Shown here: in pieces, positions 1-64,000 of the stretch
How the letters are laid out: each line of letters opens with the position of its first letter
Numbering within the stretch: the stretch's first letter is position 1
From: Ruminococcus sp. FC2018
GTDB lineage: Bacteria > Bacillota > Clostridia > Oscillospirales > Ruminococcaceae
Direction: 5' to 3'
NCBI RefSeq assembly: GCF_000621805.1
Contig: NZ_JHXH01000001.1
Location: forward strand, 1 to 64,000
Length of the DNA stretch: 64,000 nucleotides
Position numbers and translations under genes: made by a program
The notes under the pieces: generated by a model
Databases searched by the model: none
The model's input: only the letters and a program-made list of their open reading frames with translations
What the model was told of the DNA's origin: nothing

Positions 1-257
1 TCGGCTATGAGATCTTCTTGGACTTCCTTTTTTAGCTTTGTAGGACGGCCTGTCGACTTGCGTCCTCGGCGCTCAACATAAAAACCTTCTTTGCCTTCTT
101 CAAGATAGATGCGCTCCCAGTCTGAGACTCTATTATGATTACTCACATCGAATTCCCGTGCTGCTTCCCTGTGGCTCAACTTTTCTTTGTGCATCGTTTC
201 AACAACCTTGATTTTGAATTCCGGTGTGTATCGCTTATTTGGTTTTCCTTTAGGCAT
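1..257 (-). CDS. IS3-family (IS150-like) transposase OrfA, partial
   Basis: This is the N-terminal part of a small basic protein beginning MPKGKPNKRYTPEFKIKVVE, with the helix-turn-helix layout of IS3/IS911-type OrfA proteins (a KxVxE helix followed by HREAAREFDVSNHNRVSDWE). OrfA binds the element ends and is normally joined to the DDE-domain OrfB by a programmed frameshift. The gene runs off the left edge, so OrfB and the far end of the element are not visible. The ATG at 255-257 follows an AAAGGGGG ribosome binding site that lies inside one arm of an inverted repeat (260-334). The family call is firm; whether the element is intact cannot be judged. Confidence 0.85.
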   Translation of the reverse strand, partial: MPKGKPNKRYTPEFKIKVVETMHKEKLSHREAAREFDVSNHNRVSDWERIYLEEGKEGFYVERRGRKSTGRPTKLKKEVQEDLIA

Positions 258-259
258 AA

Positions 260-334
260 AAATGCCCCCTTTCGTTAGATTTCTAATTGGTATATTTTTA
301 TTATACCACATTGTCTAACAAAAGGGGAGCATTT
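260..334. repeat. IS terminal repeat with inverted subterminal copy
   Basis: The outer arm at 314-334 (TCTAACAAAAGGGGAGCATTT) is repeated in inverted form at 260-279 (AAATGCCCCCTTTCGTTAGA) with a few mismatches. The outer arm probably belongs to the terminal inverted repeat, which would place the element's end near 335. A minus-strand -10 hexamer (TATAAT, 300-305) lies between the arms, so the element's own transcript would carry only the inner arm, whereas read-through from outside would carry both and fold over the transposase ribosome binding site. Confidence 0.6.
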
Positions 335-363
335 CACATCTGCCTCAGCGGTCTGTGTTTTTA

Positions 364-1842
364 TCATCCGTAAATGCTTTCCTGGAGTTCTTTGGTGTAC
401 TTTTCGTAATCTATACCAAGTACCATCATTCCGTCGATGACCATGTTTTCAAATGATCCTGTGTTTGGAATGGACTGCTGTACACGCTCGTATCCGAGAT
501 AATCCGACGCCTTGAGTACCATCCAGAATACCTCGCTCTTTTCAAGGTTGGTGGTTATGCTTGGCAGTACTTTTTCAAGGAAATCGTTAAGCTCGGAAAG
601 ACTCAGAGCCTTTGCCTTTTTGAATACCTGCTCCATTACATTACGCTGTCTCTGGGTACGCTGGAAGTCGCTGTCTATCTTTCTGATACGTGCGTATGCA
701 AGTGCCTGTGCACCGTCAAGATTGTACTTGCCGGGTTTGGTGATAGCTTCTTTTCCGCTATCCTTTGCGCCTGCGTTGATAGACGGTATTTCCGCTTCCT
801 TAACGTTAACCTCAACTCCGCCGAGAGTGTCTATGATCTCACGGAATGAGCCGAAGTTGATCATTGCATATTTGTCTACCTCTACACCAAAGTTAGCCTG
901 TATGGTCTTCATAAGAAGCGGCGGTCCGCCAAAGGCATATGCAGCGTTGAGCCTTTGTGGTCCGATATCGGGGATATTTACCCATGTGTCACGCAGGAAT
1001 GAGGTCATAATGACCTTTTTGGTCTTCTTGTTAAGCGACATAAGGATCATGGTATCGGAACGACCACGGTCGTTTTCTCCACGGGAGTCTGAGCCAATAA
1101 GCAGTACGTTGATAACGTCCTTGTCGCTCTTTATTTCCTTGGCGTTCTTTTCAAGGTTAGCTCTCAGGGCATCATCAAGGGATTTTTTCTTGTCCTCCGG
1201 AGATTCCGACATGGTTCCGTCGCCGATCTCAGCAGGAATCGAATCGTAAACCTCATACTCGGAATCGTTTTTGAAATCCATCATGTTGATATATCTGTAA
1301 ATTATCGCTACAAGGATACCGATAACCAGCAGAAGCACAGCAATTATGATCGCTGCAATAACAATGCCCTTCTTTTTCTTGGACCAGCCCTTTTTCTTTG
1401 CCTTTGCACCTGCGGCAGCTTCGGGTCGCCTTCTGACATTTTCTCCGCTGCGGTCATTGTCGGGTCTGCGCCTTGGGCGTTCTCTCACGCTTTCATCGTC
1501 GGGTCTGCGCCTTGGACGCTCTCTCACGCTTTCGTCGTCAGGTCTGCGTCTTGGACGCTCTCTCACGCTTTCATCGTCGGGTCTGCGCCTTGGGCGTTCT
1601 CTCACGCTTTCATCGTCGGCTCTGCGCCTTGGGCGTTCTCTCACGCTTTCGTCGTCAGGTCTGCGCCTTGGACGCTCATCATCAGCCCCCCGGTGTCTTT
1701 CACCCTGAGGACGAGGCCTTCTGCGCACAGGACGCTCACCTTCACTGCCGGGGCGGACAGGGCGTGGCTGCTGATCTTGTGTTCCGGAATTGCTGTCAGT
1801 TGTATTGTGTTCCATGTTTATGTTCTCATCTTTGTTATCCAT
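364..1842 (-). CDS. LytR-CpsA-Psr (LCP) family cell-wall glycopolymer ligase
   Basis: LCP proteins move undecaprenyl-linked glycopolymers such as teichoic acids onto peptidoglycan at the outer face of the membrane. From the N-terminus there is a Pro/Arg/Asp-rich segment of about 150 residues with a 13-residue repeat (ERPRRRPDDESVR), a lysine-rich stretch, one membrane helix at about 158-182, and a C-terminal LCP domain with LLIGSDSRG, RSDTMILMS, SFLRDTWV, the RLNAAYAFGG segment and YARIRK...FQRTQRQ. The ATG at 1842 lies 13 nt after AGGAGG; a TTG at 1851 lies only 4 nt after it, so the start is not certain. The repeat segment would be cytoplasmic. A promoter lies at 1930-1958. The family is sure; the polymer attached is unknown. 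Confidence 0.9.
   Translation of the reverse strand: MDNKDENINMEHNTTDSNSGTQDQQPRPVRPGSEGERPVRRRPRPQGERHRGADDERPRRRPDDESVRERPRRRADDESVRERPRRRPDDESVRERPRRRPDDESVRERPRRRPDDESVRERPRRRPDNDRSGENVRRRPEAAAGAKAKKKGWSKKKKGIVIAAIIIAVLLLVIGILVAIIYRYINMMDFKNDSEYEVYDSIPAEIGDGTMSESPEDKKKSLDDALRANLEKNAKEIKSDKDVINVLLIGSDSRGENDRGRSDTMILMSLNKKTKKVIMTSFLRDTWVNIPDIGPQRLNAAYAFGGPPLLMKTIQANFGVEVDKYAMINFGSFREIIDTLGGVEVNVKEAEIPSINAGAKDSGKEAITKPGKYNLDGAQALAYARIRKIDSDFQRTQRQRNVMEQVFKKAKALSLSELNDFLEKVLPSITTNLEKSEVFWMVLKASDYLGYERVQQSIPNTGSFENMVIDGMMVLGIDYEKYTKELQESIYG
1444..1677 (-). repeat. 39-bp in-frame tandem repeat in the LCP gene
   Basis: Five nearly identical 39-bp units and one decayed unit encode ERPRRRPDDESVR in tandem. 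The copies differ at few positions (one carries Ala for Pro), which points to recent expansion by slippage or unequal recombination. The length keeps the frame, so copy number can vary without breaking the protein. Confidence 0.9.
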
Positions 1843-1929
1843 TGAAACCAATGCGCCTCCTTGTTTGTTTTAAGAGCTTTAAAGCCTCTTTTTTTCCCTT
1901 CTTTTCTTGATATCTGTTTTCAAATTATT

Positions 1930-1958
1930 ATTATAGCACATTTTTAACGGAAAATCAA
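1930..1958 (-). promoter_or_regulatory. Promoter of the LCP gene
   Basis: Minus-strand TTGATT (1953-1958), 17-bp spacer, TATAAT (1930-1935), about 90 bases upstream of the LCP start. Confidence 0.7.
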
Positions 1959-2040
1959 TCATAAATAAAGCTTTTTTGAAAAATGATAAAACATGGTCTG
2001 TAATGATTTTTAGGCAATACTAAAAATTTTTTAAAAAATG

Positions 2041-2069
2041 TTGAATTTTTTTGTAATATATGCTATAAT
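2041..2069 (+). promoter_or_regulatory. Promoter of the PAS/GGDEF/EAL gene
   Basis: TTGAAT (2041-2046), 17-bp spacer, TATAAT (2064-2069). The start codon is about 38 bases beyond the -10 element, so the leader is short and no riboswitch fits in it. Confidence 0.7.
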
Positions 2070-2106
2070 AAATTAAGTATACAGCGGTGATCGGAGGATT
2101 GTTATT

Positions 2107-5100
2107 ATGAATACTGACACGATCTTCAATAATATAGTAAATGCTCTGATGACGGATTACACAAGGGTGTATTATGTAAATGCCGTAACAGGGGAGTATC
2201 GGTGGTACTCTGCCGATGCGGTGTCCCATTCTTTGCAGTTTGAGCAGACCGGAAGCGACTTTTTCAATGACGTGATAAAAGATGCCCAGCAGGTGGTATA
2301 CCAGGAGGATAGACATATCTTTACTCAGGATCTGCAAAAGGACAGGCTGTTTGAGCAGATCAGAAATGGCACCATACACAACATCACTTACCGCATAATG
2401 ATTGATGGTAAGCCGGTGTATCATTCTCTGCGCCTTATAAAAAGCATGGCGGATGAGGATCATTTTATCCTTGGAGTGCAGAATATCGACAAGCAGATGC
2501 ATGGATGTCAGGAGCGTGAAAAGAACGAGGCTGAAATAGAAAGGATCGACCATATAGCCGCAAGCCTTGCAGATCACTACGACACCTTGTATTACGTAGA
2601 TATGGATACGGGAGAATATTTTGAGTATTCCTCTTCGGAGCTTTACAAGAGTCTGAACATACCCACAAGAGGCGATGATTTCTTTGCCCAGAGCAGAAAG
2701 AATATCAGAAGACTTGCACATCAGGACGATATTGATCGTGTAACAAAGTTTTTCTATAAGGATGCGATGCTGAAAAATCTCAGCAATAAAAGCTCGGTAT
2801 TATTGACATACCGAATAATGATAAACGGGGAAGCTGTGTATTTCCGATTTTCACAGATCTGGGCAAGTGACAGGAAGCACGTTATCGTTTGTGTGGAAAA
2901 CATTGACCATGAGATAAAAAAGGAACAGCATCTCAGAGAGACGCATAAAAAGACTGTAACATACGAGAAGATCGCTGAGAGTCTTGCTTCAAACTATGAT
3001 GTTATTTACTATGTCGATTCTTCAGACGGAAAATACGCAGAGTTAAAAACAAATTCCAAATATGGTAACCTTGCTGTGCAGGAGGAAGGCATAGACTTTT
3101 TTGAGGACGCAAAGCGCAATGCTGCGCAGATAGTTCACCCTGATGATAAGGAAAGGATACAGAATGTACTTAAAAGGGATTACCTTATATCCGTTCTTGA
3201 GGACAAAAAGCATTACAGCACCAAATACCGCATTGTGACGGATAACGTGACACACTTTATGAAGCTTACCGTAATGTGGTCAAGCGACAGGCTGAATTTT
3301 ATTATCGGTGTTGAGAATAGTGATGAAGAGGTCAGAAAGGAAAAGGAGCAGGTCAAGGCACTGGGCATTGCAAATGCCATGGCAAGGCGTGATGAGCTTA
3401 CAGGCGTTAAGAACAAAATGGCTTACAGCGAGCTGGAAAGCATGGTGCAAAAGCGTATCGACAGTGCTGATGAGGATCTGTCTTTTGCGGTCGTGGTATG
3501 CGATATAAATAATCTGAAACTGATCAACGATACCCATGGGCATAGGGCAGGGGATGAGTATATCTGCGCTGCCTGCCGTCTTGTGTGCGATACATTTACC
3601 CACAGCAAGGTGTTCCGTGTGGGCGGCGATGAGTTTGTCGCTTTTCTGGGAAGCGGAGATTACGATCGCAGACATGAGCTTTTTGACACTATTCGTGAGA
3701 CCGTCCGGTCAAATGCCGTAAGCGGAGAAGGACCCATCGTTGCTGTGGGCAAGTCTGATTACATAGCAGGCAAGGACAAAAGCCTGAGTGATGTTTTCGA
3801 GCGTGCAGACAATGATATGTATGAGGAAAAAAACAGGCTGAAACAGCTTGAAGCATCGGGGGGGAAGGCACCTGAAAAGCGCCGTATGAATATTGCCATA
3901 ACTGCTGAACGAAGGCAGAAACTGGAGGCGTTGTTCCAGGCATTTTCCACTGTGGCAGAGGGTTCGTACGTGTATCTTTGTGATATGAAATATGATTTTT
4001 CCATATGGTCAAAGACCGCTGTTGAAACATTTGGGCTTCCTTCACAATATATGTACGGCGCAGGCAGTATCTGGGAAGAGCACATACATCCGGAGGACCG
4101 TGAAACATACCGCATGGGTATCAACGACATTTTCACAGGAAACTCATCAGGTCACGATATGCAGTACAGAGCAAGAAAACTCACAGGTGAGTATGATGTG
4201 TGTACCTGTAAGGGTGTCGTTCTCAGAGATGAAAACGGCGAGCCGAATTATTTTGGCGGAGCTATCAGAAACCACGGACTTCACGGACACGTGGATTCCC
4301 TTACAGGATTGCGCAATCAGTACGGATTCTTTGAGGATCTCCAGGCAAATATGGCAAACAACCGCAATATGTGTATATGCCTTGTGGGAATCAGCAAGTT
4401 CTCGGAAATAAACGAGGTATACGGCTACCATTTCGGAAATATGGTGCTTCAGAAATTCGGAAGATATCTTTTTGAGCACGTGGGAAACCAGGGCAGTGCA
4501 TATCGTCTTGACGGAACAAAATTCGTTGTGCTCAGCACATCTCAGAGCATAAACGATATGAAGCAGCGTTATGAAGATCTGCGACAATACTATCGTGAGA
4601 AATTCAAGATCGATGGCAAAAAACTGGTGCTTGAGCTGAATGCGGGAATGATAAATGTTGACAGCTTTGATATTGATAACCAGACTATCTACGCCTGTCT
4701 TAATTTCGCTTACAGCGAATCCAAGATAATATATCACGGTGATGCTGTAGAATTTACAGGCGGTCAGACGAATGAGAACAGACACCGCATAGAACAGCTC
4801 CATACTATCCGTGCCTCTATCACTCAGGACTATAAAGGCTTCTATATAGTCTATCAGCCTGTAGTGGATGCGTTTACAAACAAGCTGATCGGCGGAGAAG
4901 CTTTGTTAAGGTGGAAAAGCGACAAATACGGAGTAGTCCCCCCGGACAGCTTTATACCCGTGCTTGAAAGGGACCCGCTGTTTTGTGTTCTGGGCGAATG
5001 GATACTTAAAACTTCGCTTATTGACGCAAAGAAGATGCGTGAGCAAGACCCGGACTTTGTGGTCCATGTCAATCTTTCCTATTCACAGCTGGAAAAACCG

Positions 5101-5553
5101 GACTTTGTGGATATGGTCATCCGAACATTGCAGGAGGCAGATTATCCTGCGCAGAACCTATGCCTTGAAGTAACGGAAAGATGCAGACTGCTTGATATCG
5201 AGCTTTTGAAAAACGTTATCGTAAATCTGCGTGGTATGGGAGTAAAGATAGCTCTTGACGACTTCGGAACGGGATTCTCTTCGGTAAGCCTCTTGAAAGA
5301 GCTGAGCTTTGATATTATAAAGATCGACAGGAGCTTTATACAGAATATAGATAAGGAAGATATGGGGCGCAGGCTTATCGAGAAATTTACAAATCTTGCT
5401 TCTCTCTTCGGAGCAAGCGTGTGCGTCGAGGGCGTTGAGACAAAGGAAATGATAGAGATACTCCGAAATTATCCGGTGCAGAGCCTGCAAGGGTATTTCT
5501 ATTCAAAACCCCTGCCATTTGAACAGTTCAAAGCGTGGGATCACGAAGAATGA
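2107..5553 (+). CDS. Multi-sensor c-di-GMP protein: PAS-like x3, GGDEF, PAS, degenerate GGDEF, EAL
   Basis: The protein has 1148 residues. Three related PAS-like repeats fill about 1-415; each has a YYVD/N...GEY or DGKY start and a 'YRIM...G/D' middle. A GGDEF domain follows with an intact RVGGDEF motif at about 506-510 and no clear RxxD inhibitory site. A further PAS-like segment (about 610-730) leads into a second GGDEF-like domain whose signature has become RLDGTKF, so it should be inactive. The EAL domain (about 890-1148) keeps GGEALLRW (E931), DDFGTGFSS, KIDRSFI and EGVET, so phosphodiesterase activity is plausible. No membrane helix is obvious, so it is probably cytosolic. The ATG follows GGAGG at a good distance. 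It has its own promoter and terminator. Confidence 0.93.
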   Translation: MNTDTIFNNIVNALMTDYTRVYYVNAVTGEYRWYSADAVSHSLQFEQTGSDFFNDVIKDAQQVVYQEDRHIFTQDLQKDRLFEQIRNGTIHNITYRIMIDGKPVYHSLRLIKSMADEDHFILGVQNIDKQMHGCQEREKNEAEIERIDHIAASLADHYDTLYYVDMDTGEYFEYSSSELYKSLNIPTRGDDFFAQSRKNIRRLAHQDDIDRVTKFFYKDAMLKNLSNKSSVLLTYRIMINGEAVYFRFSQIWASDRKHVIVCVENIDHEIKKEQHLRETHKKTVTYEKIAESLASNYDVIYYVDSSDGKYAELKTNSKYGNLAVQEEGIDFFEDAKRNAAQIVHPDDKERIQNVLKRDYLISVLEDKKHYSTKYRIVTDNVTHFMKLTVMWSSDRLNFIIGVENSDEEVRKEKEQVKALGIANAMARRDELTGVKNKMAYSELESMVQKRIDSADEDLSFAVVVCDINNLKLINDTHGHRAGDEYICAACRLVCDTFTHSKVFRVGGDEFVAFLGSGDYDRRHELFDTIRETVRSNAVSGEGPIVAVGKSDYIAGKDKSLSDVFERADNDMYEEKNRLKQLEASGGKAPEKRRMNIAITAERRQKLEALFQAFSTVAEGSYVYLCDMKYDFSIWSKTAVETFGLPSQYMYGAGSIWEEHIHPEDRETYRMGINDIFTGNSSGHDMQYRARKLTGEYDVCTCKGVVLRDENGEPNYFGGAIRNHGLHGHVDSLTGLRNQYGFFEDLQANMANNRNMCICLVGISKFSEINEVYGYHFGNMVLQKFGRYLFEHVGNQGSAYRLDGTKFVVLSTSQSINDMKQRYEDLRQYYREKFKIDGKKLVLELNAGMINVDSFDIDNQTIYACLNFAYSESKIIYHGDAVEFTGGQTNENRHRIEQLHTIRASITQDYKGFYIVYQPVVDAFTNKLIGGEALLRWKSDKYGVVPPDSFIPVLERDPLFCVLGEWILKTSLIDAKKMREQDPDFVVHVNLSYSQLEKPDFVDMVIRTLQEADYPAQNLCLEVTERCRLLDIELLKNVIVNLRGMGVKIALDDFGTGFSSVSLLKELSFDIIKIDRSFIQNIDKEDMGRRLIEKFTNLASLFGASVCVEGVETKEMIEILRNYPVQSLQGYFYSKPLPFEQFKAWDHEE

Positions 5554-5560
5554 ACCGATT

Positions 5561-5591
5561 GACCGCAGTTATCATGCTGCGGTCTTTTTTT
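5561..5591 (+). terminator. Rho-independent terminator after the GGDEF/EAL gene
   Basis: GACCGCAG / CTGCGGTC stem (5561-5584) followed by a run of seven T. Confidence 0.9.
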
Positions 5592-5604
5592 CGCTAAAAA
5601 ACAC

Positions 5605-5633
5605 TTGCAATGTATCTTGAAATGTGGTATAAT
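5605..5633 (+). promoter_or_regulatory. Promoter of tRNA-Gly
   Basis: TTGCAA (5605-5610), 17-bp spacer, TATAAT (5628-5633), ending 12 bases before the tRNA. Confidence 0.8.
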
Positions 5634-5645
5634 AATGCCTGTAAT

Positions 5646-5717
5646 GCAGATATAGTATAGCGGTCATTACTCCAGTTTCCCAAACTGGTGATGCGGGTTC
5701 GACTCCCGTTATCTGCT
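5646..5717 (+). tRNA. tRNA-Gly (anticodon CCC)
   Basis: Complete cloverleaf of 72 nt: acceptor GCAGATA pairs with TATCTGC, the anticodon stem CCAGT/ACTGG encloses the loop TTCCCAA (anticodon CCC, reading GGG), and the T arm carries GGTTCGACTCC. The 3' CCA is not encoded. It stands alone with its own promoter and a terminator at 5725-5757. Confidence 0.95.
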
Positions 5718-5724
5718 TAAAAAC

Positions 5725-5757
5725 AAAGCCTGTAAACACGTTGTTTGCGGGCTTTTT
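5725..5757 (+). terminator. Terminator of tRNA-Gly
   Basis: Stem AAAGCCTGTAAACA / TGTTTGCGGGCTTT with G-U pairs, followed by T residues. The rest of the stretch to 5900 holds nothing recognisable. Confidence 0.8.
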
Positions 5758-5901
5758 CTCATGCCAAAAACGGCACTTGGTCTTTATTTGGTCTTTGTTT
5801 TGAAATATGATGCGTTCTACGCCCCAAGCGCCTTGGCGATAGCGTTTGAAAAGCTCCTTTATCTGCAAAGATACACCAATAAACTGATTACTATAACAAG
5901 A

Positions 5902-5936
5902 AATCTCCCTGTGCATTTATTTGCACAAGGAGATCT
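5902..5936 (-). terminator. Terminator of the C1-like peptidase gene
   Basis: A long stem (AGATCTCCTTGTGCA / TGCACAGGGAGATTT in minus-strand sense) lies just past the stop codon of the gene ending at 5947. Confidence 0.75.
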
Positions 5937-5946
5937 TTGTTTAGAA

Positions 5947-7311
5947 TTATTTTGCAAACAACGCCTTTATGCAGCAGTTGCCGGGTGCAAAATCGGTCTT
6001 TTTCATCGCCTCTATGTCGCTGCTCGTCAGGTAGTCCTTCCACGCACCGCTGTCGCTGTCTACAAATGACTGGACTTTATCCGTCTTTATAGCCCTATTT
6101 ATGTCGCTGTCGGTCATATCCTTCCACTTGCCGTCTGCGAACACAAACGACTGACCTTTCTCAATGGATGTTTTATAGCTGGCTACAGCGAATCCGATAG
6201 TTTCGCCCTCGACAGGCGCACCCTTTGAGTAGGTGATAACTACTGCGAAATCCCGGACATCAACAGGCTTTGTCAGCTCGATAGTTTGATATCCTTGATA
6301 GTCGAGCTTTGCGTCCTGCGTGTACAGTACTGTGCTGAAATCGGCTGACATGATTTCAAGCTTTATGTCCTGCTTATCAAAATTGTTGAACGTGCCCACA
6401 GCTGCGAGCTTGCCAGCCTTGTGGAAAATATTTGCGACCTTGGTGGAGTCACCTGTTTTGATGTAGCTGCTCATCACATTACCTGCATCATAGCTTTGCA
6501 CCTGGGAATATTTATCGCTGACGGTATGGCTTATCGCGTATTCAAGCGGCGAGCTGTAGGAGATATACTGATACTTTCCGCCGAGGTTTGAATTGTAAAC
6601 TATCCATGCGCCGTCTTGTTCTGTCGGAGTTTTGAAATACTCTTTCGGGAAGTGGTCGTCCCAGCCGATGACAGTAACAGCGTGGTCATATATTTTAGCC
6701 TGCTTGTATATCAGTGTCGGGTAAGTTCCGAACATACCCACTTCACAGTTCCGGGAGTCGATGCCGACGGTAACGCCGCCTCTTGTTCTGACAGCACTTT
6801 TTATCGCCTCACGGTCGGTGGGGTCGATCATCATTGAGCTGTCCAGCGTAATGCCGTCCTTGCATTCTCCCGACAGCCTGGCGGTAACGAACTGCTGATA
6901 TCCGCCCAAGTCTGATTTGTTTATTGCGCTATTTACGAAAAAGCCTTCCTGCTTGCCTTCGCCGTAAATATCTTCGAGCATATCATATATCTCCATTTTA
7001 AGCTCTTTGCCTGTCGCTTTTTCGCAGCTTGTCTGCATACTTGCACGGGCAGCATACAGCCAGCAGGTGCCTGTCTGCTGCACAGGCGTTTTGAATAATT
7101 TGAGTTCGTCGGCGAGGTTATAATATCCATCAGCGCCGTAAACATAGTCATATTTCGGTGTAGCCTCGGACGATGAGTCAGCCGCCGATGATGAAACAAA
7201 AGAGTCAACAGCCGGATCAGCTTTTTCACTCGCACTTGAATCACCGCAGCCGTTCATAGCCGAAAGTGAAAGCATAAGCACAAATGCTAAGATCTGTTTT
7301 GTGATTTTCAT
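5947..7311 (-). CDS. Papain-like (C1 family) cysteine peptidase lipoprotein
   Basis: A 454-residue secreted protein. Residues 1-22 form a lipoprotein signal ending in the lipobox SAMNGC, so Cys22 should be lipidated and the protein held on the outer face of the membrane, followed by a Ser/Ala/Asp-rich linker. The peptidase domain has QQTGTCWLYAA (Cys83, with Gln79 as likely oxyanion residue), DHAVTVIGWDD (catalytic His) and VYNSNLGG (Asn). The region after about 275 is beta-rich, like the lectin-like domain found in bacterial C1 peptidases. It has no N-terminal propeptide of the eukaryotic type. A GGAGGGG site precedes the ATG. The gene is monocistronic, with promoter at 7338-7367. The substrate is unknown. 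Confidence 0.85.
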   Translation of the reverse strand: MKITKQILAFVLMLSLSAMNGCGDSSASEKADPAVDSFVSSSAADSSSEATPKYDYVYGADGYYNLADELKLFKTPVQQTGTCWLYAARASMQTSCEKATGKELKMEIYDMLEDIYGEGKQEGFFVNSAINKSDLGGYQQFVTARLSGECKDGITLDSSMMIDPTDREAIKSAVRTRGGVTVGIDSRNCEVGMFGTYPTLIYKQAKIYDHAVTVIGWDDHFPKEYFKTPTEQDGAWIVYNSNLGGKYQYISYSSPLEYAISHTVSDKYSQVQSYDAGNVMSSYIKTGDSTKVANIFHKAGKLAAVGTFNNFDKQDIKLEIMSADFSTVLYTQDAKLDYQGYQTIELTKPVDVRDFAVVITYSKGAPVEGETIGFAVASYKTSIEKGQSFVFADGKWKDMTDSDINRAIKTDKVQSFVDSDSGAWKDYLTSSDIEAMKKTDFAPGNCCIKALFAK

Positions 7312-7337
7312 ACGCTACCCCTCCATGTCTTTCCTTT

Positions 7338-7367
7338 AGTATACAATACAAGCTATAGCCGTGTCAA
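7338..7367 (-). promoter_or_regulatory. Promoter of the C1-like peptidase gene
   Basis: Minus-strand TTGACA (7362-7367), 18-bp spacer, TATACT (7338-7343), 27 bases upstream of the ATG. Confidence 0.75.
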
Positions 7368-7529
7368 CAAAACTTTTAAAAATTGTATTTACGAAAGGAT
7401 GCAAAATCGGCATGTAACAAACTGAAATAGCATTTTTGCAAGAACAGTATATTGTAATTTTGAGAGAAATAACATGATCGCAAGGGTAAGTATGCAAGTT
7501 CAGATGTATCCTTTTTGTTTAAACAAGTC

Positions 7530-7558
7530 TTGACCCTATGACTCAAATGTGCTATAAT
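7530..7558 (+). promoter_or_regulatory. Promoter of the choline (lic-like) operon
   Basis: TTGACC (7530-7535), 17-bp spacer, TATAAT (7553-7558). This and the divergent promoter at 7338-7367 are all that can be seen in the 312-base intergenic stretch 7312-7623. Confidence 0.8.
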
Positions 7559-7623
7559 TTTTTAATAGCAAGATTATTATTTTTTTATTTCAGCGTTCAC
7601 GTAATAAAGGAGATATACAGTTC

Positions 7624-9399
7624 ATGAACAAACAAGAATCTGATGTTCTGATGGCGCTCCTCTCAGAGCCGTTCATTAACCAGCGAATACTATCTGAGAC
7701 ATCGGGGCATAGCCTTGGTGTAGTCAATCGATCACTCAAAAGCTTGAAAAATCAGGGCTATATTGACGATAGTATTTGTCTTACAACAAAAGCATTAAAT
7801 GAGTGTAATTCGAAAGCTCCTAAAAATGCAATTATACTTGCAGCAGGCTTTGGTATGAGAATGGTGCCGATAAATCTGACCTCGCCCAAAGCAATGCTTG
7901 AGGTCAATGGTGAGCCGCTGATAGAACGCACCATAAAGCAACTGCACGAAGCCGGGATCAGGGACATTACAATAGTTGTGGGATTCATGAAAGAAAAATT
8001 TGACTACCTGATTGATGAGTACGGGGTCAAGCTTGTTGTTAATCCCGAATATGCATCAAAAAACAATCTCAGCTCCCTTGCACTGGTTGTTGACCGTATA
8101 TCTAATACCTACATAATTCCCTCAGATATCTGGTGTGACATAAATCCGTTCCGGTCCCGGGAAATGTATTCCTGGTACATGGTGAGCGATATGGTGGATA
8201 ATGAATCTGATGTTCGGGTCAACAGAAAAATGGAACTTATTAAGATAAACAGGAATGCAGGCGGAAATTCAATGTTAGGTATTGCCTATATGCTTGAAGA
8301 GGATGCTAAAGTAATTCGGGAGAAAATCAAAAGTGCTTCGCAAAGTGGTGAACATGACGGAGATTTCTGGGAGATCGTACTGTATGAGAACGATAAGATG
8401 ACTGTTCCAGCCAAGGTCGTACATTCTTCAGATGCTGTTGAGATCAACACATATGAGCAGCTGCGGGAGCTTGACGGAGAATCCAATCACCTGAAGTCTG
8501 ATGCGCTTGATGTAATAGCGGATGTATTCAAGGTGGCACTTGAAGATATCGTAGATATAATGGTGTTGAAAAAAGGTATGACTAACCGCTCTTTTCTCTT
8601 TTCAGTCAATGGGGATAAGTACATTATGCGAATTCCCGGAGAGGGAACAGCCCTGCTTATAAACCGTGCTCAGGAGACGGAGGTATTCAGAACAATAAGC
8701 GGTTCAGGACTGTGCGATGACCCGGTATATATCAACCCTGATAATGGATATAAGATCACAAAATACCTAAATGGGGTGAGAGTGTGTGATACTGACAATG
8801 TGGCAGATTTGAAACGCTGTATGAAAAAACTAAGAGATTTTCACAATATGAAACTCAAGGTCGGTCACAGCTTTGATATTTTTGCTCAGATCGAGTTTTA
8901 TGAGAGCCTGTGGAAAGGCAATCCATCGGTATTCAAGGACTACAAACAAACAAAAGCCAATGTTCTGAGTCTGAGAGAGTTCATTGATAAAACAGAGAAA
9001 GAACGGTGCCTGGCACATATAGATGCTGTGCCGGACAACTTTCTATTCTATCAGGACGGAAGCGACGAAAAGCTCCAGCTCACAGACTGGGAGTATTCAG
9101 GAATGCAGGATCCTCACGTTGATATAGCAATGTTCTGTATTTACAGTATGTACAATAAAAATCAGGTCGACAGGCTTATCGATATTTATTTTGAAAACAA
9201 ATGCGACAAAAAGACAAGAACAAAGATATATGCATACATATCTATGTGCGGATTGCTTTGGTCAAACTGGTGTGAATTCAAGCGAAATCTGGGAGTTGAA
9301 TTTGGCGAGTACAGCCTGTGCCAGTACAGGTTTGCCAAGGATTATTATCGTTACGCTCTTAAAGAGATGCAGCGTGCGGAGGACAACAAAAATGAGTGA
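7624..9399 (+). CDS. Winged-helix / phosphocholine cytidylyltransferase / choline kinase fusion (LicC-LicA-like)
   Basis: A 591-residue three-part protein. Residues 1-60 resemble a MarR-type winged helix (NKQESDVLMALLSEP...LKNQGYIDDS). Residues about 66-285 form a nucleotidyltransferase with LAAGFGMRM and SPKAMLEVNGEPLIERTI, as in LicC, which makes CDP-choline from CTP and phosphocholine. Residues about 295-591 form an APH/choline-kinase fold with the catalytic HIDAVPDN (about 464-471) and metal-binding LTDWEYSG (D about 487), as in LicA, which phosphorylates choline. One polypeptide could thus activate choline in two steps. It overlaps the next gene by 8 bp. The substrate could instead be ethanolamine or another amino alcohol; the neighbouring BCCT carrier favours choline. 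The DNA-binding role of the N-terminus is inferred. Confidence 0.85.
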   Translation: MNKQESDVLMALLSEPFINQRILSETSGHSLGVVNRSLKSLKNQGYIDDSICLTTKALNECNSKAPKNAIILAAGFGMRMVPINLTSPKAMLEVNGEPLIERTIKQLHEAGIRDITIVVGFMKEKFDYLIDEYGVKLVVNPEYASKNNLSSLALVVDRISNTYIIPSDIWCDINPFRSREMYSWYMVSDMVDNESDVRVNRKMELIKINRNAGGNSMLGIAYMLEEDAKVIREKIKSASQSGEHDGDFWEIVLYENDKMTVPAKVVHSSDAVEINTYEQLRELDGESNHLKSDALDVIADVFKVALEDIVDIMVLKKGMTNRSFLFSVNGDKYIMRIPGEGTALLINRAQETEVFRTISGSGLCDDPVYINPDNGYKITKYLNGVRVCDTDNVADLKRCMKKLRDFHNMKLKVGHSFDIFAQIEFYESLWKGNPSVFKDYKQTKANVLSLREFIDKTEKERCLAHIDAVPDNFLFYQDGSDEKLQLTDWEYSGMQDPHVDIAMFCIYSMYNKNQVDRLIDIYFENKCDKKTRTKIYAYISMCGLLWSNWCEFKRNLGVEFGEYSLCQYRFAKDYYRYALKEMQRAEDNKNE

Positions 9400-10102
9400 A
9401 AAACATACTGTAAAAAGAGCGATCATTCTGGCAGCAGGCAAGGGTGAAAGAATGCACCCGGTCACTATCGATACTCCCAAACCTCTGGTCAGGGTGAACG
9501 GTATAAGAATGATAGATACTGTTATTCAAGGGCTGCATAACAATGGTATAACGGAGATATACGTTGTAGTTGGGTATCTTAAAGAAAAGTTTGAAGTGCT
9601 TTGCAAAGAGTATCCCGGCGTGGTGCTGATCGAAAATCCATACTACGACAGCTGTAATAATATCTCATCATTGTATGTGGCAAGGGAGTATTTAGGTGAT
9701 ACTATTATTCTTGACGGGGACCAGATAATCTACAATGATAAGATATTGTCACCGTACTTCGACAAGTCCGGATATAATGCCGTGTGGACAGATGAACATA
9801 CGGATGAATGGCTGATGACTGTTCGCGAAAATAAGGTTGTGGGCTGTTCACGAACCGGAGGAGAGAAGGGGTGGCAGCTGTACAGCATCTCAAGGTGGAC
9901 TTTTGATGACGGGCTCAGACTGAGAGGGTATATCGAATCTGAATTTGAAAGCGGAAACCGACAGATATATTGGGATGATATTGCGATGTTCTGCCATTGT
10001 GATAAGTTTGATCTTGGTATATATGAAATGAAAAGGGAAGATGTTATCGAGCTGGACAGTTTTGAAGAACTGCAGAAACTGGATAAAAGCTATAAAGGTT
10101 GA
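9392..10102 (+). CDS. LicC-like phosphocholine cytidylyltransferase
   Basis: A stand-alone nucleotidyltransferase of 236 residues with LAAGKGERM near the N-terminus, TPKPLVRVNGIRMIDT, and DGDQII as the metal-binding Asp region; the NISSLYVAREYL segment matches LicC-type enzymes. The start is the ATG at 9392, 9 nt after GGAGG and inside the end of the previous gene. It is a paralogue of the middle domain of that protein, so the operon carries two cytidylyltransferases. They may differ in substrate, or one may have become regulatory. This copy keeps the N-terminal signature and looks catalytically competent. Confidence 0.85.
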   Translation: MSEKHTVKRAIILAAGKGERMHPVTIDTPKPLVRVNGIRMIDTVIQGLHNNGITEIYVVVGYLKEKFEVLCKEYPGVVLIENPYYDSCNNISSLYVAREYLGDTIILDGDQIIYNDKILSPYFDKSGYNAVWTDEHTDEWLMTVRENKVVGCSRTGGEKGWQLYSISRWTFDDGLRLRGYIESEFESGNRQIYWDDIAMFCHCDKFDLGIYEMKREDVIELDSFEELQKLDKSYKG

Positions 10103-10120
10103 TACGGAGGAAGAGTAAAA

Positions 10121-11668
10121 TTGAGTGAGAAAGCAAAAGAACAGAAAACAAAAGGTCGCATTGACTGGCTTGTGACCCTTGCGCCATTTATTATCATAAT
10201 GGGGCTTGCGGGATTGCTTTTTGCATTTCCGGACGGTTCAAACAAAGTGATCGGAAAAGTCAGATTTTTCTTTGGGGATACAATGGGTATATACTACCTG
10301 GTTATTGGTCTGGGAGTGTTGATAGTTTCGGTTTTGCTGGCGTTTTCAAAATATGGTAATATCGTACTGGGAGAGCCTGACGAAAAGCCAAAATACTCTT
10401 TCTTTGCCTGGGGAAGTATGATGTTCACCTGCGGACTTGCAGCGGATATTCTGTTCTATTCTTTTGCAGAATGGGTAATGTACGCTACAAATCCCCACAT
10501 TGAAGAGCTTGGCTCGGTGGACGAATGGGCTGGTGTATTCCCGCTGTTCCATTGGAGCTTTATCCCTTGGGCATTCTATCTTGTGCTTGCTGTTGCTTTC
10601 GGATTTATGCTGCACGTAAGGAAAAGAAACCGCCAGCGCTATTCGGAAGCTTGCCGCCCTGTTCTCGGAAAGCACTCAGATGGCATTATTGGCAGGGTGA
10701 TCGACCTTTTTGCACTGTTTGCATTGCTTGCAGGTACGGCAACTACATTCAGTGTAGCCACCCCGCTTATGGCAAGTATTATCGGTAAGCTTTTTGGCAT
10801 ATCACTCAGCAGAACTACTATAACGATCATTATCCTGCTTGTAACCTGTGCTGTATATACATATGCGGTCCTTCACGGTTTCAAGGGCATAAGTATTCTT
10901 GCAAAGGCGTGTATTTTCCTATTCTTTGGTATGCTTATTCTTGTGCTGCTTATCGGCGGTCAGGGACGGTATATTATTGAAAACGGTTTCCAGTCTCTGG
11001 GCAAAATGGTTCAGAACTTTATTGGTCTGTCTACGTTTACAGATCCCACAAGAACAAGCAACTTCCCCCAGGACTGGACAATATACTACTGGGCATATTG
11101 GATGGTATGGTGCATAGCGGCTCCGTTCTTCATAGGCAATATCTCAAGGGGCAGAACTATCCGTCAGACTATTCTCGGTGGGTATATTTTCGGTGTTGGC
11201 TCAACTATCGTAAGCTTTGTGATACTGGGGAATTATTCGCTCGGTCTGCAAACCTCCAGCGCACACAACTTTATTGAGCAGTACAATGAAAGCGGCGATC
11301 TTTACGGATTGATACTCAATATCATTGATACCATGCCTGCATCTACGTTTATTCTTGTTCTTGTCCTTGTAACAATGATACTCTTTTATGCAACATCATT
11401 TGACTCTATCGCATACACTGCTGCCTGCTACAGCTATAAGAAACTTGGCGAGGACGAGCATCCCAGCAAACCGGTAGAATTGCTTTGGTGTATTCTTCTT
11501 ATTGTGCTTCCGATAGCTCTTGTTTTCTCGGAAAGCTCAATGAACAATATTCAGTCTGTCAGCATAATTTCAGCGTTCCCTATTGGAATAATCATGATAA
11601 TTATGATATGGAGTTTCTATAAGGATGCTAAAAAATATCTGGACGAGAAAAAGCATTTTAATAAATAG
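10121..11668 (+). CDS. BCCT-family transporter (choline/betaine/carnitine type)
   Basis: A 515-residue protein with about 12 membrane helices. It carries the landmarks of the betaine-choline-carnitine family: an aromatic-rich CGLAADILFYSFAEW segment in place of the usual Gly-rich GMGIG...AEP helix, HWSFIPWAFYLVLA, and WTIYYWAYWMVWCIAAPF followed by ISRGRTIRQTILG. It would import choline or a related quaternary amine for the two enzymes encoded upstream, in the place of LicB. The start is TTG at 10121, 10 nt after GGAGG. It is the last gene of the operon and is followed by a terminator. No licD-type transferase is in the window. Confidence 0.9.
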   Translation: MSEKAKEQKTKGRIDWLVTLAPFIIIMGLAGLLFAFPDGSNKVIGKVRFFFGDTMGIYYLVIGLGVLIVSVLLAFSKYGNIVLGEPDEKPKYSFFAWGSMMFTCGLAADILFYSFAEWVMYATNPHIEELGSVDEWAGVFPLFHWSFIPWAFYLVLAVAFGFMLHVRKRNRQRYSEACRPVLGKHSDGIIGRVIDLFALFALLAGTATTFSVATPLMASIIGKLFGISLSRTTITIIILLVTCAVYTYAVLHGFKGISILAKACIFLFFGMLILVLLIGGQGRYIIENGFQSLGKMVQNFIGLSTFTDPTRTSNFPQDWTIYYWAYWMVWCIAAPFFIGNISRGRTIRQTILGGYIFGVGSTIVSFVILGNYSLGLQTSSAHNFIEQYNESGDLYGLILNIIDTMPASTFILVLVLVTMILFYATSFDSIAYTAACYSYKKLGEDEHPSKPVELLWCILLIVLPIALVFSESSMNNIQSVSIISAFPIGIIMIIMIWSFYKDAKKYLDEKKHFNK

Positions 11669-11706
11669 CCGCTTACCTGAGATCGTTGCCGATACTTGAT
11701 AAAAAG

Positions 11707-11738
11707 CCCGCAAGCATTTTTTGCCTGCGGGTGTTTTT
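11707..11738 (+). terminator. Terminator of the choline operon
   Basis: Stem CCCGCAAGC / GCCTGCGGG (one mismatch), then TGTTTTT. Confidence 0.85.
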
Positions 11739-11748
11739 GTACATAAAA

Positions 11749-11770
11749 AAGCGGGGAATTACCCCCGCTT
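11749..11770 (-). terminator. Bidirectional terminator between convergent genes
   Basis: AAGCGGGG / CCCCGCTT stem; on the minus strand it is followed by six T, serving the acetyltransferase gene that ends at 11779. Confidence 0.85.
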
Positions 11771-11778
11771 ATTTTCAT

Positions 11779-12408
11779 TCATCCGAAGATCTGTCCGGGC
11801 AGCTTCAGCTTTTCCTTAGGCGCAAAGCACTTATCAAACGCTTCAACTTCCTCGTCGCTCACATAGTATCCCTTAGGTGTTTGGTATACACCCTTGACAC
11901 CGTCAAGATACCCTGCTTTCAGCTCTTTGCACAGAAAGAAAGACTGGTCTGCGTCTTTTGGCATATCGTGGTAGAATATACCAAACCTTCTGGCATAGTC
12001 AAATCCGCTTTTGCCGTAAAAGTCAATATTGCCTTCAAACAAAACAGCACCAAACCCAAGCTCCACCGCTTTTTCCAGAGAATAGTCAAGCAGCATTTTG
12101 CCCAAGCCTTGTCTTTTTAACTCCGAAGCAATACATATTGGACCCATTGTCAGAACGGGAATATCTGTTCCGTCATCGGAGTTAATAACTGTTTTCATAA
12201 ACATATTCTGTCCGATGATCTGTCCTTGACGGACCATGACAAAGTCAAGCTCTCTGACAAACGCCGGGTCGTCTCGCAGAACATGGATCACATAATGCTC
12301 GCTGCACCCGGGACGATAAACGTTCCAGAAAGATTCTCTCACCAGATTTTCAACCAGTGGGTAGTCCTTGTTTTCTTCCAAACGAATGATGAAGTCATTT
12401 ATATTCAT
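11779..12408 (-). CDS. GNAT-family N-acetyltransferase
   Basis: A 209-residue acetyltransferase with the acetyl-CoA pyrophosphate loop of the family, ICIASELKRQGLGKMLLDYSLEKA at about 95-118, preceded by a beta strand (VLTMGPI). The C-terminal third (FYHDMPKDADQSFF...YQTPKGYYVSDEEVEAFDKCF) is of the type found in predicted N-acetyltransferases of the YhbS kind. The substrate is unknown. The start is the ATG at 12408, 8 nt after AGGAGG; longer readings lack a binding site. It has its own promoter (12568-12596) and terminator and is not part of the folate operon that follows on the same strand. Confidence 0.85.
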   Translation of the reverse strand: MNINDFIIRLEENKDYPLVENLVRESFWNVYRPGCSEHYVIHVLRDDPAFVRELDFVMVRQGQIIGQNMFMKTVINSDDGTDIPVLTMGPICIASELKRQGLGKMLLDYSLEKAVELGFGAVLFEGNIDFYGKSGFDYARRFGIFYHDMPKDADQSFFLCKELKAGYLDGVKGVYQTPKGYYVSDEEVEAFDKCFAPKEKLKLPGQIFG

Positions 12409-12567
12409 TGTTTTTACCTCCTGAAATTTGTTGACATCAAATGCTTTGCAGCGGGAGGCTTTGACAGTAAGCAAACCTCCCGGTCAGCCTGCTATCTCCG
12501 ATGTGTTGGTTCTTTTCAAAAAGACACTCTCCTGTAAATATTATTCAAGCGTTCTGCTTGCAGGATA

Positions 12568-12596
12568 ATTATATCATATTGATCGTAAACTGTCAA
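12568..12596 (-). promoter_or_regulatory. Promoter of the acetyltransferase gene
   Basis: Minus-strand TTGACA (12591-12596), 17-bp spacer, TATAAT (12568-12573), starting only 12 bases beyond the folA stop codon. The transcript has a leader of about 150 bases in which I see no clear structure. Confidence 0.8.
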
Positions 12597-12607
12597 TTAT
12601 AATGGTG

Positions 12608-13132
12608 CTAAATACTGTCTGTGCCCGGACAGACCCGACTTTGCTGCGGTGTGCGTTTGTAGGTCACAAACCGGTATTTAAGACCGTTATGCTCTTTTAT
12701 ATCCGACATCTCAGCGACTTTCCAGTCCTCAAGTGAGTCAAAATCCGGCAGAAAGCTGTCCGCAGGGGATTCGGCAAAGACTTTTGTAATATACGCAGTA
12801 TCGCAGTATTCCATAAGCTGTTTATAAACCTGTGAACCGCCGATCACTACAATATCTTCACTTTTAGTGTTCTGTGTAAGCTCCGCAAGCTCCTTGGTGC
12901 TGTGGACGATCTCCACTCCTTCAAAGACAAAGCTTCTGTTTCTTGTGAGCAGGATATTTCTTCTGCCGCTCAGAGGCTTGACTTTAAGGGACTCAAAGGT
13001 CTTTCGCCCCATGACAACGGTTTTTCCTGCGGTGATCTGTCTGAAAAAGCTCATGTCCTCCGGTATGCTGAAAAGCAGGCGGTTTTTGTACCCGATCCCC
13101 CAGCCTCGGTCGGCACAGGCTATTAGTATCAT
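12608..13132 (-). CDS. folA: Dihydrofolate reductase
   Basis: FolA reduces dihydrofolate to tetrahydrofolate with NADPH. The 174-residue protein has the family pattern: ACADRGWGIGYKNRLLF with the active-site segment FSIPEDMSFFRQIT, the NADPH-binding VVMGRKTFESL and RRNILLTRN, and VIGGSQVYKQLMEYCDTAYIT. The length is normal. The start overlaps the folB-folK stop by 4 bp (ATGA), showing translational coupling. It is the last gene of the folate operon; no clear terminator follows, and the next promoter begins almost at once. Confidence 0.96.
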   Translation of the reverse strand: MILIACADRGWGIGYKNRLLFSIPEDMSFFRQITAGKTVVMGRKTFESLKVKPLSGRRNILLTRNRSFVFEGVEIVHSTKELAELTQNTKSEDIVVIGGSQVYKQLMEYCDTAYITKVFAESPADSFLPDFDSLEDWKVAEMSDIKEHNGLKYRFVTYKRTPQQSRVCPGTDSI

Positions 13133-13947
13133 GACTTTTTAAGCTCTGCAAGCATAGCCGATGCAGTCTTTCCTGTGGCAGGATCAAATGCATACGGGTC
13201 AAGCTCGCAAAGGGGAGCCAGTACAAATTCCCTGTTTGCCATGTCTATATGTGGGATAGTCAGAGTTTCGTCGTGGAACATTATATCGTCAAACAGGATT
13301 ATGTCAACGTCAAGTGTGCGGGGACCCCAGTGTACGGTGCGCTCTCTTCCGGCATTTTCCTCGGCTTGGGAGGTGAGCTTGTGCAGCCGGTGGGGAGTAT
13401 ACAGAGTTTCAAGCTCTACGCAGCAGTTCAGGAATTTATCCTGGTCTGTGTTGCCGTAAGGTTCGGTTTCTATAAGCGAGGAGCTTTTGACTCCACGGCA
13501 GTTTTCATCGTTTCGGATAAATTCTATTGCATCCCTGATGTATTTTTCTCTGTCCCCCATATTTGACCCAAGGGAAAGATACACCTTGCTCCACTTTCTG
13601 TCCACAGTAACGCTTACATATTCAAGGGGCAGCAGTATGGGCGCCCAGGGCTTTTTGACCTCAAGGACAACTCTGCTTATGCGGCTGTACTGCATGAGAA
13701 TATCGTGGGACAGCTTTTCCGCAGCGGTCTCGATAAGCTTGAAGGTATTGTTTTCCATAATTGTTTTTATCAGGTGGCAGATCTGAGAATAGTCCACCGA
13801 GTCGTTTATATCGTCGGTGGATCCTGCCTTTCTTGTATCAAGGTAGATGTGGGCGGAGATGAGAAATTTTTGCCCAAGGACATTTTCCTCCTTCAGCACT
13901 CCGTGGTTTGAAAAAATTTCAAGGTCATTTATTATTATAACGTCCAT
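13129..13947 (-). CDS. folB-folK: Dihydroneopterin aldolase / HPPK fusion (FolB-FolK)
   Basis: A 272-residue bifunctional enzyme. Residues 1-115 are FolB: DLEIFSNHGVLKEENVLGQ, then VDYSQI and LIETAAEKLSHDIL, for cleavage of dihydroneopterin to 6-hydroxymethyl-dihydropterin. Residues about 118-272 are FolK: VYLSLGSNMGDREKYI, TEPYGNTDQDKFLNC and the signature WGPRTLDVDIILFDD, for pyrophosphorylation of the product. Fusions of this kind are known in Firmicutes. It lies 1 bp after folP and overlaps folA by 4 bp, so the products of successive genes act in sequence. Confidence 0.95.
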   Translation of the reverse strand: MDVIIINDLEIFSNHGVLKEENVLGQKFLISAHIYLDTRKAGSTDDINDSVDYSQICHLIKTIMENNTFKLIETAAEKLSHDILMQYSRISRVVLEVKKPWAPILLPLEYVSVTVDRKWSKVYLSLGSNMGDREKYIRDAIEFIRNDENCRGVKSSSLIETEPYGNTDQDKFLNCCVELETLYTPHRLHKLTSQAEENAGRERTVHWGPRTLDVDIILFDDIMFHDETLTIPHIDMANREFVLAPLCELDPYAFDPATGKTASAMLAELKKS

Positions 13948-13948
13948 A

Positions 13949-14755
13949 TTAAACCTTCCCCATTAGTTTTTCTGTCATTATTATTGCTCGCTTGTTTTCC
14001 TTTATATCGTGTACCCTTACAAACAAACAGCCCTTTTGCACGGCAAAAACGGTGGTCACTATCGTTCCTTCGATTCGCTGGTCAGAGGGCAGGTCAAGAG
14101 CAAGTCCGATCATTGATTTTCTCGATGTGCCAAGCAGCACAGGCATTTTCAGTTTATCCAGCACTTCAAGGCTGCCTGTGAGCATAAGATTTTGTTCATA
14201 GCTTTTGGCAAAGCCTATTCCCGGGTCGATCATCAGTTTATCCCTGCTTATTCCCGCTTTGATGGCAATGTCAGTGCTTTTGGAAAGATCCTTGACCACA
14301 TCGCTCAGAAAATCCGTATACACCGGCTCTTTTCTGTTGTGGGTAAGGCAGACGGGAACGCCGTACCTTGCTGCCGTGGCAGCCATTTCACCGCTGTCAT
14401 ACCGCAAGCCCCAGATGTCGTTGATCATGTCTGCACCGCTTTTTATTGCCGCCTCCGCTGTGTCGTGGTGGTAGGTATCTATTGAGATCGGCACATCAAA
14501 GTTCTGCTTTATCATTTCGATAACAGGGCACACACGCTGTATCTCCTCATCTGTGCAGATGTGGGTATAGCCCGGTCGGGTGGATTCGCCTCCGATGTCG
14601 ATAACGTCCGCACCCTGCTGTATCATTTCCTCGGCGTGTTTCAATGCGCTGTCAAGATCGGAGTATCTTCCGCCGTCGGAAAAAGAATCGGGGGTGACAT
14701 TGAGTATACCCATAATATAGGTGTGGTCCTTAAAGTCTTTGTTTCCGATTATCAT
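13949..14755 (-). CDS. folP: Dihydropteroate synthase
   Basis: FolP joins 6-hydroxymethyl-dihydropterin pyrophosphate and p-aminobenzoate and is the target of sulfonamides. The 268-residue protein has MGILNVTPDSFSDGG (metal and pyrophosphate binding), GADVIDIGGESTRPG, ISIDTYH, MINDIWG, DPGIGFAKSYEQN and LLGTSRKSMIG in order. Key residues of the pterin pocket are present. It lies 12 bp after the HD-domain gene. Confidence 0.97.
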   Translation of the reverse strand: MIIGNKDFKDHTYIMGILNVTPDSFSDGGRYSDLDSALKHAEEMIQQGADVIDIGGESTRPGYTHICTDEEIQRVCPVIEMIKQNFDVPISIDTYHHDTAEAAIKSGADMINDIWGLRYDSGEMAATAARYGVPVCLTHNRKEPVYTDFLSDVVKDLSKSTDIAIKAGISRDKLMIDPGIGFAKSYEQNLMLTGSLEVLDKLKMPVLLGTSRKSMIGLALDLPSDQRIEGTIVTTVFAVQKGCLFVRVHDIKENKRAIIMTEKLMGKV

Positions 14756-14767
14756 TTGTCCGTCTCC

Positions 14768-15256
14768 TTAGTATTCAAGGGTCTCGTTTCTTTTGTCCGC
14801 TGCCCAGTTGCACCGGTCATAGGCGGCGCAGTTGAAACACAGCCTTGAAAGCTTATCGGCGGTGCAGAGCAGCCTCTGAAGGTCAGTTGCGCCCTTGGGG
14901 TAGCCGTCATGTCCGTGTGTCCTTATGGCTTTGGTCATTTCAGCTATTTCGGTTTCATCGTAACCGCAGTCTTTAAGTATTACCGCAGCGGTTTTTGCCC
15001 CTGCCTGATTGTGGGATACGCCGTTTTCATACTCCTCGCCCCTGCCGATGTCGTGGAGCAGGCAGGTGGCGTAGATAATATCCTTGCTCAGGCTGCATCC
15101 CTCTTCAAGCGCCATTATGTAGGCTATTCTTGCCACGTCAAAAAGGTGTTCCATACCGTGGCGGCAGAAAATACGGTCGGATTCCTTGTTTTCGATATCT
15201 CTCACCGCTGTTATAAAAAGCTTATGCTTCAGTATCTTGTGGTATCTCAGTTTCAT
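14768..15256 (-). CDS. HD-domain phosphohydrolase in the folate operon
   Basis: A 162-residue HD-superfamily protein. Metal-binding residues can be seen as H in CRHGMEHLFDVA, the HD pair in CLLHDIGRG, and the following RTHGHDGYP and CTADKLSRL segments. It ends with a cysteine cluster (C-x2-C-x6-C: CFNCAAYDRC) that could bind a metal. Its start lies inside folC (35-bp overlap), and it is placed between folC and folP. The context suggests a pterin or nucleotide phosphohydrolase, perhaps removing phosphates from dihydroneopterin triphosphate, but no sequence feature proves that substrate. Confidence 0.8.
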   Translation of the reverse strand: MKLRYHKILKHKLFITAVRDIENKESDRIFCRHGMEHLFDVARIAYIMALEEGCSLSKDIIYATCLLHDIGRGEEYENGVSHNQAGAKTAAVILKDCGYDETEIAEMTKAIRTHGHDGYPKGATDLQRLLCTADKLSRLCFNCAAYDRCNWAADKRNETLEY

Positions 15257-16538
15257 TATTATACTCCCTGTTTACAGTATCTTTTATGTCTTTGAGAAAG
15301 GACAGCGAGCCGAATGCCAGCACCAGATCGCAGCTGCTGTTCATGCATTGAGTCACAGCCTGCTGCGGTGAGGGCATAGCTTTGACGTTGGGGTTATACT
15401 TTGCCACAGCCTTTGCCAGCTCCTGTGCGCTCAGCCCACGCTTGCCCTTTGTGGGAATGGTATATATCCTTTCGGCGCACTTTGCGGTAAGGGCAGCGAT
15501 ACGGTCATAGTCTTTGTCCTTGAAAGTGCCCATTATAAAGGTTATACGCCTGTTGGCAAAGCATTTGTCCAGAGTCTCACGCAGCTTTGCAGCTCCGCTT
15601 GGGTTGTGTGCACCGTCGATAATAAAAGTTGGGGAGCATTCCCTTATGACCTCAAAACGCCCCTGCCACTTTGCAGACCTCAGACCTTTGATAATATCAC
15701 TGTCGGGTATGTTATAGCCTTTTTTTCGCAATATCATGCAGGCATCTATTGCCAGGGCAGCATTTTCCGTTTGGAATGTGCCCAGCAGGGAAAGCTGTAT
15801 GTTTTCAAGCCCTTTATAGGAGAAACTCTGGGCTGTGGGGGAAAAGCTTTGGTCTGTGATAAGCTGTGGGCTGCTTACGGTAAGCTCCGCAGACTGCTCG
15901 GCACAGATCTTTTTCAGCACGCTCATTGCGTCCTCGCTTTGTAAAGCAGTCAGGACGCAGCCGCCTTTTTTGATTATTCCTCCCTTGTGGCAGGCTATCT
16001 CCTCAAGGGTACTGCCGAGGAATTTCGTGTGTTCAAGGCTTATGGGAGTAATGATCGACAGCAGGGAGGTGTCTATAACGTTGGTGGAGTCCTCTTTGCC
16101 GCCCATGCCCACCTCCACAATGGCGATGTCGCAGCCTTTTTGGGCAAAAAAGCAGAAAGCTGCGGCGGTTTGCAGCTCAAACACCGTGGGGTGAGGAAAG
16201 CCGCTTTTTACAATATCCTCTGCGGCGGAGCGGACACGGGTTAAAATCAGCGAGAAGTCCTCGGGGGAGATGTTTTCGCCGCAAAGCTGTATTATTTCAA
16301 GCCCGTCCATGACCGCAGGGGACACAAACCGCCCTGTTTTATAGCCTGCGGTGCGCAGTACACTTTCCAAAAAGCAGCCCACCGAGCCTTTGCCGTTTGT
16401 ACCGGCGATATGTATTATATTAAGTCCTTTTTGCGGGTCGCCAAGTCGGGCACACAGTCTTTTGATGCTGTCAAGCCCGGGGATGATCCCGTATTTTTCC
16501 GCATGGGACAGGTATTTGAGAGTCTGGCTGTAATTCAT
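15222..16538 (-). CDS. folC: Folylpolyglutamate synthase / dihydrofolate synthase
   Basis: FolC adds glutamate to dihydropteroate and to folates with ATP. The 438-residue protein has the Mur-ligase fold: P-loop HIAGTNGKGSVGCFLESVL at about 43-61, the VSPAVMDGLEII segment, VEVGMGGKEDSTNVI, ISLEHTKFLG, QGRFEVI and DGAHNPSGAAKLRETL. It is the first gene of the folate operon, behind a promoter at 16570-16599 and a GGAGC site. A gene for GTP cyclohydrolase (folE) is not in this operon. Confidence 0.95.
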   Translation of the reverse strand: MNYSQTLKYLSHAEKYGIIPGLDSIKRLCARLGDPQKGLNIIHIAGTNGKGSVGCFLESVLRTAGYKTGRFVSPAVMDGLEIIQLCGENISPEDFSLILTRVRSAAEDIVKSGFPHPTVFELQTAAAFCFFAQKGCDIAIVEVGMGGKEDSTNVIDTSLLSIITPISLEHTKFLGSTLEEIACHKGGIIKKGGCVLTALQSEDAMSVLKKICAEQSAELTVSSPQLITDQSFSPTAQSFSYKGLENIQLSLLGTFQTENAALAIDACMILRKKGYNIPDSDIIKGLRSAKWQGRFEVIRECSPTFIIDGAHNPSGAAKLRETLDKCFANRRITFIMGTFKDKDYDRIAALTAKCAERIYTIPTKGKRGLSAQELAKAVAKYNPNVKAMPSPQQAVTQCMNSSCDLVLAFGSLSFLKDIKDTVNREYNNETEIPQDTEA

Positions 16539-16569
16539 ATTCCTGCTCCTGTGAATAGATTATATAGTA

Positions 16570-16599
16570 ATTATACATTAAAGCGCCTTAATATGTCAA
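16570..16599 (-). promoter_or_regulatory. Promoter of the folate operon
   Basis: Minus-strand TTGACA (16594-16599), 18-bp spacer, TATAAT (16570-16575), about 30 bases before folC. Confidence 0.8.
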
Positions 16600-16648
16600 G
16601 GGCAGGGGACAAAGGGGAGCACCGACGGGGAAAAGGGCATAAAAATGA

Positions 16649-16675
16649 CTCACCCGGTACAAAGTACCGGGTGAG
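16649..16675 (-). terminator. Terminator of the TasA-like protein gene
   Basis: A perfect 12-bp stem CTCACCCGGTAC / GTACCGGGTGAG with a 3-base loop. On the minus strand it is followed by TCATTTTT. Confidence 0.85.
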
Positions 16676-16726
16676 CTTCGGCTATATTAGGTTTCGCTGA
16701 ATTAGCGTTTCAAGCGATTGATTAGA

Positions 16727-17521
16727 TTAGGTTGTAGGAACTACATTGCCTGTGAATGTTACTTCAACAGATGTGCCCTGAAGTTTAGCAATGTTGTTTG
16801 TGTAAACGCCTTCATCATTTCCGTCCCAGTATACATAAATCTTAACTGTGCTTGAATCAGTCGATGTTACATTTGCTGTCTGGAGAACTGTAGATGATGC
16901 CGAAATGTCAGCAGCTGTTGTTGCTGCAAATTCCTGTGAACCGTTAGCACCTGCAACAAGAACTCTAACTGCATCTTCTGCACCTGTTGGTACATTGATT
17001 GTGCAAGATTTTACTCTGAGGCTTGAAAGCTCGTTGGAACCATCAGCTACTGCCAAACTAAACTCATTGATAAGGATGTACTCTCCGTTGTTAGCAATCG
17101 GAACCTTGGTTTTGTCAGTCATAGTATCTGTTGCAGAATCAGGGCTGCTACTATATCTGTAATACCAATCCTTATAATCTGTTGCTACAGCTGTATCTTC
17201 CGCTTCAATTGCAGTAATACCAACGGAACCACTAGGAGTAAATTCGTGAGCTGTCGGATAAAGCTCAGCCGAAGCTGTCACAGCATTATCACTAATCTTT
17301 TTACCTGCCTGAACTGTATCAGCGTCTGCAATACCTTGCTTAATCATAAGGAATGTAGCATCAGACTTTGCAGTTACACTCATTGATGTAGCTGTTACGT
17401 CCTTATTCATTGAGAACCAAGCGAATGTGGAGGAAACCAGCATTGCTGCGGAAACTGTGAGCATTCCAACTGCGCCTAACAGTTTTCTCTTGTTGCCGTT
17501 TTTCTTCTTTGTATTTGTCAT
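16727..17521 (-). CDS. TasA/camelysin-like secreted protein, probable SipW substrate
   Basis: A 264-residue exported protein. A Lys-rich start is followed by a hydrophobic helix and the sequence SSTFAWFSMNKDVTATSM, which resembles the cleavage region of SipW-dependent proteins such as TasA (cleavage just before or within the AWF segment). The mature part is Ser/Thr/Ala-rich with little Cys, and ends with a beta-rich module, IYVYWDGNDEGVYTNNIAKL, that resembles the W-x-GND motif in the TasA-like protein at 18796. The start is the ATG at 17521 after AAAGGGG. It is monocistronic, with a consensus promoter, a structured leader and a strong terminator, as expected for an abundant surface protein. 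A fibre-forming role is inferred from family resemblance only. Confidence 0.7.
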   Translation of the reverse strand: MTNTKKKNGNKRKLLGAVGMLTVSAAMLVSSTFAWFSMNKDVTATSMSVTAKSDATFLMIKQGIADADTVQAGKKISDNAVTASAELYPTAHEFTPSGSVGITAIEAEDTAVATDYKDWYYRYSSSPDSATDTMTDKTKVPIANNGEYILINEFSLAVADGSNELSSLRVKSCTINVPTGAEDAVRVLVAGANGSQEFAATTAADISASSTVLQTANVTSTDSSTVKIYVYWDGNDEGVYTNNIAKLQGTSVEVTFTGNVVPTT

Positions 17522-17554
17522 AATAAATTCCCCTTTCAAAAGAATTTTGTTTTT

Positions 17555-17634
17555 GTACCTTCCGCCATAGCCGAGCGGGGTACCGGTTAACTTCTTTCAG
17601 GAAACCCTAATAAAAATAATAATTTCCGTTTCCT
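17555..17634 (-). promoter_or_regulatory. Structured 5' leader of the TasA-like gene
   Basis: The leader of about 115 nt contains two stem-loops: AGGAAAC / GTTTCCT (17599-17634), right at the transcript start, and GTACCCCGC / GCGGAAGGTAC (17555-17583). A spacer of about 30 bases separates the second from the start codon. It may stabilise the message or act as a regulator. It does not match the c-di-GMP (GEMM) riboswitch pattern as I know it. Confidence 0.5.
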
Positions 17635-17642
17635 TGTCTTAA

Positions 17643-17671
17643 AGTATACATTCTTTGTGCCGTTTTGTCAA
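17643..17671 (-). promoter_or_regulatory. Promoter of the TasA-like gene
   Basis: Minus-strand TTGACA (17666-17671), 17-bp spacer, TATACT (17643-17648). Confidence 0.8.
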
Positions 17672-17859
17672 TAGGATTTTGGTATTTTGTTTCTTTCAGA
17701 AAACAAATTTGTAAAATATATCCCCAGCATTTCCCTCGTTTTGTGCAAAACGTATATAAAACGATTTCGGTCATTGTTGCATATGTTTGATTTGTTTAAA
17801 AAACTTGTCTTATTATTTTTAAAAACCATGCTTTTTGATGATAAATAATGCCATTTTGC

Positions 17860-17888
17860 TTGACAAATAGCACAAAATCAAGTATAAT
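17860..17888 (+). promoter_or_regulatory. Promoter of the EAL-like / surface protein operon
   Basis: TTGACA (17860-17865), 17-bp spacer, TATAAT (17883-17888). It diverges from the TasA-like promoter. The AT-rich stretch between them (17672-17859) holds no gene. Confidence 0.85.
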
Positions 17889-17949
17889 ATTTACGAATAA
17901 ATTATACTCTTTTAACTTATGCACATTTATAATAAGCGGGGTGAGTGGC

Positions 17950-18729
17950 TTGAAGGTAAAAAATACTGCGACTGTGGGCGGCCTTCGTGCGCTTGAACAG
18001 TATTTCCGCCCTATCGGCAACGCCCTTTCGGGAGAGTCCCTGGCTTACCAGTCCACCTTCCGTATGAACAGCCCCTCAAAAGGTGTGATCTTCCCCGGCG
18101 AATATCTGCCGGTGCTTGAGGCTTATCCCGACCGTGCCGCTGAGTTTTTGCCGCTGGAGTTTTTCCATCTGAGCGACACTATCGAGAATTTCAAGACCCG
18201 TGATATAAGCTACCGCTTTATTTCAATTCCTATACCCGTAAGCTTTTTAAAGCGTGACGACTGCGTTAAGGGGCTCCAGGAGCTTTCAAGCGCATTCCAT
18301 ATCCACCCCGATCAGGTCTGCTTTGAGCTTAACTCGGCTCTTTACGGCGAAAAGGACGGAACTGCGGTCAAGACTATGACCATGCTGCAAAGGGAGGGCT
18401 ATGCATTCATGCTCAACTCCTTTGGCGGCGACGACAGCCCTACAATGCTGCTTTCGGACTATCCGGTGGACTACGTTATGCTCAACGGAGTTTACACCAC
18501 CGAGGCAATGGTGGGCGATAACCATGAAAAATGGGTGCGCTCGGCGATAGACTACGTTATTTCTATTGACTGTACTCCCATAGCTACAGAGGTGGAAAAT
18601 GCCGCACAGGGCGACAAGATCGCCTCCCTTGGCTGCAATATGTGCGTTGGCGGCTATACGGGAGACTGGATGCTGCGTAAGTACATAAGACCAAGGACTT
18701 ACGAGGAAACCATGCAGCAGTCTACGTGA
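17950..18729 (+). CDS. Degenerate EAL-domain protein
   Basis: A 259-residue protein with the overall course of an EAL domain but without its catalytic signatures: AYQSTFRM takes the place of the ExLxR strand, NSFGGDDSP replaces DDFGTG, LNGVY replaces the KID strand, while ELNSAL and TEVENAA remain recognisable as the 'ELTE' and 'EGVE' segments. It is unlikely to hydrolyse c-di-GMP; it may bind it or a protein partner. The likely start is TTG at 17950, 5 nt after GGGGTGA; a GTG at 17941 in the same frame is possible. It is the first gene after a strong promoter, with the TasA/SipW genes downstream. Confidence 0.65.
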   Translation: MKVKNTATVGGLRALEQYFRPIGNALSGESLAYQSTFRMNSPSKGVIFPGEYLPVLEAYPDRAAEFLPLEFFHLSDTIENFKTRDISYRFISIPIPVSFLKRDDCVKGLQELSSAFHIHPDQVCFELNSALYGEKDGTAVKTMTMLQREGYAFMLNSFGGDDSPTMLLSDYPVDYVMLNGVYTTEAMVGDNHEKWVRSAIDYVISIDCTPIATEVENAAQGDKIASLGCNMCVGGYTGDWMLRKYIRPRTYEETMQQST

Positions 18730-18795
18730 CGTATATATAAAAACTGATTACACTATATATAATACAAATTATGCTGAAAGGAGGTATACTTGCTT

Positions 18796-19620
18796 ATGAG
18801 CAAAAAGGATAAGGAAAAGGCTGCTCAGACTGAGGCAGAGAACAAGGAACTTGACGAATCTACAGAGGCTGCCGTTAAGGAAAGCGCAAAGGCAAAGGAC
18901 AAGGACAAGGAAACTGCTCTTCGTGATGCCCTGCACATAAGACGTACAGCAAAGGAAGTCAAAAAGTATACCGTTCTGATGCGTGTTACCGGGCTTATGA
19001 CCGTTGCGCTCATCGGATTTATCGCTATCGGCTACGCAATATCCTATTTTTACAATAAGTATGGAAGCTTCACCATAAAGGTGAACAAGTACGACATGGT
19101 CAACCAGGGACTTTCCCTCTCGGAAACACCTGAGTTTGATAAGACCGTTTCGGTCCTCACCGCTGACATTGTCTACGATATGACCAACATAAGCGGAAAT
19201 GACCTGCCGGACAATATCGACAAGATAAACGGCAACCACAACGGACGAAACTACATTGCCTATACATTCTATGTGCACAATTCCGGTAAGGACACCGTAA
19301 CCTACGAGGGGGACCTTACGATACAAAATGTTACAAAGAATGTCGACGAGGCGATCCGTGTTGCACTTTACACCAACGGCAAAAAAGAGGTGTACGGAAA
19401 GACCAAATCCACCGGAAGCGGCAAGGAAAACGATTGCGACAAGGAATTCCTGACCTCCGCACAGGTAATGCACACCAAGGTCTCGGATTTTGAGCCGGGT
19501 GCTACAAATAAATATACGGTCGTTATCTGGCTGGAGGGAAATGACCCTGATTGTGTTGATGAGATCATCGGGGGAGTTATCAAGATGCAGATGGACTTCA
19601 GGATCGTGGAGAATACATAA
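18796..19620 (+). CDS. Membrane-anchored TasA-like protein
   Basis: A 274-residue type II membrane protein. Residues 1-55 are highly charged (Lys/Glu/Ala), one membrane helix lies at about 59-85 (VLMRVTGLMTVALIGFIAIG), and the rest is outside the cell. The outer part resembles TasA/camelysin: FYVHNSGKDTVTYEGDL, IRVALYTNG, and WLEGNDPDCVDEIIGGVIKMQMDF, close to the typical 'EGNDPxCxDxIxGG' ending. The gene is followed after 22 bp by a SipW-type peptidase, the usual neighbour of TasA-like genes. The start is ATG at 18796; TTG at 18790 also fits the GGAGG. It could be an anchor or starter unit for surface fibres; that is inferred. Confidence 0.7.
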   Translation: MSKKDKEKAAQTEAENKELDESTEAAVKESAKAKDKDKETALRDALHIRRTAKEVKKYTVLMRVTGLMTVALIGFIAIGYAISYFYNKYGSFTIKVNKYDMVNQGLSLSETPEFDKTVSVLTADIVYDMTNISGNDLPDNIDKINGNHNGRNYIAYTFYVHNSGKDTVTYEGDLTIQNVTKNVDEAIRVALYTNGKKEVYGKTKSTGSGKENDCDKEFLTSAQVMHTKVSDFEPGATNKYTVVIWLEGNDPDCVDEIIGGVIKMQMDFRIVENT

Positions 19621-19642
19621 ATTGTAAGGGGTAAAATTTATC

Positions 19643-20401
19643 ATGAAAAAAGCAATGAAAATCGTTCTGAGCGTTCTGGCGTGGATACTTCTGATCTTTG
19701 CCCTGCTCATCACCGTAATGGTGTTCACTTCGGACAAGAACAACGGAGTGCCAAGTCTGTTCGGACGTATGCCGATGACTGTTGAGTCGGACTCAATGGA
19801 GCCTACCTTCAAAAAAGGCGATCTTATCATCGCCAAGGAGATAGACGACATAAACGAGCTGAAAGTTGACGATGTCATCTCCTTCTGGACCAACGAGATA
19901 GTTGAGGGACAGAACGTTATCAATACCCACCGAATTGTGGATATAAAGGACGATAACGGCACAAAGGGCTTTATCACCAAGGGTGATAACAACGACCAGA
20001 ACGATACATATATCGTATATCCCAGCAAGATAATCGGTAAGTGGACAGGCAGCAGGATGCCGGTGCTGGGAAGACTTATGAAGTTCCTTAAGACCAAGAC
20101 AGGATTTTTGGTATGTATCCTCATACCAATGGCGATATTCTTCCTGTTTGAGCTGTTCAAGCTTATAATGGTAGTTATTCAGATGCGCCAGGGAAATAAA
20201 ACTCCTGAGCTTGATGAGGAAGAGATCAAGAAAAGAGCGATCGAGGAGTATCTTGCAGAGCAGAAGAAGGCTCAGCAGGAAAATGCCGGGGAGAAACAGG
20301 CTGAGGCGGAAAGTGAACATCCTGACGGTGAGGAAAGCTCCGAGCAGACACAGCAGCAGGCAGCTGAAGCTGAGGCAGAAACAGAAAACAGCGCTGAATA
20401 A
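19643..20401 (+). CDS. SipW-type (ER-type) signal peptidase I, first copy
   Basis: A 252-residue membrane peptidase. It has an N-terminal helix (about 7-28), the nucleophile segment ESDSMEPTFKKGD (Ser51), NTHRIVD with His96 in place of the lysine of ordinary bacterial leader peptidases, and GDNNDQND with the acidic residue. This Ser-His arrangement marks the SipW/ER type. A second helix at about 155-177 leads into a cytoplasmic acidic, Gln-rich tail of about 70 residues, which is longer than usual. The gene lies between the TasA-like protein and the McrB-like ATPase, 22 bp and 41 bp from each. Likely substrates are the TasA-like proteins encoded nearby. Confidence 0.9.
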   Translation: MKKAMKIVLSVLAWILLIFALLITVMVFTSDKNNGVPSLFGRMPMTVESDSMEPTFKKGDLIIAKEIDDINELKVDDVISFWTNEIVEGQNVINTHRIVDIKDDNGTKGFITKGDNNDQNDTYIVYPSKIIGKWTGSRMPVLGRLMKFLKTKTGFLVCILIPMAIFFLFELFKLIMVVIQMRQGNKTPELDEEEIKKRAIEEYLAEQKKAQQENAGEKQAEAESEHPDGEESSEQTQQQAAEAEAETENSAE

Positions 20402-20442
20402 TAAGGCTGTCCAAATCTTATAGAAAGGAAAACAAGGAAAAC

Positions 20443-22017
20443 ATGAGTAACTTTTTGGAATGGTTCTTTGTTTTTATTTCTGAAATTCTTAAAGGTTTTG
20501 CAAGTATTTTTAAAGGATTTTGGGAAGGAATAAAACAGATATTCAATATCAAGAATTATATCACCATATTCAAGGCTCACTCCGAAAGCTTCGGCGTTCT
20601 GGAGTGGATACTTGCTATCTTGTCCATAATCCTTGTTGTTGCTATCTTTGCACTTATCATATTTATGATAATCCTTGCTGTCAGAAAGTATATCCGATTC
20701 AGACATTCACTTGTCAGTGATGAGGATCTGCTTGAGGAGATAGGCGTGCTTCAGCGTCAGGTCCTGAAAATGACCAAGGAAAAAGACGAGATCATGGCTA
20801 TGAAAGTGGCACAGATGGGCGGCGGCTCTCTGGCACTGGGCGGCGGCACAGCAGGCGGTACGCTCTCTCTTGGCGACGGTCAGGAAGGAGAAGCTCAGGG
20901 CGAGGAGCAGACACAGGACGGCGTGGTCATCACAACTGTCAAGCGTTTCTCCAAATTGCTTGAGGTGGATAATTTCTATAAGACATATACTCCGCCGGAG
21001 TATGATAACACCGTTTCCCTTGAGCAGATCTGTGAGGATTACAGAAACTTCGCCTGCTCCAGAATGCACCTTTTCTACGACATTAAGACTATACGGCTGT
21101 TTATAGCAGGTATGGCTTCAACCAAGCTTATCATCCTCCAGGGTATTTCCGGTACAGGTAAAACATCTTTGCCGTACTCATTCGGTAAGTTCCTGGGCGT
21201 TGATACTACTATCGCCTCTGTACAGCCTTCATGGCGTGACAGAACAGAGCTTTTCGGATTCTTTAACGAATTCACCAAGAACTTCAACGAGACAGAAGTG
21301 CTCAAAAGGATATATTCATCCAGCTTTAACAATGACGTTAACCTTATCCTGCTGGACGAGATGAACATCGCCCGTGTCGAGTATTACTTCGCTGAAATGC
21401 TGTCCATCCTCGAAATGCCTAACGCAGACGAGTGGAAGCTGGACCTTGTTCCCAATGTTTGGAGCACCGACCCGGAGAATCTGGATAAGGGTATGATAAA
21501 GATACCGCAGAATGTGTGGTATATCGGTACGGCAAATAACGACGACTCTACATTTGCTATTTCCGATAAGGTTTATGACCGTGCTCAGCCTATCAACCTT
21601 GATGCAAAGGGTATCGCTTTTGATGCACCGGATACACCGCCTCTTACACTGGGATTTGAGCACCTCAACGAGCTGTTTGAGGACGCTTTCAAGAAATATC
21701 CTATCAGTGATGAGAACCTGAAGAAGATCCAGCACCTGGATCTGTGGGTAATCGAAAAGCTGAGAGTTGCTTTCGGTAACCGTATTATCAAGCAGATGGG
21801 TCTGTTCGTTCCGGTATATGTTGCCTGCGGCGGCGAAGAGCTTGACGGTATCGACTATGTAATGGCAACAAAGATATTCAGAAAATTTGAATCTCTGAAC
21901 CTTTCAATGCTCCGTGACGAGCTGAGAGACCTTTGTACATATCTGAGAAAAACCTTCGGCAGCAACAGTATGAAGGAATCTATCGCATACCTTGAGCGTT
22001 TGCAGAAGCTGTATTGA
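20443..22017 (+). CDS. Membrane-anchored McrB-like AAA+ ATPase
   Basis: A 524-residue protein. The first 90 residues contain an amphipathic segment and a strong membrane helix (about 62-85), followed by a Gly-rich linker (about 125-150). The AAA+ domain has Walker A GISGTGKTS (234-242), Walker B LILLDEMNIARVEYYFAEML (D305, E306) and a sensor-1 region GTANNDDSTFAISDKVYDRAQ. The DEMNxARVEYYF block is typical of McrB, the motor of the McrBC restriction system. No DNA-binding or EVE/PUA-like domain is seen; the N-terminus is a membrane anchor instead. The gene sits in an array with SipW peptidases and a TasA-like protein and precedes a possible McrC-like partner. The role is unknown; energy-driven export, assembly or a membrane-linked defence function are all possible. 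Confidence 0.8.
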   Translation: MSNFLEWFFVFISEILKGFASIFKGFWEGIKQIFNIKNYITIFKAHSESFGVLEWILAILSIILVVAIFALIIFMIILAVRKYIRFRHSLVSDEDLLEEIGVLQRQVLKMTKEKDEIMAMKVAQMGGGSLALGGGTAGGTLSLGDGQEGEAQGEEQTQDGVVITTVKRFSKLLEVDNFYKTYTPPEYDNTVSLEQICEDYRNFACSRMHLFYDIKTIRLFIAGMASTKLIILQGISGTGKTSLPYSFGKFLGVDTTIASVQPSWRDRTELFGFFNEFTKNFNETEVLKRIYSSSFNNDVNLILLDEMNIARVEYYFAEMLSILEMPNADEWKLDLVPNVWSTDPENLDKGMIKIPQNVWYIGTANNDDSTFAISDKVYDRAQPINLDAKGIAFDAPDTPPLTLGFEHLNELFEDAFKKYPISDENLKKIQHLDLWVIEKLRVAFGNRIIKQMGLFVPVYVACGGEELDGIDYVMATKIFRKFESLNLSMLRDELRDLCTYLRKTFGSNSMKESIAYLERLQKLY

Positions 22018-22037
22018 TGCGTTGATATTGCTGCAAC

Positions 22038-22080
22038 AAAATGACCTGCTTAGCTTCAACGGTAAGTCAGGTCATTTTTA
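22038..22080 (+). terminator. Hairpin terminator or attenuator inside the locus
   Basis: AAATGACCTG...CAGGTCATTT stem followed by TTTT(A), between the McrB-like gene and its downstream partner. The next gene has no clear promoter of its own, so the structure probably reduces rather than stops expression of the distal genes. Confidence 0.7.
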
Positions 22081-22106
22081 AAATCCAATAAAAAGGAGGG
22101 GAATGT

Positions 22107-24254
22107 GTGAGCGATTTTTACGATAAGTGGTATAAGAGTTTTACTGCCACAATGGGCGAGCTTGAAGATGACAGCCTGTTTGAGTCCATGCATTCCCTTA
22201 TTATGTCCAGCAGAAATACCTTTGCGGTAAACCGCAAGATAATGGAAAAATCTGTGGACGTTTCCTGGGTGGACGCAATAGAACAGGGCATGAAGCACCT
22301 TGATACGGTGCTCAGAAACCCAAGAGTCACCATCGAGGACGTGGGTGAGGTAGTTCCTATTGCCCTTTCCAGAAAAATAACTGTTGAGTCGGTAAAGCAC
22401 CTTGCTCAGCACACCGACCTTATACAGGATTACGACCCTGTGACAAATACCATTACACCATCCAAGGTGCTTAATGTCCATAAAGAGGAAAGTATGATGA
22501 CCTATGAAAACAAGTTCATCAATACCCTTGTGGACAGACTGTATGTGTTTATAATAAAACGTTATGAAAAGCTCCAGGAGGTCGCAAAGGATGAGGAGGT
22601 GTTCTCACTTTCCTATAACACAGACCTTGACGATAAAAACGGCAAGCAGATGAGCGTCAGTTTGAAACTGGAGACCACAGACAGCCTTGAGACTGTCAAC
22701 GAAAGCGGTTTGACAGTCTGGGAAAGAGTGGAGCATATCAAAAAAGCCATTGAGGGCTACAAAGGCTCGACCTTCTGCCAGACAATGGGTAATGTCTTCA
22801 TCAGACCCCCTGTAATGCGTACCAACGCAATAATGAAAAATGTTGACCTTAAAGCCTGCCTTACATTGTGGCAGTTCATTGAGGGGTACGATAAAGTCGG
22901 CTACGAGATAAACGTGGTGGACACAGCACAAAAGCTTGATGAGGATTATATGATGGATTTCTATAACCTTATCGCACTTAATTTCCTGCTGTTCCGATCC
23001 TACACCCATAAACCTGCCGATAAGAAGAATGAGCTTAAAACAGCCAAGCCAAAGGCGTTTCTGCCCAAGTTTCTCAAAAGGTTCAATAAGGACGATATGT
23101 CCAAGTACGACGTTATGGCTCAGCCCCAATCCCTGGGCGAGAGTGTCTATGACCACCAGGGAGAGGCAGGAGAGCTTAATATTGCCCTTCTTAACGAGAT
23201 AGACCAGGTCTTTGCCCTTGAGAAGGAGTATATCCGTGTTGAACAGATACGCACCGAGGTCGCCCGTATCGAGAGAGAAAAGGCGGAAAAGAAAAAGGCA
23301 GAGGCAGAAGAACGCAGGCTGGAAGCTTTGCGGCGTGAGGCTATCAAGAAAGCCGAAGAAGAACGTGCCGAGAGAGAAAGGATCCAGCGTGAGGAGACCG
23401 AGCGTCTCAAGCGTGAGTGGGAAGAAAGACAGAAAGCCGAAGCCGAGGAGAGAGAACGACTTGCAAAAGAGGCTGCCGAGCGTGCCGAGAGAGAACGACA
23501 GGAGGCAGAGGAAAGGCGGCAGCGTGAATATGATAACTTCCGCAGAGCTCAGCTTACAGCCGAAAGACTTGAGCAGGAGAGACTTGCCGCCGAGGAAGAA
23601 GCAAGAAAGCTTGCCGAGGAGGAGGCAAACCTTACTCCCGAGGAGCTTGCGGAAAGAGAACGCATCAAAGCGGAGAAGGCTGCTCAGGAAAAGCGGGAGA
23701 AAGCTCGTGCAGAGCGGCTGCGTGCGGAAAGAGAGATCTATCGCAGCAGAGATTTCCGCACAATTTACCTGGAGTATTCCAGAAGTCCTTGGTGCGTGAT
23801 ACGAAGATTTTTCATTACCCTGTTCAGCGTAATATTCCGCAGACCTTATGTGCCTGATGTGGATCCTAAGTATTACCGTGCGGAATATCCCAAGAAACGG
23901 TGGTTTGAAAGACCTATGGAGACCGCTGCAGAGCGTGACGAGCGTATGCAGATGAAGGTGTACTACAACAAGTATGCGGCAATGTTCCCGTATGACCTGA
24001 AGAGGACGATCAAGAACATAAAGTGGAAGATGAAGAAGAAAACGCCGCTTACCGATGCTCAGAAGGATAAGATCAGAAAGTCCATTGTTGTCATGACTCC
24101 CGAGGAGGAGAAGGCAGAGAACGCAAGGATCAAAGCTTTGTTCAAGGAATACCATGTGGGCATTTTCACCAAGATAAAACGAAAGTTCAAGCATTGGCGT
24201 GAAAACAAGAAACTGAAGAACGAAAGGGTCAATGAAACAGATGATAAAAAATAG
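22107..24254 (+). CDS. DUF2357/McrC-like N-terminal region with long coiled coil, partner of the McrB-like ATPase
   Basis: A 715-residue protein. Residues 1-350 are globular and include LNVHKEESMMTYENKFINTL (about 125-145), which resembles the 'YENrF' block of DUF2357 proteins, the partners of McrB-like ATPases. Residues about 370-545 form a Glu/Arg/Lys/Ala-rich coiled coil. The C-terminus is strongly basic and begins with an amphipathic, aromatic segment (WCVIRRFFITLFSVIF) that could lie on the membrane. I see no PD-(D/E)xK nuclease motif, which McrC-like proteins usually carry. The start is GTG at 22107, 5 nt after GGAGGGG. It overlaps the next gene by 23 bp. The family call is tentative; the charged coiled coil also resembles other scaffold proteins. 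Confidence 0.6.
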   Translation: MSDFYDKWYKSFTATMGELEDDSLFESMHSLIMSSRNTFAVNRKIMEKSVDVSWVDAIEQGMKHLDTVLRNPRVTIEDVGEVVPIALSRKITVESVKHLAQHTDLIQDYDPVTNTITPSKVLNVHKEESMMTYENKFINTLVDRLYVFIIKRYEKLQEVAKDEEVFSLSYNTDLDDKNGKQMSVSLKLETTDSLETVNESGLTVWERVEHIKKAIEGYKGSTFCQTMGNVFIRPPVMRTNAIMKNVDLKACLTLWQFIEGYDKVGYEINVVDTAQKLDEDYMMDFYNLIALNFLLFRSYTHKPADKKNELKTAKPKAFLPKFLKRFNKDDMSKYDVMAQPQSLGESVYDHQGEAGELNIALLNEIDQVFALEKEYIRVEQIRTEVARIEREKAEKKKAEAEERRLEALRREAIKKAEEERAERERIQREETERLKREWEERQKAEAEERERLAKEAAERAERERQEAEERRQREYDNFRRAQLTAERLEQERLAAEEEARKLAEEEANLTPEELAERERIKAEKAAQEKREKARAERLRAEREIYRSRDFRTIYLEYSRSPWCVIRRFFITLFSVIFRRPYVPDVDPKYYRAEYPKKRWFERPMETAAERDERMQMKVYYNKYAAMFPYDLKRTIKNIKWKMKKKTPLTDAQKDKIRKSIVVMTPEEEKAENARIKALFKEYHVGIFTKIKRKFKHWRENKKLKNERVNETDDKK

Positions 24255-24966
24255 GCTGAAACTTGCGGTAAAGATCTTTCTTATCGCATTGATCGCAGCT
24301 ATGTTCTGTATCGTGGTGTATGTGTTTGTGTGCAATATCCGAGGCAAGGTGGCAAAGATCGGCGGATACAGCGTAATGAAGGTTATAACCGGAAGTATGG
24401 AGCCGTCCATTCACGTGGGAGACTACGTACTGGTAAAAGAGGTGGATACCGATACGCTGAAAGTCGGAGACGTTATCACATTTTACTCCGATGATCCGGA
24501 AATAAAGGATATGCCCAATTCACACAGGATAATCGCCATTAACCCCGACGGCAGCTTTACCGTCAAGGGCGACGCCAATCCAAAGGCTGATGACTATACT
24601 GTAAAGCCTGACAGAGTGGTGGGCAAGTATTCGGGAAAGATATGGCTGTTTCGGTTTATCGGCTCGTTTGCGTCAAGCAGAAAGCTGCTGATGATACTGT
24701 TTATACTTCCCACGGTGGGAATATGTATATATGAAGCAAGGTCACTTATAAAGATAATCAGAGGTACCGATGAGGATGACGATGATGAACAGACCGACAA
24801 CACCGATGAGAAGAAACCAAAGACCGAAACGGCGCAGGAGAAAAAAGAAAGGCTTATAAGAGAGGCTATCGAAAAGGAAAAAGAGAAGCTTCGACAGGCT
24901 GATGCCGATAAGCTCAACGAAAGTGAAGTGGTGGATAGTGAATCAGGAAAAGATAATGAAGCGTAA
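24232..24966 (+). CDS. SipW-type signal peptidase I, second copy
   Basis: A 244-residue peptidase with an N-terminal helix (about 11-34), VITGSMEPSIHVGD (Ser55), NSHRIIAI (His98), GDANPKADD and VVGKYSGKIW. A second helix at about 155-172 is followed by a charged cytoplasmic tail (Asp/Glu/Lys-rich, about 70 residues). The domain plan equals that of the copy at 19643, but the sequences differ much, so this is not a recent duplication. It overlaps the genes on both sides (23 bp and 11 bp), which ties it to the McrB/coiled-coil transcript. It may process a different substrate from the first peptidase. Confidence 0.9.
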   Translation: MKQMIKNRLKLAVKIFLIALIAAMFCIVVYVFVCNIRGKVAKIGGYSVMKVITGSMEPSIHVGDYVLVKEVDTDTLKVGDVITFYSDDPEIKDMPNSHRIIAINPDGSFTVKGDANPKADDYTVKPDRVVGKYSGKIWLFRFIGSFASSRKLLMILFILPTVGICIYEARSLIKIIRGTDEDDDDEQTDNTDEKKPKTETAQEKKERLIREAIEKEKEKLRQADADKLNESEVVDSESGKDNEA

Positions 24967-25390
24967 GATGATCTCAGCCATAATCTGGGCGATCATCCTG
25001 CTTATAGCTTTGCTGGTCTTTATCGGGCTTTATGTGGATAAATCCGCAGAGGCACAGAAAACCTATAAAGAGAAATACAAGCAAAGTCTGGCAGATGCTT
25101 CCGAGGAGCTTGACACCTATTTCAGCAGAAAAATAGATTACGATCTTCACTATAATATGGTCATATCAGATCTGGGATCTGCAAGGTCTTTCGTTTTTCT
25201 GATAGATGATTATTCGGAAAGGCAAAAGGCGATAAATGAGCTTCACTACTGTTTTGTTAAATATCCAAAGCAGATGAAGACAAGGCTTGAAGCTGTAAAT
25301 CAAGGTCTTAAAGATATTGTTGATAACCTTGATAAGGGCTATGACGAGATCAGAGAAGTTGTGGATTCCATAGAGAAAAAAGGCGAATAG
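24956..25390 (+). CDS. Small membrane-anchored protein of unknown function
   Basis: A 144-residue protein with one N-terminal membrane helix (about 6-28, ISAIIWAIILLIALLVFIGLY) and a helical, charged outer or cytosolic part with a regular pattern suggesting a coiled coil. It starts at ATG 24956, overlapping the end of the signal peptidase gene by 11 bp (ATGAAGCGTAA). I do not recognise a family. The position suggests a structural subunit of whatever the locus makes. Confidence 0.7.
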   Translation: MKRKMISAIIWAIILLIALLVFIGLYVDKSAEAQKTYKEKYKQSLADASEELDTYFSRKIDYDLHYNMVISDLGSARSFVFLIDDYSERQKAINELHYCFVKYPKQMKTRLEAVNQGLKDIVDNLDKGYDEIREVVDSIEKKGE

Positions 25391-25403
25391 GAGGAAAAGT
25401 ACG

Positions 25404-25631
25404 ATGAGTGAAAAAAGGAAATATAAAAAAGAGATTCTTAAATGCCGCAAGACCATAGAGGAGATAGAGCGTAAGCGTTCACGTTCACAGTCGGCATTGG
25501 TACAGGCGATCCTCCTTCAGGAGGAACCGTCGGAAGCAGACGTTGAGTGGTTCAACAAGTATACCGGTGAGATCGATGCTGTGAGAAAGCATATGATAAA
25601 CACCCAGAAAAAGCTTGACCTTATCAAGTAA
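25404..25631 (+). CDS. Small coiled-coil protein of unknown function
   Basis: A 75-residue, highly charged, fully helical protein (SEKRKYKKEILKCRKTIEEI...TQKKLDLIK). It follows the previous gene by 13 bp with a strong AGGAGG site 8 nt before the ATG, and a terminator follows at once, marking the end of the locus. No family was recognised. Confidence 0.75.
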   Translation: MSEKRKYKKEILKCRKTIEEIERKRSRSQSALVQAILLQEEPSEADVEWFNKYTGEIDAVRKHMINTQKKLDLIK

Positions 25632-25641
25632 AATATTTCAG

Positions 25642-25673
25642 CCGCAGAGGTTATTTGCCCCTGCGGTTTTTTT
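25642..25673 (+). terminator. Terminator of the SipW/McrB-like locus
   Basis: CCGCAGAGG / CCCCTGCGG stem (25642-25666) with a run of seven T. Confidence 0.9.
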
Positions 25674-25675
25674 GT

Positions 25676-25706
25676 AAAAAAAGAACTCCCGGTCTGTTGG
25701 GAGCTC
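25676..25706 (-). terminator. Terminator of the acetyltransferase/DUF815 transcript
   Basis: Minus-strand GAGCTCCC / GGGAGTTC stem (25683-25706) followed by T residues. Confidence 0.85.
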
Positions 25707-25728
25707 TCTTGTACATATTTTTGGACAG

Positions 25729-26226
25729 TTATACATCTATGCTGAAAACGTGGTCATCCATAACAAAACCGTTGCCTATGTCTGTGACCTGGTCTCTAAT
25801 GGCCTTCATTCCAAAGGCTTGGTAAACCTTTATGGCACCGGTGTTGTATCTGTTCACGGTGAGCCAGACGCTTTTCAAGCCTCTTTCACGGGCAATTCCT
25901 TTAATGTATTCAAACGCTGCCGAAGCATAACCGTTGCCTCGGTATTCCTTGTACATATAAAGTTTTGATAAAAATAGCGTATTATCCTTCTGGGGCGCAA
26001 TGGCAAAATAGCCTATCCTTGTGCCGTCAAGTACAAAGTTGTAGTATTCATACCCCTGGGCAGCCACCTGTTTTTTTATAGCGGCAAAAGACTGGAAGTT
26101 GTCGACCATGTAATCTATCTGCTCGTCGGAAATAACTCCGTCAAAACACTCGTGCCATATGTCGCTCGCCATTTCTGCGGTGCGGCGCAGCTTATGGTCG
26201 GTCTCGCATTTTATAAATTCAAGCAT
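25729..26226 (-). CDS. GNAT-family N-acetyltransferase
   Basis: A 165-residue acetyltransferase with the acetyl-CoA loop LYMYKEYRGNGYASAAFEYI and the C-terminal VWLTVNRYNTGAIKVYQAFGMKAI, typical of the RimI-like branch. The substrate is unknown. The start is probably ATG 26226, which overlaps the end of the upstream ATPase gene by 8 bp, so the two are translated together; GTG at 26235 is an alternative. Confidence 0.85.
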   Translation of the reverse strand: MLEFIKCETDHKLRRTAEMASDIWHECFDGVISDEQIDYMVDNFQSFAAIKKQVAAQGYEYYNFVLDGTRIGYFAIAPQKDNTLFLSKLYMYKEYRGNGYASAAFEYIKGIARERGLKSVWLTVNRYNTGAIKVYQAFGMKAIRDQVTDIGNGFVMDDHVFSIDV

Positions 26227-27418
26227 TATCCCCACATCCTTTCAGGTATTCAACAAACTGCTTTGCCACTCTTGGAGAACGTCCGCCTCGTGAAAGTGCA
26301 TAAGCCTCTGCCTGTTGGAAAAGCTCCTCCCGGGGCATTTCAAGTTCATACTGCTTTGCAATATCACTGACTACATTTAAAAACGTCTGTTTGTCGGGAC
26401 GCTGGAAAATGACAGTAAGACCGAAGCGGTCTGAAAGTGACAATAGCTCCTGTACGGTGTCCTTGAAATGTATCTCGTCACCCTGCCTTGCGGAAAATGT
26501 TTCCCTGACAAGGTGTCTGCGGTTTGAGGTGGCATAGATAGCCAGATTTGAAGCCGTAGAGGAAACGCTGCCTTCAAGAATGGCTTTAAGGGCAGCAAAG
26601 TCGTTGTCGTCTTCTGTGAAAGACAGATCGTCTATGAAGATGATGAATTTCAGCGGATTTTTGCTTACCGTTTCCACTATTGAGGGTATCTCATGGAGCT
26701 GTTTCTTTTTAAGCTCTATCAGCCTCAGACCCTTGCCGGCATACTCGTTTGCAATAGCCTTGACAGTGGAGGATTTTCCCGTTCCGCAGTCACCGTACAA
26801 AAGCACGTTGTTTGCAGGCTTTCCGCTGAGCAGAGCAAGAGTGTTTTTTATCACCTGTTCACGCTCAGCTTGGTAATTTGAAAGCTGGGAAAGCTTTATC
26901 GGGTCAGGATACTCCACAGGTCTGATGCTTCCGTCTGCCATGACAAAAACGTGGTAGCGTGAATAAATGCCGTAACCAAACTCGTTGATACGGTGGACCC
27001 TTTGTGCATAGACCTGTGAGAAATCCACCTTGTGAGTTTTGTACGCAGGCAGAAAAACATCAAGGTCAAGTCTTGCAGTCAGCTCGGCGCAGGGTATCTG
27101 AGAAAGCTCCTGGAGGGTCTGAAGCTCGTTTGCAAGGCAGTCCTCAAGGACACCTGCGGTGGGCAGACCCTCGCCTTTTTTCAGAATAAACAGATTTTCG
27201 TCCTCAAGCACAAGCTTCATCATAAGCTCGGTCAGGTCGTCTGTGTGTTGGTAAAGCAGGCTTATAAAATTGCAGTATTCCTCTGCAGCTTCCTGCTTTC
27301 CGCCGTTGATGCAGGCGCCTGCCGCACGTATAAAGCTTGTGAAAACTTTATTTTTATGCAGCCCCTTAAAGATAACAAGTGTCTTTGAACGCAAAAGCAG
27401 TTGTTTCAGATAGTCCAT
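26219..27418 (-). CDS. DUF815-family AAA+ ATPase
   Basis: A 399-residue ATPase of the DUF815 type. The N-terminal 170 residues are helical and family-specific; the AAA+ part has Walker A LYGDCGTGKSSTVKAI, Walker B FIIFIDDLSF and a sensor segment IYATSNRRHLV, followed by RSPRVAKQFVEYL at the C-terminus, all typical of the family. The cellular role of DUF815 proteins is not established. The ATG at 27418 follows AAGGAG. The gene is transcribed from 27484-27512 together with the acetyltransferase. Confidence 0.88.
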   Translation of the reverse strand: MDYLKQLLLRSKTLVIFKGLHKNKVFTSFIRAAGACINGGKQEAAEEYCNFISLLYQHTDDLTELMMKLVLEDENLFILKKGEGLPTAGVLEDCLANELQTLQELSQIPCAELTARLDLDVFLPAYKTHKVDFSQVYAQRVHRINEFGYGIYSRYHVFVMADGSIRPVEYPDPIKLSQLSNYQAEREQVIKNTLALLSGKPANNVLLYGDCGTGKSSTVKAIANEYAGKGLRLIELKKKQLHEIPSIVETVSKNPLKFIIFIDDLSFTEDDNDFAALKAILEGSVSSTASNLAIYATSNRRHLVRETFSARQGDEIHFKDTVQELLSLSDRFGLTVIFQRPDKQTFLNVVSDIAKQYELEMPREELFQQAEAYALSRGGRSPRVAKQFVEYLKGCGDNA

Positions 27419-27483
27419 TGTTTTCAGCTCCTTATTTGCAGGAGTAAATGTACGTTCCTGCAAAAATTCTTATTATTTACACT

Positions 27484-27512
27484 ATTATATAACTTTTTTG
27501 CTCTTTCGTCAA
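27484..27512 (-). promoter_or_regulatory. Promoter of the DUF815 ATPase gene
   Basis: Minus-strand TTGACG (27507-27512), 17-bp spacer, TATAAT (27484-27489). Confidence 0.8.
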
Positions 27513-27531
27513 CAGTGAGACTGCAAAACTA

Positions 27532-27560
27532 TTTACAAATCTTCGGCTGTGTGTTAAAAT
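27532..27560 (+). promoter_or_regulatory. Promoter of the SGNH hydrolase gene
   Basis: TTTACA (27532-27537), 17-bp spacer, TAAAAT (27555-27560), divergent from the DUF815 promoter 20 bp away. Confidence 0.7.
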
Positions 27561-27586
27561 TATTACAAAAGGGCGGTGATAAAAAA

Positions 27587-28693
27587 ATGTTCATAGAAAA
27601 CTCTGTAGTCAGTCTTGGGGACGAAAGGTATATGGGCGGTTTGTTTGAGCATATACAAAAAAGCGGTGAGCTGGAGATAGTCTTTCTTGGCGGCTCAATA
27701 ACCCAGGGCTGCCATGCCACGGGGGAGGACAAGCGCTTTGTAAATCTTTTTGCCGCCTGTCTTGAAAAGATGTTTCCAAAAGCGAAAATAAAAATGTTCA
27801 ATGCAGGCATTGGAGCCACTACTTCACAGTTTGGCTGTGCAAGGGTGAGTTCCCATGTCCTTTCACATAAGCCACAGCTTGTTGTTGTGGATTTTTCGGT
27901 GAACGACAGCGCAGAAGCTGTGTTTAAAAGCACCTACGAGAGTCTTCTGAGGGTGCTGCTTTCGGACAGCAATGTCAGGTGCGTCATAACTCTGAACAAC
28001 ACGTTTTTTGACGGCAGAGTCGGGGCAGCGGCAGCGCATCAGAAAATCGCCGCTCACTACGCCCTGCCCATAGTTGACTGCGCAAAGGTGTTTTTGCCCC
28101 TTATGGAACAGGGAAGATACAAGCCTCTTGAACTGTCCACCGACGATCTTCACCCTACGGATATAGGTCACTGTATGATAGCACAAATGCTGGAGGAGCT
28201 TATAAAGCAGGCTTTCCGGCGGTATGAAAAGGGTACCGCTGCAGGTTTTGAAAAGCCGCCGCTGCCTGAGCCTTTGACAGACTGCGGATACGAAAACTGT
28301 GAAATGCTTGACAATAAATGCTTTGCTCCTGCTTTGTCGGGTTTTGCCCCCGATATTAGTACTGCCCACCCCTTTCACGACCCGTTCAAAAACGGCTGGA
28401 CAGGGTTTAAAAAGGGCGACAGCATCACCTTTGAGGCAAGTTTCTCAAAGCTGCTTGTCCAGTGGCGCAGGACACCCCGCAGACCTGCCCCCTGCGCACA
28501 GGTCGATATCGACGGCAAGTGCGATGAGCATGTGGTACTTGATGCAGCGTTTGAGGAGGACTGGGGTGACCTGAGCTGTGTAACTCTTGTGGGGGAATAT
28601 GATGAAAGCGCAGCTCACAAAGTGCAGCTGAGCATTACTTCCGATGGGGAAAACGAGCCTTTTATGGTAATGTCCTTTATTATCTGCAAATAA
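27587..28693 (+). CDS. SGNH/GDSL-family hydrolase (putative esterase)
   Basis: A 368-residue protein. The SGNH hydrolase domain (about 20-215) has block I FLGGSITQG (Ser nucleophile), Gly in NAGIGAT, Asn in DFSVNDS and the block V DDLHPTDIGH with the Asp-His pair. The C-terminal 140 residues are beta-rich and may be an accessory domain. No signal peptide is seen, so it should act in the cytosol, for example deacetylating imported oligosaccharides; that substrate is inferred. The start is the ATG at 27587 after GGGCGGTG; the reading frame stays open upstream but covers the promoter. Confidence 0.85.
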   Translation: MFIENSVVSLGDERYMGGLFEHIQKSGELEIVFLGGSITQGCHATGEDKRFVNLFAACLEKMFPKAKIKMFNAGIGATTSQFGCARVSSHVLSHKPQLVVVDFSVNDSAEAVFKSTYESLLRVLLSDSNVRCVITLNNTFFDGRVGAAAAHQKIAAHYALPIVDCAKVFLPLMEQGRYKPLELSTDDLHPTDIGHCMIAQMLEELIKQAFRRYEKGTAAGFEKPPLPEPLTDCGYENCEMLDNKCFAPALSGFAPDISTAHPFHDPFKNGWTGFKKGDSITFEASFSKLLVQWRRTPRRPAPCAQVDIDGKCDEHVVLDAAFEEDWGDLSCVTLVGEYDESAAHKVQLSITSDGENEPFMVMSFIICK

Positions 28694-28695
28694 GA

Positions 28696-28733
28696 AAACA
28701 GCCTTTGTGCAAAATAGCGCACAAGGGCTGTTT
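28696..28733. terminator. Bidirectional terminator between convergent genes
   Basis: AAACAGCCTTTGTGC / GCACAAGGGCTGTTT stem between the SGNH hydrolase and ABC permease genes. Confidence 0.75.
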
Positions 28734-28739
28734 GTGTGT

Positions 28740-30071
28740 TCAGACCTCTTTTTTGTTGAAAGCATCAAATGCGGTGATGAGAAATACCGCCATATGCTCG
28801 ATAATAACAAAAACTGCAAATCCCACGGTCTGTCCGTAGAAAAGCGGATTCCCGTCGGCAATGCTCTGAATATCCAGATTGGAAAACAGAAGAAATCTTC
28901 CCCAGTCTGAACCTGTTGCCGCAAGGAAAGCTGACAGGGAAGCTCCCAGAAGCAGGAACACCAGCGAAAGGGTTATCGCAGCGGCACTTCTTCGTGTAAA
29001 GGATGAAAGGGTGAAAGTGAACGTGACCACCACAAGCATAGTCAGACTGTTTAACGCCCAGGTCTTTAAAACAAAGAAGAAGGCTGATGACTGGTGCACC
29101 TGTGCATCTTTAACGGTAAGGCTGGCGGCTTTAAGTGCTCCGTTGGAGTCGCATATGGAGGCAATGATCCCGCAGATAAAGAATACTATCGCCGTGAGAA
29201 ACACGCCTATTGATATTATGGTGCAGTATTTTGACAGGAGTATTTTCCAGCGTTTGACCGGGTTCACAAGAAGAAATTTGATCGTTCCCTGTGAGTATTC
29301 GTTTGCCACGCTGCTGCCGGCAAATATTATGAGAAGTATTGTGACTGCGTGGATAAGGAAGCTGTATCCTATCCACATGGACCATCTGTTGCCTCTGTAA
29401 AAGCTTGTTAAATAATTGCCTGTACGGTAGTCCGATAGGTTTATGGCAATATCGTTTTCAAGCTGGTAAGTCCAAAGGGCAAGGTTGTCCTTTTGTACAG
29501 ATGGCAGCTCGTTGTTCTTTTCCGAGGAATCAAGCACCCGCTGTACGTTGTTTATGATGTTCACACGCCATGAGGTGTCATCGGGAGGAATGCTTTTGTC
29601 AATACAGAACTTGTATTTCCACTTTATCCCGGCACTGAGCTTTTGCTCTTTGAGAGCCAGCTGGAAATAGCCTTGCCAGTCGTCTGTGGTAATGAATTCC
29701 TTTATCTTTTTCACCATATCCACAGGGAAGTCATCATCAGCACTGAAGTCTGTGTTGACTATATTAAGTATAGCCTGTTCCTGCCAGGTACCCTCATAGA
29801 GATTATAAAGGGAAATATCCTTTAAAAGGTCAATCTTCTCCTGATAATACGGTGGCTTTTCGTTCTCAAGCTTATTTCTCAGATCCAGGTGGCGATTGAC
29901 AGTTGTACTTGTGCTGTTCTTCACAGGTGCAATTTCATAGGAACGTGAGGGCATTGCTTCCAGCGCAATAAAGAGAACACCCAGAAACATAAGTATCAGA
30001 AAAACTTTGCTGCTGGTCTTTTTGAGTATCTTTATATACTCGTTTTTCATAAGAGCCATAAACTTATGCAA
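28740..30071 (-). CDS. ABC-2 type transporter permease
   Basis: A 443-residue membrane protein: one helix near the N-terminus (VFLILMFLGVLFIALEAM), a large extracytoplasmic domain (about 45-225), then about five helices (for example IGYSFLIHAVTILLIIFAGSSVANEYSQGTIKFLL, where the ANEYxxGTIK motif is typical of ABC-2 permeases). It pairs with the ATPase encoded just upstream. The likely start is TTG at 30071, 8 nt after GGAGG and inside the ATPase stop region; ATG at 30059 is possible. The substrate is unknown. Confidence 0.85.
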   Translation of the reverse strand: MHKFMALMKNEYIKILKKTSSKVFLILMFLGVLFIALEAMPSRSYEIAPVKNSTSTTVNRHLDLRNKLENEKPPYYQEKIDLLKDISLYNLYEGTWQEQAILNIVNTDFSADDDFPVDMVKKIKEFITTDDWQGYFQLALKEQKLSAGIKWKYKFCIDKSIPPDDTSWRVNIINNVQRVLDSSEKNNELPSVQKDNLALWTYQLENDIAINLSDYRTGNYLTSFYRGNRWSMWIGYSFLIHAVTILLIIFAGSSVANEYSQGTIKFLLVNPVKRWKILLSKYCTIISIGVFLTAIVFFICGIIASICDSNGALKAASLTVKDAQVHQSSAFFFVLKTWALNSLTMLVVVTFTFTLSSFTRRSAAAITLSLVFLLLGASLSAFLAATGSDWGRFLLFSNLDIQSIADGNPLFYGQTVGFAVFVIIEHMAVFLITAFDAFNKKEV

Positions 30072-31023
30072 TCTGTCCACCTCCCTGTGCATCGTGTGTA
30101 AGGGATATGAACACGTCTTCAAGACTCTTTGTGCTCTTTGGCGTTACGGTATAAAGCTTTACTCCGCCTGCGCATATCCTGCTGTTTATGTCCGCAACAG
30201 TGTCCTGCTCTGTCTCGCTTCTGATGCTGCATAAAAGCACATGGTTGTCTGCGCTTACGTCAATGTGTTTTTCGTCAAGCCCGCAAAGCTCCGCCGCCTT
30301 GCCGGCATCGCTTACCCTGAACTCATATACGCAGAATGTATCCTTGCTCTGGTTGATAAGCTCATCAACAGAATATGTACCTATCATTCTTCCGGCGGAG
30401 ATTATTCCGACTCTGTCGCAAAGCTGCTCCATTTCGCTCATTATGTGAGATGATACCACAACGCAGATGCCATATTCGTGTGCAAGCTTTTTGAGTATTA
30501 TCCTCAGCTCGTGTATGCCTTCAGGGTCAAGTCCGTTCATAGGCTCGTCCAGTATAAGCAGCTTTGGCTGGTGCAAAAGAGCCTGTGCGACACCAAGCCT
30601 CTGGCGCATGCCGAGGGAGTACCTGCTGACCTTTTCGTTTATCCTGTTGGTCATACCCACCATGCTTATGACCTCGTCCAGCCTCCGGGGATCATCTATT
30701 CCCCTCATACGGGCGTACTGTTTCATATTGTCAAGCCCTGAAAGGTACTTGTACATCTCAGGGTTCTCAACGATAGCACCGATGCAGCTCAAAGCTCCCT
30801 CAAAGTCCTGTTTCAGGTCTTTACCGCAGATCGTTACCACTCCGCAGTCCTTTTTAATAAGCCCTGCAACTATCTTTATGGTAGTTGTCTTGCCTGCGCC
30901 GTTGGGTCCCAGAAAACCGAACACCTCTCCGGCATAGCACTGCATATTTATGTTTTTCAGCACAGTTCTGTTTCCGTAGGATTTGTCAAGGTACTTGATA
31001 TCAAGAACGATCTCGTTGGTCAT
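30064..31023 (-). CDS. ABC transporter ATP-binding protein
   Basis: A 319-residue ATPase of the BcrA/CcmA-like type. It has Walker A GPNGAGKTTTIK, the Q-loop region, the signature YSLGMRQRLGVAQALL, Walker B LLILDEPMNGLDPEG and the H-loop SSHIMSEME. A C-terminal domain of about 90 residues is usual for this exporter class. The ATG at 31023 follows GGAGG and overlaps the upstream gene by 4 bp (ATGA). It forms an exporter with the permease at 28740. Confidence 0.95.
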   Translation of the reverse strand: MTNEIVLDIKYLDKSYGNRTVLKNINMQCYAGEVFGFLGPNGAGKTTTIKIVAGLIKKDCGVVTICGKDLKQDFEGALSCIGAIVENPEMYKYLSGLDNMKQYARMRGIDDPRRLDEVISMVGMTNRINEKVSRYSLGMRQRLGVAQALLHQPKLLILDEPMNGLDPEGIHELRIILKKLAHEYGICVVVSSHIMSEMEQLCDRVGIISAGRMIGTYSVDELINQSKDTFCVYEFRVSDAGKAAELCGLDEKHIDVSADNHVLLCSIRSETEQDTVADINSRICAGGVKLYTVTPKSTKSLEDVFISLTHDAQGGGQIA

Positions 31024-31769
31024 TTCCCAAGCACCTCCGTTCTTTTGAACATGGGGTCGGTGCGTTCGGAAAAAAGTCCCGCCAGAGAGATCTGATATTC
31101 TCTTCCGCCGTCTGTTCGGAAGACTTCCTGTGTTCCTCTGTAAGACGGGGTGACACGGTCGATCTTCCAGCTGCCGCTGTATTTGCTTAGATAAATGTAG
31201 CAATAATACGGCTTTTCTATGGTATCTTCGCCGATACGCTCGGTCTCGCCGATGCGGGACTGGGCGGACCCGGCTGCTGAATATATTATTGTTCCGCCGC
31301 TGTCCTGCAAAGCCATACTGTAATTTACAAGTACCGCCGCACTGTGCAGCCCAAGCTTTCTGACCTGTACCGAAGAGACATAAGCCTGACAGCTTCGGAT
31401 AGTGCCCCGGTAAACAGATCTGTCCGCAGCGGTTTTATTCTTTGTCATATTTTCGTGCATACTTTCAAAGTTGCTTTTGAGATTTGAAGCATTTATGAAA
31501 CCGCTTGCATAACGCATACCGTTTCCCGCTGCGGCAGGATCGGCGGCAAAATACTTTTCGATCAGATCGTTCTGCGCCGCAAGTATATCCTCAAAAGTGC
31601 CTTGGTTGGTACTTGCACTTTCGCTTATAAAATCCTTTACAAACTTTTGGATATCGTCCCTGCTCATTTCAAACATAAGGCTGGTGATACCTATATATCC
31701 TATCGTTGCCAACACAAGGAAAATTGCGATCAAAACTCCCAGGTTTATTCTTTTTAGCAGTTTAAACAC
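31020..31769 (-). CDS. Membrane-anchored protein of unknown function in the ABC operon
   Basis: A 249-residue protein with one N-terminal membrane helix (about 8-31, INLGVLIAIFLVLATIGYIG) and an outer domain of mixed helix and strand (NYSMALQDSGG, YYCYIYLSKYSGSWKIDRV) reminiscent of NTF2-like folds. I do not recognise a family. It is the first gene of the transcript and is coupled to the ABC ATPase gene by a 4-bp overlap, so it may be an accessory subunit of the exporter. Confidence 0.75.
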   Translation of the reverse strand: MFKLLKRINLGVLIAIFLVLATIGYIGITSLMFEMSRDDIQKFVKDFISESASTNQGTFEDILAAQNDLIEKYFAADPAAAGNGMRYASGFINASNLKSNFESMHENMTKNKTAADRSVYRGTIRSCQAYVSSVQVRKLGLHSAAVLVNYSMALQDSGGTIIYSAAGSAQSRIGETERIGEDTIEKPYYCYIYLSKYSGSWKIDRVTPSYRGTQEVFRTDGGREYQISLAGLFSERTDPMFKRTEVLGK

Positions 31770-31795
31770 CTTTTACTCCCCCCCCTGCGGATTAG

Positions 31796-31824
31796 ATTGT
31801 ATCACATTATTTATATACCGTCAA
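31796..31824 (-). promoter_or_regulatory. Promoter of the ABC exporter operon
   Basis: Minus-strand TTGACG (31819-31824), 17-bp spacer, TACAAT (31796-31801). Confidence 0.8.
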
Positions 31825-31853
31825 GCCTTGTAAAACTAATTTGGCAAAAAGAC

Positions 31854-31882
31854 TTGACAATTACGTTTTGTTTTGGTATAAT
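31854..31882 (+). promoter_or_regulatory. Promoter of tRNA-Lys
   Basis: TTGACA (31854-31859), 17-bp spacer, TATAAT (31877-31882). Confidence 0.85.
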
Positions 31883-31900
31883 ATATAAGCACTTGTAAAG

Positions 31901-31936
31901 GCTTGGGGTCAAAACCCCCGTGTTAAAGCTTTTTTT
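31901..31936 (+). terminator. Terminator-like hairpin in the tRNA-Lys leader
   Basis: GCTTGGGG / CCCC...AAGC with a seven-base bulge, followed directly by seven T, 7 bases before the tRNA. It lies between promoter and tRNA, which is odd for a terminator; it may be an attenuator, a processing signal or chance. Confidence 0.4.
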
Positions 31937-31943
31937 GTGTGAT

Positions 31944-32016
31944 GAGCTATTAGCTCAGTTGGCAGAGCATTTGACTTTTAATCAAAGGGTCTGGGGTTCG
32001 AATCCCCAATAGCTCA
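31944..32016 (+). tRNA. tRNA-Lys (anticodon TTT)
   Basis: Complete 73-nt cloverleaf: acceptor GAGCTAT / ATAGCTC, D arm TAGCTCAGTTGGCAGAGCA, anticodon loop CTTTTAA (anticodon TTT), T arm GGGGTTCGAATCCCC. CCA is not encoded. A promoter lies upstream and a terminator downstream (32031-32067). Confidence 0.97.
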
Positions 32017-32030
32017 TATCTTTGAAAGAC

Positions 32031-32067
32031 CGCTTGTTTGCACTTTTTGTGCAGACAAGCGTTTTTT
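32031..32067 (+). terminator. Terminator of tRNA-Lys
   Basis: CGCTTGTTTGCAC / GTGCAGACAAGCG stem followed by TTTTTT. Confidence 0.9.
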
Positions 32068-32213
32068 GTCTTAAAATCTGCATAAAGATGGGATGTTATC
32101 TTTGTCCTTCCCGTTAGTTTCCGCTGATCTGTCAGCTGTTTTTCAAAGAACGGATCTGCCGGGTCAATTTTATCACTGCTTATTCTTTCGTGCAGCTGTT
32201 TGTGCAGTTTGTA

Positions 32214-32340
32214 GTGACATATTTGTCACACGGGACTTTTGTTTGTACATTCCTACAAAAGTGATAGATTTGTCACTTTTCTTATTGACAACCAAAAGTA
32301 AATGTGATATTATTATCACATAAGGTGAGAAATAAATCAC
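32214..32340. promoter_or_regulatory. Array of four GTGA-N8-TCAC operator-like dyads
   Basis: Four 16-bp dyads share the form GTGA-N8-TCAC: 32214-32229 (GTGACATATTTGTCAC), 32261-32276 (GTGATAGATTTGTCAC), 32304-32319 (GTGATATTATTATCAC) and 32325-32340 (GTGAGAAATAAATCAC). The third overlaps the -10 element of the promoter at 32285-32313 and the fourth covers the transcription start. They are likely binding sites for a repressor, most simply the XRE protein encoded at 32961. In the stretch 32068-32213 nothing further is seen. Confidence 0.7.
32285..32313 (+). promoter_or_regulatory. Promoter of the membrane protein/XRE operon
   Basis: TTGACA (32285-32290), 17-bp spacer, TATTAT (32308-32313), overlapped by operator-like dyads. 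Confidence 0.85.
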
Positions 32341-32367
32341 ACAAGTAATAAAACGGAGGAATTTATT

Positions 32368-32961
32368 GTGAAAAACAACACACAGACCTTTGACGAGAAA
32401 ACACAGGCAAAAATAGACAAACTGACAGCGGAGTACACTGACAAGAGCCGCAGCCGTTCACAGAGGCAGGAAGCCTTCAGAGAGCTGGCAAGAGTCAGAT
32501 ACTTCGCCGACCCCCGCCCCTCGATCTCGGTGCGGAAGCAGGCAATATACAATGCAGCGATATGGTTCCTTGATGCTCTGGTTTTCGGATGCATCACCTT
32601 TGCCAAAAAGGAAATGAACGAAGGCTTGGGAAATGCTTTTTCAATAGTGCTGTTTTCCGCAATGATGATCACTGTACTGTTCGTAGTCGCAGCGGAGCGC
32701 AAGTATAAAAAAGAACCTGACGATGAGCTTTCCTTAAACAGTAAGAAGCGCGCCTCTGAGCTTGCGGGGTTTACTATGATCATAATAGCGGCTGCGGTGG
32801 GTATGCTGGTATTCACCATATTGGAAAAAAGCTTTACTCTGAACAGCGACAACTGGCTGGGGCTGTTCTGCACAGTCGTGTTCCTTTACTCCTTCCTTGA
32901 CAAGCTGTTTTTCGTTATCATCGAAGGCAAGGACACCGCAGAGGCAGAGGAGGACGAATAA
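32368..32961 (+). CDS. Membrane protein of unknown function paired with an XRE regulator
   Basis: A 197-residue protein with a charged cytosolic N-terminus (about 1-60) and four predicted membrane helices (about 65-83, 91-112, 130-150, 161-183), ending in an acidic tail. The start is GTG at 32368, 8 nt after GGAGG. Its stop overlaps the start of the regulator gene (TAATG). Pairs of a small multi-helix membrane protein and a short XRE protein are common in Firmicutes, but the role of this family is not known to me. Confidence 0.75.
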
Positions 32962-33164
32962 TGGCAGAGTTTACAACGAGGTTAAAGGAGCTTCGGGCTG
33001 CGAAAAATATGAAGCAGGGCGAGCTTGCCGACCTTGTCGGAGTGCGGCGGGAAACTATCATCAGGCTGGAAAAGGGTCAGTATAATCCGTCGCTCAAGCT
33101 GGCGATAGACATAGCAAGGGTGTTTGGCTGCACGGTCGAGGAAGTGTTTATTTTTGAGGAATAG
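32961..33164 (+). CDS. Small XRE-family (Cro/CI-type) transcriptional regulator
   Basis: A 67-residue protein that is little more than one helix-turn-helix domain: [42 protein letters not shown], ending [14 protein letters not shown]. It belongs to the short XRE regulators that typically act as dimers on palindromic sites. The dyads at 32214-32340 upstream of its own operon make negative autoregulation likely. It is coupled to the membrane protein gene by a 1-bp overlap of stop and start. Confidence 0.92.
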
Positions 33165-33259
33165 ACCGCCGGCATAGACGCAGTCATCGGTGAAAAGGCT
33201 GTGCAAACCCGGATGCTCTTATCATCTCTGATCGGAGAGTTTAAATCATTAAAAAACAG

Positions 33260-33290
33260 GGGCTGTTGTTTGTGCAACAGCCCATTTTAT
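33260..33290. terminator. Bidirectional terminator between convergent genes
   Basis: GGGCTGTTG / CAACAGCCC stem (33260-33283), flanked by A-rich sequence on one side and ATTTTATT on the other. It serves the XRE gene and the tarI-like gene. Confidence 0.8.
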
Positions 33291-33994
33291 TATACTCTTG
33301 TGGCAAGAAGCTTTGCGATAATAAGGTCGCTATCGGTGGTTATCTTGATGTTTACCGTATCGCCTGGGATAATATGTATTTTGTGCCCCGCCTCGGTGAA
33401 AATGCTGCAGGTGTCTGTCAGACGGCTTTTCCGGCTTTCGTCAAGGCGGTTATAGTATTCGTCCAGCAGCGTTATGTCAAAGCTCTGTGGTGTCTGAGCC
33501 CTGTACAGTTTGCTCCTGTCAAGAGAACCGTCTACCGTCTCTCCGTCATGCGAGCTAACCACCGTGTCAACACATTTAAGATATGTTCCGCAGGCAGAAT
33601 ATTTCAGCGCACCTATTATGTTTTCCTCTATCATCGTGTCGGTGAGAAACGGGCGGACTGCGTCGTGGGTGATTATTATGTCACCCTTTTTGATGTCAAA
33701 CTCAGTCTTGACAGCCGCAACTATCTTCATGACCGTGTCGTTGCGGTCGCTGCCTCCGTCGATAACTCTGACACGCTGTGTGTCTATCCCGTACTCCTCC
33801 AGCAGCTGATCCATTACACCGTGCCAGTCCGGCTTGATTCCTATGTATATCCTGTCGATATGTTTTTGCTTGACGAACTTTTCCACCGTGTATATTATTA
33901 TCGGTTTGTCAAGCACTCTTATAAACTGTTTTGGCATGGCGGCATTTTTCATTCTTGTTCCGCTGCCGCCTGCAACTATACCTGCAAATATCAT
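33290..33994 (-). CDS. tarI: IspD-family cytidylyltransferase, TarI-like (ribitol-5-phosphate)
   Basis: A 234-residue nucleotidyltransferase beginning MIFAGIVAGGSGTRM, with PKQFIRVLDKPIIIYTVEKFV, DGGSDRNDTV, ITHDAVRPFLT, RAQTPQSFD and NIKITTDSDLIIA. The GIVAGGSGTRM...PKQF start and the 'TVEKFV' segment fit TarI (CDP-ribitol synthesis for wall teichoic acid) better than IspD of the MEP pathway. No TarJ-type dehydrogenase gene is next to it, and IspD activity cannot be excluded. Start at 33994; it follows the prs gene on the same strand, separated by a terminator. Confidence 0.75.
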   Translation of the reverse strand: MIFAGIVAGGSGTRMKNAAMPKQFIRVLDKPIIIYTVEKFVKQKHIDRIYIGIKPDWHGVMDQLLEEYGIDTQRVRVIDGGSDRNDTVMKIVAAVKTEFDIKKGDIIITHDAVRPFLTDTMIEENIIGALKYSACGTYLKCVDTVVSSHDGETVDGSLDRSKLYRAQTPQSFDITLLDEYYNRLDESRKSRLTDTCSIFTEAGHKIHIIPGDTVNIKITTDSDLIIAKLLATRV

Positions 33995-34012
33995 AGCCTT
34001 TCTCCTTGATAA

Positions 34013-34040
34013 AAAATAAAGCTCCCCGGTAACGGAGAGC
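34013..34040 (-). terminator. Terminator of the prs gene
   Basis: Minus-strand AGCTCTCCG / CGGGGAGCT stem followed by TTATTTTTT. Confidence 0.85.
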
Positions 34041-34049
34041 TTTTTGTTC

Positions 34050-35198
34050 TTACTTTATTTCGTACTTTTTAAGCAGCGCCTGGATCTTTGAATGAGGGTC
34101 GATAACATTGGAGATAGAAAGATCGTGGTTGAGCGATGCGATATAGTAAGCGATATACTTGGCACAATCCACCTCATGGAACCATGGGCTTGCCAGCAGC
34201 TCCGGTGTCCTGTAAGTAAGGTTGGTGCCGAAAACTCCGTCGATAATGCCGTCTGCATAAGCCTTGTTGAACTGCTCAAGGCCGTTTGTGAATATCGGAT
34301 ATGTAGCGTAGCAGAATATTCTTCCTGCCTTGCGCTTTTTAAGCTCGATAGCGATGTCAAGCATACTCTCGCCCGAGGAGATGATGTCGTCGGCAACGAA
34401 GATATCCTTGCCTGCAACGTCGTTGCCCATGTACTCATGAGCAACTATGGGGTTTCTGCCGTTTACAACGGTAGAGTAGTCACGTCTCTTGTAGAACATT
34501 CCCAGGTCAACGCCCAGTATGGAAGCATAGTACATATTTCTGTTGATCGCACCTTCATCAGGGGAAACTATCATGTAGTGGTCCTTGTTTGGTTTGAAGT
34601 TGTCTATGTTTCTGAACATAGCCTTGAGAACCTGATAGGAAGGAATGATATTGTCAAATCCCATAAGGGGGATAGCATTCTGTACTCTGGGGTCGTGAGC
34701 GTCAAAGGTCAGAATGTTTGAAACGCCCATAGCCTGAAGCTCCTGAAGTGCCACTGCACAGTCAAGAGATTCACGGTAATTCCTTCTGTGCTGTCTGCCG
34801 CCGTAAAGGGTAGGCATGATAACATTTATTCTGTGGGTCTTTCCGCTGGCAGCCTGGATAAGTCTTTTAAGGTCCTGGAAATGGTCGTCGGGGGACATAC
34901 AGTTGAGCTGACCAAACAGATTGTACTTTATATTGTAGTTTCCCACATCGCAAAGAATAAACAGGTCGTTTCCTCTTACAGTCTGCTTGATAAGACCTTT
35001 TCCGTCGCCTGAAGAGAAACGGGGGCAGTCAGCCTCTACCAGGAATGTGTCCACCGCATATTCATTCTCATTAGCCCAGTTGGTAAGGTACCAGTTTACC
35101 TTTTCGCCAAGCTCCTTTGCATTGTCCATTGCAAGAAGTCCCAGCGGCGCAACTCTTGAATTGTTGTCAAAAAGTATTTTCTCAGCCTTGCTACCCAT
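34050..35198 (-). CDS. prs: Ribose-phosphate pyrophosphokinase (PRPP synthetase), long clostridial type
   Basis: A 382-residue enzyme that makes PRPP from ribose 5-phosphate and ATP. It has the phosphoribosyltransferase fold: PTLYGGRQHRRNYRESLDCA (ATP-binding loop, in place of the usual 'PYARQDR'), LTFDAHDPRVQ, SPDEGAINR and the PRPP-binding VADDIISSGESMLDI. It is longer than the common 315-residue enzyme and belongs to the divergent type found in Clostridia. It is monocistronic, with promoter at 35273-35301. Confidence 0.9.
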   Translation of the reverse strand: MGSKAEKILFDNNSRVAPLGLLAMDNAKELGEKVNWYLTNWANENEYAVDTFLVEADCPRFSSGDGKGLIKQTVRGNDLFILCDVGNYNIKYNLFGQLNCMSPDDHFQDLKRLIQAASGKTHRINVIMPTLYGGRQHRRNYRESLDCAVALQELQAMGVSNILTFDAHDPRVQNAIPLMGFDNIIPSYQVLKAMFRNIDNFKPNKDHYMIVSPDEGAINRNMYYASILGVDLGMFYKRRDYSTVVNGRNPIVAHEYMGNDVAGKDIFVADDIISSGESMLDIAIELKKRKAGRIFCYATYPIFTNGLEQFNKAYADGIIDGVFGTNLTYRTPELLASPWFHEVDCAKYIAYYIASLNHDLSISNVIDPHSKIQALLKKYEIK

Positions 35199-35272
35199 TT
35201 AAAGAATCCTCCATCTATGTGGTCATTGCATCATAACAGCGCAACATCCCCACGGTCATTATTAACAAACCA

Positions 35273-35301
35273 ATTATACTTCATTTTTCGTCAATTTACA
35301 A
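35273..35301 (-). promoter_or_regulatory. Promoter of prs
   Basis: Minus-strand TTGTAA (35296-35301), 17-bp spacer, TATAAT (35273-35278). The start codon is about 75 bases downstream. Confidence 0.7.
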
Positions 35302-35465
35302 TAGCGTTTATAAATTTTTTAGATATTTCAACCTTTTTCACAAAAACAGGTGTCACTTAACGGGGCATTTATATCTAAATCACAACAGCTTTGTCAGTGA
35401 TTTTTCTGCCTTTGCTGTCCATTTCGCCGTGACTTGGGCATTTGCTGATAATTCAATATAAATGC

Positions 35466-35494
35466 TTGCATTTTATTCCCATATGGTGTATAAT
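35466..35494 (+). promoter_or_regulatory. Promoter of murD
   Basis: TTGCAT (35466-35471), 17-bp spacer, TATAAT (35489-35494). In the 389-base stretch 35199-35587 only this and the divergent prs promoter were found; 35300-35465 is AT-rich without visible features. Confidence 0.75.
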
Positions 35495-35587
35495 AAAATG
35501 GATTAGGTGTGTGCATTTTTAAGTTTTATGTTTTTTTACCTTTGTGCACCCCTTTTTGCGAATTTGACAGGTTAGGAGTAGGTTTTT

Positions 35588-36979
35588 ATGACAAGAGCCC
35601 AAAAGTATTTCAGCGAAATGAAGTCCAAAAGGGTGGCTTTTATCGGCGTGGGTGTAAGCCATCTTGAACTTATAAAGCTTTTCCTCTCAAAGGGGATAAA
35701 GGTCGTGATATGCGACAAGAAAAGCAAGGAAGAATTTGACGAGGGCATATACGAGGAGTTCAATGCCAGAGGCGTGGACTTTTCCCTTGGTGAAAACTAT
35801 ATCGACGAGATATACAAATGCGACGTGGTGTTCAGAACACCGGGATTTTACTATAACAGACCCGAGCTTGAAAAGGCAAGACAGATGGGTATCGTTGTCA
35901 CCAGCGAAATGGAGACATTCTTTGACCTTTGCCCCTGCCGTACATACGGTATAACAGGTTCTGACGGAAAGACCACTACAACCACCCTTGTAAGCGAGTT
36001 TTTAAAGGCTGAGGGCAGGCGTGTACACCTTGGCGGAAATATCGGTAAGGCACTTTTGCCTATAGTCGAAACAATATCCGATTCAGATGTTGCCGTGGTG
36101 GAGCTTTCAAGCTTCCAGCTTATTTCCATGAGGGAATCTCCGGATATAGCAGGCATAACAAATATCAGACCAAACCACCTGAATGTCCACAAGGATATGC
36201 AGGAGTATATAGATTCCAAGCTTAATCTTATTCTTCACCAGAATGCTTATTCCAAAACCATTCTCAGCCTTGATGACGAGACAACAAGAAATCTCAGCGG
36301 CTATGTCCGTGGCGAGCTTAAATACTTCAGCCGTCAAAAGCAGGTGGACAACGGAAGCTTCCTGCGTGAGGACGGTATGCTTTGTTACAGCGACCACGGA
36401 AAGGTGACAGAGTATGTTCACATGAACGATATAAAGATACCGGGAATGCACAACGTTGAGGACTACCTTACCGCCATTGCAATGACCTACGGCGATGTGA
36501 GCGTACAGAGCGTTGTCAACGTGGCAAAGACCTTTGCAGGCGTTGAGCACCGCATTGAGTTTGTCCGTGAGCTTGACGGGGTAAAATACTATAATAACTC
36601 TATTGCCTCAAGCCCTACAAGAGTTCTTGCCTGCCTTGATGCCTTTGACCAGAAGCAGATAATGATACAGGGCGGAAGCGACAAGGGTATCTCCTTTGAA
36701 CCAATGGCAGATGCGCTTTGCAAAAAGGTCAAGGTTCTTATTCTTATGGGCGAGACTGCACAGAAGATAGAGGATGCGGTGAAGGCTTCATCGGAATATG
36801 ACCCTGCAAATATAAGGATAGTAAGGGTCGCCGACATGGCAGAGGCGGTGGAGATAGCTCACCATTACGCTGTTGAAGGGGATATAGTTTCACTTTCCCC
36901 TGCCTGCGCAAGCTTTGATATGTACAGAATGTTCGAGGACAGAGGAAAACACTTCAAACAGCTGGTAAATCAGCTTTAA
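35588..36979 (+). CDS. murD: UDP-N-acetylmuramoyl-L-alanine:D-glutamate ligase
   Basis: MurD adds D-glutamate to UDP-MurNAc-L-Ala in the cytosol. The 463-residue protein has an N-terminal Rossmann-like domain (VAFIGVGVSHLELIKLFLSKG), the ATP-binding loop GITGSDGKTTTTTLVSEF, GGNIGKALLPIV, VVELSSFQL, TNIRPNHLNVH, the HRIEFVRELDGVKYYNNSIAS block and SPACASFDMYRMFEDRGKHF at the end. All ligase signatures are present and the length is normal. The ATG follows AGGAG. It is separated from the other mur gene in this window by 6 kb. Confidence 0.96.
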   Translation: MTRAQKYFSEMKSKRVAFIGVGVSHLELIKLFLSKGIKVVICDKKSKEEFDEGIYEEFNARGVDFSLGENYIDEIYKCDVVFRTPGFYYNRPELEKARQMGIVVTSEMETFFDLCPCRTYGITGSDGKTTTTTLVSEFLKAEGRRVHLGGNIGKALLPIVETISDSDVAVVELSSFQLISMRESPDIAGITNIRPNHLNVHKDMQEYIDSKLNLILHQNAYSKTILSLDDETTRNLSGYVRGELKYFSRQKQVDNGSFLREDGMLCYSDHGKVTEYVHMNDIKIPGMHNVEDYLTAIAMTYGDVSVQSVVNVAKTFAGVEHRIEFVRELDGVKYYNNSIASSPTRVLACLDAFDQKQIMIQGGSDKGISFEPMADALCKKVKVLILMGETAQKIEDAVKASSEYDPANIRIVRVADMAEAVEIAHHYAVEGDIVSLSPACASFDMYRMFEDRGKHFKQLVNQL

Positions 36980-37043
36980 TATATGCTTTTCACGGGAGCA
37001 CTGATAAAAACAGTATCCCGTCGGGGAAACGGAGTTTTTGAAA

Positions 37044-38057
37044 ATGGGTTTTGACTTGAAACAGGCTTTGAGCGAGCTTTGCGCCGCACCGGGAGTGTCC
37101 GGTGCTGAAAAAACTGCTCAGCAGACGGCTCAGCAGCTGCTTTCACAATTTGCAAAGACCGAAACGGACTCCTTCGGGAACGTTTACGGCTATGTGGGTG
37201 AGCAGACACACGGCAGGCAGAAGCTTATGCTTGAAGCGCATATAGACGAGATAGGCTATATTGTTACCTACATCACCGACGAGGGATTTCTGAAGATATC
37301 CGGCTGCGGCGGCATAGACGAACGTGCCCTTGCCGCCCAGCAGGTAACCGTCTACGGAAAAGAAACAATAAAAGGAGTTATCACCTCGATACCCCCGCAC
37401 CTGTCGGAGAAAAACAACTCTTACAGTATAAACGATGTGTTTGTGGATATAGGATTGAGCAAGCAGCAGGCTGAAAAGCTGGTTTCTCCGGGGGACAGGG
37501 TGCTTGTTGAAAATGAGCTTGTAAGCCTTGGAGGCAGCCTTGTGACATCAAAGGCACTTGACGACAGAAGCGGCGTGGCTGCGGTGCTTTTAGCTCTGGA
37601 TATGCTCAAGGACAAACAGACTGTGTACGATATATGTGTGCTTTTCGCCGCACAGGAGGAAACAGGCGAGCGTGGTGCCAAAACAGGTGCTTTCAGACTT
37701 GCACCTGACCTTGCCATAGCAGTGGATGTAAGCTTTGCCAAGACCCACTTTGAAAGTGAGGAGGACTGTGCAAAAATGGGACAGGGTGCTATGATAGGCA
37801 TTGCGCCTGTGCTGTCTTCGGAGTTTTCACAAGGGCTTATCCAAACCGCAGAAAGATGTGGCTTGCCCTATCAGCTTGAGATCATGAGCGGTACAACAGG
37901 AACTGATGCGGACAAGATAAGTATCACAGCAGGCGGAGTCAGGACTGTGATAGTGTCTGTGCCGCTGAAATATATGCATACCCCCGTTGAGGTCATAGAC
38001 CTTGGGGATGTTGAGAAAACGGCACAGCTGATTGCCGAATTTGCACAGGGAAGGTGA
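37044..38057 (+). CDS. M42-family metallopeptidase (glutamyl aminopeptidase/endoglucanase-like), first copy
   Basis: A 337-residue aminopeptidase of the M42 type, which forms cytosolic tetrahedral dodecamers with two metal ions. Metal and catalytic segments are visible: EAHIDEIGYIV (His ligand), SKALDDRSGVA (bridging Asp), AAQEETGERGAK (catalytic and ligand Glu), AVDVSFA (Asp) and MHTPVEVI (His). The start is ATG 37044, 9 nt after GGAG. It lies next to a second M42 gene, so the two may form mixed particles. Confidence 0.92.
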   Translation: MGFDLKQALSELCAAPGVSGAEKTAQQTAQQLLSQFAKTETDSFGNVYGYVGEQTHGRQKLMLEAHIDEIGYIVTYITDEGFLKISGCGGIDERALAAQQVTVYGKETIKGVITSIPPHLSEKNNSYSINDVFVDIGLSKQQAEKLVSPGDRVLVENELVSLGGSLVTSKALDDRSGVAAVLLALDMLKDKQTVYDICVLFAAQEETGERGAKTGAFRLAPDLAIAVDVSFAKTHFESEEDCAKMGQGAMIGIAPVLSSEFSQGLIQTAERCGLPYQLEIMSGTTGTDADKISITAGGVRTVIVSVPLKYMHTPVEVIDLGDVEKTAQLIAEFAQGR

Positions 38058-38062
38058 GGGCT

Positions 38063-39082
38063 ATGAAGGAACTTCTTGAAAAGCTTTGCCTGCTTGACGG
38101 CATTTCGGGCGATGAGGGTGCGGTGAGAGATTTTATTATCTCACAGATAAAGGATCATTCTCAGATAACAGTTGACCCGCTGGGAAATGTGATCGCTTTC
38201 TGTAAGGGTAAAAAGACACCGAAGAACAAGGTGCTTGTTTCCGCTCACATGGACGAGGTGGGAATGATAGTCACCTATATAAACAGCGACGGAACTCTTA
38301 AAGTTGAGTGCGTAGGCGGAGTTGACCCTGCGGTGGTGTACGCAAAGAGAGTCAGGGTGGGCAAAAACAAGGTGACGGGCGTTATCGCTTCCACGGCGGT
38401 ACACAATCTCAGCAAAGAAGAAAAGGGAAAGACGCCCGGCTTTGACAAGCTTACGGTGGATATCGGCTGTGAGAGCAGAGAACAGGCGCAAAAGCTTGTG
38501 AGCCTTGGAGACAGCGTGTGCTTTGACTCCCGGTTTCTTACCTTCGGAGACGGCTTTGTGAAATGCAAGGCTATCGACGACAGGGCAGGCTGCGCAATTA
38601 TGATAAAGCTTATACAGGACACCCCCGAGTATGACACATACTTCACCTTTGTTGTGCAGGAAGAGGTGGGTCTGAGGGGAGCGACCGCTGCAAGCTATAC
38701 TGTGGATGCAGACTATGCCTTTGTGCTTGAAGCCACCACGGCTGCGGATATACCCTCTGCGCAGGCTGATAAAAAGGTGTGCTGCGTGGGCGATGGACCG
38801 GTGGTAAGCTTTATGGACAGGCACACCATTTATGATAAAGAGATGTTTGACCTTGCCTTTGAAACGGCAAAGGAGAACCATATACCCTGCCAGACCAAAA
38901 CTATGATCGCAGGGGGAAATGACGCAGGTGCCATACACGTTTCACGGTGCGGAGTGAGAACCACGGCAATATCTCTGCCGTGCAGATATCTCCATTCTCC
39001 AAGTTGCGTGATAAAGCTCAGTGATATGCAGGATGCTTACAGGCTTACAAAACTAATTTTGGACAGGACTTACAACAGATGA
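38063..39082 (+). CDS. M42-family metallopeptidase, second copy
   Basis: A 339-residue paralogue of the preceding protein: SAHMDEVGMIV, KAIDDRAGCAI, VVQEEVGLRGAT, VLEATTAAD (Glu where the first copy has Asp) and YLHSPSCVI. All metal ligands are kept, and the Asp/Glu difference suggests another substrate preference. ATG 38063 is 5 nt past the previous stop, with the binding site AAGGTGA in the end of that gene. Its own stop overlaps the following start by 4 bp. Confidence 0.92.
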   Translation: MKELLEKLCLLDGISGDEGAVRDFIISQIKDHSQITVDPLGNVIAFCKGKKTPKNKVLVSAHMDEVGMIVTYINSDGTLKVECVGGVDPAVVYAKRVRVGKNKVTGVIASTAVHNLSKEEKGKTPGFDKLTVDIGCESREQAQKLVSLGDSVCFDSRFLTFGDGFVKCKAIDDRAGCAIMIKLIQDTPEYDTYFTFVVQEEVGLRGATAASYTVDADYAFVLEATTAADIPSAQADKKVCCVGDGPVVSFMDRHTIYDKEMFDLAFETAKENHIPCQTKTMIAGGNDAGAIHVSRCGVRTTAISLPCRYLHSPSCVIKLSDMQDAYRLTKLILDRTYNR

Positions 39083-39858
39083 TTTACCAGCTTACACAGC
39101 TTGACCTGAAGACGCTGGAAAAGCTGTCTTCAAACAACTATACAAGGCGGATAAAATCCCATTTTCTTGCTTATTCCACAAAGTATGAGTTCTGCCGTTT
39201 TTTTGCCGTGGACGATTACGATAAGCACTGCGGGATAATATGTATGTTCAATTCGTCAATGATAGTCAGCGGCTTTGATGGCACAGCATTCAGCCGTGAT
39301 ATACTTTCGGAGATAGCTTCCTTTGCGGTGATAAACAAGCCTCTTTCGGTGGAGTTTCCCGTGGAATATTCCCAGGACCTTGAAAGAATGTGCAGCATTG
39401 AATATATCGGCGATAAGCGCACGGAGTTTGCGTTTTCTGCGCAGGGTGAGCTGCCCGAACTTAACGTGCAGGAGCTTCCTCGCCTTGACGATGTCTATGC
39501 TATCCTCGCACAGTGCTTTCCCGCAATAAAGAATAACCACGGACTGTGGCTCACAGATACTTCTCACAGGGTGCGCAGAGGGCTTGCACAGAGCTTTATC
39601 CTTGACAGCTGCTCCACTGCCACAGTGCAGTACATAATCGACAGGGTGGCACTTATCGGTCATGTGGGAACGCTGCCCGAGGAAAGAGGCAAGCACCACG
39701 CAAGAAAGCTGCTTTACTGGATAGGAGAAAAGCTGACAGCAGACGGTTTTGATGTAAGGCTGTTTGCCCGTCCGCACAGGGTCAGCTACTACGAGGAGAT
39801 AGGCTTTAAAAAATGCGGACTTGATATAGTTTTAGAGAGAAAAGATACGGATTTTTAA
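39079..39858 (+). CDS. GNAT-like acetyltransferase
   Basis: A 259-residue protein whose last third is a GNAT fold: IDRVALIGHVGTLPEERGKHHARKLLYWIGEKLTADGF, with the V-x-T-x-PExRGxGxA-type acetyl-CoA loop (His replaces the usual Gly after Lys), and RPHRVSYYEEIGFKKCG. The N-terminal 140 residues lack a recognisable domain, so it may be a tandem GNAT with one decayed half. It is translationally coupled to the M42 peptidase gene upstream. The substrate is unknown. Confidence 0.75.
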   Translation: MIYQLTQLDLKTLEKLSSNNYTRRIKSHFLAYSTKYEFCRFFAVDDYDKHCGIICMFNSSMIVSGFDGTAFSRDILSEIASFAVINKPLSVEFPVEYSQDLERMCSIEYIGDKRTEFAFSAQGELPELNVQELPRLDDVYAILAQCFPAIKNNHGLWLTDTSHRVRRGLAQSFILDSCSTATVQYIIDRVALIGHVGTLPEERGKHHARKLLYWIGEKLTADGFDVRLFARPHRVSYYEEIGFKKCGLDIVLERKDTDF

Positions 39859-39913
39859 TCTCAGGCTGACAATGCCTGCTGATTTACAAAATCCCGAAAG
39901 GACTTAATAGAGA

Positions 39914-41185
39914 ATGACTGAAAACTTGTTTGGAATAGATGAACGTATCCTCACCCTTGCACAGGAGGCTGAAAAAGAGTGCACGCAGATGTTTGTGCAG
40001 ACGGACAAAATCGCGCAGTATAACGGCGAAAAGGTGCTCAAAGCCTTTATCGACAATCGTGTGAGCGAAAGTTGCCTCAAAGGTACAACAGGCTACGGCT
40101 ACGGCGACTGTGGCAGAGATACCCTTGATAAGGTCTTTGCCCAGGCTTTCGGCGGTGAGGACGCTATCGTTCGCCACACCTTTGTCAATGGCACTCACGC
40201 ACTTTCAACAGCGCTGTTCGGCGTTCTGCGAATGGGGGATACGCTGCTTTCATGTGTTGGCAGACCGTACGACACTCTTGAAGGCGTGATAGGTCTTACA
40301 GGCGAAAAGGGTTCCGGCTCGCTTATGGACTTTGGCGTTAAGTACGAGCAGGTGGACCTTGTAGATGAAAAAACTCCCGACTTTGAAAGTATCGCTCAAA
40401 AGGCAAAAACTGCAAAAGTGGCATATATCCAGCGTTCAAGGGGATACTCACTGAGACCCTCGCTGAGCGTTGAAGTGATCGGAAAGATCGCTGAAACGGC
40501 GAAACAAGCCAATCCCGATATAATCGTTATGGTCGATAACTGCTACGGCGAGTTCGTTGAAAAGCAGGAACCCCTTTCGGTGGGTGCGGATCTTATTATC
40601 GGCTCGCTTATCAAAAACCCCGGCGGCGGTATCGCAAGTACAGGCGGGTATATCTGCGGAAGGGCAGACCTTGTGGAAAAATGCGCCGACAGGCTTACCT
40701 GCGTGGGTATGGGCAAAGAGGTGGGCTGCACCCTTTCCCAGAACAGGGAAATGCTGCTTGGATTTTTCATGTCGCCGCAGACGGTGGCAAGTGCAGTAAA
40801 GACTTCGGTTTTTGCCTGCCGGCTGTTTGAAAAGCTTGGCTTTAAGACTCTTCCCGAAAGCAGCGAAACAAGAACAGATATTATCGCATCTATACTCCTT
40901 GAAAACGAGGAAAATCTTACAGCTTTCTGCAAAGGCATACAGAAAGGCTCACCTGTTGACAGCTTTGTAACTCCCGAAGCGTGGGATATGCCGGGATATG
41001 AAAGCAAGGTGATAATGGCTGCCGGAGCGTTCACCATGGGAGCTTCAATAGAGCTTTCAGCAGACGCACCTATAAGAGAGCCTTTTGCCGCATGGCTGCA
41101 AGGTGGGATAACCTACCCAAGCGGCAGAATGGGGATCCTTGTTGCCGCAAATGAGATGTGTAAAAAAGGACTTTTAAGATTTTAA
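39914..41185 (+). CDS. PLP-dependent enzyme of the methionine gamma-lyase-like / aluminium-resistance family
   Basis: A 423-residue fold-type I PLP enzyme. It shows GTTGYGYGDCGRDTLDKVFAQ, the HTFVNGTHALSTALFGVL segment near the cofactor, VMVDNCYGEF (cofactor Asp) and IGSLIKNPGGGIASTGGYICG with the Schiff-base lysine (SLIKN). These match the family long annotated as 'aluminium resistance protein'; the physiological reaction is not settled. The gene is followed after 22 bp by hprK and may share its transcript. Confidence 0.88.
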   Translation: MTENLFGIDERILTLAQEAEKECTQMFVQTDKIAQYNGEKVLKAFIDNRVSESCLKGTTGYGYGDCGRDTLDKVFAQAFGGEDAIVRHTFVNGTHALSTALFGVLRMGDTLLSCVGRPYDTLEGVIGLTGEKGSGSLMDFGVKYEQVDLVDEKTPDFESIAQKAKTAKVAYIQRSRGYSLRPSLSVEVIGKIAETAKQANPDIIVMVDNCYGEFVEKQEPLSVGADLIIGSLIKNPGGGIASTGGYICGRADLVEKCADRLTCVGMGKEVGCTLSQNREMLLGFFMSPQTVASAVKTSVFACRLFEKLGFKTLPESSETRTDIIASILLENEENLTAFCKGIQKGSPVDSFVTPEAWDMPGYESKVIMAAGAFTMGASIELSADAPIREPFAAWLQGGITYPSGRMGILVAANEMCKKGLLRF

Positions 41186-41207
41186 AATACCGAAAGGAAT
41201 GAAAACT

Positions 41208-42167
41208 ATGGCAGAATTATTCAGCGTAAAGGTAAAGGATATTGTTGACCAGCTCAACTGCGAAATGCTTTATTCCCCCGAAAATCTGGACGATATTACT
41301 GTTACGGAGAACGACTGCAACAGACCGGGCTTGCAGCTTATGGGATTTTACGAGTATTTCAACGCAGAACGTGTGCAGATCTGCGGAAATATGGAATTTG
41401 CCTACCTTGCATCCCTTGACGAGCACACAAGATACCAGCGCATTGATGCGCTTTTTGCCACTAAGATACCACTTTTCGTTGTGGCAAGAGGTCACGAGCT
41501 TTATCCCGAGATGATGGAGATAGCAAAAAATTATCAGGTCCCCATCGCAAGGACGCCTGCCAGCACAACTGCGTTCATCGCCGCACTTATAGGATATCTG
41601 AACGTTGAGCTTGCCCCGAGAATAACCCGTCACGGCGTGCTTATCGAGGTTTACGGTGAGGGACTGCTTATCGTGGGCGAAAGCGGCGTCGGTAAGAGCG
41701 AAACTGCCATTGAGCTTGTAAAGCGTGGTCACAGACTGGTGGCTGACGATGCGGTGGAGATAAGAAAAACCTCCAGCAAGACTCTGGTGGGAACATCTCC
41801 CGATAATATAAGGCACTTTCTGGAGCTTCGTGGTATAGGCATAATCAACACCAGAAGGCTGTTTGGTATGGGTGCCATCAAGGTCAGCGAGAAAATTGAC
41901 CTAATTGTTGAGCTTGAGCCATGGGACAGCACAAAGATCTACGACAGAATGGGCGTTGACAACGAGTACACGTCTATCCTTGGGGTCAAGGTGCCCAGTC
42001 TTACAATTCCTATCAAGCCCGGGCGTAACCTTGCGGTAATTCTCGAGGTCGCAGCTATGAACAACAGACAGAAGAAAATGGGTTATAATGCTGCTGCCGA
42101 GCTGCTTGAAAACCTTGGTCTGCAAATGGACAAGAAGGACAAGGTAAAGAGCTGGGATAATTTCTAA
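41208..42167 (+). CDS. hprK: HPr kinase/phosphorylase
   Basis: HprK phosphorylates Ser46 of HPr and removes that phosphate, setting carbon catabolite control. The 319-residue protein has an N-terminal domain (ENDCNRPGLQLMGF) and the kinase domain with Walker A GESGVGKSETAIELVKRGH (about 157-175), DDAVEIRK, the HprK signature ELRGIGIINTRRLFGMGAI, and IPIKPGRNLAVILEVAAMNNR. The better start is ATG 41208, 9 nt after AAGGA; ATG 41199 abuts that site. Confidence 0.96.
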   Translation: MAELFSVKVKDIVDQLNCEMLYSPENLDDITVTENDCNRPGLQLMGFYEYFNAERVQICGNMEFAYLASLDEHTRYQRIDALFATKIPLFVVARGHELYPEMMEIAKNYQVPIARTPASTTAFIAALIGYLNVELAPRITRHGVLIEVYGEGLLIVGESGVGKSETAIELVKRGHRLVADDAVEIRKTSSKTLVGTSPDNIRHFLELRGIGIINTRRLFGMGAIKVSEKIDLIVELEPWDSTKIYDRMGVDNEYTSILGVKVPSLTIPIKPGRNLAVILEVAAMNNRQKKMGYNAAAELLENLGLQMDKKDKVKSWDNF

Positions 42168-42231
42168 CAGCCCGATATTTTGTAATTAATTTTTTAGTGT
42201 ACGTTTTATTGTACAAATGGAGATGAAGTCT

Positions 42232-42957
42232 TTGAACATAATCGGTGATATGCACACCCACACCATTGCATCGACTCATGCATATTCCACCATAACCGAG
42301 AACTGCCGCTGCGCAGCGGAAAAGGGCATAAAAATAGTTGCCATGACGGATCACTATGGGGATATGCCGGATTCACCGCATTTGTGGCACTTTGTAAATA
42401 TGAAGATACTACCCCGGACAATATGCGGCGTTACGGTATTGAAAGGCGTTGAGGCGAATATAATAAACGATGAGGGCGAGCTTGATATGCCAAGACAAAC
42501 TCTGGACAGCCTGGAGTGGGTGGTGGCGTCCATGCACAGGCAGGTGTATAAACCGACGACGCAGGGAAACCATACAAGGGCTTATCTTAATGTTGCAAAA
42601 GACCCGAAAGTCGACGTTATCGGGCATTGTACCACAGACTTTTTCCCAATAGATTTTGAAAAATGCATAAAGGCATTTAAAGAGTATGACAAGCTGGTGG
42701 AGATAAACGAAAGCTCCATTCTTTATAAGAAAGGCTCAAGGAAGAATACCTATGAGGTGCTTAGGCTGTGCAGGAAATATGAAGTGCCTGTGGTGCTGGA
42801 TTCGGACGGTCATTTCTGCGAGCTTATCGGCGTTGTGCCAAACGCCCTGGAAATAGTCAGCGAGGTCGGTTTCCCTCAGGAGCTTGTGGTCAATGCAGAC
42901 CTTGACAGACTTAAAGAATACATATGCCGTCATCACCCGGAGTCAGGTATACTTTGA
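42232..42957 (+). CDS. PHP-domain phosphoesterase (YcdX-like)
   Basis: A protein of about 241 residues with the PHP metal-binding layout: GDMHTHTIASTHAYST, MTDHYGDMP, GVEANII, ASMHRQVY, VIGHC and LDSDGHFCE. This is the pattern of the YcdX family of trinuclear zinc phosphoesterases. The TTG at 42232 fits GGAG 9 nt upstream and puts DMHTHT near the N-terminus, as in relatives; ATG at 42217 or 42223 would add up to five residues but lacks spacing. It lies between hprK and murB. The substrate is unknown. Confidence 0.88.
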   Translation: MNIIGDMHTHTIASTHAYSTITENCRCAAEKGIKIVAMTDHYGDMPDSPHLWHFVNMKILPRTICGVTVLKGVEANIINDEGELDMPRQTLDSLEWVVASMHRQVYKPTTQGNHTRAYLNVAKDPKVDVIGHCTTDFFPIDFEKCIKAFKEYDKLVEINESSILYKKGSRKNTYEVLRLCRKYEVPVVLDSDGHFCELIGVVPNALEIVSEVGFPQELVVNADLDRLKEYICRHHPESGIL

Positions 42958-42976
42958 GAAAGGGGAGTCCAAAAAA

Positions 42977-43912
42977 ATGGACAATTCCAACAATGTGAAT
43001 GCTTTGCTGAACACCGCAAAGGAGTGCGGATGTGACGTTGCGCTAAACGAACCGCTGAGTGCACACACCACCTTTAAGATAGGCGGCTGCTGTACGGCTA
43101 TGATAAATATAAATTCCGCACAGAGCCTAAAAAATCTTATTGACATTGCAAGGCAGCAGTCGCTGCGTTATTTCGTCCTTGGCAAGGGGTCAAATGTGCT
43201 TTTTGACGACAAGGGCTTTGACGGGGTGATATTTCATATAGGGACAGGGTTTGATGAGCTTGAGCTTGTGGGAGAGCGTACTGTCAGAGTGCAGGCAGGG
43301 TGCAGTCTTATGAAGCTGTGCAGATTTGCCCTTGACAATTCACTTACTGGTCTGGAGTTTGCCTACGGTATACCCGGCACGGTGGGAGGCGGCGTTTTTA
43401 TGAACGCAGGAGCCTACGGAGGAGAGATAAAGGACGTGCTGAAAAGCTGCACTGTGGTCACTGCGGAAGGTGAGATAAAGGAGCTGGAGGCTTCACAGCT
43501 TGAGCTTTCGTACAGGCACAGTGCGCTTATGCAAAGCGGAGATGTGGTTTGTGAGGCTGTGTTCGAGCTTGAAAAGGGTGACAAGAACGATATAGAGAAC
43601 AAAATGAACGAGCTTATGGGCAGGCGAAAGGAGAAACAGCCCCTTGACTACCCTAATGCAGGCTCGACCTTTAAACGCCCCGAGGGATTTTTTGCCGGCA
43701 AGCTTATTCAGGACTGTGGTCTGAGAGGCTTTACCGTGGGAGGGGCAAAGGTGTCGGATAAGCACTGCGGATTTGTGATAAACGAAAATAATGCAACGTC
43801 ATCCGATGTTGTTTCACTTATAGAACAAGTACAAAAAATTGTACAGAAAGAAACTGGTCAGTTCCTTGAATGTGAGGTAAGGATCGTTCCGTACAAGGTA
43901 GAAAAGAGGTAA
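42977..43912 (+). CDS. murB: UDP-N-acetylenolpyruvoylglucosamine reductase
   Basis: MurB reduces UDP-GlcNAc-enolpyruvate to UDP-MurNAc with FAD and NADPH. The 311-residue protein has the FAD-binding blocks HTTFKIGG, FVLGKGSNVLFDD, GIPGTVGGGVFMNAGAYGGEI, ELSYRHSALM, PNAGSTFKRPEGFFAGKLI with the catalytic Ser, and the C-terminal GFVINENNATSSDVV. It belongs to the type II (Gram-positive) form. ATG 42977 follows AGGGGAG at 9 nt. It begins the run murB-rapZ-whiA-dnaE. Confidence 0.96.
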   Translation: MDNSNNVNALLNTAKECGCDVALNEPLSAHTTFKIGGCCTAMININSAQSLKNLIDIARQQSLRYFVLGKGSNVLFDDKGFDGVIFHIGTGFDELELVGERTVRVQAGCSLMKLCRFALDNSLTGLEFAYGIPGTVGGGVFMNAGAYGGEIKDVLKSCTVVTAEGEIKELEASQLELSYRHSALMQSGDVVCEAVFELEKGDKNDIENKMNELMGRRKEKQPLDYPNAGSTFKRPEGFFAGKLIQDCGLRGFTVGGAKVSDKHCGFVINENNATSSDVVSLIEQVQKIVQKETGQFLECEVRIVPYKVEKR

Positions 43913-43915
43913 AAA

Positions 43916-44773
43916 ATGCAGTTCGTAATAATAACAGGTATGTCCGGTTCGGGAAAGTCAAGCTGTGTCGACGTGCTTGAGGATATGGGATATTACTGTA
44001 TAGACAATATGCCACCGGAGCTTATAGGAAAGTTTGTTGACATCTGCAACCAGTCGGACGGAAAGATAGACAAGGTGGCTTTTGTTATCGACATCCGAAG
44101 CGGAGAGCTGTTTTTAAAGCTCAAGGACACCCTTACACTTTTGAAGGAAGAGGACGTGGGGTTGAAAATAGTTTTCCTTGACTGCTCGGACGATGTGATA
44201 ATAACAAGATATAAGGAAACCAGAAGAAAGCATCCTCTGGACGAGGTGTCCTTTGGTAATATCCGCAAGGCTATCCAAACAGAGCGTGAGATACTTGTGC
44301 CCATAAAAGCCATGGCGGATTACTACATAGATACCACCAATACCTCCGCAGGGGAGTTCCGTGAGAGAATGAGGGGCTTTTTCGATGAAAACAGCGATTA
44401 TATGCACATTGATGTGCGCTCCTTCGGTTTTAAATTCGGACATATGCCCGAGGCGGACCTGGTGTTTGACGTAAGGTGCCTGCCTAACCCATTCTATATC
44501 CCGGAGCTTAAAAATCTCACGGGTCTGAACCCTGAGGTTTTTACCTATGTTATGAAGTTTGAGCAGTCAAAAAGGCTGCTGGATAAGCTGTGTAATCTTA
44601 TAGATTTTCTTATCCCTCTGTATGAAAAAGAGGGCAAGGCGCAGTTGGTCATAGCTTTCGGCTGTACAGGCGGCAAGCACAGGAGCGTTACCCTGGCAGA
44701 GGCACTTGCACAGCATCTGCGTGATAAGAACCTGAAAATAAGGATACAGCACAGAGATATAGATAAACGATAG
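43916..44773 (+). CDS. rapZ: RapZ/YvcJ-family nucleotide-binding protein
   Basis: A 285-residue P-loop protein: Walker A ITGMSGSGKSSCVDVLEDMGYYCIDNMP at the N-terminus, FLDCSDDVIITRYKETRRKHPL, and the C-terminal RNA-binding-type region FGFKFGHMPEADLVFDVRCLPNPF and IAFGCTGGKHRSVTLAEAL. In E. coli RapZ steers decay of GlmZ RNA; in Gram-positive bacteria the homologue YvcJ is linked to cell-wall precursor control and competence. It lies 3 bp after murB and 12 bp before whiA, the order conserved in Firmicutes. Confidence 0.95.
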   Translation: MQFVIITGMSGSGKSSCVDVLEDMGYYCIDNMPPELIGKFVDICNQSDGKIDKVAFVIDIRSGELFLKLKDTLTLLKEEDVGLKIVFLDCSDDVIITRYKETRRKHPLDEVSFGNIRKAIQTEREILVPIKAMADYYIDTTNTSAGEFRERMRGFFDENSDYMHIDVRSFGFKFGHMPEADLVFDVRCLPNPFYIPELKNLTGLNPEVFTYVMKFEQSKRLLDKLCNLIDFLIPLYEKEGKAQLVIAFGCTGGKHRSVTLAEALAQHLRDKNLKIRIQHRDIDKR

Positions 44774-44785
44774 GATTGAGATAGC

Positions 44786-45715
44786 TTGGAAGAACATTCC
44801 TTTTCATACAGAGCGAAAAATGAGATAATACAGCGCATTAACTCACGGGACAAGGCAGATGCCTGTCTTATGGGTGTGCTTTTGTGCGCCAATTCTCTCA
44901 ACGACGGGGAGATAACGGTGCTCACAGAGAATAAGCTGCTCAGGGACTTTTTTGTGCTCAACGTGAACAGGATACTGGAATGCGACGACGGCGTGGAGGT
45001 AAACGAGATACAGCGCAAACATTCTGCGGTGCTGTATGACCTTTGCATACCCAGAGCGCAGGACAGGCTTTTTATCCTTGACTATTTCCAGCTTGACGAG
45101 AGCCGTGGAATGAGCAGGGATGACCTGCCAAAGGCAAAGTATTACCCGTATGTTGTGGGGGGGATATTTCTTGCCTGCGGAAGCGTGAACAACCCTGAAA
45201 AGAAGTACCATATGGAGTTCGTGATGCCAAGTCTGGAGCTTTGTAATTCTCTGGGGCTGCTGCTTATAGACAACTATGGCATTGTCCCCAAACACGTTGA
45301 AAGAAAACACTATCAGATAGTTTATATAAAAGACTCAGAAAACATCATCGATATTCTCACAATGATGGGTGCTCAGATGGCATCGCTGGAGATAATGAAC
45401 GTGAAGATGATGAAAGACGTTAAGAACAAGATAAACCGTTCCATGAACTGCGATAATGCAAATATCGACAAGGCTTTGGGTGCGGCGGAAAGACAGATAA
45501 ATGATATTGAGCTTATCGACTCTACCATGGGGCTTGACAGCCTGCCGGACACCCTCAGGGATATTGCAAGGATAAGATACGATAATATTGATTTTACGCT
45601 GAAAGAGCTTGGAGCCGCCATGGAGCCCCCCATATCCCGTTCAGGGGCGAACCACCGTATGCAGAAAATAGCCGAGATAGCTGAAAATATACGAAAGGAA
45701 AAGGCAAAAAGGTGA
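44786..45715 (+). CDS. whiA: WhiA, DNA-binding regulator
   Basis: A 309-residue protein with an N-terminal degenerate LAGLIDADG homing-endonuclease fold (CLMGVLLCANSLNDGEITVL, VGGIFLACGSVNNPEKKYHMEF) and a C-terminal helix-turn-helix (FTLKELGAAMEPPISRSGANHRMQKI). WhiA affects cell division and chromosome segregation in Firmicutes and sporulation in actinomycetes. The start is TTG at 44786. The stop overlaps the dnaE start by 4 bp (GTGA). Confidence 0.95.
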   Translation: MEEHSFSYRAKNEIIQRINSRDKADACLMGVLLCANSLNDGEITVLTENKLLRDFFVLNVNRILECDDGVEVNEIQRKHSAVLYDLCIPRAQDRLFILDYFQLDESRGMSRDDLPKAKYYPYVVGGIFLACGSVNNPEKKYHMEFVMPSLELCNSLGLLLIDNYGIVPKHVERKHYQIVYIKDSENIIDILTMMGAQMASLEIMNVKMMKDVKNKINRSMNCDNANIDKALGAAERQINDIELIDSTMGLDSLPDTLRDIARIRYDNIDFTLKELGAAMEPPISRSGANHRMQKIAEIAENIRKEKAKR

Positions 45716-48700
45716 TTGATTTCGTTCATTTGCACCTGCACAGCGAGTATTCGCTCCTTGACGGTGCCTGCCGTCTGGGAGAGCTTGTTGACACAGTCAG
45801 ACAGCTGGGGCAGACAAGCTGTGCGGTCACAGACCACGGTAATATGTTTGCTGCGGTGGAGTTTTACAACGCCTGCAAGGCAAAGGGCGTAAAGCCGATC
45901 ATAGGCTGCGAAATGTATGTTGCACCACGCACACGCTTTGACAAGGTGAACCGGATAGATTCCTCGCCTTACCATCTTGTGCTTTTGTGCAAAGACCGGC
46001 AGGGCTACCGCAACCTTATAAAGCTTGTTTCCCTTTCGTATACCGAGGGCTTTTACAATAAGCCAAGAGTTGATGAACAGCTGCTCGAAAAATACAGCAA
46101 GGGGCTTGTCTGCCTTTCTGCCTGCCTGGCAGGGGAGATACCAAGAAAGCTGCTGAATGGTGACTTTGAAGGCGCAAAGCAGACTGCTTTGAGATATAAC
46201 GGTATCTTTGGTCAGGGAAACTATTTCCTTGAGCTGCAGGATCACGGCATAGAGGACCAGAAAAGTTTGATCCCAATTCTGGCAAGACTTTCCCGTGAAA
46301 CAGGGATCCCTCTTGTTGCCACCAACGACTGTCACTATCTTAAAAGAGAGGATGCCAAGGCGCAAAAGGTGCTGGTGTGCATTTCCACAGGTACCACTCT
46401 TGACGACCCCAATAAGCTTGAGTTTCCCACAGAGGAGTTTTATGTCAAAAGCGGCGATGAAATGATGCAGCTTTTTGCAAAATACCCCGAGGCAATAGAG
46501 AATACCGTTAAGATCGCACAAATGTGCAATGTGGAATTTGAGTTTGGAAAAACCAAGCTGCCCTATTTCCATATCGACGGAGTGGAGGATAACGAAAAAT
46601 TCCTGCGTGATATGTGCCGCAAGGGGCTTGAAAAGCGTTACGAGAATCCCACACAGGAGGCTCGGGAGCGGCTGGAATATGAGCTTGACGTTATCACAAA
46701 AATGGGCTACACCGACTACTACCTCATAGTCTGGGATTTTATAAACTATGCCAAGACCCACGGCATACCCGTAGGCTGCGGCAGAGGCTCAGGAGCAGGC
46801 AGCCTGTGCGCCTACTGTATAGGTATTACAGGCATCGACCCGCTGAGATACAATCTTCTGTTTGAGAGATTTCTTAACCCCGAAAGGGTATCTATGCCCG
46901 ACTTTGACGTTGACTTTTGCATGGAGGGCAGACAAAGGGTAATCGACTATGTTATAAGCAAGTATGGTGAGGACCACGTTGCACAGATAGCTACCTTCGG
47001 TACCCTTGCGGCAAAGCAGGCGGTGAGAGATGTGGCAAGGGTTATGGGACTTTCCTACCAGACCGGGGATATGGTTTCAAAAGCCGTGCCAAGAGGACTT
47101 TTGCTCTCGGAGTCTGTAAAAAGAGTGCCCGAGCTTGCGAAAATGTATAACGGCGACCCTAAGATAAAGGAGCTTATCGACACAGCCATTAAAGTCGAGG
47201 GTATGCCAAGGAACGTTTCTACCCATGCAGCAGGCGTTGTCATAACAAAAGAACCTGTGGACTATTATGTTCCCGTCTATGCCCGTGACGGTCAGGTGTC
47301 AACACAGTACACTATGACCATTCTGGAACGCCTGGGACTATTAAAGATAGACTTTCTGGGGCTTCGCAACCTTACTATAATAAACCATTGTGTCCGGCAG
47401 GTCAGAAAGCAGATCCCTGATTTTGATATCAACAATATCCCCCTTGATGACAAGGCGGTGTACGAAATGCTTTCCCAGGGCAGAACAGAAGGCGTTTTCC
47501 AGTTTGAAAGCGCAGGCATGACTGCCACGATAACAAAACTTCGACCCACAGGGATAGAGGATCTGATTGCGGTGATCTCCCTTTACCGCCCCGGTCCTAT
47601 GGATTCCATACCCACATATATACGCAACCGCCACGACCCTGAGCTTGTAAGCTATAAGCACCCGCTTTTGAAGAACATTCTTGATGTGACCTACGGCTGT
47701 ATAGTCTATCAGGAGCAGGTAATGCAGATATTCCGTGTGCTTGCAGGTTATTCCTACGGCAGAGCGGATATTGTCCGCAGAGCTATGGCAAAGAAAAAAG
47801 CTGCGGTGCTGGAGGCTGAAAGAAAAGCGTTTATCTACGGCGAGGAAGGTCAGTGTGTTGGTGCGGTGGCAAACGGCGTTGACGAAAAGACCGCAAACGA
47901 GATATTTGACGAAATGACCTCTTTTGCCAGCTACGCATTTAACAAATCCCATGCTGCGGCGTATGCTACGATCTCATACCAGACAGCATATCTTAAATGT
48001 CATTTTTACAAGGAGTATATGGCTGCGCTTATGACAAATGCTCTGCTTGATTCCACCGAAAAGCTCTTTGGGTATATTACAAGCGTGAGCAGAAACGGTG
48101 TCAGAGTGCTTAATATAGATATCAACAAAAGCGAAAGAGGCTTTGTGGCACAGCCCGATGGCATACGTTTTGCACTGCTTGCAGTGAAAAGCCTGGGCGA
48201 AAACGCAATAGCCGGCATTATCTCAGAACGTGAAAAAAACGGCGAGTTCAGATCTCTGTGGGATTTTTGCAGCCGTGTAAGCGGCAGAGATATAAACACC
48301 CGAACCGTTGAGGCTCTGATAAAAAGCGGCGCATTTGACTGTTTCCCCAATAACCGCCGTGAGATGCTTGATTTCTGTGGTGATATGATGTCCGAGGCAG
48401 CCCATAGCCGTGAAACAAATCTTGAAGGACAGCTGGACTTTTTCGGAATGACCGAGCAAAACGGCTCCTCCGGCTTTGAAATGACAATACCGCCGCTGGA
48501 GGAGTTTTCCCGAGCACAGCTGCTTGAATATGAGCATGAGGCACTTGGAATGTATCTCTCGGGTCACCCGTGCGATGACTTTGCTGCCTTTGCAAAGGCG
48601 GACAAGTGCGTTACTACCCTTGAGATGATCTCTCACCACGAACAGACCGAGGGTGCCGATGAGGGACAGCAGGTAAAGCTGGTGGCAATGGTGATCTCCA

Positions 48701-49173
48701 AAAAGGAGCTTAAAACACGAAAAGGGGATATGATGTGTTTTGTGCAGCTGGAGGACAGGTTCTCTTGTGTTGAGATAGTGGTCTTCCCCGAGCTTTATGC
48801 TTCAAGCTCAGCTCTGCTGCAAAAGGGAATGATAGTCCATGTAAGCGGAAAAGTATCAGGCAGGGAGGATGAAAATCCGAAAATACTTGCCGAAAAAATA
48901 GTAAGCGCAGAAAGCTTTGAGAAAAGCTGTCTTCACCGTGACCTTTGCCTTCGTCTCAGCTTAGCGGATAAGGATAAGCAGGATGAGGTAAAAAGGATAA
49001 TACAGGGATTTGAGGGCGGCGAAAACGACAGCAGGCTGATACTGTATTTTTCCGATGTGCGCAAAAAGATAATGCTGAAGGATACTCCCACGGTACGCAT
49101 GGATAAGCAGCTTCTTGAAAAGCTTTCCGGGCTTCTGGGAGAGGAAAATGTTGCCTTTATGCAGCGCAAATAA
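45712..49173 (+). CDS. dnaE: DNA polymerase III alpha subunit (DnaE)
   Basis: A 1153-residue replicative polymerase of the DnaE type, probably used for primer extension on the lagging strand next to a PolC elsewhere. The N-terminal PHP domain begins VHLHLHSEYSLLDGACRL; the palm has GCGRGSGAGSLCAYCIGI and the catalytic PDFDVDFCMEGR (Asp pair at about 396-398); FQFESAGM, LYRPGPMDSIP and FNKSHAAAYA follow; a helix-hairpin-helix region and an OB fold (VKLVAMVISKKELKTRKGDMMCFVQLED) close it. The start is GTG, overlapping whiA. Confidence 0.96.
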   Translation: MIDFVHLHLHSEYSLLDGACRLGELVDTVRQLGQTSCAVTDHGNMFAAVEFYNACKAKGVKPIIGCEMYVAPRTRFDKVNRIDSSPYHLVLLCKDRQGYRNLIKLVSLSYTEGFYNKPRVDEQLLEKYSKGLVCLSACLAGEIPRKLLNGDFEGAKQTALRYNGIFGQGNYFLELQDHGIEDQKSLIPILARLSRETGIPLVATNDCHYLKREDAKAQKVLVCISTGTTLDDPNKLEFPTEEFYVKSGDEMMQLFAKYPEAIENTVKIAQMCNVEFEFGKTKLPYFHIDGVEDNEKFLRDMCRKGLEKRYENPTQEARERLEYELDVITKMGYTDYYLIVWDFINYAKTHGIPVGCGRGSGAGSLCAYCIGITGIDPLRYNLLFERFLNPERVSMPDFDVDFCMEGRQRVIDYVISKYGEDHVAQIATFGTLAAKQAVRDVARVMGLSYQTGDMVSKAVPRGLLLSESVKRVPELAKMYNGDPKIKELIDTAIKVEGMPRNVSTHAAGVVITKEPVDYYVPVYARDGQVSTQYTMTILERLGLLKIDFLGLRNLTIINHCVRQVRKQIPDFDINNIPLDDKAVYEMLSQGRTEGVFQFESAGMTATITKLRPTGIEDLIAVISLYRPGPMDSIPTYIRNRHDPELVSYKHPLLKNILDVTYGCIVYQEQVMQIFRVLAGYSYGRADIVRRAMAKKKAAVLEAERKAFIYGEEGQCVGAVANGVDEKTANEIFDEMTSFASYAFNKSHAAAYATISYQTAYLKCHFYKEYMAALMTNALLDSTEKLFGYITSVSRNGVRVLNIDINKSERGFVAQPDGIRFALLAVKSLGENAIAGIISEREKNGEFRSLWDFCSRVSGRDINTRTVEALIKSGAFDCFPNNRREMLDFCGDMMSEAAHSRETNLEGQLDFFGMTEQNGSSGFEMTIPPLEEFSRAQLLEYEHEALGMYLSGHPCDDFAAFAKADKCVTTLEMISHHEQTEGADEGQQVKLVAMVISKKELKTRKGDMMCFVQLEDRFSCVEIVVFPELYASSSALLQKGMIVHVSGKVSGREDENPKILAEKIVSAESFEKSCLHRDLCLRLSLADKDKQDEVKRIIQGFEGGENDSRLILYFSDVRKKIMLKDTPTVRMDKQLLEKLSGLLGEENVAFMQRK

Positions 49174-49191
49174 AAAATATCCGCAAAGCTA

Positions 49192-49220
49192 TGGAAATAC
49201 CCGGGCAAATGTGGTAAAAT
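49192..49220 (+). promoter_or_regulatory. Possible promoter of yfmF
   Basis: TGGAAA (49192-49197), 17-bp spacer, TAAAAT (49215-49220). It is weak, but it is the only candidate in the 101-base gap. Confidence 0.4.
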
Positions 49221-49274
49221 ATAATCACGACTTATGTCCGTTATTGAAAAGATCTGTAAAATAGGAGGAATGAA

Positions 49275-50552
49275 ATGCCTATTTCATATAAAAGAACCGA
49301 GGTGGGAGAGGGGATAGCACTTACGGAGATCACCGACCCTAAGTTCAAGTCAAACCTGATAAGTGTCTCCTTCGTTACCCCCACAGATGCACACAACGCC
49401 CCGATGAACACACTGGTCATGGAGCTTCTTGCATCGTCAAATGCTAAACTTAAAACACTTGCCGAGCTCACAGGGGAGCTTGCCTACCTTTACGGTGCGA
49501 CCTTGTCCTCAAAGTCAAGGCGCATAGGCGATTGCCAGGAGAACGGCTTGTGTATTGAGTATATATGCGATGATTATACTATCGGTCACGAGGTTATATC
49601 CACAAGGGCGGTTGAGCTGCTGCTGGACTGTATTTTCAAGCCACTGCTCGAGGACGGAGTGTTCAGCGAAAGATATGTAAGTATGCGCAAAAAGGAGCTT
49701 GAGGACAACATCAATGCAGAGCTTAACGACAAGTTCGGTTACTCCATGCGCAAGGCAAAGGAGATAATCTATAAAGATGAGCCTGCCTGTGTCTCGCTGC
49801 TGGGAACTGTGGAAAACGCAAGGACCATAACCTCGCAGCAGCTTACAGACAGATATTATCAGCTTCTGGAAACATCACAGATAGAGATAGTTATGTGCGG
49901 CAGAGACTTTGAAAGGGTAAAACCTGTTATAACACAGGCTTTCTCGGAGCTTGAACGAAACGGCTATGTGGCTGTGGACTATAAGGCATTGTCGCCAATA
50001 AAACAGGATACTGCATATGAGCGCCAGACACAGGACGTTAACCAGAGCAAGATGATAATGGCGTTTAAAAGCGACTATGAGGATATCTATGTTACAAAGG
50101 TATTTGCGGCTCTGCTTGGAGGAACACCCTTTTCAAAGCTGTTTTCAAACGTAAGGGAGAAAATGTCCCTGTGTTATTACTGCTCGGCTGCGTATTCGGA
50201 TATCAAGGGTACACTTATGGTGTCAAGCGGCGTGGCAAAAAAGGATATTGAAAAGGCAGAGGAAGCTATCCTTATGCAGCTTGAAGCTGTAAAGAACGGA
50301 GAGTTTACCGGTCAGGAGCTTGAACATACAAAAATATATCTGTGTACAGGCTTTAAATCCAACAACGATTCTATCTATCGCATGGCAGAGTATTATATCG
50401 CCCAGAACACAAGGAACACATCCTATTCTCCCGAGCAGGTGTGTGATATATTCATGGGAGTGACCCGGCAGCAGGTAATAGACTGTGCAAAGTCATTTGT
50501 ATATGATACCTTTTATGTTATGGAGCCTGAGGAGGTAACGGGGGATGAATAA
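49275..50552 (+). CDS. yfmF: M16-family peptidase-like protein, inactive YfmF type
   Basis: A 425-residue protein of the pitrilysin (M16) fold. The HxxEH zinc motif is missing: the matching region reads APMNTLVMELLAS. The C-terminal half (KMIMAFKSDYEDIYVTKVFAALLGGTPFSKLFSNVREKMSLCYYC) is typical of M16 partner subunits. It precedes an active M16 gene with an 8-bp overlap, as in B. subtilis yfmF-yfmH, where both were linked to 5-aminopentanol modification of EF-P. The active enzyme probably works as a heterodimer with this subunit. Confidence 0.88.
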   Translation: MPISYKRTEVGEGIALTEITDPKFKSNLISVSFVTPTDAHNAPMNTLVMELLASSNAKLKTLAELTGELAYLYGATLSSKSRRIGDCQENGLCIEYICDDYTIGHEVISTRAVELLLDCIFKPLLEDGVFSERYVSMRKKELEDNINAELNDKFGYSMRKAKEIIYKDEPACVSLLGTVENARTITSQQLTDRYYQLLETSQIEIVMCGRDFERVKPVITQAFSELERNGYVAVDYKALSPIKQDTAYERQTQDVNQSKMIMAFKSDYEDIYVTKVFAALLGGTPFSKLFSNVREKMSLCYYCSAAYSDIKGTLMVSSGVAKKDIEKAEEAILMQLEAVKNGEFTGQELEHTKIYLCTGFKSNNDSIYRMAEYYIAQNTRNTSYSPEQVCDIFMGVTRQQVIDCAKSFVYDTFYVMEPEEVTGDE

Positions 50553-51834
50553 AGAGATAATTTCCAGCAAAGAGCTTGACGAAAGCTATACCATAGTTCA
50601 CCACCCCTCGGGGCTTGATATAATGATGTGGAAAAAAGACGGTTTTTCCACGGTGGAGGCATTGTTCGGCACCAAATACGGTTCAATGAATAATTACTTC
50701 CGGACCGACGATACAGGGGATTTTATCCGTGTCCCCGACGGCATCGCTCATTACCTTGAGCATAAGCTTTTCGAGTCCGACGACAACAGCAATGTCTTTG
50801 AACAGTATGCAAGGACAGGAGCAGCCGCAAACGCCTTTACTTCCACCGATATAACCGCCTATGTTTTCAGCTGTACAGATAATTATGAAAAGGCATTGGA
50901 GATACTTCTGGGCTTTGTACAGTCGCCTTACTTTACCGAGGAGAATGTGGAAAAGGAAAGAGGGATAATTGCCCAGGAAATAAAAATGGGTGACGACTCC
51001 CCGACAAGAAAATGCTTTAAGGAGCTTTTGCGGGGACTGTATGTGAATAACCCCATAAGAATAGACGTTGCCGGAACGGTGGAGTCCATACAGCAGATAA
51101 CTCCCGAGCTGCTCTATAAATGCTACAACTCATTTTATAATCTGCATAATATGACCCTCTCCATAGCAGGAAATATAGACGAGGATAAGGTCATTGAGAT
51201 ATGCGACAAAATGTTGAAGCCAAGCAGCGATGTTCACCTTGAAAGCCGTTTTCCCGACGAACCGGATGAGGTGTGCCAAAAGCGTATATGCACCAATGCA
51301 GCCGTAGGGCTCCCGGTTTTTGCAATAGGCTTTAAGTCTGAGCCTCTGTCGGGCAAGGAGTATGTCAAGCGCTCGTTTATCGCAGCAATGCTGCTGGAGC
51401 AGATACTCGGTCAGACCTCACCGCTGTATAACGAGCTTCTTGAGCAGGGGCTTATAAGCTCGGGCACCTCTACTTTCGTTTATACCAGTGCAGACAGATA
51501 TTTCTGCTGTATCATCGAGGGCGAATCCAAGGATCCCGACCTGGTAAACCAAAGGATCTGTCAGGAGATCAAACGCCTTGAAAAAGAGGGGATCGATACC
51601 AAACGCTTTGAGATAGACAAGCGTGTGAGATATGGCGAGAAGATAAGCAGTATAAACGACGTAAAAGCTTGTGCAGATGCTATGCTTTATTACCATATGG
51701 ACTGTGACGATGTGACGCTGTTTGAGGATGTTGATATGATAGCCTCTCTTACGGCAGAGGAATGTCAGCAGGCTATACCGCAGCTGTTTGACGTTGAGAA
51801 AAACACCATAAGCATAGTTAAAAATAAACAGTAA
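50545..51834 (+). CDS. yfmH: M16-family zinc peptidase, YfmH type
   Basis: A 429-residue M16 peptidase with the inverted zinc motif HYLEHKLFE (HxxEH) at about 71-75 and the distal Glu in EENVEKERGIIAQEI. The RF...Y segment of the C-terminal half (LLEQILGQTSPLYNELLEQGLI) is present. It is the catalytic partner of the protein encoded at 49275. Its start overlaps the preceding gene by 8 bp. Confidence 0.92.
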   Translation: MNKEIISSKELDESYTIVHHPSGLDIMMWKKDGFSTVEALFGTKYGSMNNYFRTDDTGDFIRVPDGIAHYLEHKLFESDDNSNVFEQYARTGAAANAFTSTDITAYVFSCTDNYEKALEILLGFVQSPYFTEENVEKERGIIAQEIKMGDDSPTRKCFKELLRGLYVNNPIRIDVAGTVESIQQITPELLYKCYNSFYNLHNMTLSIAGNIDEDKVIEICDKMLKPSSDVHLESRFPDEPDEVCQKRICTNAAVGLPVFAIGFKSEPLSGKEYVKRSFIAAMLLEQILGQTSPLYNELLEQGLISSGTSTFVYTSADRYFCCIIEGESKDPDLVNQRICQEIKRLEKEGIDTKRFEIDKRVRYGEKISSINDVKACADAMLYYHMDCDDVTLFEDVDMIASLTAEECQQAIPQLFDVEKNTISIVKNKQ

Positions 51835-51865
51835 GGAATCTTTCCGCAGAAAGGATGTATGTAAA

Positions 51866-53854
51866 ATGATGCAGCTCATTCAGACCCTGGCTGAACAGAC
51901 CGGGGAAGTATGGGAAAAGCTCAACGATCACCCCAACAGGGTGTATTTCCCCAATTTCGGAAGCGGGGACAATGTGCTCAAAACGGGTATCGACATTGAC
52001 AGGGTGGCTTTCAAGGTCCCCGGAACCAAGTTCGAGATCTACTGGTACGGACTTACCATTGCGGTGGGCATAATACTTGCCATGATCTACGGCTTCAGGA
52101 AGATGAAAAAGGTGGGCATAGACCCCGACAGAGCAACAGATGCAGTTATCGGAGGCTTTTTCGGTGCAATTATCGGTGCAAGACTGTATTATATAGTGTT
52201 CAGCGATTCCACACCCCTGAGCAAATTCTTCGACTTCCGTGAGGGCGGACTTGCGATCTACGGCGGACTTATCGGCGCAATAGTCGTGGGCGGAATTATT
52301 GTCAGAGTGAGAAAGCTGCGGCTGACAGCAATGCTTGATGTTGTGGCACCGTGCTTTTTTATCGGACAGTGCCTTGGACGCTGGGGCAATTTCTTTAACC
52401 AGGAAGCCTTCGGTACAAATACCACACTGCCCTGGGGTATGCTCAGCAAGACCACAGCCAACTATGTCAGCACACATATAACCGACGGCAGCGTTGACCC
52501 GACGCTCCCAATACATCCATGCTTTTTGTATGAGTCTCTCTGGTGTCTTGCAGGATTCCTGCTGCTCCATTTTTATTTCAAACACAGAAAGTTTGACGGC
52601 GAGGTATTTCTTTGCTATACTGCATGGTACGGACTGGGCAGATTCTTTATCGAAGGATTGAGGACCGACTCGCTGTACATCGGCGGAATGAGAGTTTCCC
52701 AACTTCTTGCCGCAGTCTGCGTGGTTGTCAGCCTTGTAATTCTCATCGTTGTAAGAGTGCGTATCGCTAAATTCAAGGATTATGTGTTCTTTAAGGATAC
52801 CCAGCTTTCAAAGGCACAGATAGCCTATTATGAAAACCTGAAAAATTTTGACAAGCAAAAGAAAGAGCTTGCAGCGAAAATATCCGAGGCTGAGGATAAG
52901 GGCGAAAATACAGAAGCAATGAAAGCCGAGCTCGAGGAGAAGTACGGTGCAGATGCACGCCATAAGCTCCGTGAAGCACTTGATGAGGCTGAAAAGGCAG
53001 ATAAGAAAGCTCTGGAAGAAAAGCTTGCCGCCAGGGCAAAGCTTATAGCTGAGGAAAACGGCGAAGCTGTTAAGGATGATGCACAAAGCGGCGACGAGCA
53101 AAGTGAGGATAACGCTGAAGCTGTATCCCAGAAAAGCGAAAAGGCACAGGAGAACACCGAAACTCAGCTTGATGATAAAGCGAAGGCTCCTGCCGAAGCA
53201 GCCGAGGATGACGTAGTCCCCGTAATCAAGGACGAGATAACGGATAAGCCGACTGATAATGCTCAGGCACCTGAGGAAGCCCCGAGTGAGCCTGCCACGG
53301 AGGTACAGGAAGAAACTGAGCCTAAGCCGAAGAAAAAGAAAAAGAAGAAAAAGCCTGTACAGCCGCAAAAGCAGGAAACTGAGCAAAAGGCTGCCGATAA
53401 AGAGCAGGAAAGCGAGAAAGAGCCTGCCGATGTAAGCAAGGACGAAAAGCAACCGGAGCCGCAGGAGCAGGAGCAATCGGCGGACAAGGAGCCTGAACCA
53501 CAGCAGGAAGAAGCACCTGAGACAGAAGAAAATGCTGAAACCGAAACACCACAGGTCAAAGACCCGGAGGATATAAGGGCTGAGGACATTGTGGCTGAGG
53601 TCACTCAAAAGATGAAAGAGGAAAAGGCTGAAAAGGACAAGGAGATCCAGGAGATAATCGCTCAGGCAAGTGAAAAGTCCGATGAGATACCTTCTGACAG
53701 CAATATAAAGGTGGAGGATATTATCTCCGAGGTGAACGAGAAAAAGGAGAGCACGGAAAACTCTGCGCCTTCCGCAAAGAGCGGTACACCGAATAATCAG
53801 AATGCTAAGCGTAAGAATAACCGTTCAAGAAACCGCAACAAGAAAAAGCGTTAA
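51866..53854 (+). CDS. lgt: Prolipoprotein diacylglyceryl transferase with a 350-residue charged C-terminal tail
   Basis: Lgt transfers diacylglycerol from phosphatidylglycerol to the lipobox cysteine of prolipoproteins. Residues about 40-305 are a complete Lgt: FEIYWYGLTIAVGIILAM, GARLYYIVFS, GGLAIYGGLIGAIVVGG, LGRWGNFFNQEAFG and HPCFLYESLWCL, with seven membrane helices. The remaining 350 residues are Glu/Lys/Ala/Gln-rich, with no hydrophobic segment, a run of eight lysines near 490, two similar motifs (EDIRAEDIVAEVTQKM and VEDIISEVNEKK) and a basic end (NRSRNRNKKKR). Ordinary Lgt has 260-300 residues. The tail should be cytoplasmic. There is no stop or frameshift between the parts, so it is one protein as sequenced. 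Confidence 0.93.
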   Translation: MMQLIQTLAEQTGEVWEKLNDHPNRVYFPNFGSGDNVLKTGIDIDRVAFKVPGTKFEIYWYGLTIAVGIILAMIYGFRKMKKVGIDPDRATDAVIGGFFGAIIGARLYYIVFSDSTPLSKFFDFREGGLAIYGGLIGAIVVGGIIVRVRKLRLTAMLDVVAPCFFIGQCLGRWGNFFNQEAFGTNTTLPWGMLSKTTANYVSTHITDGSVDPTLPIHPCFLYESLWCLAGFLLLHFYFKHRKFDGEVFLCYTAWYGLGRFFIEGLRTDSLYIGGMRVSQLLAAVCVVVSLVILIVVRVRIAKFKDYVFFKDTQLSKAQIAYYENLKNFDKQKKELAAKISEAEDKGENTEAMKAELEEKYGADARHKLREALDEAEKADKKALEEKLAARAKLIAEENGEAVKDDAQSGDEQSEDNAEAVSQKSEKAQENTETQLDDKAKAPAEAAEDDVVPVIKDEITDKPTDNAQAPEEAPSEPATEVQEETEPKPKKKKKKKKPVQPQKQETEQKAADKEQESEKEPADVSKDEKQPEPQEQEQSADKEPEPQQEEAPETEENAETETPQVKDPEDIRAEDIVAEVTQKMKEEKAEKDKEIQEIIAQASEKSDEIPSDSNIKVEDIISEVNEKKESTENSAPSAKSGTPNNQNAKRKNNRSRNRNKKKR

Positions 53855-53881
53855 CAGTATTAAGGATAAGGAGTGTTTGAA

Positions 53882-54736
53882 ATGTCACAGATAATTGACG
53901 GAAAAGCTGTTTCTGCACAGGTCAAGGAGGAGATAAGACTTGAGACCGAGAAGCTTAAACAGCAGGGTATAGAGATTGGTCTTGCAGTGGTGATCGTGGG
54001 AAACGACCCCGCATCCCAGGTCTATGTGAGAAATAAGGAAAAGGCTTGCGAAACTGTGGGCTTCAATTCCTATAAGTATGCGCTGCCCGAGGAGACTACT
54101 GAACAGGAGCTGCTTGAGCTTGTGGATAAGCTCAATAAGGAAGATAAGGTAGACGGTATACTGGTACAGCTTCCGCTGCCCAAGCACCTTGACGATAAGA
54201 TCATCATCAATAATATCCGCCCCGATAAGGACGTGGATGCTTTCCACCCGGTAAACGTGGGCAAGATCATGATAGGCGATTACAGCTTCCTGCCGTGTAC
54301 ACCCGCAGGCGTTATGGAGCTTATCAAATCCACAGGTACCGAGATAGCAGGCAAGGAGTGCGTCGTGATCGGAAGAAGCAATATCGTGGGCAAGCCCCAG
54401 GCTATGCTTTTGCTCCACCAGAGCGGTACAGTTACTATCTGCCATTCAAAGACAAAGGATCTGGCTAAGGTGGCAAGCAGAGCGGATATACTGGTTGCAG
54501 CCGTGGGCAGAGCTAAAATGATAACCGCCGACTATGTCAAGCAAGGCGCAGTAGTCATCGATGTGGGAATGAACAGGGACGAAAACGGTAAGCTTTGCGG
54601 CGATGTTGACTTTGAAAGCGTGAAGGATAAGGCAAGCTTCATAACTCCCGTTCCCGGCGGCGTAGGACCTATGACTATCGCTATGCTTATGAAAAACACC
54701 CTTACCGCAGGAAAAGAACACCACGGAGTTAAGTAA
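53882..54736 (+). CDS. folD: Methylenetetrahydrofolate dehydrogenase / methenyltetrahydrofolate cyclohydrolase
   Basis: FolD interconverts 5,10-methylene- and 10-formyl-tetrahydrofolate with NADP(H). The 284-residue protein has [19 protein letters not shown] with Tyr and the catalytic Lys, [57 protein letters not shown] and [18 protein letters not shown] 53882 is 8 nt after AAGGAG. It uses the cofactor made by the folate operon at 12608-16538. Confidence 0.96.
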
Positions 54737-54775
54737 TACAGCGGGTCGCCAAGTGTAAATTTTTTGTGAACGCCC

Positions 54776-54804
54776 TTTACAAAGCCCTGTTAATAATGTA
54801 TAAT
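54776..54804 (+). promoter_or_regulatory. Promoter of rpsO
   Basis: TTTACA (54776-54781), 17-bp spacer, TATAAT (54799-54804). Confidence 0.8.
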
Positions 54805-54810
54805 TAACAG

Positions 54811-54922
54811 TGCTGTGTTGACAGCGTATCCCTGCCGCAGAGTATGGGTAAAGCCCCAACGGGGAAAGCTACCTGCCATATCCTTCGACAGCGGAAATAT
54901 TATTTGAAAGAGGTACAAAAAA
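54811..54922 (+). promoter_or_regulatory. Probable S15 autoregulatory leader of rpsO
   Basis: About 112 nt of leader with GC-rich paired segments: GCTGTGTTGACAGC, and a GGTAAAGCCCCAACGGGGAAAGCTACC stem region. S15 is known to bind its own leader in several bacteria through unrelated structures. That this one does so is inferred from position and pairing. Confidence 0.5.
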
Positions 54923-55189
54923 ATGCTGAGAAAAGACGAAAAGACAGCCGTTATCGAGGCTAACAAGACTCACGACAACGACACAGGATCTCCTGAGGTA
55001 CAGATCGCTATCCTTACAAGAAGGATCTCCGACCTGACCGAGCATCTGAAAACACATAAGAAGGACAACCACTCCAGAAGCGGTCTGTTCAAGATGATCG
55101 GTAAGAGAAGAAATCTTCTCAACTACCTGAAGAAGAAGGACATAAACAGATACAGAGCTACCATCGAGAAGCTGGGTATCCGTAAGTAA
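54923..55189 (+). CDS. rpsO: 30S ribosomal protein S15
   Basis: An 88-residue protein with the S15 pattern: [55 protein letters not shown] and [12 protein letters not shown]. It binds the central domain of 16S rRNA early in 30S assembly. The ATG follows GAAAGAGG. The adjacency to pnp is conserved in many bacteria. Confidence 0.98.
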
Positions 55190-55209
55190 TTTTTGTGATC
55201 ATCCATTAA

Positions 55210-55239
55210 GGCAGAGGCAATTTATTGTCACTGCCTTTT
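55210..55239 (+). terminator. Terminator-like hairpin after rpsO
   Basis: GGCAG-A-GGCAAT / TTGTC-A-CTGCC stem followed by TTTT. It is modest, so read-through into pnp is possible. Confidence 0.6.
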
Positions 55240-55268
55240 GGTGTATCATACACAAAAAACGAACAATG

Positions 55269-55345
55269 TTTGGTGCAGGCGTATTAGCATTAAACAGAGC
55301 TTATACAGGGTGTGAGCTGTGTTTATTGCTAATGCTTTCACCAAA
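55269..55345 (+). promoter_or_regulatory. Long hairpin in the pnp leader
   Basis: TTTGGTG / CACCAAA at the base, then GTATTAGCA / TGCTAATGC and TAAACAGAGCT / AGCTGTGTTTA make an imperfect stem of about 30 bp, ending 27 bases before the start codon. It resembles in placement the RNase III-cleaved leader stem of E. coli pnp. Confidence 0.6.
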
Positions 55346-55372
55346 TAAATAATTAAATTTGGAGGAAGAAAA

Positions 55373-57487
55373 ATGTTTGAGAATTTCAGAACTTTTGAAA
55401 CTACCTATGCCGGCAGACCTGTTAAAGTAGAAACAGGAAAGACCTGCGGACTGGCAAACGGCTCGTGCTGGGTAAGATACGGCGAAACCGTTGTAATGGC
55501 TAACGTGACTGCTTCTGCAAAGCCAAGGGAGGGCGTTGACTTTTTCCCGCTTTCTGTTGACTTTGAGGAGAAAATGTATTCCGTCGGTAAGATCCCCGGC
55601 TCTTTCACAAAGAGAGAGGGCAAGGCTTCCGATAAGGCTATCCTTGCATCAAGATGCGTTGACAGACCTATCAGACCCCTTTTCCCCAAGGATATGAGAA
55701 ACGACGTGACCGTTGTAATCACCGTTCTTTCCGTTGACCCGGATAACTCTCCCGAGATCGCTGGTATGATAGCTGCTTCTATCGCTATCTCCATTTCCGA
55801 TATCCCATGGAACGGACCTGTTGCATCTATCAATGTGGGCTACGTTGACGGTCAGCTGGTACTCAATCCTACACTGGAGCAGAGAGCACACAACGACCTT
55901 AACCTTACGGTTGCAGGCTCAGCTGAAAAGGTTGTAATGATCGAGGCAGGCGCAAACGAGATCCCCGATGACCTTATGCTTGAGGCTATCAAGTTCGGTC
56001 ATGCCGAGATAAAGAATATGGTTGCCTTTATCGCAGATATCCAGAAGCAGATCGGTAAGCCTAAGTTTGAATTTGAGTCTATGGAGCTTGACCACGATAT
56101 GATGGACAAGATCATGGATCAGTTTGGCGATAAGCTTAAAGAGGCACTTGATACAGATGATAAGAACGTAAGAGATGCAAGACTTCTTCCTATCCAGGAC
56201 GCTATCCTTGAAGAGTTCTCCGAGGAGTATGAGAATCTCCCCGATATCATCGGTGAGGTAATGTATAAAGCACAAAAGACTATCGTAAGAGAGTGGCTGT
56301 ATAACGGCAAACGTGTTGACGGCAGAGGCATCGACGAGATCAGACCTCTTGCTGCTGAGGTTGGCGTTCTGCCGAGAGTTCACGGTTCAGGTATCTTCAC
56401 AAGAGGTCAGACTCAGGTAATGACTATCGCTACACTCGGTCCTGTTTCCGACGCACAGAAGCTTGACGGTCTTGACGAGGAGACCAGCAAGAGATATATG
56501 CACCAGTACAACTTCCCGTCCTATTCCGTAGGCGAGACAAAGCCTTCAAGAGGACCCGGAAGACGTGAGATCGGTCACGGAGCACTTGCCGAGAGAGCAC
56601 TCGTTCCTGTTATCCCTTCAGTTGAGGATTTCCCGTATGCTATACGCTGCGTATCAGAGGTCCTTTCCTCCAACGGCTCCACATCACAGGGCTCTATCTG
56701 CGGCTCGACACTTGCTCTTATGGACGCTGGTGTTCCGATCAAGGCTCCCGTTGCAGGTATCTCATGTGGACTTATCACCAAGGAAGACGGAAGCTGGATG
56801 ACAATGGTGGATATCCAGGGCCTTGAGGACTTCTACGGCGATATGGACTTTAAGGTAGGCGGTACAAAGAACGGTATCACTGCTATCCAGGTAGACATCA
56901 AGGTAGACGGACTTACCTATGACATCATCGCAAGCGCATTTGAAAAGACACATAAGGCAAGAAACTATATCCTTGACGAGATAATGCTCAAGGCTATCCC
57001 TGAGGTAAGACCTACGGTAAGCAAGTGGGCACCCAAGATGCTTACCACAAAGGTTCCCGTTGACAAGATCCGTGAGGTCATCGGCTCCGGCGGAAAGGTT
57101 ATCCAGAAGATCAGTGCAGAGTGTGACGTTAAGATCGACATCAGCGAGGACGGAAATGTATTTGTTTCCGGTCTTGACCTTGCAAAGGCAGAGCAGGCTA
57201 TTTCTATTATCAATACAATAGGAAATGACCCTGAGATAGGAGCTATATACAGAGGTAAGGTAACAAGACTGATGAACTTCGGAGCTTTTGTTGAGATCGC
57301 TCCGGGCAAGGAAGGACTTGTTCATATCTCCAAGCTGGACAAGCAGAGAGTCGGCAAGGTCGAAGATGTAGTTTCCGTAGGCGATGAGGTTGTTGTCAAG
57401 GTCATGGAGATAGATGACCAGGGCAGGATCAATCTTTCAAGAAAAGACGCTCTTGCAGACATAGAGGCAAAGAAAAACGCAGAGTAA
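55373..57487 (+). CDS. pnp: Polyribonucleotide nucleotidyltransferase (PNPase)
   Basis: PNPase degrades RNA 3' to 5' with phosphate and is a trimer. The 704-residue protein has two RNase PH domains (N-terminal, with GKIPGSFTKREG; and C-terminal, with RTQ-type GQTQVMTIATLG and DFPYAIRCVSEVLSSNGSTSQGSICGSTLALMDAGVP), a KH domain (VIGSGGKVIQKISAECDVKIDI) and an S1 domain (YRGKVTRLMNFGAFVEIAPGKEGLVHISKL). Order and length are normal. The ATG follows GGAGG. Confidence 0.98.
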   Translation: MFENFRTFETTYAGRPVKVETGKTCGLANGSCWVRYGETVVMANVTASAKPREGVDFFPLSVDFEEKMYSVGKIPGSFTKREGKASDKAILASRCVDRPIRPLFPKDMRNDVTVVITVLSVDPDNSPEIAGMIAASIAISISDIPWNGPVASINVGYVDGQLVLNPTLEQRAHNDLNLTVAGSAEKVVMIEAGANEIPDDLMLEAIKFGHAEIKNMVAFIADIQKQIGKPKFEFESMELDHDMMDKIMDQFGDKLKEALDTDDKNVRDARLLPIQDAILEEFSEEYENLPDIIGEVMYKAQKTIVREWLYNGKRVDGRGIDEIRPLAAEVGVLPRVHGSGIFTRGQTQVMTIATLGPVSDAQKLDGLDEETSKRYMHQYNFPSYSVGETKPSRGPGRREIGHGALAERALVPVIPSVEDFPYAIRCVSEVLSSNGSTSQGSICGSTLALMDAGVPIKAPVAGISCGLITKEDGSWMTMVDIQGLEDFYGDMDFKVGGTKNGITAIQVDIKVDGLTYDIIASAFEKTHKARNYILDEIMLKAIPEVRPTVSKWAPKMLTTKVPVDKIREVIGSGGKVIQKISAECDVKIDISEDGNVFVSGLDLAKAEQAISIINTIGNDPEIGAIYRGKVTRLMNFGAFVEIAPGKEGLVHISKLDKQRVGKVEDVVSVGDEVVVKVMEIDDQGRINLSRKDALADIEAKKNAE

Positions 57488-57504
57488 TCTTCAATAAACC
57501 AAAG

Positions 57505-57530
57505 GCGGACAGTTTATGCTGTCCGCTTGT
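57505..57530 (+). terminator. Terminator of pnp
   Basis: GCGGACAG / CTGTCCGC stem followed by TTGTTTGTT. Confidence 0.75.
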
Positions 57531-57610
57531 TTGTTCACCCTTATTGCTGTGGCAGCATATAATGCAAAAAACAGACTTTCTGTCTGTTTGCCGAAAATGG
57601 GGGTGGGTAT

Positions 57611-57937
57611 ATGTTTTTAAGCGTCATAATTACAGTCACCATTGCAGCAGGGTTAATCGTTTCCTTCTGCCTGAGAGCGTTAAGGGTAGAAAAGCGCAGA
57701 GCAAAAGTGCGAAGCTATGTGCTCGTGCCATGCTTTGATGAAACAAACGACTTGGAAATGACGGTTAAAAGCGCCTATTGGGAGGAAGTCTTCTCAAACC
57801 CCGACAGAGCAAGGGACATAATTATACTTACCCGCCGGGGGAGCAAGGGGGAAAGGCGTGCGCTGCAGCTGGCTGAGAAGTACAGCATAGTACATTGTGT
57901 TTATATGGAACATTTTGAGGAATATCTGAAACAGTAA
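57611..57937 (+). CDS. Small membrane-anchored protein of unknown function
   Basis: A 108-residue protein with an N-terminal membrane helix (about 2-22, FLSVIITVTIAAGLIVSFCL), a basic patch (RVEKRRAKVR) and a small alpha/beta domain (SYVLVPCFDETNDLEMTVKSA...DIIILTRRGSKGERRALQLAEKY). The pattern recalls the first half of a Rossmann-like or GT2-like fold without the catalytic part. No function is recognised. It ends 20 bp before recD2 and may share its transcript. Confidence 0.7.
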   Translation: MFLSVIITVTIAAGLIVSFCLRALRVEKRRAKVRSYVLVPCFDETNDLEMTVKSAYWEEVFSNPDRARDIIILTRRGSKGERRALQLAEKYSIVHCVYMEHFEEYLKQ

Positions 57938-57957
57938 AGAAAGGAGCGTGAAAAGCC

Positions 57958-60210
57958 ATGACCCGTGAGATCCGGCATGATTATGAGACAATAACCGGCG
58001 AGGTAGACAGCATAGTTTTCAAAAGTGAAGATACGGGCTTCTGCGTTTTCATGCTCAACAGCAACAATAACCTTGTTACCGTGGTAGGCGAGCTTGGAGA
58101 CGTTGAGGAGGGGGAGGAGCTTACCCTTACAGGGGAGTTTACCGACCATGCAAAATACGGCGAGCAGTTCAAAACGGTGATGTTTGAACGGACTTTGCCC
58201 CAAAGCTCCGATTCAATACTAAAATATCTCTCCAGCGGAGCAATATCGGGGATAGGTCCTGTTATAGCCAAAAAACTTGTCAAAGCCTTCGGAGAACAGA
58301 CCTTGGATGTTATCGAGAACGAGCCGGAAAAGCTTACCGCTATTGAGGGTATAACTAAGCGCAAGGCAAAAAAGATATCCGATGATTTTCGTTCCACTTT
58401 TGCGGTGCGTTCCCTTATGAGTTACCTGAGTCAGATGGGTGTGGCAGTTTCCTACGGCGTGAAAGCATGGAAACGCTGGGGAGACCCTGTGCTTGATATG
58501 ATAAAGAAAAATCCGTATCTGCTGTGTTCCTATGGGGTGGATCTGCCTTTTTCCAAAGCTGATGAAATGGCAGCTGATATGCAGATGCCCCACGACAGCA
58601 AGCATAGGATAAAAGCAGGTATAGAGTTTGTACTTGGGGAAAATGCTGCCTCGGGGCATACCTGCCTGCCCCTTGACAGACTTACCAAGCTTGCCGCAGG
58701 CTTTCTTGGCGTGACCGACCAACAGCTCAGCGAGGTGATCGAGCATGAGCTTGAGGACGAAAATCTTTTTAAGTATTATAAAAAAGACCGCCCGTTTATA
58801 ATGCTCCGTGAGTATTATAAGGCGGAGGACTATATCGCCAGAAGACTGTGCGTTATGCGTCAGCTTACATATGATAATAAAATAGACTTCTCTGCCGTGA
58901 TAGACCTTGAGGAGGAGAATAACAATATCAAGTACGAGTCGATACAGCGCAAAGCCATAAACCTTGCCCTGTCAAAGGGATTTCTCGTGCTCACAGGCGG
59001 TCCCGGGACCGGTAAGACCACCACGCTCAATGCAATAATATCCCTTTATCAGCAGCAGGGAATGAACGTTATGATATGTGCCCCCACAGGCAGAGCTGCC
59101 AAGCGTATCTCCGACCTGACAGGATTTGAGGCAAAAACTATCCACAGACTGCTGGAAGTGGAGTTTACAGCAGGGGATACCCTGCGTTTCAAGCACGACG
59201 AGAATGACCCCCTTGACTGCGACGCATTGATAATCGACGAGATGTCTATGGTGGATTCTTTGTTGTTTGAGGCGGTGCTTCGTGCCGTCAGCGTCACCTG
59301 TAAGCTGGTGCTGGTAGGAGACAGTGACCAGCTCCCCTCGGTGGGCGCAGGCAACGTTCTGAAGGATATTATCGACAGCGGCGCCCTTTCCGTGGTCAAG
59401 CTCAAAGAGATATTCCGCCAGTCCCAAAGCTCCGACATTGTTATGAATGCCCATAAGATAGTCAACGGTCAGCCCATCGACTATACCGTTAAGGATAAGG
59501 ATTTTTTCTTTTTCCAAAGACTTGAATATCCAGCCTTGCAGGAGCTTGTGGTATCCCTTTGTAAAAAAAGGCTGCCCGATGCCTACGGACTATCGCCTAT
59601 GACCGATATACAGGTCATTTCTCCCACTCGCCAGGGCCCGTCGGGGACCGTGGAGCTTAATAAGATAATGCAGCGAGAGCTTAATCCGAAAATGGCAGGC
59701 AAAAGCGAGATAAAGACTCCCGTTTATACATACCGTGCAGGGGATAAGGTCATGCAGACCAAAAATGACTATGAGATACCCTGGAAAAAACAGATAGACG
59801 ATGAGAGCTTTGAAAAAGGAGCAGGCATCTTCAACGGCGATATTGGGATAATACAGAGCGTCAACAGTATCCTGAAAACCGCCGTTATAGATTTTGAAGG
59901 CAGAGTTGCGGTGTATACCCTACCCATGCTGGAAAATCTGGAGCTTGCCTATGCCATTACCGTGCACAAAAGCCAGGGAAGCGAGTTTGAAGCGGTTATC
60001 ATGACTGTCTTCGGAGGCTACGACAGACTTTATTATCGTAATCTGCTGTATACGGCAGTAACAAGAGCCAAAAAGCTTATGATAATCGTGGGCTCAAGCA
60101 AACGTGTTGACTATATGATAACCAACGACAGAAGAAATCTGCGGTATACCGCACTTAAAAATATGCTGATCGAAAATGTGGCGGAGGATGATGAAGTTGG
60201 ATCTGTGTAA
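57958..60210 (+). CDS. recD2: RecD2-family DNA helicase
   Basis: A 750-residue SF1B 5'-3' helicase of the RecD2 type, which works without RecBC in Firmicutes. The N-terminal part carries an OB-like region and helix-hairpin-helix repeats (SGAISGIGPVIAKKLVKAFG; LTAIEGITKRKAKKI). The motor has motif I TGGPGTGKTTTLNAI (about 343-357), Ia APTGRAAKRI, II ALIIDEMSMVD, III LVGDSDQLPSVGAGNVL, and VI YAITVHKSQGSEFEAVI...LLYTAVTRAKKL. Length and motifs are normal. The end overlaps comF. Confidence 0.95.
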   Translation: MTREIRHDYETITGEVDSIVFKSEDTGFCVFMLNSNNNLVTVVGELGDVEEGEELTLTGEFTDHAKYGEQFKTVMFERTLPQSSDSILKYLSSGAISGIGPVIAKKLVKAFGEQTLDVIENEPEKLTAIEGITKRKAKKISDDFRSTFAVRSLMSYLSQMGVAVSYGVKAWKRWGDPVLDMIKKNPYLLCSYGVDLPFSKADEMAADMQMPHDSKHRIKAGIEFVLGENAASGHTCLPLDRLTKLAAGFLGVTDQQLSEVIEHELEDENLFKYYKKDRPFIMLREYYKAEDYIARRLCVMRQLTYDNKIDFSAVIDLEEENNNIKYESIQRKAINLALSKGFLVLTGGPGTGKTTTLNAIISLYQQQGMNVMICAPTGRAAKRISDLTGFEAKTIHRLLEVEFTAGDTLRFKHDENDPLDCDALIIDEMSMVDSLLFEAVLRAVSVTCKLVLVGDSDQLPSVGAGNVLKDIIDSGALSVVKLKEIFRQSQSSDIVMNAHKIVNGQPIDYTVKDKDFFFFQRLEYPALQELVVSLCKKRLPDAYGLSPMTDIQVISPTRQGPSGTVELNKIMQRELNPKMAGKSEIKTPVYTYRAGDKVMQTKNDYEIPWKKQIDDESFEKGAGIFNGDIGIIQSVNSILKTAVIDFEGRVAVYTLPMLENLELAYAITVHKSQGSEFEAVIMTVFGGYDRLYYRNLLYTAVTRAKKLMIIVGSSKRVDYMITNDRRNLRYTALKNMLIENVAEDDEVGSV

Positions 60211-60898
60211 ACTCAGAATGTATCTGACGGATATATTTCTGCCAAACCGCTGTCCCGGCTGCGGAAAGCTGTTGACATGGGATAAGCTTATGTGCGGCAG
60301 CTGCCGGAAGAAGCTTGTTTCCCTTGATGTCTGCCCGATTTGCGGAAAAAGACCTTGTGCCGACCATTCCGCATTGAAATTTGACAGGGCAGTTTGCCTT
60401 TACGAGTATTCAGGCAAGTGCAGGGAAGCAATCTATGCGCTGAAATACAGCGGCGGCATAAACTTTGCCATTTACTGTGGCAAGGAGCTTGGTAAGAATC
60501 TTGAAGAGCAGGGAATAAGCCGTGACGCAGATGCCGTGTGCTGTGTCCCGATGAGCAGGAAAAAACGCCGCAGGCGAGGGTATAACCATGCACAGCTGAT
60601 AGCACGCTGCGTTGCAAAGGAGCTGGACAAGCCTTTTTATAACGACCTGCTCGTACATTCCGACAACCTGACAGAACACCATAGACTAAACGCTGCGAAA
60701 AGGCTTGAAAATGCAGAGAAAAGCTTTGCCCCGGGTAATAAGCAAAGAGATATAAGCGGCAGAACGATCATCCTTTGCGACGATATCTATACCACCGGAG
60801 CTACGCTTAATGCCTGCGCCGCCTGCCTTAAACAAATGGGCGCACAAAGAGTTTACGCCGTAAGCATAGCTTCCACCGTGCAGGATAAGGATAATTAG
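60191..60898 (+). CDS. comF: ComF-family phosphoribosyltransferase-like protein
   Basis: A protein of about 235 residues with two N-terminal zinc-finger pairs (RCPGCGKLL, MCGSCRKKL, VCPICGKRPC) and a phosphoribosyltransferase domain with CVPMSRKKRRRRGYNHAQLIARCVAKEL and the PRPP loop IILCDDIYTTGATLNACAACL. ComF takes part in DNA uptake in competent bacteria. The start could be ATG 60188 or 60191 or TTG 60197; only the last has ideal distance (9 nt) from the GGAGG at 60183-60187. It overlaps the 3' end of recD2. Confidence 0.92.
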   Translation: MKLDLCKLRMYLTDIFLPNRCPGCGKLLTWDKLMCGSCRKKLVSLDVCPICGKRPCADHSALKFDRAVCLYEYSGKCREAIYALKYSGGINFAIYCGKELGKNLEEQGISRDADAVCCVPMSRKKRRRRGYNHAQLIARCVAKELDKPFYNDLLVHSDNLTEHHRLNAAKRLENAEKSFAPGNKQRDISGRTIILCDDIYTTGATLNACAACLKQMGAQRVYAVSIASTVQDKDN

Positions 60899-60942
60899 GA
60901 AACGCCGATGTTTTCCATATTGTAAAAACTTTGTATAGGTAC

Positions 60943-60971
60943 TTGAAAAAATGTGATGATTGTGGTATAAT
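60943..60971 (+). promoter_or_regulatory. Promoter of the asp23-fakA pair
   Basis: TTGAAA (60943-60948), 17-bp spacer, TATAAT (60966-60971). Confidence 0.8.
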
Positions 60972-61032
60972 CTATGAGACAAGGTCTGCCTGGTCATATT
61001 ATCATTTTTATTGCGTGTAAAGGAGTGGTATC

Positions 61033-61380
61033 ATGATAAAGTATAAGAATCATCTGGGTACGATAGGTATTTCCACCTCTTATCTCAGACAGCTAATTTC
61101 CTATACGGCAGAAAATTGCTTCGGCGTTGCAGGGCTTAATGTCTATGGCGCAAAGCAGGGCATGAGAAAGGTACTTAAAAAAGATAATACCACAAAGGGC
61201 GTTATAATCCGTCAGGACGGAGAACAGCTCATAGTGGATCTGCATATTACAGTAAATTATGGAATAAATGTTGGTGCTATCGTTGAAAGTATCATTCATA
61301 AGGTCACTTATGTCCTTAACGACCAAGCGGGCGTGGACGTAAAGTCTGTGAATGTGTTTATCGATGAAATGATCAACTGA
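61033..61380 (+). CDS. Asp23/Gls24-family protein (YloU-like)
   Basis: A 115-residue protein of the Asp23 family: GTIGISTSYLRQLISYTAENCFGVAGL, then GVIIRQDGEQLIVDLHITVNYGINVGAIVESIIHKVTYVLNDQAGVDVKSVNVFIDEM. The pair Asp23-like plus FakA/YloV-like is conserved in Firmicutes. The molecular role is unclear; related proteins sit at the membrane and respond to envelope stress. The ATG follows AGGAGTGG. Confidence 0.93.
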   Translation: MIKYKNHLGTIGISTSYLRQLISYTAENCFGVAGLNVYGAKQGMRKVLKKDNTTKGVIIRQDGEQLIVDLHITVNYGINVGAIVESIIHKVTYVLNDQAGVDVKSVNVFIDEMIN

Positions 61381-61398
61381 TGACTGGAGGAAATGACT

Positions 61399-63030
61399 GT
61401 GATTGAAGGACGTATGCTTCGTGACGCTTTTATTAGCGCTGCACACAGTATAGCAAATAAAAAGAAATCTGTGGACGAGCTTAACGTGTTCCCTGTACCG
61501 GACGGAGATACCGGAACGAATATGTCTATGACTATCGGCAATGCCCTTGCAGAGCTGAAGCTGATGAAGGACGATGTTGAGTGTTCTGTTGTTGCAAAAA
61601 CGATGGCTTCTGCACTTCTCAGGGGCGCAAGAGGAAACTCGGGAGTTATCCTTTCCCTTGTTTTCAGAGGCTTTTCAAAAGGTCTTGCAGGCAAGAAGGA
61701 AATGTCTGCTGAGGACCTTGTAGTCAGCCTTGAGCATGGTGTAAAAGGTGCTTATAAGTCTGTTATGAAGCCTACCGAGGGTACTATCCTTACGGTGGTC
61801 AGAGAGTCTGCCGAAAAGGCAAGAGAGGTTGTAAAGTCTACAAACGACCCATGCACTGTAATGCATGAGATCTGCGAACAGGCAAAGGTGTCCCTTGACA
61901 ATACACCCAACCTGCTTCCTGCACTTGCAAAAGCAGGCGTTGTGGACGCAGGCGGAATGGGACTGCTTATAATCTTTGAAGCGATAAGAGACGTATTTGA
62001 CGGCGGCGAGATCGTTCAGCCCGAAAAGGCGGAGAAGAAAAAGATCACCGTTGAAAACTTCTCAACAGCAGTAGGTGAGTACGAAAGCGAGATAACCTTT
62101 ACATACTGCACCGAAATGCTTATCACCAAAAAGCATGACTGTGCCGACCCATCAAAGCTCCGTGCATACCTTGAAACTATCGGTGACTGCGTTGTAGTGG
62201 TTGATGACAATGAGATAATCAAGGTCCATGTCCATACCAATGACCCGGGTAAGGCTATCCAGAAGGGACTTGAATTTGGTTATATCAATCTGCCGAAGAT
62301 AGAGAACATGAAGCTCCAGCATGAGGCAAAACAGCAGGAGGTAAAACAGCAGTTTGTCCCTGCAAAGCCTGAAAAGAAATTTGGTTTTGTTGCCGTGGCT
62401 GCCGGAAACGGTATCGAGGCAATGTTCCGTGACGTGGGAGTTGACTGCATAGTTAAGGGCGGACAGACAATGAATCCATCCACCGAGGATATTCTGGCTG
62501 CTATTATGTCCTGCCCGGCAGAAACAGTGTTTGTGCTGCCCAATAATAAGAATATAATCATGGCTGCCGAGCAGGCTGTAAAGCTTGCCGACAGAAAAGT
62601 ATGCGTGCTCCAGACAAGAACTATCCCACAGGGTATGTCTGCTATGCTTGCGTTTGACCCCGATGCGGATTTCAAGACCAACCGCAAGGAAATGACCGAT
62701 GCTCTTGAAAGAGTTTCCACGGGTTCCGTTACCTTTGCCGCAAGAGACAGCGACTTTGAAGGTCATTCCATAAAGAAGGGTGAAATGCTGTGTATGGAAA
62801 ACGGTAAGCTTGCCTTTGTTGAAAAGGATCTTGCAAAGGCTGCTTATAAGCTTACAAAGAAGCTTGTAAAGGGCGATTCCACATTTATCACCATTCTTTA
62901 CGGTGCCGATGTAACCGATGAGGCTGCCGAGGCTCTGTATAAGCAGGTAAGCGCAAAGTATTCAAACATAGATGTAAATCTGATAAACGGCGGACAGCCT
63001 GTTTATTACTACTACATCTCCGTAGAATAA
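61399..63030 (+). CDS. fakA: FakA-like kinase (DAK2 / YloV family)
   Basis: A protein of 543 residues with an N-terminal DAK2 (DhaL-like) ATP-binding domain: LNVFPVPDGDTGTNMSMTI (three Asp for Mg-ATP), GARGNSGVILSLVFRGF, EGTILTVVRESAEKA and AGVVDAGGMGLLIIFEAI, and a C-terminal part of the YloV/FakA type. In Staphylococcus FakA with a FakB lipid carrier phosphorylates fatty acids; no fakB is in the window. The start is more likely GTG 61399 (8 nt after GGAGG) than ATG 61393 (2 nt). Confidence 0.9.
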   Translation: MIEGRMLRDAFISAAHSIANKKKSVDELNVFPVPDGDTGTNMSMTIGNALAELKLMKDDVECSVVAKTMASALLRGARGNSGVILSLVFRGFSKGLAGKKEMSAEDLVVSLEHGVKGAYKSVMKPTEGTILTVVRESAEKAREVVKSTNDPCTVMHEICEQAKVSLDNTPNLLPALAKAGVVDAGGMGLLIIFEAIRDVFDGGEIVQPEKAEKKKITVENFSTAVGEYESEITFTYCTEMLITKKHDCADPSKLRAYLETIGDCVVVVDDNEIIKVHVHTNDPGKAIQKGLEFGYINLPKIENMKLQHEAKQQEVKQQFVPAKPEKKFGFVAVAAGNGIEAMFRDVGVDCIVKGGQTMNPSTEDILAAIMSCPAETVFVLPNNKNIIMAAEQAVKLADRKVCVLQTRTIPQGMSAMLAFDPDADFKTNRKEMTDALERVSTGSVTFAARDSDFEGHSIKKGEMLCMENGKLAFVEKDLAKAAYKLTKKLVKGDSTFITILYGADVTDEAAEALYKQVSAKYSNIDVNLINGGQPVYYYYISVE

Positions 63031-63042
63031 TACCAAAAATAA

Positions 63043-63077
63043 AAAGAACTGTACATTTTACTGTACAGTTCTTTGTT
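63043..63077. terminator. Bidirectional terminator between fakA and metA
   Basis: A perfect 13-bp stem AAAGAACTGTACA / TGTACAGTTCTTT between convergent genes. Confidence 0.85.
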
Positions 63078-63095
63078 TATGCCGATATGTTGATA

Positions 63096-64000
63096 TCATT
63101 TGTACTTTTCCAGCTCCAAAAGATCATAAGGCGTTTTCTGATAAACGCAGTAGTTGAGCCAGTTTGCGTAGGCAAGATTTGCCGAGCACGCCCAGTCGAA
63201 ATTCGGCGTCTTTGTAACATCGTCGCCCGGGAAGTAATGCTTGGGCATATCTATCTTCAGCTTTCTGTCCAGATCACGGAAATACTCCTTTGCAAGCGTG
63301 TCACGGTCATACTCCCAGTGCCCGAAAATGTAGTAATTCCTTTCGGACAGGTCAGCAAGCATATGCAGACCTGCCTCCTTGGACTCGGTAAGGATAACAA
63401 GATCGTCCACCTTTTCGATATCTGACCTGCGGACCTCGGTGTGCCTTGAATGAGGACAGTGGAATGTGTCACCAAAACCCTTTAAGATCGGGTGCTTGCG
63501 CTTTAGATTGCGGTGCCTGAAATCACCGAACATCTTGCTTTCAAGCTGATACTTGGGTATGCCGTAGTGGTAATAAAGCCCCGCCTGGGCTCCCCAGCAG
63601 ATGTGTATCGTGGAAAAAACATTGGTTTTTGACCATTCAAAAACCTCGCAAAGCTCATCCCAGTAGTCCACCTGTTCAAAATCCATAAGCTCCACCGGGG
63701 CACCTGTAATGATAAGTCCGTCGTAGCGGTTTTCCCTTACCTCGTCAAAGCCCTTGTAAAAGGCAAGCATATGCTCCTGTGACGTGTTCTTGGAAACGTG
63801 GTTCATCTGCACAAGGTCAATGTCCACGTGAAGGGGAGTGTTGCTCAAAAGGCGCAGAAGCTGGGTCTCCGTGGATATCTTGTCGGGCATGAGATTTACA
63901 ATGGCGATCTTCAGCGCACGGATATCCTGATGCAGAGCACGCTCGTTGCCGATAACAAATATATTTTCGTCCTCCAGCGTCTGGAACGCAGGAAGATCGT
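63096..64000 (-). CDS. metA: Homoserine O-acyltransferase (MetA), partial at the N-terminus
   Basis: MetA activates homoserine by O-acetylation or O-succinylation, the first step of methionine synthesis. The frame runs to the right edge; the visible N-terminal part is LPAFQTLEDENIFVIGNERA, then HQDIRALKIAIVNLMPDK and TETQLLRLLSNTPL, so only about 5-10 residues are missing. The catalytic Cys lies in HICWGAQAGLYYHYGIPKY, the Glu/His pair in GHWEYDRDTLAKEY. ATG 63888-63890 is internal (the M of NLMPDK). Most Firmicute MetA enzymes use acetyl-CoA; sequence alone does not settle this here. Confidence 0.95.
   Translation of the reverse strand, partial: DLPAFQTLEDENIFVIGNERALHQDIRALKIAIVNLMPDKISTETQLLRLLSNTPLHVDIDLVQMNHVSKNTSQEHMLAFYKGFDEVRENRYDGLIITGAPVELMDFEQVDYWDELCEVFEWSKTNVFSTIHICWGAQAGLYYHYGIPKYQLESKMFGDFRHRNLKRKHPILKGFGDTFHCPHSRHTEVRRSDIEKVDDLVILTESKEAGLHMLADLSERNYYIFGHWEYDRDTLAKEYFRDLDRKLKIDMPKHYFPGDDVTKTPNFDWACSANLAYANWLNYCVYQKTPYDLLELEKYK

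Follow-up and report, generated by a model that had tools for sequence, protein, structure and literature searches.

According to the main text of the paper on CoCoNuT systems (eLife 2024, RP94800, PMC11090510), the DUF2357 domain in established McrBC biology binds and stimulates the McrB ring, and the members of the NxD branch are classed as GTPases, none of them characterised. CoCoPALM systems are named there in one short passage that contains no test of function and promises a separate publication; our literature search retrieved neither an experiment on a CoCoPALM system nor a later CoCoPALM paper, and no paper joining DUF2357 with SipW. The literature on Ruminococcus with SipW or TasA, as judged by title, yielded nothing relevant. 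Among envelope systems, the Bacillus operon tapA-sipW-tasA contains no ATPase gene (PMC9674648).

The locus described here resembles the McrBC/CoCoNuT type IV restriction systems in pairing a McrB-like AAA+ protein with a DUF2357 partner, but it is membrane anchored and has envelope neighbours, no nuclease domain was found, and no modified-base or RNA-binding domain was seen. With the B. subtilis tapA-sipW-tasA operon it shares a SipW-type peptidase and TasA-like proteins; on the other hand, that operon has neither an NTPase nor a McrC-like gene, and sequence similarity to TasA is undetectable. Its features agree with the published CoCoPALM description, as given in the passage cited above. Overall, we consider it probable that the locus belongs to an envelope system of the CoCoPALM type conserved in Clostridia, a nucleotide-driven platform for processing, assembling or anchoring TasA-like fibres. 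The most likely task of this McrBC relative is thus to build or anchor fibres at the surface, not to defend against phages.

The locus lies at positions 16727-25674 of the window, by which we mean the whole analysed stretch of 64,000 nt on contig NZ_JHXH01000001.1 of Ruminococcus sp. FC2018. A single co-directional run on the plus strand (17974-25631) comprises the genes for an EAL-domain protein, a TasA-like anchor, SipW1, the AAA+ protein, the DUF2357 protein, SipW2 and two small proteins, SM1 and SM2; a divergent gene for a secreted TasA-like protein (16727-17521, minus strand), with its own promoter-like site and hairpin terminator, adjoins this operon. The run is preceded by a candidate sigma-70-like promoter, TTGACA-17-TATAAT (17860-17888, plus strand), a consensus match scoring 12/12, of a kind no commoner in the real sequence than in shuffled ones. 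Given this promoter-like site, the start of the EAL gene probably lies at about 17941-17974 and not at 17848. An intrinsic terminator, a GC hairpin followed by T7 (25642-25674, plus strand), was read by eye, as the loop limit of the consensus scan kept that scan from detecting it. The packed plus-strand genes that the preliminary description had placed between 18796 and a terminator at 25642 are all present, in that order and at those coordinates, and the two overlaps by which it tied the McrC-like gene to the second peptidase were confirmed: 23 bp between the McrC-like gene and SipW2 (24232-24254) and, taking the later ATG, 11 bp between SipW2 and SM1 (24956-24966). SM1 (24956-25390, plus strand) is a small protein with one N-terminal TM helix, conserved beside SipW2; SM2 (25404-25631, plus strand), a small charged helical protein of 75 aa, is conserved at the end of the operon. 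Next to the locus, on the opposite strand (26219-27463), lies an ordinary gene for a DUF815 AAA ATPase (PF05673, 6.6e-88), probably unrelated to the operon.

The AAA+ protein (20443-22017, plus strand) has one strong TM helix (residues about 62-80) and retains the Walker A (GISGTGKT), Walker B (LLDEMN) and NNDD motifs. When a profile built from 23 relatives was searched against the PDB, E. coli McrB was the sole match (1.6e-5). The NNDD motif, at residues 365-368 of the window protein, is found in all 118 full-length proteins, none of which matches the NxxD-type GTPase motif of McrBC restriction systems (0/118). After the TM helix comes a conserved stretch, charged and helix-like, that is a putative counterpart of the FtsB-like coiled coil of CoCoPALM; the NNDD motif together with the TM helix thus parallels the CoCoPALM architecture given in that main text, an NxD McrB-like domain fused to TM and coiled coil. 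Since NNDD is an NxD variant, which in the CoCoNuT paper counts as a signature of GTPases, ATP as the driving nucleotide is unproven, and the term nucleotide-driven is used here.

The McrC-like partner (22107-24254, plus strand) consists of a DUF2357 core (Pfam E 9.5e-7, above the cut-off) and a long coiled coil. An AF2 model was computed using 36 relatives; its residues 48-266 align with each of the four McrC structures listed, with Z of 8.6-9.0. The matched part corresponds to E. coli McrC 34-191, that is, to the DUF2357 part, and ends at McrC residue 191, with the nuclease lying outside. The rest of the model is long helix or of low confidence, and the long helices (354-576) beside the DUF2357 core agree with the coiled coil mentioned for the McrC homologue in the CoCoPALM passage. 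Compared with the PDB by sequence, this protein gave coiled-coil or TM matches only. The Pfam search detected neither PF04411 nor PF10117 in the window protein, a result with which a strongly degenerate nuclease fold would be compatible, and no nuclease domain occurs among the listed Pfam families of 36 McrC-like partners.

The two ER-like SipW-type signal peptidases, SipW1 (19643-20401, plus strand) and SipW2 (24232-24966, plus strand), match TIGR02228 above its cut-off (5.6e-31 and 2.2e-27, respectively), while the SipW equivalog model scores below its own. Both keep the Ser-His-Asp of ER-type signal peptidase I, as does the upstream SipW copy across loci (Ser 109/112, His 112/112, Asp 108/112). 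Among distinct loci in which a DUF2357 neighbour was called, the McrC-like protein and SipW2 form one polypeptide in 23 of 112. The fusion is seen in many Ruminococcus, R. albus and R. flavefaciens among them, and in isolate genomes; in the fused copies each of the three residues is kept in 23/23. The cytosolic tail of SipW1 carries the motif IKKRAIEEYL, conserved in 77/196 of these SipW proteins and possibly a docking helix.

The TasA-like anchor (18796-19620, plus strand) has a cytosolic tail, one TM helix and an extracellular jelly-roll-like domain with no obvious SipW site. In its AF2 model (pLDDT 84) a long membrane-crossing helix is followed by a beta domain, for which the TasA fibre 8aur ranked first in the structural search (Foldseek E 7e-4, prob 0.99) and the archaeal bundling pili (AbpA) second by Foldseek. 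The similarity to the TasA fibre is modest (VIA Z 7.0, where the tool advises caution under 8; 129 residues aligned, rmsd 3.1), and comparison with the PDB by sequence returned coiled-coil or TM matches only, with no detectable similarity to TasA. The TasA-like assignment has no Pfam match behind it and is supported by fold and by the signal-peptide motif, which the motif search found in the 16727-17521 product (SAAMLVSSTFAWFSMNK) and in most TasA-like neighbours and which the anchor itself lacks. The 16727-17521 product is the only close copy in the genome. As judged by a home-made regular expression, SipW-type signal motifs occur in 64/168 neighbours of the membrane AAA+ gene versus 2/105 beside soluble AAA+ genes. 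In several loci very large proteins of 1,400-2,000 aa with such motifs lie between TasA-like genes and SipW (L065:10724-14974, L068:11734-17601 and L067); those tested mostly lack Pfam domains, and they are candidate fibre tips or adhesins.

These neighbours bear on a reading of the locus as regulated proteolysis or quality control, in which the AAA+ protein and its partner would regulate or feed SipW, for example by extracting misprocessed surface proteins, and no fibre would be built. That the McrC-like protein can be fused directly to SipW2 is in its favor, as are the frequent partnership of AAA+ proteins with proteases and a substrate range that includes very large secreted proteins besides the TasA-like ones. 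We nevertheless regard it as unlikely: among the substrate-like genes, the one for a TasA-like anchor is the most constant, and signal peptidases normally have no need of an ATPase.

Neighbourhoods were counted with purpose-made HMMs and a gene caller supplemented by a six-frame search, over loci sampled from the order to the class, and genome-wide numbers come from searches of genome collections. The 123 membrane-AAA+ loci represent 116 distinct loci at 99.5%, 93 clusters at 90% and 22 clusters at 70% identity. A SipW gene is present on the same strand in all 123, in line with the signal-peptidase-family neighbours given in the CoCoPALM passage, and 103 have two or more. One locus apparently devoid of SipW (L093) proved to be a gene-calling error, the gene being recovered by the six-frame search. 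TasA-like genes are found in 109 of the 123 loci and were not seen within the stretch read in the other 14, partly owing to short contigs. In the named loci, the gene directly before the AAA+ gene is SipW in 74/75, and the gene directly after it is DUF2357, likewise in 74/75. A divergent class-level group (L214, L215, L216) has three SipW genes and small exported proteins around the membrane AAA+ gene, some with YAK/YAW-type signal motifs.

At the genus level, the AAA+ protein and the TasA-like anchor are both present in the same 25 of 29 genomes and both absent from the other 4. The AAA+ query is matched, at any distance, in 53/396 genomes of the order and in 38/392 of the class; in the phylum sample, matches outside the class cover the AAA+ domain and, a few marginal ones aside, leave out the membrane part. 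The arrangement occurs in many gut Clostridia besides rumen Ruminococcus. Named hosts include R. albus 8 and KH2T6, R. flavefaciens, Eubacterium ruminantium and E. xylanophilum, along with many ruminant-gut genomes. The recurrence of the gene order in 22 clusters at 70% identity makes the neighbourhood more than a product of chance. McrBC pairs are generally common and often reside in variable genome regions, which might suggest that such a pair, unrelated to its neighbours, landed by chance in an otherwise ordinary tapA-sipW-tasA-like operon; against the order kept across those clusters, the gene fusion and the joint presence or absence, this reading has next to no credibility. A chance neighbourhood is ruled out by the conserved order, the McrC-SipW2 fusion and SipW in 123/123 loci.

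We also asked whether McrB/DUF2357 pairs of this kind lie away from SipW, as the preliminary description had suggested checking. Membrane-anchored pairs never do (SipW in 123/123); the pairs that do (0/18 with SipW) are soluble and sit on other branches of the tree. The six-frame search likewise found TasA-like genes in 0/18 of the soluble-AAA+ loci. The tree calls for two switches between the membrane and soluble forms of AAA+, and a single switch is also compatible with it. In the nearest soluble branch a tandem AAA+-DUF2357-AAA+ is often followed by membrane-anchored transglutaminase-core and AgI/II-like surface proteins, so that this branch looks envelope-related too. For example, L094, L096, L219 and L222 have soluble NxD AAA+ genes, often as AAA-DUF2357-AAA, followed by large surface proteins of the transglutaminase-core/AgI-II-like kind, which constitutes a second envelope-linked McrBC-like arrangement; to our knowledge, it has not been described. 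Only deeper relatives keep a PD-(D/E)XK nuclease (DUF2357 with PDDEXK_7); they match the PADLOC candidate PDC-M26 and lack SipW. The simplest history would be a restriction-type ancestor that lost its nuclease and was then recruited to the envelope.

This ancestry in McrBC and CoCoNuT, together with the match of the AAA+ protein to the PADLOC candidate PDC-M26A (8.7e-39), could speak for a membrane-linked anti-phage defence, the McrB/McrC pair sensing an intruder and SipW or TasA-like proteins acting at the membrane. Such a reading is very improbable, as no nuclease or other effector was found at the locus, the McrC-like partner has no PADLOC match, the locus is present in 25 of the 29 genomes of the genus, and it is the deep restriction-like relatives without SipW that keep PDDEXK_7. 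Of the two options in the preliminary description, an ATP-driven fibre system or a membrane-linked defence system, the fibre branch is supported by the neighbourhood (SipW 123/123, TasA-like genes 109/123), and the defence alternative, with no nuclease and no PADLOC match for the partner, was not borne out; a defence role of the locus is unlikely.

The EAL protein of the window (17974-18729, with a start possibly anywhere in 17941-17974, plus strand; Pfam EAL 1.3e-25) is catalytically degenerate: the motifs of active phosphodiesterases (EAL, DDFG, AEGVE, QG) are lost, as they almost always are in 70 short relatives. The 31 long EAL proteins in the loci mostly keep the catalytic motifs, and many are encoded downstream of the operon in other families; a long protein of about 740-790 aa lies just downstream in several of them (L065, L066, L067, L068, L071, L154, L172). 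Judging from these motifs, the degenerate upstream and the long downstream protein might form a c-di-GMP sensor/phosphodiesterase pair.

In the fibre platform that we favor, an AAA+ hexamer would form beneath the membrane, with the DUF2357 partner acting, by analogy with McrBC, as its activator or stalk, whose coiled coil would pass force or signal to SipW2 as well as to the membrane. TasA-like subunits would be released by the two SipW peptidases, and the uncleaved TasA-like anchor would serve as the base; nucleotide hydrolysis would thus gate or drive the steps by which TasA-like surface fibres are processed, assembled or anchored. A possible role of the degenerate EAL protein is to report a signal such as c-di-GMP or one like it. 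The exact role of the motor in the platform we infer, with assembly or anchoring of the TasA-like subunits as our first choice over gating or clearing. Several points count against a fibre platform: a motor is not obviously needed, since Bacillus tapA-sipW-tasA does without an ATPase gene (PMC9674648), the TasA likeness is modest and one of fold only, and 14 of the 123 loci show no TasA-like gene in the stretch read. A bolder version is put forward tentatively: an energised Gram-positive machine whose nucleotide-driven motor, of restriction-enzyme descent, would assemble TasA-like fibres of the donor-strand type by way of a membrane complex with the McrC-like stalk joined to the signal peptidase.

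The main text of the CoCoNuT paper mentions no TasA-like anchor or substrates, no second SipW, no McrC-SipW fusion, no EAL pair and no joint gain or loss. To its CoCoPALM passage the present analysis adds the TasA-like link, two catalytically conserved SipW peptidases and the McrC-SipW2 fusion, as well as the nuclease absence, the sharp separation of membrane-anchored from soluble relatives and the coupled gain and loss of AAA+ and anchor. A named but uncharacterised McrBC-like branch thereby gains a concrete, testable non-defence role, with TasA-like proteins as its likely substrates and SipW, by virtue of the gene fusion, as its partners. The system is thereby located in rumen bacteria that degrade fibre and grow in culture (R. 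albus, R. flavefaciens, Eubacterium ruminantium), a setting in which attachment to surfaces matters for digestion.
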